Shown here: piece after piece, positions 1 through 37,456 of the stretch
How the letters are laid out: each line of letters begins with the position of its first letter
Position numbering within the stretch: position 1 is the stretch's first letter
DNA from: Zavarzinia sp.
GTDB taxonomy: Bacteria; Pseudomonadota; Alphaproteobacteria; Zavarziniales; Zavarziniaceae
DNA length: 37,456 nucleotides
Direction: 5' to 3'
NCBI GenBank assembly: GCA_025869435.1
Contig: JAOZVS010000137.1
Coordinates: 1-37,456, forward strand
Position numbers and translations under genes: made by a program
Notes under the pieces: generated by a model
Seen by the model: the letters and a program-made list of their open reading frames with translations, nothing else
Told to the model about the DNA's origin: nothing
The model's database searches: none

Positions 1-901
1 ACAGATCATTGCCCTTCTGCACCGGGCCGTAGAACAGATCGCCCTCGTTGGGGATGGCGTCGCCGCCGCGAATGTTCCGCTCGAACGGGTCGGGGGAATA
101 GAAATGGTGGGGCGTCTGCACCATCGAGAGCTTGGGGTCGGACAGGAAGCCGCCAACCGTCATCTGCAGGAAGGCCCGCGTCGGCACATGATCGGCATCG
201 AAGACGCAGATCAGTTCGCCATCCGTCACGGTCAGGGCATTGTTCAGATTGCCGGCCTTGGCATGGGTATTGTCGGGACGGACGATATAATTGACGCCGA
301 CTTTCCGCGCGAATTCCCGGAACTCCGGGCGGCGCCCGTCGTCGAGGACGTGAACCCGCAGCTTGCCGGCCGGGTAATCGATATTGGCGGCCGCGAGGAT
401 GGTGTCGCCGACGATCTCCAGGCCTTCATTGTAGGTCGGGATATAGACGTCGACCGTCGGCCACAGGCTGACGTCATCCGGCAGGATCTCGATCTTGCGG
501 TCAAGCGGTAGCGCGGTCTGGAAATAGCCCAGCAGCAGGATGACCCAGGCATAGAATTCCGCCATGACGAGCCCGATACCGAGCAGGGCGCCGAACCAAT
601 GGTCGAAACTCAGGGTCTCGGTCACCCGCCAGTAGAGATAGCGGGTCGACACCAGCACGGAGAGCACGCTGAGGGCGATGGTCATGTTGTGGCCGCGCCA
701 CCGGTTCATGACCAGCGCCCCGATGAAGATGACGGCGCCGAACACCATCTGCTGGTAAAGGTCGAAAGGAGCGACGATCACCGGAATGGCGATCAGCATC
801 CCCAGCACGACGCAGAGATAGAGCGCCCACCGCGGCATCCGGTTTTCAAGCGCCGGGCCTGCCCCGGTCGTCAGCCGCCGCACGGCTTGAGTGATGGTCA
901 T
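1..901 (-). CDS. bcsA: Cellulose synthase catalytic subunit BcsA, N-terminal part (runs off left edge)
   Basis: The first 300 codons of a family 2 glycosyltransferase that polymerises UDP-glucose into cellulose at the inner membrane. Several hydrophobic segments occupy about residues 24-130. They are followed by the cytosolic GT-A domain, with the entry motif DVYIPTYNEG (151-160), the UDP-binding aspartates in VLDDG (D187/D188) and the DxD motif in FDADH (D235, D237). These are classic BcsA/CelA signatures. The QxxRW and PilZ parts would lie beyond the window. The ATG at 899-901 overlaps the bcsQ stop as ATGA, so the two are probably translationally coupled. The gene is cut by the window edge and not visibly damaged. 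Identification is firm. The N-terminal extra domains seen in some BcsA proteins are absent. Confidence 0.95.
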   Translation of the reverse strand, partial: MTITQAVRRLTTGAGPALENRMPRWALYLCVVLGMLIAIPVIVAPFDLYQQMVFGAVIFIGALVMNRWRGHNMTIALSVLSVLVSTRYLYWRVTETLSFDHWFGALLGIGLVMAEFYAWVILLLGYFQTALPLDRKIEILPDDVSLWPTVDVYIPTYNEGLEIVGDTILAAANIDYPAGKLRVHVLDDGRRPEFREFARKVGVNYIVRPDNTHAKAGNLNNALTVTDGELICVFDADHVPTRAFLQMTVGGFLSDPKLSMVQTPHHFYSPDPFERNIRGGDAIPNEGDLFYGPVQKGNDL

Positions 902-1686
902 CGATGAGCCTCGATCGCGGGCGGGAGCGGTGCCGAATTCCGCGCCTCCTGCTTGAGGCGGGAGGACAGGACTTCGGCGAGGTGCTTGATGTCTCGGGCG
1001 CCGACGCTGGCCGGTGCCTGCTCGAAGACCGAACGCTGCCAGCCGATCGCCTCGGCCACCGCCTCGTCGCGGTAAATCTCCCCGATCAGGTGATCGGGAA
1101 TGCGGCCGGAAACGAAATCCGTGACCGAGCGGCTGAGCTGGCGCCGGGGATCGACCTGGTTGAGCACGACGAGCGGCCGCCGGGCGCCATAGAAATGGCC
1201 CCGCTCGATCAGCGGCAGCAGCGACAGCGACGTCGCGTCCGCCAGCAGAACCGCGACATGGGTCGCCCCGATGCGATCGAGACCGCGCAGGGCGGGCACC
1301 GGGCCGGGCGGCAGATCGGCCAGGACCACCCAGTCGGGACGCTCGAGGATGGAGCCAAGCCCGCGCATGAGGTAATCGGGCTCATCGGTCAGATGACGCT
1401 CGAAACGAAGCCGCTGCTCTTCGGTGACCTGGCCGTAGGGCAGAAAGAACACGCCAGAGTTCGTCGGCATGGCCAGATTGGGCCATTCCTCCGGCTCGTC
1501 GGCGAAGGCGACATAGCCGCGCTCGTCGTCGAGGGCCATGCCGAAATGCAGCCGCAGGCTGTTCTGGACATCGAAATCAATGACAAGGACGCCCCAGCCC
1601 AGCTGGTGCAGGGCAACGGCGACATTGGCGGTCAGCGTGGTTTTCCCCACCCCACCCTTTGGCGATGAAAAGGCGAGAACCGGCAT
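898..1686 (-). CDS. bcsQ: Cellulose biosynthesis ParA/MinD-like ATPase BcsQ
   Basis: A 262-residue SIMIBI-class ATPase. It starts MPVLAFSSPKGGVGKTTLT, with the deviant Walker A motif KGGVGKTT at residues 10-17, a Walker A' aspartate in VLVIDFDVQNSL and a DLPPG-type switch region near residue 125. Proteins of this class (BcsQ/YhjQ) help place or assemble the cellulose synthase complex at the cell pole in enterobacteria. That role is family knowledge and cannot be seen here. Its position between the BcsP/BcsR-like gene and bcsA, with 1-nt (TGATG) and 4-nt (ATGA) overlaps, supports BcsQ over a chromosome-partition ParA. Start at the ATG at 1684-1686. Confidence 0.92.
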   Translation of the reverse strand: MPVLAFSSPKGGVGKTTLTANVAVALHQLGWGVLVIDFDVQNSLRLHFGMALDDERGYVAFADEPEEWPNLAMPTNSGVFFLPYGQVTEEQRLRFERHLTDEPDYLMRGLGSILERPDWVVLADLPPGPVPALRGLDRIGATHVAVLLADATSLSLLPLIERGHFYGARRPLVVLNQVDPRRQLSRSVTDFVSGRIPDHLIGEIYRDEAVAEAIGWQRSVFEQAPASVGARDIKHLAEVLSSRLKQEARNSAPLPPAIEAHR

Positions 1687-2291
1687 CAGCGCAATCTGTC
1701 GAAAAGGGGTTTCAGCGGCGTGCCCTTGGGCGAAGGATCGGGGGGAGAATGATCGGGGGCCGACCCGGCCTTGCCGCCATAGCGCTCGAACACACGCGAA
1801 AGATCGGCGGCGGCGGGCTTCATCGGCGCGGAAACCGCGACCGCCACCGGATGGTGAGGGGTGGATACAGAAGGATGAACCAATGGGGCGGCCATGACCG
1901 GCTCGGCGGTGGCGACCTCAGGCGCCGCCACGGTCTCGACCACCACGGGCGCGACGACGGGAACGAGCACGACCTCGAAAGCCGGCGCGACCGGCTCGTG
2001 AGCGGCGACAGGCGCCATCGACGCCATCAGCGGCGACAGGGCTTCCGACACCGGCCCAGCAGGTGCGGCAACCTCGCTGACGGGGACCTCGGCGACGGGG
2101 GCCTGCCGCGACGGAGCGGCCGGCCCGGCATCGAGGGAGCGGGCAACCGCGGCCATCATCGGCAAGGCGCTTTCGTCCAGGGCGGCGATCCGGCTGTTGC
2201 GGGTCAATTGCCCGAGATCCTTGTAATCACCCGCCTTGCGCTCCAGGCCCATGGCCCGAAACAGCCTCGAGGTATCATCCGTTGCCGACAT
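1686..2291 (-). CDS. BcsP/BcsR-like cellulose synthesis accessory protein
   Basis: A 201-residue low-complexity protein with no signal peptide. The N-terminal 45 residues (LFRAMGLERKAGDYKDLGQL and following) resemble the short BcsR-type module that pairs with BcsQ. Residues 55-165 are alanine/valine/proline-rich and look disordered. The C-terminus ends in PLFDRLR, a motif seen at the end of BcsO/BcsP proteins. It is the first gene of the bcs string and overlaps bcsQ by one base. The family comparison is from memory of short motifs, so the name BcsP is tentative and the position is the stronger argument. Its likely job is cytosolic, adapting or regulating BcsQ/BcsA. The start ATG at 2289-2291 is the only ATG in a good place. 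Confidence 0.7.
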   Translation of the reverse strand: MSATDDTSRLFRAMGLERKAGDYKDLGQLTRNSRIAALDESALPMMAAVARSLDAGPAAPSRQAPVAEVPVSEVAAPAGPVSEALSPLMASMAPVAAHEPVAPAFEVVLVPVVAPVVVETVAAPEVATAEPVMAAPLVHPSVSTPHHPVAVAVSAPMKPAAADLSRVFERYGGKAGSAPDHSPPDPSPKGTPLKPLFDRLR

Positions 2292-2486
2292 TCATGACCC
2301 CCGCCTCGCGCCGTTGACACGCGATCCCGCTTTCAGTGTTTACCGAAAATACACCAAATTTTAGCCATGTTATTGGGGCAAATTGCCGTCGCAGGCGCAA
2401 GTATTCAACGGAATGGGTTAATTTTTTCTCCTTTCCGGGATTTTATCCTCCGCGAGTGCCCGCGTGCGGCGCAAAAGCGATGCGTG
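2292..2486. promoter_or_regulatory. bcs leader/promoter region and end of nit operon
   Basis: This 195-bp spacer separates the 3' end of nitH from the first bcs gene, both leftward. It is clearly more AT-rich than its surroundings and should hold the bcs promoter. A small inverted repeat, GGCAAATTGCC at 2377-2387, is the only operator-like element noticed. No convincing -35/-10 pair and no strong intrinsic terminator for the nit operon could be assigned by eye, so read-through from nit into bcs cannot be excluded. Confidence 0.4.
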
Positions 2487-3758
2487 TCAGGCCGACCGTC
2501 GCGCCTCGGGCGAGACTGATTCGCCGCGCCCTTCGATCAGGCTTTCAACGACGAAGGCCGCATCCCGGGCGATGCCGGAAAACCGGCCCGAGCCCCAGGT
2601 GTGCAACCACGGCAGGCCGAGGAAGCACAACCCCGGCACCGACGAGACACCCCGCTTGTGGGTCGGATAGCCGCGACCGTCGAAGACCGGGACCTCGACC
2701 CAGGTGAAATTGGGCCGGAAGCCGGTCGCCCAGATCACGCTGGAAATTCCCGCCGCCGCAAGGTCAAGCACGCCGCCGCCCTCCCCCGCCGCCGGATGCC
2801 AGGCCGGGACATAGGGCGGATCTTCCGGCGCCGCGATCCCCTGTTCGGCCAGATAGGCGTCGATGCCTTCGCGAATCCGGTTGTAGGTCGCGTCGGCGGC
2901 ATCGAGATTGGCGGCGAGATCGTCGCCGAAGATCATCGCGCCATCGGCGACATCCTTCAGGCGGCCGTGCAGCGCCATGCCTTCGAGCGCGTGGCGGCGC
3001 AGGTCGATCTCGCGGCCGCCGCCGCGCCCGGTCAGATAGTGGTTGGCCTTGCCGCGCACCTTCTCGCCCAGGGGATGGCGCTCGACCGGCAGGTCGTAAT
3101 GGCCCATGTCGTGCAGCCATTCGACGGCGTCCCGCCCGCGATAGCGGCGCGGCGAGCGCGGCGCGCTGCCGACGCAAAGATGCACCTTGCGCCCGTCGAT
3201 CTTCAGATCCTCGGCGATCTGGCAACCCGACTGGCCGGAGCCGACGACAAGCACGGCGCCCGGCGGCAAAGCCTCGCTGTTGCGATAGCGGGAGGAGTGA
3301 ATCTGCAGGATGTCGCGCGGCAGGCGCTCCGCCACCCGGGGGATGTTCGGGATGTGATAGCCGCCGACGCTGACGATGACCTGGTCGGCGGTATAGGTGC
3401 CGTCACTGGTCTCGACCACGAAGCCGCCTTCGCCCCCCTGGCGCAGGGCGGTGACCGCCACGCCTTCACGCAGGGGCGGCTCGGTCCTGGCGATGAAGGC
3501 ATCGAGATAGGCGAGGATCTCGTCCTTCTTCATGAAGCCGAAGGGATCGGCGCCGGCATAGGGAAAATCCGGCAGCTGGCACTGCCAGTTCGGCGTGACC
3601 AGGCAGAAATTGTCCCAGCGTTCCTCGCGCCAGGCGTGGCCCCGGCGGTTTTTCTCGAACACGAGGTGATCGATGCCGCGCTGCTTCAGGAAATAGGAAG
3701 CGGAAAGGCCGGCCTGGCCGCCGCCGATGACGAGGACTGGATAGTGGTTGCTGGTCAT
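2487..3758 (-). CDS. nitH: Nit1C flavin-dependent oxidoreductase (MSMEG_0569 family), NitH
   Basis: A 423-residue class B flavoprotein monooxygenase-like enzyme. Two Rossmann dinucleotide motifs are visible, VIGGGQAGLSA near residues 10-20 (FAD) and VVGSGQSGCQIAEDL near 171-185 (NAD(P)H). An ATGFRPNF motif near the C-terminus is typical of these monooxygenases. Its neighbours identify it as the flavoprotein of the Nit1C cassette (MSMEG_0569 family, NitH). The substrate is not known from sequence. In cyanide-assimilating pseudomonads the cassette as a whole is required for growth on cyanide. Its ATG (3756-3758) overlaps the nitG stop as ATGA. It is the last gene of the seven-gene operon. Confidence 0.9.
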   Translation of the reverse strand: MTSNHYPVLVIGGGQAGLSASYFLKQRGIDHLVFEKNRRGHAWREERWDNFCLVTPNWQCQLPDFPYAGADPFGFMKKDEILAYLDAFIARTEPPLREGVAVTALRQGGEGGFVVETSDGTYTADQVIVSVGGYHIPNIPRVAERLPRDILQIHSSRYRNSEALPPGAVLVVGSGQSGCQIAEDLKIDGRKVHLCVGSAPRSPRRYRGRDAVEWLHDMGHYDLPVERHPLGEKVRGKANHYLTGRGGGREIDLRRHALEGMALHGRLKDVADGAMIFGDDLAANLDAADATYNRIREGIDAYLAEQGIAAPEDPPYVPAWHPAAGEGGGVLDLAAAGISSVIWATGFRPNFTWVEVPVFDGRGYPTHKRGVSSVPGLCFLGLPWLHTWGSGRFSGIARDAAFVVESLIEGRGESVSPEARRSA

Positions 3759-4057
3759 GGGAGTTCTCCCTGGATGTGCAAGGTCTCGATGGTGACGACG
3801 GCCGAGGCGGGCTCGGCGATGGTGGCGGCGGCCTGTTCGATGCGGGCGAGCTGGCCCAGGGCCCGCGAACAGGGGAAGCCATGGCGCGCCCGCACCCGCT
3901 CGCTCGCGGCGCGAAGGCCGGCGCGGCTGCGGGCGAGGAAGTCCTCGAGCGGATAGCTCGTGCCGGCGACGAAATAATGGGCGATCGACGATGACGGCGA
4001 ATAACAGGTCTCGACCGCCCCATCGGGCCAGCGCACGCGGAACCAGACTTCAGGCAT
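3755..4057 (-). CDS. nitG: Nit1C small conserved protein (MSMEG_0570 family), NitG
   Basis: A 100-residue cytosolic protein beginning MPEVWFRVRWPDGAVETCYS. This matches my memory of the MSMEG_0570/'nitrogen starvation response' family found only in Nit1C clusters. No catalytic motif is evident. The N-terminal half looks beta-rich and the second half (residues 38-80) looks helical and arginine-rich. It overlaps nitF by 8 nt and nitH by 4 nt, so it is translated as part of a coupled operon. Its function is unknown. A role as a partner or carrier for the neighbouring enzymes would be a guess. Confidence 0.85.
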   Translation of the reverse strand: MPEVWFRVRWPDGAVETCYSPSSSIAHYFVAGTSYPLEDFLARSRAGLRAASERVRARHGFPCSRALGQLARIEQAAATIAEPASAVVTIETLHIQGELP

Positions 4058-5033
4058 CCTCTCGATCTCCCTGCGGGACGGGGCCGCAGCCGATCAGCGG
4101 CTGGTCGGCGAAATTCCAGAGCATGGCGGACTCGCGCCCGTCGGCGATGCGCACGAGACCGCTGGCATCACAGCCGCCGACATCGGCGCAGGCGATGCCG
4201 GCGGCGGCGAAACGCCCGCTCACCGCATCGACATGGTCGGGCGGAACGGCGAGGACATAGCCGAAGCTGGGAAAGACGGTCAGCCAGCGCTCCAGCGCGA
4301 CGCCCTCGGGCCGGGGAATCCTCGTGACGTCGATCGTCGCCCCGAGGCCCGAGCATTCGAGCAGCATCAGGGCCGTGCCCACGGCGCCCGCCATGCTGAT
4401 ATCCTTGGCGGCATGGGCCAGCCCGTCCTCGGCGAGGCCGGGCAGGATCTCGATCTGCGCCCGCAGCCGGGGCGGCAGCGCGGTCGAGCTGCAGTCCCAA
4501 TAGGGATGGGGATCGCGGAAATGGCCGCGCAGGTCGATCGCCATCAGCAGGCGATCGCCGGCCTCGGCGTCGAAACTGGTCAGCAGCGCTTTCGCCCGAC
4601 CAATGATGGCGACCGACAATTGCTCGCCGCCAGCGTTCCGCGTGTTGCTGTGACCGCCGACGATCGGCACGCCATAGGCAGTGCTGCCCGCCGCGAGACC
4701 CGACAGAATGGGGGCGGCATGGTCGCCATCCCGGCTCCACAGCGCGTCGACGACGGCGATCGGCCGGCCGCCCATGGCCGCGATATCCGAGACATTGACC
4801 ATGACGCCGCAATAACCGGCGAACCAGGGTTCCGCCGCGACGAAATCGGCCATGAAGCCTTCGATGGCGAACAGGAGGTAACCGTCGCCGTCCGGAATGG
4901 CGGCGCAATCGTCACCCACCGCGATCGGAGAGCCGCCGCCAAGGCCAAGGGCCGTCATCACGGCGGAAATATCGCGCTTGTGGCCAAGACCGCGCGCGCC
5001 GGTCAGGCGCAGGGCGAGATCCGCGATGCTCAC
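4050..5033 (-). CDS. nitF: Nit1C AIR synthase-like protein (sll0787 family), NitF
   Basis: A 327-residue member of the PurM/SelD/ThiL (AIR synthase) superfamily, which bind ATP and phosphorylate carbonyl, amide or selenide substrates. Visible signatures are VGDDCAAI near residue 40 (nucleotide/metal binding), the NVSDIAAMGGRP motif near 80-90 and a glycine-rich VGGHSNTR near 120-127. The start chosen is GTG at 5031-5033, which forms a GTGA overlap with the nitE stop. The same frame stays open far upstream but that part is antisense-like shadow of nitE and nitD. In many genomes this domain is fused behind the GNAT domain (MSMEG_0567). Here the two are separate genes. The reaction is unknown. 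Confidence 0.87.
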   Translation of the reverse strand: MSIADLALRLTGARGLGHKRDISAVMTALGLGGGSPIAVGDDCAAIPDGDGYLLFAIEGFMADFVAAEPWFAGYCGVMVNVSDIAAMGGRPIAVVDALWSRDGDHAAPILSGLAAGSTAYGVPIVGGHSNTRNAGGEQLSVAIIGRAKALLTSFDAEAGDRLLMAIDLRGHFRDPHPYWDCSSTALPPRLRAQIEILPGLAEDGLAHAAKDISMAGAVGTALMLLECSGLGATIDVTRIPRPEGVALERWLTVFPSFGYVLAVPPDHVDAVSGRFAAAGIACADVGGCDASGLVRIADGRESAMLWNFADQPLIGCGPVPQGDREDA

Positions 5034-5572
5034 ATCCGCCTCCCGATCAGCACGGCGAAGCCCGCCTCGGCATCGGATACCGGGGCATAATGATCCAGAT
5101 CCGCTTCCATGAAGTGATGCGGCCGGCCGTGCAGGTCGGAGACGTCGAGCGTCGCCCAGTGCAGGCGGTGGAACAGCGGCGCGTTCTGCGCCTGGACATG
5201 AGCGGTGAAGCGCCGGCAGCCGCGCGCAGCCGCCGTGCCGACCGCCAGCCGGATCAAGCCGCTGCCAAGCGCCCCCAGCCGCCGCCAGGCCGGCTCCACC
5301 GCGAGGCGCGAGCCGGCCCAGTGGCCCGGCGCGTCCTCGTGGATGCGGACGGTGCCGACCACCTGATCGGGCACGCCGAAGATGGGGGCGAGCGCGACCA
5401 GCGGCAGCGCGCGGGCATCGGTCTCGTCGCGGTCGTCGCCCGCGAAGATCTTCTGTTCCCGGCAGAACACCTGGCGTCGCAGCGCGGCCGCGCCGGCCAC
5501 TTCCCAACGGGCGATGGCCAGTTTCACCCGGGCTTCGCCGGTGACATAGGGCAGGACCGGCTCGAAGATCAT
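5030..5572 (-). CDS. nitE: Nit1C GNAT-family N-acetyltransferase (MSMEG_0567 N-terminal type), NitE
   Basis: A 180-residue GNAT-fold protein. The N-terminal part contains RRQVFCREQKIF (about 32-43), a pattern shared with autoinducer-synthase-like GNATs. VVGTVRIHED forms a central strand, and SRLAVEPAWRRLGALGSGLIRLA carries the acetyl-CoA-binding signature region (shown in part). The C-terminal stretch with LFHRLHWATL fits the closing helix and strand. The acyl acceptor is unknown. The start ATG (5570-5572) lies 3 nt after the nitD stop, and the stop overlaps the nitF GTG. As a stand-alone GNAT it corresponds to the N-terminal half of the fused MSMEG_0567 protein. Confidence 0.87.
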   Translation of the reverse strand: MIFEPVLPYVTGEARVKLAIARWEVAGAAALRRQVFCREQKIFAGDDRDETDARALPLVALAPIFGVPDQVVGTVRIHEDAPGHWAGSRLAVEPAWRRLGALGSGLIRLAVGTAAARGCRRFTAHVQAQNAPLFHRLHWATLDVSDLHGRPHHFMEADLDHYAPVSDAEAGFAVLIGRRM

Positions 5573-5575
5573 GGC

Positions 5576-6673
5576 TCAGACCTCGAAGCTCGACAGGGCG
5601 GAACAGGCGCCGCATTTGCCGCAACCGGCCTTGATTTCGGACGACAAAAGGCCGGCGGCCTTCAGCATCGCGCCGAGCGGTTGCAGGATATCGCGCATGA
5701 AGGCGGGCGACGGCGTCGGATGGTCTTCGAGCGGCGTGCCCGAAATCGGCACGAAGGGCACGACGAAGGGATAGACGCCAAGCTCGATCAGCGTCTCGGC
5801 GATCGACAGGATCGCGTCCCGCGTATCGCCGAGGCCGGCGAGAATATAGGTCGAGACCTGGCCCCGACCGAACACCGGCACCGCCGCCCTGAAGGCGTCG
5901 AGATAGCGGCTGACGGGGACGCTGGCCTTGCCCGGCATGATCTCGGCCCGAAGCGCGGGCGTGACCACTTCGAGATGCATGCCGAGCGTATCGATCCCCG
6001 CCGCCTTCATGCGGGTGAACCAGGCATCGTCGTCCGGCGGCTCGCACTGGCCCTGGATCGGCAGGTCGACCGCCGCCTTCACCGCGAAAGCGCTTTCGCA
6101 CAGCACGGCGGCACCGCGATCCGTGACATTGGGCGTTCCCGTCGTCATCACCATGTGCTTGACACCGTCGAGGAGGACAGCCGCGCGGGCGACTTCCGCC
6201 AGTTGTTCCGGCGTCTTGCGGGCGACGGTGCGGCCGGCGGCCAGGCTCTGGCCGATCGCGCAGAATTTGCAGGTCTTGGTCCGGCTCTGATAGCGGATGC
6301 AGGTCTGCAGGATGGTGGTCGCCAGCACGTCACGCCCATGCAGCGTGGCGATCTGCGAATAGGGCACGCCGTCCAGCGTCTGCAGCTCGTAGAAGCGCGG
6401 CTTCAGCGGGAAGGAGACTTCCCCGACCGCGACGCCGTCGCGGCGGATGGTCGAGACGCCGGCCGCGTCGGGCTTCTCCGCGACATAGGGCGAGGCGAAG
6501 GCGGGCGCGGTGTGAACCGGGACCATCACCGTCTGGCCCTCGACCGTCATCGCCTTGTGGTCGGACGGTCCGGCGCCTCCGCGCCGGCTGGCAGCACCCG
6601 CGTCCGGATCAGCCAGCCGAACCCCGAAGGACTGCAATTCGGTGATCAAGGTCTGCTGCGTCGTCGGCTTCAT
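5576..6673 (-). CDS. nitD: Nit1C radical SAM protein (MSMEG_0568 family), NitD
   Basis: A 365-residue radical SAM enzyme related to the biotin synthase group. The [4Fe-4S]/SAM cysteines are C125, C135 and C138, in [14 protein letters not shown] (C-x9-C-x2-C). This is wider than the usual CxxxCxxC and I take it to be characteristic of this family. A second cysteine knot, CGKCGAC (C351, C354, C357), sits at the C-terminus and may hold an auxiliary Fe-S cluster. The N-terminal [10 protein letters not shown] block (33-42) is a conserved family feature in my recollection. It starts inside nitC, with a 65-nt overlap, and is followed 3 nt later by nitE. The reaction is not established. It is the chemically most demanding step in the cassette. 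Confidence 0.9.
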
Positions 6674-7649
6674 GGGCGTCGCTCCGCGGGCTGGAGGGCA
6701 GGGACAGGGGATCGAGGACCGGCACCACGGGGCGGGCCGGCCGGTTGTCGAGGTGGAGGGACAGGAGGTCGGGCCGGGCGTAATGGCCGATGGAATCCAT
6801 CATCCGCTTGCGCTTGGTGATCAGGGCCATGTCGAGATCGGCGATCAGCATCCCCTCCCCTTCGGTCAGGGGCGGCACCAGATGCTTGCCCTCGGGGCTG
6901 ATGATCGCCGTGTGGCAGCCACCGCGCAGGCCCTTCTGCAGCTTGGGATCGGGGGTGATGGCCTCGATCTGCTCTTCGGTCAGCCAGCCGGTCGCGTTGA
7001 CGACGAAACAGCCGGATTCGAGCGCGTGGTGGCGGATCGTCACCTCCATCTGCTCGCCGAAGATCGGCCCGACCATGGAGCCGGGAAACTGGCTGGCGTG
7101 GATTTCCTCGTGCTGGGTCATCAGGGCATAGCGCGCCAGCGGGTTGTAGTGCTCCCAGCAGGCGAGGGCACCGAGACGGCCGACCGCGGTATCGACGACG
7201 CGAAGCCCGGCGCCGTCGCCCTGGCCCCAGATCATGCGCTCGTGATAGGTCGGCGTGATCTTCCGCCGCTTCAGCACCAGGGCGCCGTCGGCATCGAACA
7301 CGAGCTGCGCGTTGTAGAGCGAGCCATGGTCCCGCTCGTTGACGCCGAGGACGACGACGATGCGGGCCGAGGCGGCGGCCCGGGAAACCGCCTGGGTTAC
7401 CGGCCCCGGCACGACCACCGCATGCTCGTAGAGCCTCAGATGGTCGGACCCGGCGAGGACCGGCGGGTGGACGAAGGAAAAGTAGGGGTAATAAGGCACG
7501 AAGGTCTCGGGAAAGACCACGAGCTGCGCCCCCTTGCCCGCGGCGTCGGCGATCGCGTTGCAGACCCGCTCGAGCGTGCCTTCCGGCCGCGCGATATCGG
7601 GGGCGATCTGGACCGCCGCCGCCCTGACCACCCGTCCACCCGCGCTCAT
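6609..7649 (-). CDS. nitC: Nit1C nitrilase (Sll0784 family), NitC
   Basis: A 346-residue carbon-nitrogen hydrolase. The catalytic triad is visible as E48 in [10 protein letters not shown]130 in KRRKITPT and C164 in [10 protein letters not shown]. The CWEHYNP context indicates a true nitrilase subgroup rather than an amidase. It forms the core of Nit1C. The in vivo substrate in other bacteria is probably a nitrile formed within the pathway, and cyanide is the growth nitrogen source reported for pseudomonads. The last 40 residues (after about 305) extend beyond the conserved core and are encoded over the start of nitD. The ATG at 7647-7649 follows the nitB stop by one base. Confidence 0.93.
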
Positions 7650-7650
7650 G

Positions 7651-8133
7651 TCAGAGCGTCCAGGTGTTGAGGATGAAGGCGCCGTCGCGGCGATGGATCA
7701 GGATGAGATCCATCACGTCGAGCGGATTGATCGGGGTGATGCCCGCGATCAGCGAGGGCTCGCCATGGCCATAGAGCGCCTGGAGCGCGAAACGACAGGC
7801 ATAGACCTTGCCGCCCTCGCCCATGAACTTCACGATCTGGTTGTTCATGGCGAGATGGCCGGGAAAAGCCTCGTCGCCCAGCGTCGGGAAGCCGCGCTGA
7901 ATGCCCAGGGTTACACCCGGACCATAAAGCAGAACCGAGGTCTCGAAGCCCTTGCGCAGCAGGCGGGTCGCCTGCAGCAGGTTGACGAGGCCGATCGAGC
8001 CTTCGAAGGCGACGGTGTGGAAGGTGACCAGGGCTTTCTCCCCCGGCTTGGCCTTCACATCCTCGAAGACCTTCTCTTCGTAATTGACGAAATAGTCGCC
8101 CTTCTGATGGGCCGGTGCAGTCACTTCAGGCAT
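7651..8133 (-). CDS. nitB: Nit1C first gene, Sll0783/MSMEG_0572 family nitrogen-starvation protein, NitB
   Basis: A 160-residue protein of the Sll0783 family, which always accompanies the Nit1C nitrilase. It carries no metal or nucleotide motif I recognise. The fold looks alpha/beta ([20 protein letters not shown], then [13 protein letters not shown]), which suggests a DsrE-like or hydrolase-like sandwich. That is an impression only. The chosen ATG at 8131-8133 is preceded by AGGGGAGA at good spacing. The frame continues 20 codons upstream but without a ribosome site. It is the promoter-proximal gene of nitBCDEFGH. In Synechocystis the homologue was linked to nitrogen starvation, which is family knowledge. 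Confidence 0.88.
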
Positions 8134-8202
8134 TACACATCTCCCCTGGGTCCGATCGGCTCGCGCCGGGTGGTGACGAGGGAGATTTTGCAAGCCGCGT
8201 GC

Positions 8203-8252
8203 CAGTCAAATGACTGCACAATCGATAATCAGATTCAATTGAATGCAGTCAA
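8203..8252. promoter_or_regulatory. Left operator cluster, probable MocR-regulator sites at the nit promoter
   Basis: CAGTCAAATGACTG (8203-8216) is a perfect inverted repeat around AA and runs into TGACTGCA (8211-8218). A second octamer in the other orientation, TGCAGTCA, is at 8244-8251, inside AATTGAATGCAGTCAA (8237-8252). The same 16 bases occur inverted at 8584-8599. The palindrome ATTCAATTGAAT (8233-8244) overlaps it. Four octamers in under 400 bp is far above chance. Assignment to the adjacent regulator is inference from position. Confidence 0.65.
8225..8252 (-). promoter_or_regulatory. Candidate nitB promoter
   Basis: Read leftward, TTGACT (8252 to 8247, five of six matches to the -35 consensus) is followed after 16 bases by GATTAT (8230 to 8225, four of six to the -10). 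This would start transcription about 90 bases before the nitB ATG. The -35 hexamer is part of the TGCAGTCA operator, so a bound regulator would touch RNA polymerase directly. Assigned by eye, with no transcript evidence. Confidence 0.5.
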
Positions 8253-8340
8253 TATATACGGTCAATCAGGCCGTTTCAGCGCGACCAGCATTGCTTCATT
8301 TTCGACCAGCGCAAACAGTTTAGGCACCATAAAGCTCAAA

Positions 8341-8355
8341 TTTTAATCATTAAAA
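8341..8355. repeat. Perfect AT-rich 15-bp palindrome
   Basis: TTTTAAT-C-ATTAAAA is a perfect inverted repeat about 90 bases upstream of the putative nit promoter and 260 bases before the regulator gene. It lacks the GC stem and T-run of a terminator, so a protein-binding site is more likely. No regulator is assigned. Confidence 0.45.
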
Positions 8356-8555
8356 GCAGCAATACCGAGCCCCGACATCACCGATTCAAACGCGCCGCAA
8401 CCGTCCCCCGACCGCGAGCGAGGCTAGAGGTGGCGCGGCCCTTGCCCCTTGCGCAGATGCTTGCGCGGGGCTGAACAGCGGCGTTAAATGATGGGGCTGG
8501 CATCTTGCCGGACCGGACTGCCGGGACCGGGCATTTCGCTGGCGCGTTCTTCATA

Positions 8556-8599
8556 TGCAGTCAATTTTGGCAATATGCGCGCCTTGACTGCATTCAATT
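8556..8599. promoter_or_regulatory. Right operator cluster upstream of the MocR-type regulator gene
   Basis: TGCAGTCA (8556-8563) and TGACTGCA (8585-8592) lie 18-61 bases before the regulator ATG, in opposite orientations. The second belongs to TTGACTGCATTCAATT (8584-8599), an exact inverted copy of 8237-8252. Location just ahead of the ribosome site suggests autoregulation. Confidence 0.6.
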
Positions 8600-8616
8600 C
8601 ACATCAAGGTTCACAG

Positions 8617-10014
8617 ATGGCCCGCAAGCTCGTCGGCTGGGTACCCCATATCGGCAAGTCCACCCGCCCGCACTATATCGCCATCGCCGATGCGATCGAG
8701 ACCGACATGCGCGCCGGGCGGCTTGCCCCGAACGATCGCCTGCCGCCGCAGCGCCAGCTGGCCGAACAGCTGGGCCTGAATTTCACCACGATCGCCCGGG
8801 CCTATGTCGAGGCGCAGCGCCGGGGCCTGATCGAATCGCGGGTCGGCGCCGGCTCCTTCGTCCGCACCCTGGCGGCGACGCCCGCGACGCGCCCGGCCCG
8901 AACCGTCCAGTTGGTCGACCTGACCATGAACCTGCCGCCCGAGCCGCAGGACCCCGCCCTGGTCGAGCGGATGCGCCGGGGCCTGGCCGAGATCGGCGCC
9001 GACCTTCAGGCCCTGCTGCGCTATCAGGGATTCGGCGGATCGCCGGCCGACAAGGCGGCGGCCATCACCTGGCTGGCCCGCCACCGGGTGGAAGTGCCGG
9101 CCGACCGGGTATTGATCTGCCCCGGCGCGCATGCCGCGCTGATGGCGATCATGAGCACGATCCTGCGCGCCGGCGATACCATCGCCTGCGAGAGCCTGAC
9201 CTACCCGGGCGCGCGCGCGATCGCGGCGCAATTGGGCCTGACCCTGGTCGGCCTCGCCATGGACGAACAGGGCATCGACGCCGCCGCCTTCGAGGAAGCC
9301 TGCCAGAGCCGGGGGGTGAAGGCGCTCTACTGCAATCCGACCCTGCTGAACCCGACGACGGCGACGATCACCACGCGCCGCCGCCACGACCTGATCGCCG
9401 TCGCCCGGCGCCATGGCGTCAAGATCATCGAGGATGACGCCTATGGCTGCATCCCGGTCTCGCCGCCGCCGGCCTTCGCCGCCCTCGCCCCCGATATCAC
9501 CTATTATATCGCCGGCCTCGCCAAATGCCTGGGCGCCGGCCTTCGGGTCGCCTATCTGGTCGCGCCCGACGTGCGCAGCGCCTGGCCGCTGGCGGCCTTC
9601 CTCCGCGCCTCGACGGTCATGGCCTCGCCGCTCACCGTCGCCCTCGCCACCCACTGGATCGAGGAAGGCGTCGCCGAAGACGTGCTGACCACGATCAGGA
9701 CCGAGTCGCGGGCGCGCCAGGCCCTGGTGCGCGACATCCTGCCCGCCGGCACCTGGCAGGCCGACCCGGAAGGCTTCCATGTCTGGGTCAATCTGCCCGC
9801 GCCCTGGAGCCGGGCCAGCTTCACCGGCCACATGCGCAATTCCGGCATCGGCGTCGTCGGCAGCGATGCCTTCGTCGTCTCGCGCGAGCCGCCGGAAGCG
9901 GTGCGGGTCTGTCTTGGCGGCCTCGCCGATCGCAAGGCGGCCCAGCAGGCCCTCGAATATCTCGCCGATGCCCTGATCCACCCGGCCCCGGCGGCCACCG
10001 CCAGCGTCATCTGA
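8617..10014 (+). CDS. MocR-family transcriptional regulator (GntR wHTH plus class I aminotransferase fold)
   Basis: A 465-residue regulator. Residues about 16-85 form a GntR winged helix (LPPQRQLAEQLGLNFTTIAR; the RAYVEAQRRGLIESRVGAGSFV part follows). Residues 100-460 form a fold-type I aminotransferase-like domain. PLP-anchoring features are retained: K303 in AGLAKCLGAGLRVAYL and the D/Y pair in IEDDAYG (273-276). It may therefore bind PLP and sense an amino compound as an aldimine, as GabR and PdxR do. The start is ATG 8617, preceded by AAGG at 7-base spacing. An in-frame ATG at 8488 would place the operator sites inside the gene and is less likely. Divergent from nitB, it is the natural candidate regulator of the cassette. 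Confidence 0.9.
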   Translation: MARKLVGWVPHIGKSTRPHYIAIADAIETDMRAGRLAPNDRLPPQRQLAEQLGLNFTTIARAYVEAQRRGLIESRVGAGSFVRTLAATPATRPARTVQLVDLTMNLPPEPQDPALVERMRRGLAEIGADLQALLRYQGFGGSPADKAAAITWLARHRVEVPADRVLICPGAHAALMAIMSTILRAGDTIACESLTYPGARAIAAQLGLTLVGLAMDEQGIDAAAFEEACQSRGVKALYCNPTLLNPTTATITTRRRHDLIAVARRHGVKIIEDDAYGCIPVSPPPAFAALAPDITYYIAGLAKCLGAGLRVAYLVAPDVRSAWPLAAFLRASTVMASPLTVALATHWIEEGVAEDVLTTIRTESRARQALVRDILPAGTWQADPEGFHVWVNLPAPWSRASFTGHMRNSGIGVVGSDAFVVSREPPEAVRVCLGGLADRKAAQQALEYLADALIHPAPAATASVI

Positions 10015-10029
10015 GCCGGGAAAGCAAAA

Positions 10030-10060
10030 GGGCCGCCCGACATGGCCGGGCGGCCCCTTC
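10030..10060 (-). terminator. Intrinsic terminator between convergent genes
   Basis: GGGCCGCCCG (10030-10039) pairs perfectly with CGGGCGGCCC (10047-10056) around a 7-base loop. Read leftward, the stem is followed by TTTTGCTTT, so it best serves the response-regulator gene ending at 10082. It may also stop the rightward MocR transcript. Confidence 0.75.
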
Positions 10061-10081
10061 AGCTTCTCGATGGGCGCGGGC

Positions 10082-11122
10082 TCAGGCCAGCGCCGGCACC
10101 GAGGATTCGAAGCCCGGCGTGCCGATATTGACCGGCAGGCCCAGCAGAAAGTTGCGCATCCGGTCGCGGCACAGGTCGGTCGGCGCGATCAGCGTGCGGC
10201 GGCGATCCGAGGGGTCGGGCCGTTTCTGCAGCCAGCCGGTCGAGACCAGTTCGTCGATCTTGCGCATCGCCGTGGTCGACGGCAGCGTCGTCGCGTGACA
10301 GGCCGAGGTCACGGAAACGACCCGGTGCAGCAGCGACTGCTCGATCAGATAGAGCAGGATTTCCCAATTGGCATCGCCATCGACGCAGGACGGCAGCAGC
10401 TTGTCGCGGAAACGGCGCGCGGCCTGCAGCGCCTTGATCCGGTGCAGCATCTCGCCATCTTCCGGCGCCTGGCCCGGCAGGGTGCGCGGCTGACCGATGT
10501 TCAGCCGGTGCACCGGCTGGGACACGGCCGGCTGCGCCTGCATCGGCCCCGAGGAACGGGGCGACGACATGGCCGACGGCGAAGGCGCCGAGGATTCCCG
10601 CGACAGACGAACCGCGGCATTCTCGATGGTCGAGGTCAGTTCCTTGGCCTTGGCCAGGGTCTCCGCCAGCTGCACCGAAAGATCGCGGTCGTTGGGCTTG
10701 CTGTCCCGGCGCTGCTCCAGCGCCTCGGACGCGCGATGGATCGCGGCGACCAGTTGATCGAGATCGACCGGCTTCACCAGGAAGTCCAGCACGCCGAGCT
10801 TCAGCGCATTGATCGCACGGTCGAGGTCGGCGAAGGCCGAGAACAGAATGGTCTCAAAGATACGCGGTGAGCCCCCAAAGTGGCGCAACTCGCGTACCAG
10901 ATCGAGACCACTCAACCCCGGCATCTGCATGTCGGTGACCAGCAGGAAAGGCTCGGCTTCCGCCAGCATGTTGTCCAGTGCCTCGGCGGGCACCGAATAA
11001 GCATGGACGACAAAACCCTTCAGCTTCAGGAAATCGCCAACTTCCTCGACAATTGAGGCATCATCGTCGATCACATAGACAGGCGTTGAGATCGTGTTTG
11101 AACGATTCATACCAGGCATCAT
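10082..11122 (-). CDS. Response regulator with receiver and MarR-like winged-helix output
   Basis: A 346-residue protein. Its N-terminal receiver carries the acidic pair in VIDDDAS, phospho-acceptor D64 in VTDMQMPG and the conserved lysine K117 in FLVKPVD. A serine/proline-rich linker follows (about 150-215). The C-terminal part (about 240-330: TTLPSTTAMRKIDELV, then LQKRPDPSDRRR with a wing) looks like a MarR-type winged helix rather than an OmpR, LuxR or Fis output. The ATG at 11120-11122 follows GGGGAGGT at about 10 bases. Upstream in-frame ATGs lack such a site. It is divergent from a histidine kinase/receiver pair, which are probable partners. Targets are unknown, and the adjacent Tad operon is an attractive guess. 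Confidence 0.82.
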   Translation of the reverse strand: MMPGMNRSNTISTPVYVIDDDASIVEEVGDFLKLKGFVVHAYSVPAEALDNMLAEAEPFLLVTDMQMPGLSGLDLVRELRHFGGSPRIFETILFSAFADLDRAINALKLGVLDFLVKPVDLDQLVAAIHRASEALEQRRDSKPNDRDLSVQLAETLAKAKELTSTIENAAVRLSRESSAPSPSAMSSPRSSGPMQAQPAVSQPVHRLNIGQPRTLPGQAPEDGEMLHRIKALQAARRFRDKLLPSCVDGDANWEILLYLIEQSLLHRVVSVTSACHATTLPSTTAMRKIDELVSTGWLQKRPDPSDRRRTLIAPTDLCRDRMRNFLLGLPVNIGTPGFESSVPALA

Positions 11123-11555
11123 TGGCGAACCCACCTCCCCCCTTTGGGCGGACATAAGACCTTTATGCCCAATCGCGCGCGGAATGGAAGCGAATTCATC
11201 CAACCCGGCGGATGCCGCACCATCGGCGGGCATCACGGTTCAGTGTCTAACCAAAGATCGTGAACAAATCGCAAATTGGTCCAAAACAGGATGATTCGCG
11301 AGACGCGATGTGAAGGAACCATGTAATTTCATGCGATTGGAGAATGGGAGCCGGGTTTACGCCCTGTTCACCTAGTTTCCCTAGACTTCGCCGGTCGGGG
11401 TGTGGCGGGGCAGCCGCAGTGTGATTCCGGCGGCCAGCGACCGCGGGGCGACCGCGCCGTCGCCATGAGGGGGTTCTGGCAGTGTACGATCGGATTCTTC
11501 GGATCATCCAGGAACGGGCCGCATTCCCGCGGTTCTTCGGTCAGGGAGCATGACC
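11123..11555. other. Divergent promoter region between response regulator and histidine kinase
   Basis: A 433-bp spacer without a credible gene. The open frames across it are short and have no ribosome site. Promoters for both directions must lie here. The left half (11230-11330) is relatively AT-rich. No repeat or operator stood out strongly enough to name. Confidence 0.5.
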
Positions 11556-13232
11556 ATGGCCAATGCCGTCGACATGATCCCGCCCCCGGATCTGCTCAGC
11601 CTCGCCGCCGATTTCACCTGGCGCAGCGGCCCGGATTTCCGTATCGACGAAATCTCGCCGCTGGATGTCGGCTGCGACCCGGCCGTGATCCAGATGCTGC
11701 GCGGCGCGAAACTGGACCGCCTCGCCCAGCGGACGCTTTATCCCGCCCAGGGCGAACATCTGGGCCAGTTGCTGATGCGTCTCGCGCCCATGCGCGACAT
11801 CGCGCTCAGTTTCGCCCCGCGCGAGGGCGCGGTGGTGAATTTCACCCTGACCGGCACGCCCGCCGCCGATGGCGGCTATGTCGGCGTCGGCAAGGTCTGG
11901 AGCGGCCGGCCGTTCGATGAACAGCATCGCGGCGAACTCGTCGAACTGCTCGAGCGGGCGGAGGCCAACCGCAATCGCGAAATGCGCCTGCGCGAGGAGG
12001 CGGATGTCTTGCTCGCCTCGCTCCGCGCGCTGATCCAGCCGTCGCCCCTCGCCGACAAATGCGCCGAATTGTTCAGCCTCTTCGCCCGCCTGCTGCGCTT
12101 CGACGAGGCGCTGGTGGTGCGCCGGCGGACGCGCGACGAACTGCTGGTCGTCGTCGCCACCGACCCGGCGCTGTCGGGCATGAAGTGGCCCGATGGCGAC
12201 ATCATCAGCGCGGCCCTGATGGGCGAGGCCCTGGTCATCGCCGACATGGCCACGCTGAAGGAATGGCCCCAGTTCCCCGAGTCCCTTCGCCGGCGCTTCC
12301 GCAATGCGCTGGTGGCGCCCCTGACCATCGGCACCGAGGCGGCCATGCTGGTCGCCCTGCACAGGACCCCCGGTTTCTTCGAGCCGGCCCAGCTTGCCCT
12401 GATGCAGCGCCTCAGCCTGATCGCAACCCAGGCCTTCGAGGTCGACGAGCAGAAGAACATCCTGATCAACACGGCCAAGCTCGCCACCCTCGGCGAGTTG
12501 ATGACCGTGATCGCCCATGAGATCAGCCAGCCTCTGTCGGTCATCGCCATGGCGGTGAAGAATGCCAAGCTGGCGCTGGAGAGCGAGAACGAGCGGCAGA
12601 ATTCGGTCGGCTCGGCCGAACAGGCGATCGTCGTCTCCAAGCTCGACCGCATTCATACCCAGGCCCTGCGCGCGGGCGAGATCATCAGCGCCATCCGCAC
12701 CCTCGCCCATCCCGATCGCCGCACGCTCGGGCTTCGCCCGGTCTCGGTCACCGAGATCATGGACAATATCCGCCACCTCACGGAAGGCTCGCTGCGCAAC
12801 CGCGGCATCCAGTTGATCTGCGAAGCGCCGCCCTATTGCCGGCCGCTGAAGGCCAACCCGGTGTCCCTGCAGCAGGTCTTCCTCAATCTCGTCGTCAACG
12901 CGCGGGATGCCATCGCCGAATATTGCAGCAATCGCAACGAGCCGACCCGGGGCGAAATCCGCATCACGGTACATGACGACCGCATCTCCGATCGCGTTCT
13001 CGTCGAGGTGCAGGATACCGGCGGCGGTATTCCGGGCGACGTCATGAACCGGATCTTCGACGCCTTCTTCACCCTGAAGGAGGTCGGCCACGGCAGCGGC
13101 CTCGGCCTTTCCATCTGCCGGACGCTGATGACCGACATGGGTGGGACGATCAGTGCTTCCAATGTGGGCGACGGCGCCGTATTCAGGCTCGAAATCCCTG
13201 CTTACGTCGAGGATGCGGCAAGCGGATCATGA
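11556..13232 (+). CDS. Sensor histidine kinase with PAS-like, GAF, HisKA and HATPase domains
   Basis: A 558-residue soluble kinase with no membrane segment. Residues about 15-125 look PAS-like (FTWRSGPDFRIDEISP). About 160-305 form a GAF-like sensor. The HisKA box is LGELMTVIAHEISQPLSVIA, with phospho-histidine H321. The C-terminal ATPase has the N box (VFLNLVVNARDAI), G1 (DTGGGIPG) and G2 (GHGSGLGLSIC). The H-box style resembles the DctB/FixL group. The ATG at 11556 is 7 bases after AGGGAG; an ATG at 11550 sits too close to it. The stop overlaps the next gene as ATGA, so the receiver protein is its co-translated partner. The signal is unknown. A GAF domain suggests a cytoplasmic ligand. Confidence 0.9.
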   Translation: MANAVDMIPPPDLLSLAADFTWRSGPDFRIDEISPLDVGCDPAVIQMLRGAKLDRLAQRTLYPAQGEHLGQLLMRLAPMRDIALSFAPREGAVVNFTLTGTPAADGGYVGVGKVWSGRPFDEQHRGELVELLERAEANRNREMRLREEADVLLASLRALIQPSPLADKCAELFSLFARLLRFDEALVVRRRTRDELLVVVATDPALSGMKWPDGDIISAALMGEALVIADMATLKEWPQFPESLRRRFRNALVAPLTIGTEAAMLVALHRTPGFFEPAQLALMQRLSLIATQAFEVDEQKNILINTAKLATLGELMTVIAHEISQPLSVIAMAVKNAKLALESENERQNSVGSAEQAIVVSKLDRIHTQALRAGEIISAIRTLAHPDRRTLGLRPVSVTEIMDNIRHLTEGSLRNRGIQLICEAPPYCRPLKANPVSLQQVFLNLVVNARDAIAEYCSNRNEPTRGEIRITVHDDRISDRVLVEVQDTGGGIPGDVMNRIFDAFFTLKEVGHGSGLGLSICRTLMTDMGGTISASNVGDGAVFRLEIPAYVEDAASGS

Positions 13233-13627
13233 GTTCAGTGAAAGAGAAGCCGCGTGCCAAATCGCCGACCATCCTGGTCGTCGATGACGACGAGGATTTG
13301 CGCAGCGAGCTGGTCGAGCTGTTCGGCCGTATCGGCTACAATGTCCTTGAGGCCTGCAATGGCATCGAGGCGGTCGAGATCGCGCGCGAGCGGCGGCCCG
13401 ATGTCGTCCTGATGGATGTCGGGATGCCGCAACTGGGCGGCGTCCGGGCGGCGGAAATCATGACCCTGCTGCGCCACACCGAACAGGTCGTGCTGATGAG
13501 CGGCAACCCCGAACTGGTGGCCGAGGCGGCTTCGCATCGGGGCCTCGCGCCCATCGTGCTCAACAAGCCGCTGAGTTTCGACATATGCCGCCGGGTGATC
13601 GACAGCCTGGCGAAGCCGGGGGCCTGA
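13229..13627 (+). CDS. Single-domain response regulator (CheY-like receiver)
   Basis: A 132-residue receiver with no output domain. The acidic cluster is VVDDDED (19-25), the phospho-acceptor is D63 in VLMDVGMPQLGG, the switch serine is in LMSGNPE and the conserved lysine is in VLNKPLSF. The ATGA overlap with the kinase stop indicates one operon and a cognate pair. Without its own output it would act by protein contact or as a phosphorelay intermediate. The divergent receiver/MarR-like regulator is a possible end point. Confidence 0.9.
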   Translation: MSSVKEKPRAKSPTILVVDDDEDLRSELVELFGRIGYNVLEACNGIEAVEIARERRPDVVLMDVGMPQLGGVRAAEIMTLLRHTEQVVLMSGNPELVAEAASHRGLAPIVLNKPLSFDICRRVIDSLAKPGA

Positions 13628-13635
13628 AGCCCCCG
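13617..13635. terminator. Hairpin between convergent genes
   Basis: CGGGGGC (13617-13623) pairs with GCCCCCG (13629-13635) around a 5-base loop. It spans the stop codon of the receiver gene and is close to the end of the leftward Tad operon. There is only a weak T-rich tail on either side, so its efficiency is doubtful. Confidence 0.45.
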
Positions 13636-13650
13636 TCGCTTGCCTTCGTC

Positions 13651-13968
13651 CTACTTGGACGTGGACAGGCTTTCGATCTTGGGTCCGGCGCCGCCCTTGC
13701 CGATCGAGCCCAGATAATTCTCGTAGACCTTGCCGGATTCGGCGCCGCTCGTCGGCGCGCTGCGGCTGAGGGTCGGCGCGTTCTGCGCCTGCAGGATCGC
13801 GCGCGTGCGGGCGAAGGGCGGCAGGGCCGGCACCACCGGCGCCGCGCCGACACCGCCGAGGCTGGCCGGCCCCTGGTCCTGCGCCAGGGCCGGCACGGAG
13901 ACCGCGAGCCCGGACGTGAAAGCGAGGGCGAGCACGGCCGCGACAGGGCGGCTGAAAGTCTTCTTCAT
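13651..13968 (-). CDS. Small exported protein at the end of the Tad operon
   Basis: A 105-residue protein with a clear Sec signal peptide, MKKTFSRPVAAVLALAF and following, with probable cleavage after VPALA-QD. The mature part is about 75 residues, rich in alanine, proline and glycine, with a C-terminal YENYLGSIGKGG block and no cysteine. I do not recognise a family. The ATG at 13966-13968 overlaps the tadD stop as ATGA and has GGAG 9 bases upstream. That favours it over the in-frame TTG three codons earlier. Co-translation with tadD suggests a periplasmic or surface role in the Tad apparatus, which is inference. Confidence 0.72.
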   Translation of the reverse strand: MKKTFSRPVAAVLALAFTSGLAVSVPALAQDQGPASLGGVGAAPVVPALPPFARTRAILQAQNAPTLSRSAPTSGAESGKVYENYLGSIGKGGAGPKIESLSTSK

Positions 13969-14657
13969 GGTTTCCAACTCCGGGCAAAGGAAAGCGCGGC
14001 CTCCCGCTCGGCCGCCGGGATGGGTTGCAGAATGCCGTCGACCTGCTGCTCGTGCCCGCTGTTCAGGGCAGCGATCGCGAAATTGGTCCTGATCTGCGGG
14101 CTTTGCGGGCTGAGCTGCGTCGCGCGCGCCAGGATGTCGTAAGCCTTCGGGTAGTCCGACGTCTTCAGCAGGGCGAAGCCGTAATTGTTCAGAACACGGG
14201 GGTCCGTCGGCGCGGCCTCGGCCGCCCGGGCGAACTGCGGCACGGCCCCTTTCCAGTCCCCGACCTGGGCCCGCACCTGGCCGAGGCCGAAGGCCGCCAC
14301 CGGCTGCACCCGGCGCTTGTCGAGGGCGATGTAGATCTGGTCCGCGGCATCATACTGCTTCGTGCGCAGCAGGGCTTCGCCCTTCAGGCCCAGGGCCTCG
14401 ACGTCATTGGGGTGGCGTTTCAGGTAGTCGTCGAGAAACGCGAGGGCCGCCTGGGACTGGCCGCGCTCGTTCATGCCCCGGATCAGGGCGATATAGAGCG
14501 CGTCCTCTTCGGCGGTCGGCGTCACCACGCTTTCCCCCTGGACCGACATCGCGGGCGCCGAGCCTCGGCAGCCGGCGACGGCCAGCGGCAGCGCCAGCAA
14601 CACCACGGCCCAGGACAGGCGCCGCGACCGCAAGGCGGTAACCGGCACGATATTCAT
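13965..14657 (-). CDS. tadD: TPR-containing lipoprotein TadD
   Basis: A 230-residue protein with a lipoprotein signal sequence (lipobox LAVAGC, cysteine near residue 30). About four tetratricopeptide repeats follow, for example ALAFLDDYLKRHPNDVEALG and VLNNYGFALLKTSDYPKAY. TadD lipoproteins act at the outer membrane as pilotin-like assembly factors for the Tad secretin. This one has the right size and position, between tadC and the end of the operon. It overlaps tadC by ATGA and the small exported gene by ATGA. Confidence 0.88.
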   Translation of the reverse strand: MNIVPVTALRSRRLSWAVVLLALPLAVAGCRGSAPAMSVQGESVVTPTAEEDALYIALIRGMNERGQSQAALAFLDDYLKRHPNDVEALGLKGEALLRTKQYDAADQIYIALDKRRVQPVAAFGLGQVRAQVGDWKGAVPQFARAAEAAPTDPRVLNNYGFALLKTSDYPKAYDILARATQLSPQSPQIRTNFAIAALNSGHEQQVDGILQPIPAAEREAALSFARSWKP

Positions 14658-15580
14658 CCCCCGTTCACCTTGGTCAGACCCTCGATCAGCCGCGACACGG
14701 CGGGGCCGGCGATGACGATCAACAGGGGCGGCATCATGAACAGCATCATCACGACGGTCAGCTGGGTCATGCGCTGACCGATGGTCATGCGGGCGCCATT
14801 CATGCGCCGCTCGATCAGCGTGTCCGAGAAAATCTTCAGCGCCGCCGTCAATTCGGTGCCATGGGCCAGCGACTGGATCAGCAGGGCGGCGAATTCCCGG
14901 CCCTCGTCGACGGCAAGCCGCGTGCCCCAGCGCTGCAGCGAGACTTCATAGCCCTTGCCCTGATCGATATCGTTCACCAGCCGGTCGAGCGTGCCCTTGA
15001 TGGTGCCAAGGCCATCCGCCTCTTCCTGGGTCAGGTGGCGGAAAGCCTGTTCGATCGAAGCGCCGGAGCGGACCAGCAGCAGCAGCATGTCGATCAGGAA
15101 CGGCAATTCCCGCTCGATCCGCCGACGCCGGCTGCGCGCCAGCGACGACAGGTAATAACGCGGCCCGAGGTAACCGATGGCGAAGCCGACGATGCCGGAC
15201 AGCAGGGCCGTGCTCATCTTGGCCATGAGAAGACCGACGACGAAGGCCGCGATGGCGAGGCCGACACCGGCGACCAGGCGGAGGCCGGCCAGCCAATAGG
15301 GCGCGCCGGCATCATAGCGGCCGGTCGAGCGCATGATCTGCTCGAATTCGGTCAGGGTGCGCTGGCTGCGGGTCGTGGCGCGACCGACCATTTCGAAAAA
15401 GCCGCCGCCATCCACTTCCTCGTCGAGGACGGCGTCGCTGCGGCTGACATCGGCCATGCGGCCGCGCAGGCGCCTCGTGTCGCCGATATTGCGAACTTCC
15501 CCGACCAGCACATTGCTGCCGATGAACAGGAGGATCAGGGCGCCGATGACGAGCATGGCGGCGGCGATCATGTAGGACAT
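14654..15580 (-). CDS. tadC: Tad pilus inner-membrane platform protein TadC
   Basis: A 308-residue T2SS-F-domain protein. It has an N-terminal membrane segment (about 4-26), two central ones (about 100-145) and a C-terminal one (about 275-300). The cytosolic F domain contains ERELPFLIDMLLLLVRSGAS and SFIQSLAHGTELTAAL-like features (actual text LIQSLAHGTELTAALKIFSD). With TadB it forms the platform on which the TadA ATPase works. It begins 22 bases after tadB and its stop overlaps the tadD ATG. Confidence 0.93.
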   Translation of the reverse strand: MSYMIAAAMLVIGALILLFIGSNVLVGEVRNIGDTRRLRGRMADVSRSDAVLDEEVDGGGFFEMVGRATTRSQRTLTEFEQIMRSTGRYDAGAPYWLAGLRLVAGVGLAIAAFVVGLLMAKMSTALLSGIVGFAIGYLGPRYYLSSLARSRRRRIERELPFLIDMLLLLVRSGASIEQAFRHLTQEEADGLGTIKGTLDRLVNDIDQGKGYEVSLQRWGTRLAVDEGREFAALLIQSLAHGTELTAALKIFSDTLIERRMNGARMTIGQRMTQLTVVMMLFMMPPLLIVIAGPAVSRLIEGLTKVNGG

Positions 15581-15602
15581 GGTGTTTCCTCCCCGCCGCC
15601 GC

Positions 15603-16526
15603 TCAATATTCGACCCGCAGCAGGCGCCGCATGATCACGATGCCGATGACCTCGAGGCCAACCGCCACCGCCAGCATGGTCTGGCCCTTGTCCGCGAAGT
15701 AATCGAGATAGGATGGGTTCATCGCCATGATGGCGAGGCCGACCAGCGGCGGGATCGCCACCATGACGAAAGCCGTGCTGCGCAATTCCGACGACAGCGC
15801 CTTGAACTCGCCGCGCACCCGGATGCGGTCGCGCAGCACCCGGCTGAGGTGCTCGAGGATATAGCTGAGATTGCCGCCATAGCGCAGGTTGGTGCGCACG
15901 ATCATGGCCAGCATCGCCAGTTCGGCGACGCCGAGGCGCTGGGCCTGAACCCGCAGGGCATCCGGCAACGGCAGGCCGATCTTGAGCCGCAGCGCCACCG
16001 GATCGAAATAGCACCGCGCCGCCTCGCCGGAATAGATCAGAGCCTTGTCGAAGGCCTGGGCCTGACTGTTGCCGGTCGAGATCAGCTGGCGCAACCGCTC
16101 GAGAAAGCCCGGAAGCTCCTCGAGGAAGGCATTGACCTGCTTTTCCGCCGCCGCGCTGAGAATCTGGTAGGACAGACCGAGGTAACCAAGCCCGGCGGCG
16201 AGGCCGCCGAGCAACCCAAGAAGCCAGACGGCGATGACGACGACGACGAACAGCCCGGCGACAAAGGCGACGAAACGCTGGGGCGTGACCTTCCAGTCCG
16301 CCTGCGTCATGCGCCGGGTGATGCCCGACGACGACATCATCAGAAGACCCATCAGGCGTTCGGTCTCGGGGATGTCGCCATCCACATCCGTCGCCATGCC
16401 CATCGAGCGGCCGAGCTGGGCCAGCCGCTTGCGATAGACCTGGTCGGCGCGCCAGTCGTTGATATAGCTCTCGATCAGGTAGCCGGCGGCGACGGCGGCG
16501 AGCAAGGCAAGGCCGAACTGGATCAT
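15603..16526 (-). CDS. tadB: Tad pilus inner-membrane platform protein TadB
   Basis: A 307-residue T2SS-F-domain protein and the usual partner of TadC. Its membrane segments are at the N-terminus (MIQFGLALLAAVAAGYLI), near residues 95-130 and near 260-300. The F domain includes LEELPGFLERLRQLISTGNS and LGVAELAMLAMIVRTNLRYG. The ATG at 16524-16526 is preceded by GGGAGGGAC. A longer in-frame start at 16601 would lie in the cpaF coding region and is rejected. It is 22 bases downstream of cpaF. Confidence 0.93.
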   Translation of the reverse strand: MIQFGLALLAAVAAGYLIESYINDWRADQVYRKRLAQLGRSMGMATDVDGDIPETERLMGLLMMSSSGITRRMTQADWKVTPQRFVAFVAGLFVVVVIAVWLLGLLGGLAAGLGYLGLSYQILSAAAEKQVNAFLEELPGFLERLRQLISTGNSQAQAFDKALIYSGEAARCYFDPVALRLKIGLPLPDALRVQAQRLGVAELAMLAMIVRTNLRYGGNLSYILEHLSRVLRDRIRVRGEFKALSSELRSTAFVMVAIPPLVGLAIMAMNPSYLDYFADKGQTMLAVAVGLEVIGIVIMRRLLRVEY

Positions 16527-16548
16527 CGTAGTCCCTCCCCCGCCGCGG

Positions 16549-17922
16549 CTATGGCCGGCCTTCGAAACGTCCCGCGCCGCCACCGGCCGGCGTGACACCA
16601 CCGACCGCGGCCAGACGTTCGGCGAAGGCCGAATGGCGCGTGACCATGACGAAACTGCCCTGACCCGGCGACGCCGGATTGTCGCGATAGCGGAAACGCT
16701 CGTTCTGCACGATGGTCTCGCCTTCCATGCCGACGACCTCGGCGATGGAAATCACCTTGCGGACGCCGGACGACAGACGCTGGACCTGAACGACGACCTG
16801 CACCGCCGAGGTGATCTGCTTGCGCACGGTCGCGACATTGGCCTGCATTCCGCCGAAGCCGAGCAGCAGCTCGAGCCGGCTCATGGCGTCCTGCGGTGAA
16901 TTGGCGTGGACCGTCGCCATCGAGCCGTCATGGCCCGTGGTCATGGCCTGGACCATCTCGACCGCCTCGCCGCCACGGATTTCGCCGAGGATGATGCGAT
17001 CCGGCCTCATGCGCAGGGCATTCTTCACGAGATCGCGGGCGGTAATTTCAGGCGTGCCATCAGCCGACGGCGGCCGCGTTTCGAGGCGCACGACATGGGA
17101 CTGGCGCATCTGCAGCTCGGCCGCGTCCTCGATCGTGACGATACGCTCCGTCGCCGAGATGTAACCCGACAGGATATTGAGCATCGTGGTCTTGCCCGAC
17201 CCCGTGCCGCCCGAGATCAGCATGTTCAGGCGGCCACGGACGCAGGCGGCGAGATAATCCACCATCTCCTGGCTGATCGTGCCGGTACGGACCAGGTCAT
17301 GGATCTTCAGCGGGATGCGCTTGAACTTGCGGATCGAGACCGTGGCGCCATCGAGGGCGATCGGCGGGATCACGATGTTCACGCGGCTGCCGTCCTTCAG
17401 GCGGGCGTCGACGAAGGGCGAGGCCTCGTCCACGCGGCGGCCGATCGGGCTGACGATGCGCTGGATGATGTTCATCAGGTGGGCATCGTCGCGGAACCGC
17501 GTCGTCACCCGCTCAAGCACGCCCGAGCGTTCGACATAGATGCGGCTGGGGCCATTGACGATGATGTCGTCGACCGTTGTGTCGGCGAGCAGCGGCTCGA
17601 GCGGGCCGAGACCGACGATCTCGAAGAACACATCGTCGAGCAGGCGTTCGCGCTCGGCGGCATTGAGGGCGACGCCCGCGCCGGCGACGACGACGGAAAT
17701 GGCGCGGCTGATCTCGCTGCGCACCACTTCGCCATTGGCCTTGTCCGGCGTGAAGCCCCGCTTTTCCAGATAATCATGGACGATGGTCAGGGCCCGGAAC
17801 TTCAGCTCCTGGTACAGCGGCGAGGTATAGATATCGCCATCCGCGCGCCCGCCGGGCAGATTGGTCGGGAAAGCCGTCGCCCCGAGGGTAGTCCCGCCGC
17901 CCGGCCCGCTCGTTTCACGCAT
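16549..17922 (-). CDS. cpaF: Tad pilus assembly/secretion ATPase CpaF (TadA)
   Basis: A 457-residue type II/IV secretion ATPase. The N-terminal domain covers about 35-215. Walker A is GGTGSGKT (238-245), the Asp box lies in [12 protein letters not shown], Walker B is in [15 protein letters not shown], and the His box in [14 protein letters not shown]. It powers Flp pilin assembly and possibly retraction through TadB/TadC. The overall length and motif set are normal for the family. A glycine-rich tail of about 20 residues follows the conserved core. It is 21 bases after cpaE in the same operon. Confidence 0.96.
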
Positions 17923-17943
17923 CGGTCACTCCTGCCTGACAGC

Positions 17944-19197
17944 TCAACGCGTACCCGCCCGGCCGATGCCGAGGCGGGAGAGAATGCCGCCATGGTTGCC
18001 GGCGGCGATGCGCGCGGCGACCGCGGCCGAGGCCGCCGCCGGCGGCGCGCCGCTGGCCGGACCGATGGCGACCGCGTCGACGATGGCGCGAACGGCCCGC
18101 GCGAAGGGGCTGCCCGTCTCGGAAGCCAGGGTCCCCAGATTGCGCTGACCATCGACGACGACCCGGTCCTCGGGCACCAGGAAGGGCCGGCCCTTGGCCC
18201 GCACCGCCGTCGCGATTTCTTCCGCCGTCGGCCGGAGACGTGCAACGTGACGCGAGACGACCAGGGTGAAGTCCGGGTCCTTGTTGATCTGGCGGCGCAT
18301 CCGGTCGAGCGCGGTGGACGCGCCATGGATCGAGGTCACCGACTGATCGACCACCAGGATCGAGGCATTGGCATCGACGAAGATCCGGTCGGCGACCCGG
18401 GGGGCGAGGGCCCGGTTCACGTCGATGACGATCGCCGTGAAATAGGAGCGCAGCACGTCGACCAGCTGGGCGAGGTCGCCCTGACCCGCGATCTGGGCAT
18501 TCTCGTCGTCGATCGCGAGCGGCAGGATGAAGAGCCGCGGCGACTTGGTCTGGGCGAAGGCGCCATCGATCAGCGTCGAGTCCAGGCGACCGAGATCGCC
18601 CAGGGCATCGGTCATGAAATAGGACGCCTTGATGCCGAGGAGATCGACGGATTCCGATGGCGGAAAGCCGAAGTCGAGCAGCAGCACCCGCTCGGTCGGA
18701 CCGGCGCGACGGGCCAGTTCGGCCGCCATGGCGACGGCGATCGAGGTCGAGCCGACCCCGGCCTTCGGCCCCATCACCGCGAGGATGCGGGCGGAATTGC
18801 TGCCGCGCTTGGCCGGCCGCGACTGCAGCAGCCAGTCCATCTGCGCGATCAGATCGTCGGCCGCGAAATCCTTGTCGATCACGTCGTTGGCCCCGGCGCG
18901 CATGGCCGGGATCAGCGAGGTGGCCGAGATGTTGTAACTGGCGACGATCAGCGGCGTCGCCGGCTGTTCAGCCTTCAGGCTGATGATCAGCTCGGTGATG
19001 TTGCGGCCATCCCAGGCGACATCGTCGAGATCGACGATGATCGCCTCGACGCCGGTCGACTCGATGAGACCGCGCAGGGTCTCGAGCTGGGGCAGGCCGC
19101 GAACGATGGAGCAACGGGAGAACAGGGCGGACGTCACCCGTTCGGCGAAGTCTTCGTCGCTGGAAACGACGAGGATGGCGCGACGTTCTGTGGTCAT
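17944..19197 (-). CDS. cpaE: Tad localisation ATPase-like protein CpaE (TadZ), deviant P-loop
   Basis: A 417-residue protein with a receiver-like N-terminal domain (D56 in AIIVDLDDV) and a MinD/ParA-like domain (about 135-375). The P-loop reads GPKAGVGSTS (143-152). The signature lysine K145 is kept, but the lysine before the final T/S is replaced by serine. TadZ/CpaE proteins place the Tad machine at the pole, and several members have atypical Walker A motifs. The C-terminal 45 residues are alanine-rich. The start ATG overlaps the cpaC stop as ATGA. Confidence 0.92.
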   Translation of the reverse strand: MTTERRAILVVSSDEDFAERVTSALFSRCSIVRGLPQLETLRGLIESTGVEAIIVDLDDVAWDGRNITELIISLKAEQPATPLIVASYNISATSLIPAMRAGANDVIDKDFAADDLIAQMDWLLQSRPAKRGSNSARILAVMGPKAGVGSTSIAVAMAAELARRAGPTERVLLLDFGFPPSESVDLLGIKASYFMTDALGDLGRLDSTLIDGAFAQTKSPRLFILPLAIDDENAQIAGQGDLAQLVDVLRSYFTAIVIDVNRALAPRVADRIFVDANASILVVDQSVTSIHGASTALDRMRRQINKDPDFTLVVSRHVARLRPTAEEIATAVRAKGRPFLVPEDRVVVDGQRNLGTLASETGSPFARAVRAIVDAVAIGPASGAPPAAASAAVAARIAAGNHGGILSRLGIGRAGTR

Positions 19198-20621
19198 GGC
19201 AGCAGCCCGTATTGCGGCAGGACATCACGCAGACGGTTACGACCGAGCAGCATGTCGCCATAGGAGGGATCGTAATCTTTCAGGTCGCTGCCCGGCAGCG
19301 GCGGGATCGAGCGCGGATCCATCGGCGAGACCAGGCGCGGCGTCGCGACAATGATCAGTTCCTGGCGCTCGCGCGTGGTCTGCTGGCGCTTGAAGAAGGC
19401 GCCGAGGATCGGCAGATCGCCGAGCACCGGCAGCGCATCATCGGAATCCGCGGTCGAGGACGACATCAGGCCGGCGAGCACGAAGCTCTGGCCGTTGCCG
19501 AGTTCGAGGGTGGAACTCGCGCCGCGCTTCGTGATCGCCGGCACTTCCGTTCCCGCGATGCTGATCGCCCGGCCATAATCGAGATCCGAGACCTCGGGCG
19601 CGAGATTGAGCAGGATGCGGCTGGGGCTGAGCACCGTCGCCGAAACCTTCAGGCGAATGCCGAACTGGCGGTATTCGATGGTGATCGTGTTGCCGTCGCC
19701 CTGGGGCACCGGGATCGGGATTTCACCGCCCGCGATGAATTCGGCGGTTTCGCCCGAGCGCACCAGCAACGTCGGCTCGGCCAGGATCTGCGCCAGCTTC
19801 GCCCCCGAGAGGATGCCGAGGACGACCGAGAGGTCGGAGCCCGGCAACCGCATGAGCACGCTGAGCGCGTCGGATACCGGCGAGACGCCCGAAAGCGCGC
19901 CCGTCAGCTCGGCGCCGGGCGAAGCCACGGCATATTCGAAGCTGGTGCCCGGCCCGGAGCGGAAATCGAAACCGAGGCGCTTCAGCGTCGAGGTCGAGAG
20001 CGCGGCGAACTTGATTTCGACGCTGACCATCTGCTGCTGCATGATCTTGATCTGGTCGCTGACGCCATCGGGGAAATAGCGCGAGGCCATCTGCAACACG
20101 CGGGCATGGGCATCGTTGGAAGGCACATTGCCCTTCAGCGCGACCTTGCCGCCCGCCGCGTCGACGCGAACGCCCGAAAGCTCGGGATCCTCGCGCAGGT
20201 CGCGGGTCAGATCGCCGGTGCCGAGCGGCACGATGACCGGATAGACAAAGGCTTTCTCGCCGCCGACTTCCCAGACGATCAGATTGGTGCGCCCCGGCTT
20301 CAGGCCGAGGAGCAGGATGTCGGTCGGCCCGACCACGCGGCCGGTCACGGTCTCGGGATCGCCGATCGCCACCCGCTCGATCGGGCTGGTCAGGGTCAGC
20401 GGCGTCTGGACCCCCGGCTGGATCACCAGCGAGGGCCGGTTGACGTAATCCGCCGCCTGCGCCACGCCCCGCATCACGCCGGTGGCGGCAGGCAGGGCGA
20501 GGGTCAGGGCGATCGCGGTCGCCGTCGAAAGAACCGCACGGCGAACCTGGCGCATCACGCCTGTCGTCCTGCCGGCGCGCGGGGTCGTTGCAGCCACCCG
20601 AAGCATCATCTTCTCACTCAT
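19194..20621 (-). CDS. cpaC: Tad outer-membrane secretin CpaC (RcpA)
   Basis: A 475-residue secretin subunit with an arginine-rich N-terminus followed by a hydrophobic export signal (about 30-56, AQA-AD cleavage). The order is the short pilus-secretin N domain (LVIQPGVQTPLTL, then DILLLGLKPGRTNLIVW), a BON-like segment (about 140-185) and the secretin core (about 260-450). The core carries VLGILSGAKLAQILAEP and LPVLGDLPILGAFF, the closing motif of secretins. It forms the outer-membrane channel for the Flp pilus. ATGA overlaps on both sides (cpaB and cpaE) show tight operon structure. The very long signal n-region suggests that a later start, for example the ATG at codon 23, is possible. Confidence 0.94.
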   Translation of the reverse strand: MSEKMMLRVAATTPRAGRTTGVMRQVRRAVLSTATAIALTLALPAATGVMRGVAQAADYVNRPSLVIQPGVQTPLTLTSPIERVAIGDPETVTGRVVGPTDILLLGLKPGRTNLIVWEVGGEKAFVYPVIVPLGTGDLTRDLREDPELSGVRVDAAGGKVALKGNVPSNDAHARVLQMASRYFPDGVSDQIKIMQQQMVSVEIKFAALSTSTLKRLGFDFRSGPGTSFEYAVASPGAELTGALSGVSPVSDALSVLMRLPGSDLSVVLGILSGAKLAQILAEPTLLVRSGETAEFIAGGEIPIPVPQGDGNTITIEYRQFGIRLKVSATVLSPSRILLNLAPEVSDLDYGRAISIAGTEVPAITKRGASSTLELGNGQSFVLAGLMSSSTADSDDALPVLGDLPILGAFFKRQQTTRERQELIIVATPRLVSPMDPRSIPPLPGSDLKDYDPSYGDMLLGRNRLRDVLPQYGLLP

Positions 20622-21496
20622 GGCACCGCCTGCTTGCCCGTATTGGACCCAAGGATGACTTCGATCTGACGCGGCGCGACCACGGCCGGCACGGGCAGGG
20701 CCGAACTGCTGTCGGAAGGCGCCGGTTGCGGCCGCGCCGCGCCGACGAGATCCTCGAGGCGCACGGGTTTCACCGGGTCTTCCTTGCTGTCGATCGGATT
20801 GCGCAGCGCGAGGTAGAAAGCGCCGGACTGCTTGGCGACCGCGAGCACCAGCGCCTGTTCGGGCGTGGCCGCGACCGTGATGTTCTGCATCCGGATCGCC
20901 TTGTCGCCGGCTTCCTCGGTCAGCGCCTCGCCGACCGAAAGCACCCGGAGCGCCTGCAGCACCACGCGGGACTCGCGACGCTCGGGGTTGCCCCCTTCCT
21001 CGGCCGGGCCAAGGGCGGAATTCGACAGGACGAGCTGAATGTCGACCAGATCATCGGCCCGCAGGAAATTGCCGACCGCGACCTCGTCGTTCACGCGGAG
21101 CGCGACCGCCCGCATCCCGTCCGGGATCAGCACGGAAAGACCGGGCTTGGTCTTGTCGCCGGGGGCGAGAATCGCGTTCTGCAACACGATCTGCCCCGCC
21201 GGAATGGCGACAAGCGCCACCGCGCCGACCGCCGAGCGCGGATCGCCGAGGGAGCCGACGGGCGCGGGCCCCTGCACCTTCAGGATGGTGGTCTGGGCGG
21301 CCTCGATCTTCTCGCCGCGCCCGATGTCGCGCATGGCGACAACGATGCCGACGAGATCCTGGCGCTCCGCCGTCGCCTGTTGGCCCGGCACGACCGGCGG
21401 TGGCCGGCGCATCGAACTGATTCCGAAAATGATGAGCCCAATGGCGACCGCCACCAGGACCACCCCGAAGACCAAACGAAACTTAGATCGCCCCAT
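20618..21496 (-). CDS. cpaB: Tad pilus assembly protein CpaB (RcpC)
   Basis: A 292-residue periplasmic protein anchored by one N-terminal membrane segment (FGVVLVAVAIGLIIFGI). It contains an SAF/antifreeze-like domain (about 47-110: VGIVVAMRDIGRGEKI, AVALVAIPAGQIVL) and the conserved LSVLIPDGMRAVALRVNDE block typical of CpaB/RcpC. The C-terminal 40 residues are proline/serine-rich. It is thought to link the secretin to the inner-membrane complex. It is the first gene of the Tad operon in the window. The usual upstream genes for the Flp pilin and prepilin peptidase are missing here. Confidence 0.92.
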   Translation of the reverse strand: MGRSKFRLVFGVVLVAVAIGLIIFGISSMRRPPPVVPGQQATAERQDLVGIVVAMRDIGRGEKIEAAQTTILKVQGPAPVGSLGDPRSAVGAVALVAIPAGQIVLQNAILAPGDKTKPGLSVLIPDGMRAVALRVNDEVAVGNFLRADDLVDIQLVLSNSALGPAEEGGNPERRESRVVLQALRVLSVGEALTEEAGDKAIRMQNITVAATPEQALVLAVAKQSGAFYLALRNPIDSKEDPVKPVRLEDLVGAARPQPAPSDSSSALPVPAVVAPRQIEVILGSNTGKQAVP

Positions 21497-21877
21497 CGGA
21501 CCGCGCCCCTGACTCCGAAGTCTGTGCCCCGGCCCCTTGCCCGATCAGATGGAATCGATCCGGGGGCCTGCAACGTCACGCCACTGTGGCGCGATTTGGT
21601 AAAGGCTTCGTTTGCGAAACGGTTGACCGGCAAATTTATGCCGCTCTTCAACACGCTACCGCACCCCGCCCCTCGACCGTGCTAACTATAATCCAAGTGA
21701 ACTGCCGAAGAACCAAACATCACCCGAACAGGGAGCAAATTATCAGGGTTTCGGCGGCTTTCCGGGGCCATGGCCATGCTGGCGGAAAAGGCCCGCCGGC
21801 CGCCGGGAGCATATGCGGGCCGGGCCGCCGGCCCCGCCCGCGGCTCGCGCGGGGATCGCAGCCGCGCCCCGCGCCGA
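21497..21877. other. Intergenic region upstream of cpaB
   Basis: A 381-bp spacer between the small lipoprotein gene and cpaB, both leftward. It was searched for a short Flp pilin and none was seen. It contains a terminator-like hairpin near 21786-21821 and an isolated good -10 (TATAGT, minus strand, 21690 to 21685) without a clear -35. A promoter for the Tad operon is therefore likely but not defined. Confidence 0.55.
21786..21821 (-). terminator. Probable intrinsic terminator after the small lipoprotein gene
   Basis: Read leftward, GGCCCGC (21821 to 21815) pairs with GCGGGCC (21796 to 21790) across an 18-base GC-rich loop and is followed by TTTT (21789 to 21786). The loop could fold further. 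It lies about 57 bases after the lipoprotein stop. Confidence 0.5.
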
Positions 21878-22033
21878 TCAGGGGAAGGGAATCGACAGGC
21901 CGCCGCCCACCGAGGAACCCCGGCCCGTCCCGCCGGATGCCCCGCCGTTGAGCCGGGACCCGCAGGCGCCGAGCTGGGCCGCGAGCCCGAGGACGAGGAC
22001 GAGGGCAAGCCCCCTGATGAAATGCGCGCGCAT
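21878..22033 (-). CDS. Small lipoprotein (51 residues)
   Basis: A short frame encoding MRAHFIRGLALVLVLG and following, with a positively charged start, a hydrophobic core and a lipobox QLGAC (cysteine 24). The mature tail of about 27 residues is glycine/serine-rich (NGGASGGTGRGSSVGGG) and ends IPFP. Size and lipobox are typical of bacterial mini-lipoproteins, some of which assist outer-membrane export systems. The ribosome site is modest (CGGGA, 9 bases before ATG). It lies 94 bases after the large exported protein gene and before the Tad operon. No family is recognised. A real gene is likely but not certain. Confidence 0.6.
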   Translation of the reverse strand: MRAHFIRGLALVLVLGLAAQLGACGSRLNGGASGGTGRGSSVGGGLSIPFP

Positions 22034-22127
22034 CTTGTTCAATCCCGCTCAGGCAATACAGATTTCAACCTTAACGAAAGGGCCGCGACAAGGCAAAGCC
22101 GGCCGCGGCCCCTTCATCGGCTGCCCA

Positions 22128-24116
22128 TCAGGCGCCGAGACCCCCCAGAAGACCGCTCAGCAGGCCACCGAGGACCGGGATATCGGTCAGGGCCGCCGTG
22201 CCGCCGCCGGCCGAGAGGCCACCGGAGAGCAGATCATTCACCGTGTCGAGCACCGGATCGAGGGCGCCGTTCTGCGCCCCGGCCAGACCGTCGACCAGCT
22301 GGGTGACGGGCGCGAGCGCACCGCCGTCGGTCGAGGTCAGGTCATTCAGCTGGCCGGTCAGCGGCGAAAGCGCGCCGGTCTGCGGATCGACCAGCGTGTC
22401 GACCAGATCGGCCACCGCCTGCAGCGGCGTGCCGTCCAGCAGATTGCCGACCGTGCCCTGCACCACGTCGATCAGGCCGCCGGTCGCGCCGCCCGAGGTC
22501 GAAGTGGCGCCACCGACACTGTCCAGCCCGCCGAGGAGGCCGCCCAGCAGGTCGCCGACGACAGGAATATCGGCCAGGGCATCAGTGCCGGCGCTGGCGC
22601 CGGAAAGATCGCCCGAGAGCACGCCATTCACCGTGTCGAGCACCGGATCGAGGGCGCCGTTCTGCGCCCCGGCCAGACCGTCGACCAGCTGGGTGACGGG
22701 CGCGAGCGCACCGCCGTCGGTCGAGGTCAGGTCATTCAGCTGGCCGGTCAGCGGCGAAAGCGCGCCGGTCTGCGGATCGACCAGCGTGTCGACCAGATCG
22801 GCCACCGCCTGCAGCGGCGTGCCGTCCAGCAGATTGCCGACCGTGCCCTGCACCACGTCGATCAGGCCGCCACTGGTGGCGCCCGCGGACGTGCCGCCCA
22901 GACCGCCCAGCAGGCCGGAGGCGATATCGGAATTGGTCAGACCACCGGTCAGGCCGGAGAGAACATCGTTCAGCGAGGCGATCAGAGGCTCCAGCGCCTG
23001 ATTCTGCGTGCCGACGAGGCCGTTCACCAGATCCGTGACCGCGCCGAGGGGACCCGACGCGGAGCTGGTCAGATCGTCCAGCGCGCCGGTCAGGGCCGAC
23101 AGGGCGCCATCATTCGGGTTCAGCAGGGCATCGATGAGGTCGGTCAGCGGCTCGAGCGCCGTGTTGTCGGTCAGATTGCCGAGGACATCCTCAACCGAGC
23201 AGATGACGCCGTCGCCACAAGTCGCGACCGGGGTGACCGGGGTGTCGGGATCATGCACGTCGCCGAAGGGATCACCGCCGTTCAGTGCGCCGCCGACGAG
23301 GCTGATCTGGCGCAGGCCGAAGCCGGCGCCGCCGTTCAGGAAGAAATTCGGCCGGCCGAGGTTGCGGTGCATCCCGATCAGGGTCGGGCCCGCCGACTGC
23401 TTGGTGCGATCGGTGCCCAGCAGGCTGGTGCCACTGTTCAGATAGAAGCGCACGCCGCCGAAGCCCATCGAGCCGCGTTCGTCGAACACGCCGGTGGCGA
23501 ACAGGGCGAGCCCCGGGACATCGGTCAGCAGGGCTTCGACCTGAACGTCGCCACCCAGCTTCGCTTCTTCCGAATAGCTGACGCCGCCGCCGATGCGCAG
23601 GTTGGGATTGGCGTAGACCGACAGGCCGACGCGGCCATAGGCGCCATCCGTCACGTCGCCGGTCTGGTAACCGACCAGGCCTTCGAGGGTGACATTGTCG
23701 AGATAATATTCCGCGATCCCCGCGACCGCGAACTGCTTCACGCTGTCGACGAAGTAGCCGCCGCCGGCGACGCCGACCAGGAACTGCTGCGGATCGCGAT
23801 AGAACAGCTGGGCCGCGCCGCCGGCGAAGAAGCTCTCGTCCGCCGTCGCGCCGGCGATGCCGTCGACCTGCAGGCCCATCTTGTCGCCAAGGGGGATGGT
23901 GATCGTCGGCGCGCCGCCATAGGTGCCGCCATTTTCGTCACCGCCGCCGAACAGATCGACATTGAAGCTGGTCTCGGCGACCGCGCGGCTGCCATAGCCG
24001 AACTGGTCTTCGGAAACCGGAATGGCATCCTGCGCGGCGCCGAAACCGGCAACCGTGAACACAGCCAGCGCCGTTGTGGCGAAAAGAACAGCCTTTTTGG
24101 AAGAGATCGCGTTCAT
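22128..24116 (-). CDS. Large exported protein: barrel-like N-terminal half and helical repeat-rich C-terminal half
   Basis: A 662-residue protein with a Sec signal peptide (about 1-29, AGFGA-AQ). Residues about 35-265 alternate short hydrophobic strands with glycine and aromatic residues (YYLDNVTLEGLVGYQTGD, GRVGLSVYANPNLRIGGGVS), which looks like an outer-membrane beta-barrel. About 300-662 consist of leucine/aspartate/glycine repeats of the type PVTQLVDGLAGAQNGALDPV, probably helical. One 82-residue block occurs twice with identical DNA (247 bp). Cysteines are confined to ATCGDGVICS near residue 307. I do not recognise a family. A surface-displayed or adhesin-like role is inferred from export, repeats and the Tad and cellulose neighbourhood. 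AGGGG lies about 10 bases before the ATG. Confidence 0.8.
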   Translation of the reverse strand: MNAISSKKAVLFATTALAVFTVAGFGAAQDAIPVSEDQFGYGSRAVAETSFNVDLFGGGDENGGTYGGAPTITIPLGDKMGLQVDGIAGATADESFFAGGAAQLFYRDPQQFLVGVAGGGYFVDSVKQFAVAGIAEYYLDNVTLEGLVGYQTGDVTDGAYGRVGLSVYANPNLRIGGGVSYSEEAKLGGDVQVEALLTDVPGLALFATGVFDERGSMGFGGVRFYLNSGTSLLGTDRTKQSAGPTLIGMHRNLGRPNFFLNGGAGFGLRQISLVGGALNGGDPFGDVHDPDTPVTPVATCGDGVICSVEDVLGNLTDNTALEPLTDLIDALLNPNDGALSALTGALDDLTSSASGPLGAVTDLVNGLVGTQNQALEPLIASLNDVLSGLTGGLTNSDIASGLLGGLGGTSAGATSGGLIDVVQGTVGNLLDGTPLQAVADLVDTLVDPQTGALSPLTGQLNDLTSTDGGALAPVTQLVDGLAGAQNGALDPVLDTVNGVLSGDLSGASAGTDALADIPVVGDLLGGLLGGLDSVGGATSTSGGATGGLIDVVQGTVGNLLDGTPLQAVADLVDTLVDPQTGALSPLTGQLNDLTSTDGGALAPVTQLVDGLAGAQNGALDPVLDTVNDLLSGGLSAGGGTAALTDIPVLGGLLSGLLGGLGA
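22235..22871. repeat. 247-bp exact direct repeat inside the exported repeat protein gene
   Basis: Positions 22235-22481 and 22625-22871 are identical along their whole length when read line by line (offset 390 bp). They are separated by a 143-bp segment that is not repeated. Each flanking base differs, so the boundaries are sharp. The repeat is in frame (390 is 130 codons), so gain or loss of one unit keeps the protein open. Confidence 0.93.
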
Positions 24117-24515
24117 GATGACTTTGCCCCTGTCTTCAATCCGGCACGAGTTTCACTTCAAGAACCCGCACAACGACTTCGATTTACTGATTACCCTCAG
24201 GGAGCCCGGGGATCCGGCAGCGCCTAACCAAGGCTCCATGACCCCGTAATACACGCCAACAGAACCCGAACCGACGCTGTTTATCCCCTATTCGGATGAC
24301 AATCCGGAATATGCATCCGTTTTGAATTGATCGATTCTCGCATCCGAAATCGGGGGGAAAATGGCGCCTTTGATCCTTGACCCCGACGCCCCGTTCTTCA
24401 AAGTTGCGGGGCACATAAGCGCCCTGGGGCCGGCCGGACATCAGACGTGACGGCCGGAGGGTGGCAAATCAGGGTGACTGCCGGGCGCACCGGTGGTGAT
24501 GGAAAGCGCGGCGAC
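24117..24515. other. Divergent intergenic region, exported protein / receiver protein
   Basis: A 399-bp spacer, AT-richer than the surroundings from 24240 to 24350. A cluster of CGGAT/ATCCG pentamers at 24293, 24302, 24315 and 24342 may be a regulatory site, but the motif is short. The open frames across it have no ribosome site and are not called as genes. Confidence 0.45.
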
Positions 24516-24944
24516 ATGGCACACGCATTGACGGGCAATTCACACCAGGGACCGCAGGTATTGCTGGTCGACAGCGACATCGACCGCAGCAAGCATCTGC
24601 GCGAGCATCTGTCGTCCTGGGGTTTCGCCGTCACCGTCGCTCACGACGGCTATTCCGGCCTTCGCCATATCATGAGCACCTGGCCCGAGCTGATCGTGGT
24701 CGACGCGGAACTGAAGGGCTGGTCCTCCTCCGTCGTCATCGACGGCGCGGTACGCCTGGGATCCCGCGCCCCCGTCATCATGCTGACCGACCAGGGACAG
24801 AACATGGCCTCGCGCGCGTCGCGTCGGCGCGTCATCGGCATCATCGAGAATCCCAATTCCATCAGCGAATTGCGCTCGGTCATGATGAATGCCCTGTCCA
24901 AGGTGGCCACGGACGGCGGCGGCGAGAATTTCGATCTCGCCTGA
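24516..24944 (+). CDS. Receiver-domain protein with degenerate active site
   Basis: A 142-residue CheY-like protein without output domain: VLLVDSDIDRS (first strand; the usual DD pair is DSD), then LIVVDAELKG with the likely phospho-acceptor aspartate, then VIMLTDQG with the switch threonine. The place of the conserved lysine-proline reads IENPNS, so the lysine is replaced by asparagine. Phosphorylation may be altered or absent. The chosen ATG at 24516 precedes a compact domain; the frame is open 23 codons further but without a ribosome site. It is divergent from the exported repeat protein gene and could relate to its control, which is a guess. Confidence 0.75.
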   Translation: MAHALTGNSHQGPQVLLVDSDIDRSKHLREHLSSWGFAVTVAHDGYSGLRHIMSTWPELIVVDAELKGWSSSVVIDGAVRLGSRAPVIMLTDQGQNMASRASRRRVIGIIENPNSISELRSVMMNALSKVATDGGGENFDLA

Positions 24945-25079
24945 TTTTCGATCCCGCCTGATTTTTCACCACGCCGACCCGACTGCCCGCGAATCCGGCG
25001 CCGGCTCGGGTTTGGGCTTTGCGCATGGCCGTGAAACGACTAGCCTTGCCGTCATAGACAGGCTGTTCGGGCGGGGTTC

Positions 25080-25847
25080 ATGGACGGTGCGATGCTGGCG
25101 GTAGACAATGTCTACAAGCGCTTCGGCAATATCGAGGTGCTGAAGGGGATTTCGGTTTCGGCCGTGAAGGGCGATGTCATTTCCCTGATCGGGGCTTCGG
25201 GCTCCGGGAAGAGCACATTCCTGCGTTGCATCAATCTTCTGGAAACACCCGATTCGGGAGAGATTCGCGTCGAGGGCGAATTGATCCAGATGAAACGCGA
25301 CAAGTCCGGCCACAACATCCCGACCGATCCGCGTCAGGTCGACCGTATCCGCTCGAAACTCGGCATGGTGTTCCAGAGCTTCAATCTGTGGTCCCACATG
25401 ACGGTGCTGCAGAATGTGATGGAGGCGCCGATCCACGTCCTCGGCAAATCCAGGGCCGAGGCCATGGCCGAGGCCGAGGCCCTGTTGCAGCGGGTCGGCC
25501 TCGCCGAGCGACGGAATTATTATCCCGCCCATCTGTCCGGCGGCCAGCAGCAGCGGGTGGCGATCGCCCGGGCGCTGGCGATGAATCCAGCCGTCATGCT
25601 GTTCGACGAGCCGACCTCGGCCCTCGACCCCGAACTGGTCGGCGAAGTCCTGGCGGTCATGCGCAGCCTCGCCGACGAAGGCCGCACCATGCTGGTGGTC
25701 ACCCATGAAATGGCCTTCGCCCGCGACGTCTCCAGCCGGGTGATGTTCCTGCACCAGGGCAAGGTGGAGGAGGAAGGCCCGCCGTCCCAGGTCTTCCGCA
25801 GCCCGACGTCGGAGCGCTGCCGCCAGTTCCTGGCCAAGCACCTCTAG
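25080..25847 (+). CDS. Polar amino acid ABC transporter ATP-binding protein
   Basis: A 255-residue ATPase of the HisP/OccP/AotP group. Walker A is GASGSGKST (38-46), the Q-loop is in [14 protein letters not shown], the signature is [15 protein letters not shown], Walker B is [13 protein letters not shown] and the switch is VVTHEM. The insertion [16 protein letters not shown] before the Q-loop is typical of HisP-like histidine/arginine/octopine importers. It is 11 bases from the first permease gene. The substrate is probably a basic or polar amino acid and cannot be narrowed. No periplasmic binding protein gene is nearby. Confidence 0.93.
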
Positions 25848-25858
25848 GCGGTCCGGTC

Positions 25859-26896
25859 ATGGCCCCCGCCCCCGCCGCCCCCCTTCTCGCCGGATTCGGC
25901 GATGTCCTCGGCTGGCTGTTCGCCGCCGTCATCGCCCTTGTCCATGGCATCACCCTTGTCGTCGGCGCGTTGTGGTGGTTGCTCGGCCTCATCTTCTGGC
26001 CGGTCGGCCAGCTGCTAGGCTTCGTGATCGACATCCTGGGTGCCGTGTTCGGCTGGCTCGGCAGCGTGATCTACGATGTCGTCGCCGACATCGCGCCGGG
26101 CGCGACCTTCTATATCGACCTGATCAGTTTCGGCAAGGGTGGCTGGGGCGACGATCTGTGGACCGGGCTTCAGCTGACCCTGAAGCTGGCGGTCATTTCC
26201 CTGTCGATCGGCCTCACCATCGGCCTTCTTGGCGCGGGCGCCAAGCTCGCGCCGAACAAATGGCTGAACATCATCGGCAATGGCTACACGACGCTGATCC
26301 GCGGCCTGCCCGAGCTGCTGACCCTGATGCTGATCTATTACGGCCTGCTGTTCGGCCTGCAGGGCCTGCTGTCGACGGGCATCCTGCCGCTGCTCTGCGA
26401 TGGCACGGGCCTGCCCGACAAGCTGGCCCTGATCGGCCTTGGCGAGGACGCGGCGCGGATCTGCGTCTCGACCACGGTGCAGATCGACGGGTTCAGCGCG
26501 GGCGTCGTCGCCCTCAGCCTCGTCTTCGGCGCCTTCTCGACCGAAGTGCTGCGCGGTGCCATTCTCGCCGTACCCAAGGGCCAGCTCGAGGCGGCGCGGG
26601 CCATCGGCATGTCGCGCCGGCTGACCATAAGGCGCATCCTGCTGCCCCAGGTCTGGCGCTACGCCATGCCCGGCCTCGGCAACCTGTGGCTGATCATGAT
26701 CAAGGACACCTCCCTCGTCTCGGTCATCGCCCTCGACGAATTGATGCGCAAGACCAGCATCGCCGTCGGCGTGACCAAGCAACCCTTCTTCTTCTACAGC
26801 GTGGCCTGCCTGATCTATCTCGCCATCACCGGGGTTTCCATGATCGCGACCACCCGCATCGAGCGCTGGGCCTCGCGCGGCGTGCGCCGGGCCTGA
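25859..26896 (+). CDS. Polar amino acid ABC transporter permease (HisQ-type), N-terminally extended
   Basis: A 345-residue permease, about 110 residues longer than HisQ. Residues 10-70 form an additional hydrophobic region with two or three membrane segments (WLFAAVIALVHGITLVVGAL, WLLGLIFWPVGQLLGFVIDI). The standard domain begins near residue 95 (LTLKLAVISLSIGLTIGLLG). The EAA loop is EAARAIGMSRRLTIRRILLPQ in essence (shown to position). A loop of about 40 residues with two cysteines (CDGTG, RICVST) lies between central segments. It is co-transcribed with the ATPase upstream and the second permease 11 bases downstream. Confidence 0.9.
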   Translation: MAPAPAAPLLAGFGDVLGWLFAAVIALVHGITLVVGALWWLLGLIFWPVGQLLGFVIDILGAVFGWLGSVIYDVVADIAPGATFYIDLISFGKGGWGDDLWTGLQLTLKLAVISLSIGLTIGLLGAGAKLAPNKWLNIIGNGYTTLIRGLPELLTLMLIYYGLLFGLQGLLSTGILPLLCDGTGLPDKLALIGLGEDAARICVSTTVQIDGFSAGVVALSLVFGAFSTEVLRGAILAVPKGQLEAARAIGMSRRLTIRRILLPQVWRYAMPGLGNLWLIMIKDTSLVSVIALDELMRKTSIAVGVTKQPFFFYSVACLIYLAITGVSMIATTRIERWASRGVRRA

Positions 26897-26907
26897 GGGG
26901 AAAACCG

Positions 26908-27720
26908 ATGGATCCGAGCAGCAATACCGTCGACCCCGCTCTCCTGCCCGAGCCGTCCTTCATCGACGGCATCCTGCTGTTCCTGCAGTCGGCGGCGGCC
27001 TGGTTCGTCGCGGTCTTCCAGGGCCAGGTCGAGCTTCTGGACAAATATGGCTGGCGCCTGATCATGGGCCTTGGCACCACGCTCGAGATGGTCGGCATTT
27101 CGCTGGCCATCGGCGGCCTGCTGGCGATCCCGATCGCCCTCGCCCGGAAATCGAAATTCGCCCCCTTCCGCGCCCTTGCCGTTTCCTATGTCTTCTTCTT
27201 TCGCGGCACGCCGCTGCTGGCGCAGATATTCCTGATCTATTACGGCTCGGGCCAGTTCCGGCCCTTCTTCGAATCCGCGGGGCTATGGCCCATCTTCCGC
27301 GAAGCCTATTGGTGCACGCTGATCGCCTTCAGCCTGAACACCGCCGCCTACACGGGCGAGATCCTGCGCGGCGGCATCGAGGCGATTCCGCCCGGCGAGA
27401 TCGAGGCGGCCCGCGCGCTCGGCATGAACCGCTGGCTGATGCTGCGCCGGATCATCCTGCCCGGCGCCTATCGCATCGCCCTGCCGGCCTATGGCAACGA
27501 GATCATCCTGATGATCAAGGGCAGCGCCATCGCCATGGTGGTGACCATCCTCGACCTGATGGGCCAGACCAAACTGGCCTATGCCCGCAGCTTCTCGTTC
27601 GAGATCTACCTTTATGCCGCGGCGATCTATCTCGCGCTGACCTTCATCCTGACCCGGGCCTGGACACGGCTCGAATCCTGGATGAACCCGCAGCGCCGGC
27701 CGCCGCCCCAGGCGGCCTGA
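26908..27720 (+). CDS. Polar amino acid ABC transporter permease (HisM-type)
   Basis: A 270-residue inner-membrane permease. A 50-residue N-terminal leader with one hydrophobic stretch precedes the core, GTTLEMVGISLAIGGLLAIP, FFFRGTPLLAQIFLIYYG and the EAA motif GEIEAARALGMNRWLMLRRI. These are typical of the HisM/ArtM group. The start ATG 26908 is preceded by GAGGGG. The same frame is open much further upstream but that part overlaps the first permease in another frame and is not coding. It is the last gene of the ABC operon and faces the CYTH/CHAD gene tail to tail. Confidence 0.93.
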   Translation: MDPSSNTVDPALLPEPSFIDGILLFLQSAAAWFVAVFQGQVELLDKYGWRLIMGLGTTLEMVGISLAIGGLLAIPIALARKSKFAPFRALAVSYVFFFRGTPLLAQIFLIYYGSGQFRPFFESAGLWPIFREAYWCTLIAFSLNTAAYTGEILRGGIEAIPPGEIEAARALGMNRWLMLRRIILPGAYRIALPAYGNEIILMIKGSAIAMVVTILDLMGQTKLAYARSFSFEIYLYAAAIYLALTFILTRAWTRLESWMNPQRRPPPQAA

Positions 27721-27733
27721 CTGCGACGCCGGG

Positions 27734-29266
27734 TCAGTCGCGCCAGAAGCGTTCCTGCACCAGGACCTCGGCCCACTGGCTGCGCAGGCTCTTGCGCTTG
27801 CGCTCCAGCGAGGCGCCGTAAAAACCGGTCAACACGCCTTCGGCATAGGCGCGGCCGGCATCGGCCTTGCCGAGCGTGGTGATCAGCCGCTGGGCGACCG
27901 AGAGATCGTTGAGATTGCCGAGGAAATCCTGCAACCCCGCCAGCCCGTCGAGGAAACGCCGCACTTCCCGCCCGTCGAACAGCGAGCCGAAGAATTCGAG
28001 GGCATAGCGCAGGCGCTTGATCTCGATGCGCAGGGCATGAAGCGCCTCGGGCTCGAGCGCCATGATGTGCCGGCCGCTGCGCCGGACCTGCCTGAAATGG
28101 CGGTCCAGCGTCTCCACCGCGAAGGATTTCACACTCTCGTCGAGACGCTTGGCATCGCCATCCTCGCGCCATTCGCGGGCCGCGACGAAGCGCCCGAGCG
28201 ACAGCGCGAGGCGGGTGTGCCGCTCATCCTCGATGGCGCGCCAGGCGATGCCATAGCCGAGGCGCCGTTCGGCCTCCGCCTGCAGCAGGACGCGGTCGAA
28301 GCGCGCGTCGGGGCCGAGGGATTCGAACACCGGGCCGGCGACATCGCCGATGAAGACATCCCAGTCCCGCGCGGGGCCGAGGCTGCCGGCCAGCCATTTC
28401 ACCTCGTCCGACAGGGCGCGTGACGGCTCGGGTCCCAGCACCTTGCGGAACAGCTTGAAGCCCGAGCGCAGCCGGCGCAGGGCGACGCGCATCTGATGCA
28501 CGCCCTCGACATTGCTGCCGTCGGCCACGGCTTCGACATTGGCCAGCCAGTGGCTGGTGCAATCGGTGACGATGCGACCGAAGGCATCGCTCGTGGTCTC
28601 GCCGGCCTCGATATCGAGGCGCGGTGCCTTGGCCGGCGCCGCCAGCGTGCCGGCGGCGAGGCGCGCGCCGCGTTCCGCCTTGGAGGCGACGAGGACGCGA
28701 AGGGGCACCTGTTCGGCGACCGCGAGGGCAAGGGCGAAGAGATCCGCCGGCTCACCCGATTTCAGCTCGAATTCAAGCTCCGAGATCGGCACCTCGCCCT
28801 TGCCGGCGGCGCGGATCACCCCCTCATCGACCGCGACTTCGACCTCGCCGCCGGTGCCAAGGGCAAGGCGACGCACCGAACGGCGGAAGTCGGTTTCGAA
28901 GGCGGCTTCCAGCCGATCAGCGGATAGGGCCTTTGTATCCAGTACCGTATCGACCGTGCCGGGCGGAAAGGCGTCGAAATCGGGCACGGGGCTGCGACTT
29001 TCGACTTCCCACTCGCGGCGGGTGGCAAGGCCGGCCAGGCTCTTGTGCGGGACCTTGACGCCGTGAATGAGACGCCGGCCGTCCTCGCGCACGCGAAGGG
29101 TGATCTTGGCGGCGGCCAGCTGGCGGTCGGCCGTATCGAAATAGATGGTCTTCAGATGCTTGGTCGCCGCGGGCTCGAGGCTGCCCCGGCTGAGCAGGGC
29201 AAGGCGGCGGACCTTCGGCAGATCCTCGGGCGCCACCGCCAGTTTCAGCTCGGTTTCGGAACCCAT
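27734..29266 (-). CDS. CYTH and CHAD domain protein
   Basis: A 510-residue protein with an N-terminal CYTH/triphosphate tunnel metalloenzyme domain (about 1-200). The ExExK signature is ETELK (E4, E6, K8), and further charged strands such as TIYFDTADRQLAAAKITLRVR are present. The CHAD helical domain (about 215-505) has repeated histidine/arginine helices: GVHQMRVALRRLRSGFKLFR and ALRIEIKRLRYALEFF. CHAD domains bind inorganic polyphosphate and CYTH domains hydrolyse or bind triphosphates. The pair is therefore expected to act on or with polyphosphate. The ATG at 29264-29266 overlaps the sixA stop; a GTG one codon earlier is equally possible. Confidence 0.92.
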   Translation of the reverse strand: MGSETELKLAVAPEDLPKVRRLALLSRGSLEPAATKHLKTIYFDTADRQLAAAKITLRVREDGRRLIHGVKVPHKSLAGLATRREWEVESRSPVPDFDAFPPGTVDTVLDTKALSADRLEAAFETDFRRSVRRLALGTGGEVEVAVDEGVIRAAGKGEVPISELEFELKSGEPADLFALALAVAEQVPLRVLVASKAERGARLAAGTLAAPAKAPRLDIEAGETTSDAFGRIVTDCTSHWLANVEAVADGSNVEGVHQMRVALRRLRSGFKLFRKVLGPEPSRALSDEVKWLAGSLGPARDWDVFIGDVAGPVFESLGPDARFDRVLLQAEAERRLGYGIAWRAIEDERHTRLALSLGRFVAAREWREDGDAKRLDESVKSFAVETLDRHFRQVRRSGRHIMALEPEALHALRIEIKRLRYALEFFGSLFDGREVRRFLDGLAGLQDFLGNLNDLSVAQRLITTLGKADAGRAYAEGVLTGFYGASLERKRKSLRSQWAEVLVQERFWRD

Positions 29267-29781
29267 CACACAAGATCCTTCGGAATGACGAACAGGTCGA
29301 GCTTGCAGCTTCGCTTCTTCAGGTCGTGCCAGCGGCCGATGTCGGCCGAAATGACGGCAAGACCGGCGGTCGGATATTTCATCGCCAGCTTTTCCTCGAG
29401 CGGCGTGCCCTGCGGCTCGATCAGGGTGGCGGCCAGATCCTCCAGCCCCGGATTATGGCCGATGACGAGAACCCGGTCGGCATCGTCCGACAATCGGCGC
29501 AGCCGGTCCAGCAGCGTCGTCGCCGAGGCGAGATAGAGTTCCCGCTCGATCAGCGCCGGCACGTCCTCGCCGAAGGCGCCCTGCACCCGGACCAGGGTCT
29601 CGCGGGTGCGCCGCGCCGCGGAACACAGGACGATATCGGGGTGCAGACCCTCGTGCCGCAGGAACTGCCCGACCAGGGAGGCCGCGCGCTCGCCCCGCTG
29701 GTTGAGCGAGCGGTCGAAATCCTCGACCGAGGCTTCGCCCCAGCTCGACTTGGCGTGACGCAGGAGAATGATCGTCTTCAT
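29266..29781 (-). CDS. sixA: SixA-type phosphohistidine phosphatase
   Basis: A 171-residue histidine phosphatase. The catalytic RHA motif is LLRHAKSSW (H9), the second arginine is in CSAARRTRETL, and the late catalytic histidine is in VLVIGHNPGLED. Members remove phosphate from phosphohistidine, for example on HPt domains or on the nitrogen phosphotransferase. The overlap with the CYTH/CHAD gene implies joint expression and suggests a role in phosphate or phosphotransfer balance. The sequence fits the short SixA group better than phosphoglycerate mutases. Confidence 0.9.
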   Translation of the reverse strand: MKTIILLRHAKSSWGEASVEDFDRSLNQRGERAASLVGQFLRHEGLHPDIVLCSAARRTRETLVRVQGAFGEDVPALIERELYLASATTLLDRLRRLSDDADRVLVIGHNPGLEDLAATLIEPQGTPLEEKLAMKYPTAGLAVISADIGRWHDLKKRSCKLDLFVIPKDLV

Positions 29782-29900
29782 CGGTGATCCCGTGTGGAGA
29801 AACAGTCAGGTCCGGCGGGGACAGGCGCCAGGGCGGCGGCCGTCACAGCATAGCCGCGCCGGGGCCATGATGGATAGCGCGGCCAATAGTCTCAATAAAC

Positions 29901-29924
29901 CATAGATTCTATGTAATATATAAT
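29901..29924 (+). promoter_or_regulatory. Candidate peroxiredoxin promoter with embedded palindrome
   Basis: A perfect -10, TATAAT (29919-29924), lies 87 bases before the peroxiredoxin ATG. The palindrome CATAGA-T-TCTATG (29901-29913) lies just before it, in the -35 to -10 spacer. No good -35 is present, as expected of an activated or specially regulated promoter. Further ATAG tetramers at 29886 and 29923 recall OxyR half-sites, but the spacing does not match the OxyR consensus. Confidence 0.5.
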
Positions 29925-30010
29925 AGACATTGAATCATCCATGTGAATTGTATCAGATATCGGGGCGGTGGCCGCATCGCGCCACCCTAGCTGCACATGG
30001 AGACTGTCAG

Positions 30011-30649
30011 ATGACGCTCAGGCTCGGCGATATCGTGCCCGATTTCACGCAGGACTCGACCGAAGGCCCGATCCATTTTCACGACTGGCTGGGATCGAGC
30101 TGGGGCATCCTGTTCTCTCACCCGAAGGATTTCACCCCGGTCTGCACCACCGAACTCGGCTACGCGGCGAAGCTGAAGCCCGAATTCGACAAGCGGAACG
30201 TGAAGGTCCTCGCCCTGTCGGTCGATTCCGTGGACAGCCACAAGAATTGGGTCGGCGACATCGCCGAGACGCAAGGGACGGCGATCAACTACCCGATCCT
30301 GGCGGACACGGACCGCAAGGTCTCCGACCTCTACGACATGATCCACCCGAACGCCAATGACACGCTGACCGTGCGTTCGGTCTTCATCATCGATCCGAAG
30401 AAGAAGCTGCGCCTGTCGCTGACCTATCCGGCCTCGACCGGGCGGAATTTCGACGAGATCCTGCGGGTCATCGACTCGCTGCAGCTGACCGATGGCTATT
30501 CGGTGGCGACGCCGGTGAACTGGAAGGACGGCGATGACGTGATCATCGTCCCCTCGCTGCAGGACCCTGCGTTGATCGCGGAGAAATTCCCCAGGGGCTA
30601 CAAGGCGCTGAAGCCTTACCTGCGCGTGACGCCCCAGCCCAACCGCTGA
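30011..30649 (+). CDS. 1-Cys peroxiredoxin (Prx6 family)
   Basis: A 212-residue thiol peroxidase. The active-site loop is HPKDFTPVCTTELG, with peroxidatic cysteine C45. The Prx6-type C-terminal domain (about 165-212) is rich in VPSLQDP and PRGYKALKPYLR. There is no resolving cysteine, so it needs an external reductant. The ATG at 30011 follows GGAG at 8 bases. The frame is open 27 codons more, but that part lacks the conserved start MTLRLGDIVPDF. It detoxifies hydrogen peroxide and organic peroxides in the cytosol. It is transcribed alone. Confidence 0.93.
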   Translation: MTLRLGDIVPDFTQDSTEGPIHFHDWLGSSWGILFSHPKDFTPVCTTELGYAAKLKPEFDKRNVKVLALSVDSVDSHKNWVGDIAETQGTAINYPILADTDRKVSDLYDMIHPNANDTLTVRSVFIIDPKKKLRLSLTYPASTGRNFDEILRVIDSLQLTDGYSVATPVNWKDGDDVIIVPSLQDPALIAEKFPRGYKALKPYLRVTPQPNR

Positions 30650-30661
30650 GGCGAAGGCGGC

Positions 30662-30681
30662 GGGGCGGCGGCTGCCGCCCC
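30662..30681. terminator. GC-rich hairpin between convergent genes
   Basis: GGGGCGGC (30662-30669) pairs perfectly with GCCGCCCC (30674-30681) around GGCT. It lies between the ends of the peroxiredoxin and TerB-like genes. No T-run follows on either strand, so termination strength is uncertain. Confidence 0.5.
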
Positions 30682-30693
30682 CTGCCCGCCCGG

Positions 30694-31107
30694 TCAGATC
30701 CGGCGGTAGCGGGCCTGCACCGCGCGCTCGATGGCGACGGCGGTCAGCCGGTCGACCTTCAGGCCGCCGCGCACGATCTGCAACAGGCGGGCCTCGTAGA
30801 TTTCCAGCTTGGCATCGACCGCCGCCAGCTCGCAAGCCAGGGCATAGGCCGTGTCATGGGCTTCGACCGGCAAGCCGCCACCGATCATCCTCATCACCTC
30901 TTCCATGCCCTTGGGGGCATGAAGCATGGCGCCGCAGGCCCGGGCGGAATCGGGCAGGCGGTTGACGTCGTAGCCCTTGAAGGCCGGCAGGGTCTTCACG
31001 ATCTCGCCGATCGTGTGCAGCTCGGCATCGGTCATGTTGCCGTCGGCGGCGGCGACGCAGACCATCACCCAGATCAAGGCGTCTTGGGCGCTGATGCGTT
31101 CGGTCAT
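30694..31107 (-). CDS. TerB-like helical protein
   Basis: A 137-residue all-helical protein. The N-terminal ALIWVMVCVAAADGNMTDAEL is the hallmark of the TerB/DjlA N-terminal fold, where acidic residues after ADG may bind metal. A second match is ALACELAAVDAKLEIYEARLL. The family name comes from tellurite resistance, but most members have no tested role, and nothing here indicates tellurite. The ATG at 31105-31107 begins MTERISAQ; a longer open frame upstream is not supported. It follows the helicase gene after 49 bases and may share its transcript. Confidence 0.8.
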   Translation of the reverse strand: MTERISAQDALIWVMVCVAAADGNMTDAELHTIGEIVKTLPAFKGYDVNRLPDSARACGAMLHAPKGMEEVMRMIGGGLPVEAHDTAYALACELAAVDAKLEIYEARLLQIVRGGLKVDRLTAVAIERAVQARYRRI

Positions 31108-31156
31108 GGTTTTGATTGTCCCTGTCTCTGCACTCTCGGTCGGCAGGAATAGAGGA

Positions 31157-33919
31157 TCACCCGCCGGACGGCAAGGCGCCATCCGGCCCAAGAAAATCGC
31201 GTACCCTCTGGACCGCCGTCGCCAGCCCCACCCGCTCGACCGGCACGCCGGGCGGAAAGGCGGGCAACAGGCGGCTGGGCGTCATGCCGTCCAGAAGAAC
31301 GAAGACGCCCCGGTCCCCCTGTTGGCGGATCAGGCGGCCAAAGGCCTGGCGCAGGCGGAAACGCACCAGCATGTCGTCATAGGTCGGGCCGCCGAAGGCA
31401 TCGCGCCGCGCCCGGTGCAGCAGGCTGGGCCTCGGCCAGGGCACCCGGTCGAAGACGATGAGGCGAAGCGCGCGGCCCGGCACGTCGACCCCGTCGCGCA
31501 CCGCGTCGGTCCCCAGCAGGCAGGCGTTTTCCTCCGCCCGGAACAGGTCGACCAGGGTGCCGACATCCATCGGGTCGATATGCTGGGCATAGAGCCGCAG
31601 GCCGGCCGCGTCGAGCGGCGCCTCGATCCTGGCATGGACCCGCTTCAACCGCTCGACCGCGGTGAAAAGTCCCAGCGCCCCGCCACCCGCGGCCAGGAAC
31701 AGGCTGCGATAGGCGGCGGCGACCTCGTCCGGCTCGTCGCGACGCACGTCATTGACGATCAGCACCCGGGACTCGGCCGCATAGTCGAAGGGCGAGGCGA
31801 AACTGGCCCGCTTCGCCGGCAGGATCAGATGGGCCGCGCCGGTGCGCGCCTCCGCCGCCTGCCAGTCGTCGGCCAGGCTGGGGCCGCTGTCGCGCAGGGT
31901 CGCCGACGTGACGAGGACACCATGCGCCCGCTCGAACAGGGCGCCGGTCAGGGGCACCGTGGGGTCGAGCCAGTGACGGTGCAGGCCGACGTCGACATCC
32001 TGCCCGCGCTCGCGCTCGATCGCCATCCAGTCGACGAATTGCTCGGGCGTTTCCTCGCCCAGGGTGCGCAGCATGGAGCGCCAGGCATTGACCGGCTGCA
32101 CCACCCGGCGGTCGAGGCTGCGGATGCCCGCTTCCAGCCGCAGGCGGGTCGGCGTGTCGAGATCTTCCGCCTCCTCGTCGAGACGGGTCGCCAGCCGCGC
32201 CTTCAGCGCCGCCGCCGGCTCGACCAGGCGGCGCAGCAGGGAATCGACATCGAGGGCGGCGGAGACCAGCTCCGTCGGCGGCTCGATCACCGGGGCTTCC
32301 AGCGCGAAGAGGCTTTGCCGGTCCGTCGCCCGCGCGGTGACGAAACGGCGAATTTCGGCGAGCAACCGCTCCACCGGGCCATTGCCTTCGCCCCCGGCGA
32401 CCCGGGCGGCCCAGCCCTCGCCCGGCAACTGGGCGGCGGCATGGCGAACATCGGCCAGCGCTGTTTCCGCCGATTCGTCGCCGCCGATCAGGTCGCCCAG
32501 CCTTCGGTCGATGCCGCGGCCCCGGCCGGCGCGGCGGTGCCCCGCCTCGGCGCCGCGCACCCAGCGGCGCATTTCCGCCGCCTCTGCTCCGGTCAACTGG
32601 GCGGAAAAGGCGCCATCCGCCGCCTCGAAGACGTGATGGCCCTCGTCGAAGACATAGCGCGACGGCAGGTCCGCCGCCTCGCTGGCCAGCGCCGCCTGGA
32701 TCATGACGAGGGCATGGTTGGCGACGACGATTTCCGCCGCCTTGGCGCGCGCCCGGTTGCGTTCGATGAAGCATTTGCGGAAATGGGCGCAGGCGGAATG
32801 GATGCATTCGCCGCGCCGGTCGGTCAGGGCGGCGAGCCGCGCGCCCTGCAGCAATTCGATCGCCCAGGTCGGGAAATCGCCGCCCACCATGTCGCCGTCG
32901 CGGGTGTAGCGCGCCCAGCGGGCGACGAGGCCGATCGCCGTCGCCGAAACCCCGGGGGCGATGCCGCCCGGCCCCGCCACTTCCTCGAGATTGAGGAGGC
33001 ACAGGTAATTTTCCCGGCCCTTGCGGATCACGGCCTTGCGCGCCTTCACCGCCGGATCCTTGTAGAGGCGGGAGAGCTCCCGGTCGAGCTGGCGCTGCAG
33101 GTTCTTGGTATAGGTCGACAGCCAGACCGGCGCCCGGTTCTTGCGCGCCCAGACGATGGCGGGCGCGATATAGCCCAGGGTCTTGCCGATGCCCGTGCCC
33201 GCCTCCGCCAGCACCACCCGGGGCGCGCCCGCGGCTTCGCGAAGGCCGAAGGCTTCCGCGGCGAGGGCGGCGTAGTCGGCCTGGGCCGGGCGATCTTCCG
33301 CCCCCTCGCCCTTGATCGCGGCCAGGGCCTCCCGCGCTTCCGCCGCCGAGACGGGAAGGCCGAGGGGCGGCGGCGGCGGTGGCGGCTCCTCCCACTCCGG
33401 CAGGCGGTTCCAGACGTCGAGGCCGGTGCCCCGCCCCTCGCCGCCATCGGGCCGGCCCAGGGCGGAAAGGACGAGCGGCGCCCAGACCCAGCCGCCCCGC
33501 CCCATGGTGAAGGCGATGCGCGCCGCTTCCGCCGCGTCGCTTGCGCGCGACAATTCGTCGAGCAGCAGCGCCGCCGCCTGGGGCAGGATGCTCGCCTCGT
33601 CGATCAGGTCGAGGGGCGGCGCCAGGCCGAAGACACGGGCAAGCCCCCCCGCGCTCGGCAGGCAGAATTGCGCCGGCCGCGCGAAGGCGAAAAGCTCGAG
33701 CACGTCGAAGCCACGGAGCTGCCGCACGCCGAGGCGCCGAGCCGTCAGCGGCGCATGGGCCAGCAGCAATTGCCCACTGTCGGCGGCGATCGCCCCGTCG
33801 CGCAGGGACAATTCCTCGATCTCCCCGGTCGGCCGCAGGATGACGGCCTGACCGACACCAACAGCCAATGCCGGCAGGCCGAGCGGCGGAACAAGACGGG
33901 AGGAAGGCGATTCGGACAT
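31157..33919 (-). CDS. DinG/XPD-type ATP-dependent DNA helicase
   Basis: A 920-residue superfamily 2 helicase. Walker A is EAGTGIGKT (239-247). The four Fe-S cysteines are C307, C372, C377 and C383. The Walker B/DEAH box is DEGH (425-428), and VLVTSATLRDSG and AFGRLIRQQGDRGVFVLLD cover late motifs. The order matches DinG/YoaA, 5'-3' helicases that resolve R-loops, G-quadruplexes or repair intermediates. A 230-residue N-terminal region of unknown fold, partly proline-rich (eight prolines near 179-186), precedes the helicase core. It may be a degenerate exonuclease-like domain. The stop lies 49 bases before the TerB-like gene. Confidence 0.92.
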   Translation of the reverse strand: MSESPSSRLVPPLGLPALAVGVGQAVILRPTGEIEELSLRDGAIAADSGQLLLAHAPLTARRLGVRQLRGFDVLELFAFARPAQFCLPSAGGLARVFGLAPPLDLIDEASILPQAAALLLDELSRASDAAEAARIAFTMGRGGWVWAPLVLSALGRPDGGEGRGTGLDVWNRLPEWEEPPPPPPPLGLPVSAAEAREALAAIKGEGAEDRPAQADYAALAAEAFGLREAAGAPRVVLAEAGTGIGKTLGYIAPAIVWARKNRAPVWLSTYTKNLQRQLDRELSRLYKDPAVKARKAVIRKGRENYLCLLNLEEVAGPGGIAPGVSATAIGLVARWARYTRDGDMVGGDFPTWAIELLQGARLAALTDRRGECIHSACAHFRKCFIERNRARAKAAEIVVANHALVMIQAALASEAADLPSRYVFDEGHHVFEAADGAFSAQLTGAEAAEMRRWVRGAEAGHRRAGRGRGIDRRLGDLIGGDESAETALADVRHAAAQLPGEGWAARVAGGEGNGPVERLLAEIRRFVTARATDRQSLFALEAPVIEPPTELVSAALDVDSLLRRLVEPAAALKARLATRLDEEAEDLDTPTRLRLEAGIRSLDRRVVQPVNAWRSMLRTLGEETPEQFVDWMAIERERGQDVDVGLHRHWLDPTVPLTGALFERAHGVLVTSATLRDSGPSLADDWQAAEARTGAAHLILPAKRASFASPFDYAAESRVLIVNDVRRDEPDEVAAAYRSLFLAAGGGALGLFTAVERLKRVHARIEAPLDAAGLRLYAQHIDPMDVGTLVDLFRAEENACLLGTDAVRDGVDVPGRALRLIVFDRVPWPRPSLLHRARRDAFGGPTYDDMLVRFRLRQAFGRLIRQQGDRGVFVLLDGMTPSRLLPAFPPGVPVERVGLATAVQRVRDFLGPDGALPSGG

Positions 33920-34408
33920 GGCGGGATGATAGACGGACCGGCGCGAAGACGAAGCACGCTCAACGCCAATGTCCCTTCATGACCGCACAGGGGACATGCC
34001 AGGAACCGAAGACGCAGCGCGGTTCGGCTCGGCCCTAACCGCGCGCCCCCTTCACAAAGTCATCTATGGCATCGCGAAACAGGTCTGCGACTTCAGGCGG
34101 CGCCTCAGCCGGACCATAGGCTCTTTGCGTATTGTTTGAGTTCGTCGTTCCGGCGCAGGCCGGAACCTCGCGACACGAAGGCGCCTCGATCGTCTCAAGA
34201 TCCCGGCCTGCGCCGGGATGACGAACTTCAATGGGCATTCCAGTCGCACCATCCAACTTGTGGCAGTCGGTCACTATCGCACATGCCTCTACCTTAAAGC
34301 CTCGGCAGCCATGTCCACAACGGCGCCGCCATTCAATTGACGAAAGCCTTGCGCCGCCTTACGAACAGACCCGCGACGAAGGCGTTGCTTCAAAGGAGTT
34401 TTTGCGAA
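33920..34408. other. Intergenic region with REP-like element, divergent helicase / lysK
   Basis: A 489-bp spacer. It holds the inverted-repeat element at 34139-34230 and otherwise no credible gene. Short frames across it translate the repeat (peptides such as HPGAGRDLE and VPACAGTT) and are typical false calls. The lysK ribosome site AAAGGAG is at 34392-34398. The lysK and helicase promoters are not resolved. Confidence 0.6.
34139..34230. repeat. REP-like inverted repeat element
   Basis: Left arm 34139-34169 contains TTCCGGCGCAGGCCGGAA, and right arm 34198-34230 contains TCCCGGCCTGCGCCGGGA followed by TGACGAAC. The right arm read in reverse matches the left at most positions (AGTTCGTC-then-CCGGCGCAGGCCGG). 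The arms flank about 28 bases. Each arm is itself a palindrome. This sequence class, GTC-AT-CCCGGCGCAGGCCGGGA, is dispersed in many proteobacterial genomes. Its mobility would rest on a RAYT transposase not seen here. Confidence 0.8.
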
Positions 34409-36022
34409 ATGTCGAGCGAGATCCGCACGCTTGCCCAGAATGCCCGCGCCTGGCCCTTCGAGGAGGCACGGAAACTGCTGGCGCGGATCGAGAAGAAACC
34501 GGAAGTGCTCGACAAGGGCTACATCCTGTTCGAGACCGGCTATGGCCCCTCGGGCCTGCCGCATATCGGCACCTTCGGCGAGGTTTCGCGCACCACCATG
34601 GTGCGCCATGCCTTCAACGTGCTGACCGATGGCAAGATTCCGTCGAAGCTCCTGTGCTTTTCCGACGACATGGACGGGATGCGCAAGGTGCCGGACAATG
34701 TGCCGAACCCCGAGCTTTTGCGCGCCAATCTCGGCAAGCCGCTGACCCGCGTGCCCGATCCCTTCGGCAAGTTCGAGAGCTTCGGCCACCACAACAACGC
34801 GATGCTGCGCTCGTTCCTCGACCATTTCGGTTTCGAATATGAATTCGCCTCGGCGACCGACTATTACGCCGAGGGCAAGCTGGACGACATGCTGCTGCGG
34901 ATGCTGGCCCGCTATGACGAGGTGATGGCGATCATGCTGCCGACCCTCAGGTCGGAGCGGCAGGAGACCTATGCCCCCTTCCTGCCGGTGCATCCGAAGA
35001 CCGGCGTCGTCATGCAGGTGCCGATCGAGGGCCGCGATGTCGCCAGGGGCCTGATCCGCTGGACCGACCCGGAGACGAAGGAAACCTTCGAGACCCCGGT
35101 GACCGGCGGCGGCTGCAAGGCGCAGTGGAAGCCCGACTGGGCGCTGCGCTGGGCCGCCCTCGGCGTCGACTATGAAATGTCGGGCAAGGACCATATCGAC
35201 AATGTGAAGACGTCGAGCAAGATCTGCCGCGTGCTGGGCGGCCTGCCGCCGGACGGCTTCAACTACGAGCTTTTCCTCGACGACAAGGGCCAGAAGATCT
35301 CGAAGTCGAAGGGCAACGGCCTGACCATCGAGGAATGGCTGACCTATGCCAGCCCCGAGAGCCTGTCGCTGTTCATGTATGCCCAGCCGAAGACGGCCAA
35401 GCGGCTCTATTTCGACGTCATTCCGCGCCAGGTGGACGATTACTTCGACCATCTCGCCGCCTATCCGGCGCAGGAGCCGGCGAAGCAGCTGGAAAATCCG
35501 GTCTATCACATCCATTCCGGCCAGCCGCCGGTGGTGAAACTGCCGATCACCTTCGGGCTTTTGCTGAACCTCGCGGGCGTCGTCGCGTCGGAAGACAAGT
35601 CGGTGCTCTGGGGCTTCATCGCCCGCTATGCCCCGGGCGCGACGCCGGAGACCCTGCCGGTGCTGGACGACATGGTCGGCCATGCCATCGCCTATTTCCG
35701 CGACTACGAGAAGCCGCACCGGAAATTCCGCCTGCCGACCGAGATCGAGGCGGCGGCGCTGTCGGAACTCGCCGCCTGGCTCGAAAGCGGCCCGGCGGAC
35801 CAGAGCGCGGAAGCCCTGCAAACCGAGGTCTTCGAGATCGGCAAGCGCCACGCCTTCCCCAGCCTGCGGGACTGGTTCAAGGCCTGCTACGAAGTGCTGT
35901 TCGGCGAGGCGCAGGGGCCGCGCCTGGGCTCCTTCATCGCGCTGTTCGGCGTCGCCAATTCGGCCAAGCTGATCCGCAAGGGCCTGGCCGGCGAGTTGCT
36001 TCAGCCGGCCGCGGCGGCATGA
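34409..36022 (+). CDS. lysK: Class I lysyl-tRNA synthetase
   Basis: A 537-residue class I LysRS, the archaeal-type enzyme also found in most alphaproteobacteria. The HIGH-like signature is PHIGTFGE (51-58). The KMSKS-like loop is KISKSKG (296-302). It charges tRNA-Lys and is structurally unrelated to the class II LysRS of E. coli. The start follows AAAGGAG by 10 bases. The stop overlaps the DUF952 gene as ATGA. Length and motifs are intact. Confidence 0.96.
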
Positions 36023-36387
36023 CCGACGCCATCTACAAGATCATGGACCACGCGGCCTGGGCGCAATTCCAGGCCGCCGGCACATTCGCGGGCGCCCCGG
36101 TCGATCTCGCCGATGGCTATATCCATTTCTCCGCCGCGCATCAGGTCCAGGGCACGCTGGACAAGCATTTCGCCGGGCGGGGGGACCTCGTGCTCGTCGC
36201 CGTCGATGCCGCCGCCCTCGGCCCTTGCTTGCGCTGGGAAGTCTCGCGCGGGGGGGACCTGTTCCCCCATCTTTATGCCGCGCTGCCGCTTCAGGCCGTG
36301 ACCATCTGCACCGCCCTGTTAATCGGCGACGACGGGCGCCACAGGGCGGCCGAAGCCCTGGCGAGCGTCTCCGGCGTCGGCGGCTGA
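36019..36387 (+). CDS. DUF952 family protein
   Basis: A 122-residue protein. The family core is visible as [18 protein letters not shown], then [32 protein letters not shown] and [14 protein letters not shown]. The histidines and the IHFS motif are conserved in DUF952, whose fold resembles ADP-ribosyl-transfer-type or glutathione-S-transferase-linked small domains. No function is established. The ATG overlaps the lysK stop, so it is co-expressed. Its last 97 bases overlap the end of the IclR gene on the other strand. Confidence 0.87.
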
Positions 36388-37112
36388 CCGTCCATCATCT
36401 GGGCCGCGATGCGGCGCGACGCCCGGACGAGCAAACCGCCCACGGTCGCCGCGTCCATGTCGCGCGAGGGCGCGGCGATGGCGGCGATGACCCGCTCCCC
36501 TTCCCCGAAGACCGGCACCGCGACCGACAGGGCGCCCAGTGGCCCCTGACCCCGGTGTACCGCGAAGCCGACCCGGCGCTGCACCCGCAGCGACTGGCGG
36601 AAGGCGGTCCAGCTGGTGCCGAGCCCGGCTTCAGCGATGGCGGGGGCCGAGACATCGTAGATACGCCGCAGGCGGCGCACCGATTCATGGGCGAGCACGA
36701 CCCGCGCCGCCGCGCTGTCGAACAGGCTGGCCGAGAGACCGCGCACCAGATCGGGCGGCGTGGCGAGGCCCGGCGCCGCCTCGACATGGGTCACCACCAC
36801 CTGGTCACGATAGGGCTGGACCACGGTGACGAGCGCGAGACTGCGGGCCAGTTCCGCCAGCTGGCCGCGCGCCGTCGCCAGCAGCGGGTCATAGAGCCGG
36901 ATCAGCCGGTCGAGGCCGATCACCGCCGGGCCGAGGCTGTAGGCGCCGTCCGGCCCCGGCGAGACGAGGCCCGCCGCTGTCAGGCTCTTGAAATAGCGAT
37001 AGACGGTCGAGCGCGAAAAACCGGTCCTCGTCATCGCCTGTTCGACCGTCCAGTGCGGCCGCTCGGCGGCGAAAAGGTCCAGAACGCGCAACATGCGGTC
37101 GAGACTGCTCAT
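36291..37112 (-). CDS. IclR-family transcriptional regulator
   Basis: A 273-residue regulator. The N-terminal winged helix covers about 1-62 (MSSLDRMLRVLDLFAAERPH, then MTRTGFSRSTVYRYFKSLTAAGLV). The IclR effector domain covers about 75-245 and includes LSASLFDSAAARVVLA and VGFAVHRGQGPLGALSVAVPVF. The start ATG 37110-37112 was chosen over one 13 codons upstream because it begins the conserved helix. The gene follows the fumarylacetoacetate hydrolase-family gene by 45 bases and probably regulates an aromatic or acid catabolic operon that includes it. The tail overlaps DUF952 in antisense. Confidence 0.9.
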   Translation of the reverse strand: MSSLDRMLRVLDLFAAERPHWTVEQAMTRTGFSRSTVYRYFKSLTAAGLVSPGPDGAYSLGPAVIGLDRLIRLYDPLLATARGQLAELARSLALVTVVQPYRDQVVVTHVEAAPGLATPPDLVRGLSASLFDSAAARVVLAHESVRRLRRIYDVSAPAIAEAGLGTSWTAFRQSLRVQRRVGFAVHRGQGPLGALSVAVPVFGEGERVIAAIAAPSRDMDAATVGGLLVRASRRIAAQMMDGQPPTPETLARASAALWRPSSPINRAVQMVTA

Positions 37113-37157
37113 GGAATAACGCCTCCTGCTTCGGGCCGGGAGGCGCCACAAGGCACC

Positions 37158-37456
37158 TCATCCTTCTGCTGATACGTGGTGGACGAGCAATCCGATCTGT
37201 TCGATTTCAACTTCTACCTTGTCGCCCTCGCGCAGCCAGGGCGGCGGATTGCGTCCGGCGGCGACCCCGGCGGGCGTTCCCGTCGCGATCACGTCGCCGG
37301 GATTGAGCGTCGTGAAGGACGAGAGATAGGCGATCAGCGCCGGAATGCGGAAGATCATGTCGGCGGTGGAGCCATTCTGCCGCTCGACCCCGTTCACCCT
37401 GGTGACGAGGCGCAGGTCATGGGGATCCCTCACCTCGTCCGCCGTCACCATCCAGG
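37158..37456 (-). CDS. Fumarylacetoacetate hydrolase-family protein, C-terminal part (start outside window)
   Basis: The last 98 codons or so of a FAH-superfamily enzyme. The block WMVTADEVRDPHDLRLVT, then VNGVERQNGSTADMIF, IPALIAYLSSFTTLNPGDVI and ATGTPAGV is the standard C-terminal half of 2-hydroxyhepta-2,4-diene-1,7-dioate isomerase/acylpyruvase-type proteins. These cleave or isomerise 2,4-diketo acids in aromatic or sugar acid catabolism. The exact substrate cannot be told. The 5' end is beyond the right edge. The downstream IclR gene probably controls it. Confidence 0.9.
   Translation of the reverse strand, partial: WMVTADEVRDPHDLRLVTRVNGVERQNGSTADMIFRIPALIAYLSSFTTLNPGDVIATGTPAGVAAGRNPPPWLREGDKVEVEIEQIGLLVHHVSAEG

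Follow-up and report, generated by a model that had tools for sequence, protein, structure and literature searches.

A MocR-type regulator as the usual neighbour of proteobacterial Nit1C clusters, with putative tandem operators beside the nitB sigma54 promoter

Introduction

The Nit1C gene cluster was first described in 2005, in a survey whose available text reports neither conserved neighbours outside the cluster nor conserved upstream sites (PMC1199592). As far as we could trace in the literature, its physiological role has been worked out for pseudomonad cyanide use only. An earlier note on the present locus gave a sigma54-type activator as the regulator of the pseudomonad cluster; the available part of PMC11049912 confirms this, the activator being NitA.

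Several MocR-type regulators provide the closest comparisons (here and below, papers are cited from the parts available to us). EnuR and GabR have known amino ligands, EnuR binding alpha-ADABA through an external aldimine (PMC8739950), and the published EnuR operator is the palindrome ATTGTn6ACAAT. MpaR of Pseudomonas aeruginosa adjoins ccoN4 and an orthologue of ccoG, and its control of ccoN4 responds to cyanide (PMC10790758). It is an activator whose motif, ATCTGAT, lies 61–62 bp ahead of its start sites (PMC10790758); action on Nit1C is not reported in the text available. In Pseudomonas pseudoalcaligenes CECT5344, whose Nit1C has NitA instead, the MocR BN5_1899 lies divergent from a cluster that is induced by cyanide and contains the nitrilase Nit4, and it controls the cio cluster, which is constitutive in the mocR mutant, a result cited as unpublished data together with a growth phenotype (PMC8567248).

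Results

A MocR-type regulator diverges from a complete Nit1C operon

The window (the whole 37,456-nucleotide stretch of Zavarzinia sp. DNA analysed) holds a complete Nit1C operon at 2487–8133 on the minus strand, divergent from the regulator gene, with seven genes together that each score over the cut-off of their NCBIfam model:

7651–8133, minus strand: nitB, MSMEG_0572/Sll0783 family (TIGR04044, 285 bits, cut-off 110)
6609–7649, minus strand: nitC, Nit6803-family nitrilase (TIGR04048, 580 bits, cut-off 503)
5576–6673, minus strand: nitD, MSMEG_0568 family radical SAM protein (TIGR04043, 605 bits, cut-off 304)
5030–5572, minus strand: nitE, MSMEG_0567 family N-acetyltransferase (TIGR04045, 215 bits, cut-off 68)
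4050–5024 (start approximate), minus strand: nitF, sll0787 family AIR synthase-like protein (TIGR04049, 455 bits, cut-off 321; the match covers residues 360–672 of a mechanical ORF spanning 4050–6101)
3755–4057, minus strand: nitG, MSMEG_0570 family (TIGR04042, 116 bits, cut-off 80)
2487–3758, minus strand: nitH, MSMEG_0569 family flavin-dependent oxidoreductase (TIGR04046, 644 bits, cut-off 498)
8617–10014, plus strand: MocR-type regulator, GntR plus fold-type-I aminotransferase (Pfam GntR and Aminotran_1_2; PLP lysine K303)

The regulator ORF runs from an ATG at 8617 to the stop at 10014 and encodes 465 residues; the range 8134–10014 given in the earlier note comprises the intergenic region and this gene. 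The protein had been described there as a GntR–aminotransferase hybrid with an intact PLP lysine at K303, and our analysis bears this out. Pfam places GntR at residues 22–82 and Aminotran_1_2 at residues 99–440, that is, the N-terminal winged helix–turn–helix fused to a fold-type-I aminotransferase domain that defines the MocR subfamily, and an AAA+ domain is absent. K303 aligns with the lysine column of Sinorhizobium meliloti EnuR, in which 58/58 Nit-clade, 16/16 sister and 9/9 EnuR-like rows have lysine, and by this alignment is the PLP-lysine position. The top NCBIfam model was EhuR (NF052286), matched over nearly the full length with 444 bits, below its cut-off of 480, and a profile search of part of the window's genes linked the regulator to Nit1C, with no ehu/eut ectoine-gene linkage. 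A PDB search retrieved 25 sequences, mainly distant aminotransferases, with some GntR-type chains and a PLP-dependent regulator-like entry, 7pq9.

The MocR/Nit1C pairing is usual in the Proteobacteria sampled

In one scan, 43 Nit1C loci lay outside the cyanobacteria, and 39 of them had a homologue of the regulator (threshold, 250 bits), L077 among the 43 being without upstream sequence. Such a homologue was also found in 10/10 genomes with NitB over cut-off in a class sample and in 15/16 genomes with NitB in a phylum sample, sub-cut-off NitB matches (G340 in the former; G471 and G446 in the latter) being excluded. Across the three samples, all but four of the homologues counted were adjacent to nitB. 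No close homologue occurred at 37 cyanobacterial Nit1C loci, four of them with less than 1.5 kb of upstream sequence, the single match being a distant one (24%) about 6 kb off in L028. Annotated plasmids of Klebsiella, Acetobacter, Agrobacterium, Methylorubrum and Rhizobium also carry the pair. The earlier note had proposed the pairing, suggested a neighbourhood survey of MocR against other regulators, and named chance occurrence in one genome as what would overturn it. These counts dispose of chance, and the proposal was, if anything, understated, since by this comparison a MocR is the usual Nit1C regulator in the alpha-, beta- and gammaproteobacteria sampled; very probably it controls the adjoining Nit1C.

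The survey found one genome (G550) with a NitA-type gene, encoding AAA+ and PAS domains, in the MocR's place. NitA and the MocR are alike as divergent neighbours of nitB, but NitA is an AAA+ activator whereas the MocR has no such domain. Three rhizobia had no regulator next to the cluster; all three retain the sigma54 site and the tandem repeats described below at nitB, and all three encode a regulator of the same type elsewhere (54–55%, within the Nit clade), as predicted if regulator and DNA elements go together.

Nit-linked regulators form their own clade

Trees were built after short and duplicate copies had been removed, L032 and L160 (and L139 in one extraction) not being extractable as full genes. 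Nit-linked regulators formed one clade (support 100/99), separate from the EnuR-like clade that holds S. meliloti EnuR (100/100), so that the regulator shares no clade with known EnuR; joining the two was rejected (p-AU 0.017, the groups having been named after earlier trees).

The published EnuR pocket positions are kept in the regulator as N245, K303, F419, R430 and, mostly across the clade, C432 (regulator numbering). Those matching EnuR Asn244, Lys302, Phe417 and Arg429 were invariant in 58/58 Nit-clade rows, and that of Ser431 was Cys or Ser in 57/58. This conservation, which extends to the oxidase-linked sisters, is still compatible with an amino ligand, and R430 would suit an amino-carboxylate. 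E109, R135, N240 and G435 are invariant within the Nit clade and variable outside, which suggests that the Nit-clade regulator has a ligand of its own.

A sigma54 promoter and tandem repeats precede nitB

Three elements were located between the divergent genes:

8189–8204, minus strand: sigma54 (−24/−12) promoter of nitB, an exact TGGCACRN4TTGCW match 56 bp before the nitB start
8242–8266, minus strand: nitB-side putative operator, the tandem direct repeat ATTGACCGTAT-AT-ATTGACTGCAT, from the tandem-repeat scan
8555–8599, minus strand: regulator-side putative operator units ATGCAGTCAAT (8555–8565) and TTGACTGCATTCAATT (8584–8599), from the repeat finder, just before the regulator start

TGGCACRN4TTGCW is the sigma54 −24/−12 consensus, and the GG and GC elements at 8189–8204 are correctly spaced. 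A nitB sigma54 site with at most one mismatch was present at 37 of 49 loci, versus 0.4% of shuffled regions; the best site had at least two mismatches at the other 12, and none was found at 33 cyanobacterial Nit1C loci. Absence of RpoN as the cause of poor sites was ruled out, RpoN occurring in all eight tested of the 12 poor-site loci. Overall, 25/25 whole genomes tested (two plasmid records not counted) gave a match, 24 over cut-off and G863 as two sub-cut-off pieces, and in this genome RpoN lies on contig G000:C153 (417 bits, cut-off 277). As the sigma54 promoter is still found at most MocR loci, the two modes of control, by MocR and by sigma54, seem to act together and not in place of one another. 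The NitA-type locus in G550 also has a sigma54 site (one mismatch), and lacks the tandem repeats.

Sites for NtrC follow the patterns GCACN7GTGC and TGCACCN5GGTGCA. With at most one mismatch allowed, the first was matched at 16/49 loci against about 11 expected, and the second (at most two) at 8/49 against 1.4. Upstream of nitB, NifA and IHF patterns were at or below chance, and perfect inverted repeats modestly exceeded their number in shuffles (88 versus 53, nested copies counted).

The nitB-side repeat has 13-bp spacing and begins 62 bp upstream of the −24 box; the regulator-side units probably reflect autoregulation. In a scan of the genome, ATTGAMTGCAKTCAAT with at most one mismatch was confined to the regulator-side region and 8238–8253, a two-mismatch copy lying on contig C84. 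The strict tandem pattern occurred once in this genome, at 8242–8266, and five times in four of 10 genomes, always before nitB (control, 0). Across loci, tandem direct repeats of ATTGAnnGnAT lay upstream of nitB in 38 of 49, compared to 8.6 ± 2.3 in shuffles, and were absent from 11. Directly repeated TTGA was spaced by 11 in 16 cases and by 12 in 15, the maximum for any one spacing across 200 shuffled sets being 6; near-identical regions were removed for this count and for motif discovery, and kept for the sigma54 and tandem-repeat counts. The tandem started 37–64 bp upstream of the −24 box in 27 of 42 loci with a recognisable box, and many began at 61–63 bp; in some loci (for example L066 and the Zavarzinia loci), operator-like units extend into the −24 box itself. 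Among later loci, 13/15 had the sigma54 site and 13/15 the repeats, and L170 has the regulator with neither. By this comparison, presence of the regulator goes with tandem direct repeats just upstream of the nitB sigma54 promoter. Redone with the tandem rule and shuffles after a looser first version, the scan was near chance upstream of 24 non-Nit relatives (3/24 versus 1.6 expected) and eight EnuR-like regulators (3/8 versus 1.1).

An EnuR-like palindrome, TTGAn6TCAA, has two copies in the window and was considered as the operator; it is absent at L113, whose regulator is 95% identical, and recurs among the other 48 regions in L087 only, and given this rarity was rejected in favour of the tandem direct repeats. 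Of eight EnuR-like regulators, one (L157) had an exact copy of the published EnuR palindrome upstream. Motif discovery returned mixed forms such as ATTCATTGAAT as its top 11-mers, ATTGATTGCAT ranking seventh, with an objective of 808 versus 223–317 in four shuffled sets that were run with fewer seeds (80 versus 250); stronger evidence comes from the tandem-repeat counts.

Related MocRs adjoin respiratory genes

In a single tblastn search, cydAB, ccoG or DUF983 lay near 18 of 25 non-Nit relatives outside the EnuR-like clade (19/25 with L145 added via Pfam) and near none of eight EnuR-like regulators, in a comparison for which the marker genes, including DUF983 of no known function, were picked after viewing the neighbourhoods and rows with flanks of about 1.5 kb were set aside (L140, L129, L131, L214; L002, L141, L215, L228, L231). 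Non-Nit relatives were also found beside ppc, searched without EnuR-like rows. Within the fetched flanks of 39 Nit loci, cydA and cydB were absent and DUF983 occurred in six. Three close non-Nit relatives (L108, L142, L144) adjoin ccoG, as MpaR does, and some relatives adjoin cydAB, a setting comparable to that of BN5_1899; both likenesses concern the neighbourhood, and MpaR and BN5_1899 differ from the Nit regulator in the targets and, for MpaR, the motif given above. Among the matches listed from 119 Pseudomonas-type genomes, compared by eye, no ccoG-adjacent (MpaR-like) relative was seen. Since relatives lie beside respiratory genes, DUF983 and ppc, and characterised MocRs in comparable settings answer to cyanide, the inducer of the Nit1C regulator may itself be cyanide or derived from it. 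A cyanide or cyanide-derived nitrile inducer appears at least as likely as an amine, the pocket being compatible with either.

Discussion

The explanation that we favour as a whole, and hold to be somewhat probable, is that of a dedicated Nit1C MocR, provisionally named NitR, which would gate a sigma54 promoter in response to a cyanide-related inducer. A NitR dimer would bind the tandem ATTGAnnGnAT units and its own promoter. Lacking an AAA+ domain, NitR is unable to open a sigma54 promoter by itself and needs an enhancer-binding protein for this step; NtrC or another such protein would open the nitB promoter, presumably under nitrogen limitation, with NitR adding a second, substrate-dependent gate. 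NitR would most likely block the promoter or enhancer contact until its ligand (cyanide, a small cyanide-derived nitrile or an aminonitrile, of which we are less sure) reacts with the PLP-lysine aldimine, the outcome being an AND gate for nitrogen need and presence of substrate.

By analogy, NitR is most likely a repressor rather than an activator: the texts available describe both EnuR and the MocR of CECT5344 as repressors, and operator-like units that extend into the −24 box argue in the same direction. MpaR, as an activator, is a counterpoint to this analogy. Were NitR to activate a separate sigma70-type promoter from the tandem sites, with the sigma54 site serving as another promoter independent of it, the 61–63 bp at which many operators begin upstream of the −24 box would recall the 61–62 bp of MpaR, and the 12 of 49 loci lacking a good sigma54 site would be accounted for; against the repressor evidence we regard this as rather unlikely. 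Of similarly low likelihood is a dedicated MocR that detects a Nit1C substrate, intermediate or product of amine or amino acid type, through an external aldimine as for EnuR and alpha-ADABA. The amino ligands of EnuR and GabR, the conserved EnuR ligand positions and the four clade-specific residues favour it, but the oxidase-linked sisters keep the same pocket, which hence does not single out a Nit1C metabolite, and relatives' neighbourhoods point to cyanide rather than amine catabolism.

Two other readings fare worse. For the MocRs that govern vitamin B6 synthesis, PLP is the sole effector (PMC8739950), and the regulator might similarly respond to nothing but PLP, or overall nitrogen/B6 status, with no pathway-specific signal; its linkage to Nit1C, operators found only before nitB and the retained positions for an added ligand make this improbable. 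That it is a plain EnuR/EhuR orthologue, an ectoine regulator lying here by accident, is more improbable still: it shares the domain plan, PLP lysine, most pocket positions and best family model with EnuR, EhuR and EutR, the MocR repressors of ectoine catabolism, yet its score is under the model cut-off, it falls in a separate, well-supported clade that resists joining, its targets differ, and its operators are tandem direct repeats rather than the palindrome. Moreover, one Rhizobium plasmid has two MocRs, one with Nit1C and a different one with a separately located ehu cluster.

Extending the favoured reading of NitR, we tentatively entertain, short of expecting it, that the proteobacterial MocRs linked to Nit1C, cydAB, ccoG and DUF983 are direct cyanide sensors, HCN adding to the PLP-lysine aldimine, and that the Nit1C branch gates its sigma54 promoter so that cyanide nitrogen would be claimed only with cyanide present and nitrogen short.

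A conserved neighbouring regulator and upstream elements are thus now seen where the 2005 survey, in its available text, reported neither (PMC1199592), and the clade-wide regulator, operator and sigma54 promoter offer a direct handle on Nit1C. The earlier note rightly took the regulator as a clue to Nit1C function: once its ligand is found, the physiological substrate should follow. If that ligand is cyanide, this would establish PLP-based cyanide sensors as a broad class and link Nit1C to the use of nitrogen from cyanide far outside Pseudomonas. The regulator on an Acetobacter plasmid (L106) is Nit-linked yet outside the Nit clade, its region having neither sigma54 site nor tandem repeats; since its placement inside the clade was rejected (p-AU 0.005), its pairing with Nit1C may be a separate recruitment.

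A Nit1C operon divergent from a MocR gene

The window is contig C136 of a source genome of 75.5% completeness. Its NitB shares 93% identity with the Zavarzinia marina protein, which points to Zavarzinia or a close relative as the source. It carries a Nit1C operon and a divergent MocR gene, laid out as follows:

2487-8133, minus strand: complete Nit1C set, nitB to nitH (NCBIfam models)
8189-8204: putative sigma54 promoter of nitB, exact match to TGGCACRN4TTGCW
8242-8266: tandem pair upstream of nitB (tandem-unit scan)
8555-8599: further tandem units in front of the regulator gene
8617 (ATG) to 10014, plus strand: MocR regulator, GntR domain and aminotransferase domain

The top NCBIfam model for the regulator was EhuR (444 bits, below the cut-off of 480), and alignment placed K303 at the position of the PLP lysine, in agreement with the earlier note, which had considered this lysine intact. 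Convergent with the regulator gene is that of a response-regulator protein (10082-11236, minus strand), which combines a receiver domain with a C-terminal region of weak MarR likeness. Genes near the Nit1C locus for a TadA-like ATPase (below its family cut-off) and secretin-like proteins (16549-20621, minus strand) are probably a tad pilus cluster.

Linkage of MocR genes to Nit1C

We took the best 80 NitB loci from a scan of named genomes, a sample biased towards close NitB relatives, and sorted them, going by their record titles, into 37 cyanobacterial and 43 other loci. A regulator homologue above 250 bits was present in 39/43 of the latter and in 0/37 of the cyanobacterial loci in this sample, 33 of which had at least 1.5 kb upstream. 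Among the 39, the homologue lay within ~0.8 kb of nitB in 35, at 4.2 kb in L072 and ~7.9 kb downstream of nitB in three Methyloversatilis loci; the four exceptions were three rhizobia without a nearby regulator and one locus without flank. In a class sample of 385 genomes, NitB exceeded the cut-off in 10, all with an adjoining regulator homologue, and in a phylum sample of 398 genomes, 15/16 NitB genomes had one, three NitB genomes being shared by the two counts. The pairing proposed in the earlier note is therefore no chance of one genome, and the contrast it drew with pseudomonads also held, since there the sigma54 activator NitA occupies the corresponding place (PMC11049912). The phylum-sample exception, G550, resembles the pseudomonads in having a sigma54 activator, with PAS domains, instead of the MocR. 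MocR paired with Nit1C was absent from the titles and abstract openings of the literature searched, although papers may mention it deeper inside, and the word nitrilase is absent from the main text of the Suvorova and Rodionov regulon survey (PMC5320631).

Nit1C with a divergent MocR also occurs on an IncFIB plasmid of Klebsiella pneumoniae (L104), the one examined for Nit1C out of 416 Klebsiella plasmid records matching the regulator; in an even sample of 60 regulator matches, 20/23 Klebsiella rows were ~42% identical. The operon ends with a gene for an AMP-binding protein in L104 and in Acetobacter (L106), and with one for a Pnap_2097-family protein in two rhizobia (L209, L211); these proteins possibly catalyse last pathway steps, without recognised counterpart in the window.

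Phylogeny of the regulators

As judged from sequence, Nit-linked regulators form a clade of their own, apart from the EnuR-like ones. In a tree of 52 regulators, the Nit clade (28 rows: 23 Nit-linked and five non-Nit placed there by a larger tree) had support 100/99 and the EnuR-like clade (eight rows, including Sinorhizobium meliloti EnuR) 100/100; joining the two was rejected (p-AU 0.017, the groups being named after earlier trees). The larger tree, with 104 rows, gave a Nit clade of 65 (58 Nit-linked, 7 non-Nit; SH-aLRT 99), and an earlier one, before the extra rows, held 48/50 Nit-linked rows together with no non-Nit row among them (SH-aLRT 83). The larger tree left two Nit-linked rows outside the clade. 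One is L106, on an Acetobacter plasmid, for which a position inside was rejected (p-AU 0.005); the other, L054_2, is an additional regulator copy near a Sphingomonas cluster.

At L200-L203 and L245-L247 a Nit-clade regulator adjoins a DUF983 gene, remote from Nit1C. The source genome encodes a second EhuR-like MocR (L002, contig C65, 1317-2777; 459 bits, just below the cut-off); a scan of a few ORFs around it revealed no recognisable ectoine gene. An EnuR-like palindrome, ATTGTn7ACAAT, spans its assigned start (1308-1324), the spacer being one base longer than in the published EnuR palindrome.

DNA elements upstream of nitB

TGGCACRN4TTGCW, which we take to be the sigma54 consensus, occurred with at most one mismatch upstream of nitB in 37/49 regions (16 exact) and in 0.4% of shuffled regions; in 35 of the 37, its end lies 37-79 bp from the nitB start codon. 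RpoN is encoded in the source genome, and each of 25 whole genomes tested has it as well, 24 of them with a match above the cut-off.

Same-strand TTGA units upstream of nitB were spaced by 11 bp in 16 cases and by 12 bp in 15, whereas across 200 shuffled sets no spacing exceeded 6 cases. Tandem units (ATTGAnnGnAT) occurred in 38/49 regions versus 8.6 ± 2.3 (maximum 14) in 100 shuffled sets. A -24 box can be recognised (two mismatches or fewer) in 42 loci, and in 27 of these a nitB-directed tandem starts 37-64 bp upstream of the box. The Nit loci being mutually related, none of these counts, nor those for the sigma54 site, represent independent events. A strict tandem pattern gave five matches in four of 10 whole genomes, all just before nitB, none in the other six and none with a reversed control. 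Fifteen further Nit loci, some near-relatives of earlier ones, had the sigma54 site in 13 and the repeats in 13; L170 has neither, yet its regulator adjoins nitB. Of 33 cyanobacterial regions, none had the sigma54 site and two had tandem repeats. The tandem-unit scan was near chance upstream of non-Nit relatives (3/24, 1.6 expected) and of EnuR-like regulators (3/8, 1.1 expected); by eye, several non-Nit relatives have units that resemble these without matching them, for example ATCCATACAAT or CAATATACAGTCAAT.

The three rhizobia lacking an adjoining regulator keep both the sigma54 site (one mismatch) and the tandem repeats at their usual positions. Should the regulator act at these repeats, its gene would be expected at another place in these genomes, and each has, away from Nit1C, one homologue of 54-55% identity (next best, 31-36%) that a FastTree phylogeny puts among the Rhizobium members of the Nit clade and that adjoins a DUF983 gene. 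DUF983 would seem to be another conserved target of Nit-clade regulators. In G550, where the activator is of the NitA type, a sigma54 site (one mismatch) is present and tandem repeats are absent. Altogether, sequence comparison shows the linkage and the clade, the DNA elements, and how these covary.

Proposed control and inducer

The regulator would bind the tandem repeats and control its own gene and nitB. Since a domain scan found no AAA+ domain in it, a separate activator would be needed at the sigma54 promoter; NtrC is the natural candidate, but NtrC sites, sought upstream of nitB, could not be shown. We prefer repression relieved by ligand, because EnuR (PMC8739950) and, partly from unpublished data, the MocR of CECT5344 (PMC8567248) are described as repressors; MpaR, in contrast, is an activator (PMC10790758).

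The inducer may be cyanide or a cyanide-derived nitrile, a reading that we hold tentatively, with slightly less than even confidence. Around non-Nit relatives outside the EnuR-like clade, mostly examined over ~6 kb or more per side, one tblastn search found cydAB (cytochrome bd oxidase), ccoG or a DUF983 gene near 18/25, versus 0/8 EnuR-like rows; a Pfam scan confined to non-EnuR-like rows added L145 (DUF983 with ppc), giving 19/25 (Fisher p = 0.0005 and 0.0002, respectively, descriptive values for markers chosen post hoc). DUF983 genes are found in cytochrome oxidase operons, and cydAB beside DUF2474 is regarded as the cyanide-insensitive type. In the 104-row tree, the Nit clade has the ccoG-linked L108 and L144 as sisters (SH-aLRT 88) and includes L142 (ccoG) and L212; L212, from Methylocystis, unites cydAB, regulator and a NitB-family gene in one locus, and L206 has Nit1C with its own regulator and, ~12 kb away, a second MocR with cydAB. 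Against cyanide, however, the flanks of 39 Nit loci gave no cydA or cydB hits and DUF983 in only six, and alignment indicates that the EnuR amino-ligand positions are kept in the regulator. An amine or amino acid of the pathway, as the earlier note suggested, seems a less likely inducer than cyanide or its nitrile.

For cyanide or its nitrile there are published parallels in two proteins, MpaR and the CECT5344 MocR, beyond those sampled for our regulator tree. ccoN4 responds to cyanide through MpaR, whose gene adjoins a ccoG orthologue and whose signal, its authors hypothesise, is PLP-cyanide (PMC10790758); in CECT5344, a MocR controls the cio cluster (PMC8567248). In CECT5344, oxaloacetate and cyanide yield the nitrile hydrolysed by NitC (PMC5333837), which would explain the phosphoenolpyruvate carboxylase gene (ppc) beside related MocRs at L108 (annotation) and L145. 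At both loci its product would provide the oxaloacetate that, according to published work, accepts cyanide.
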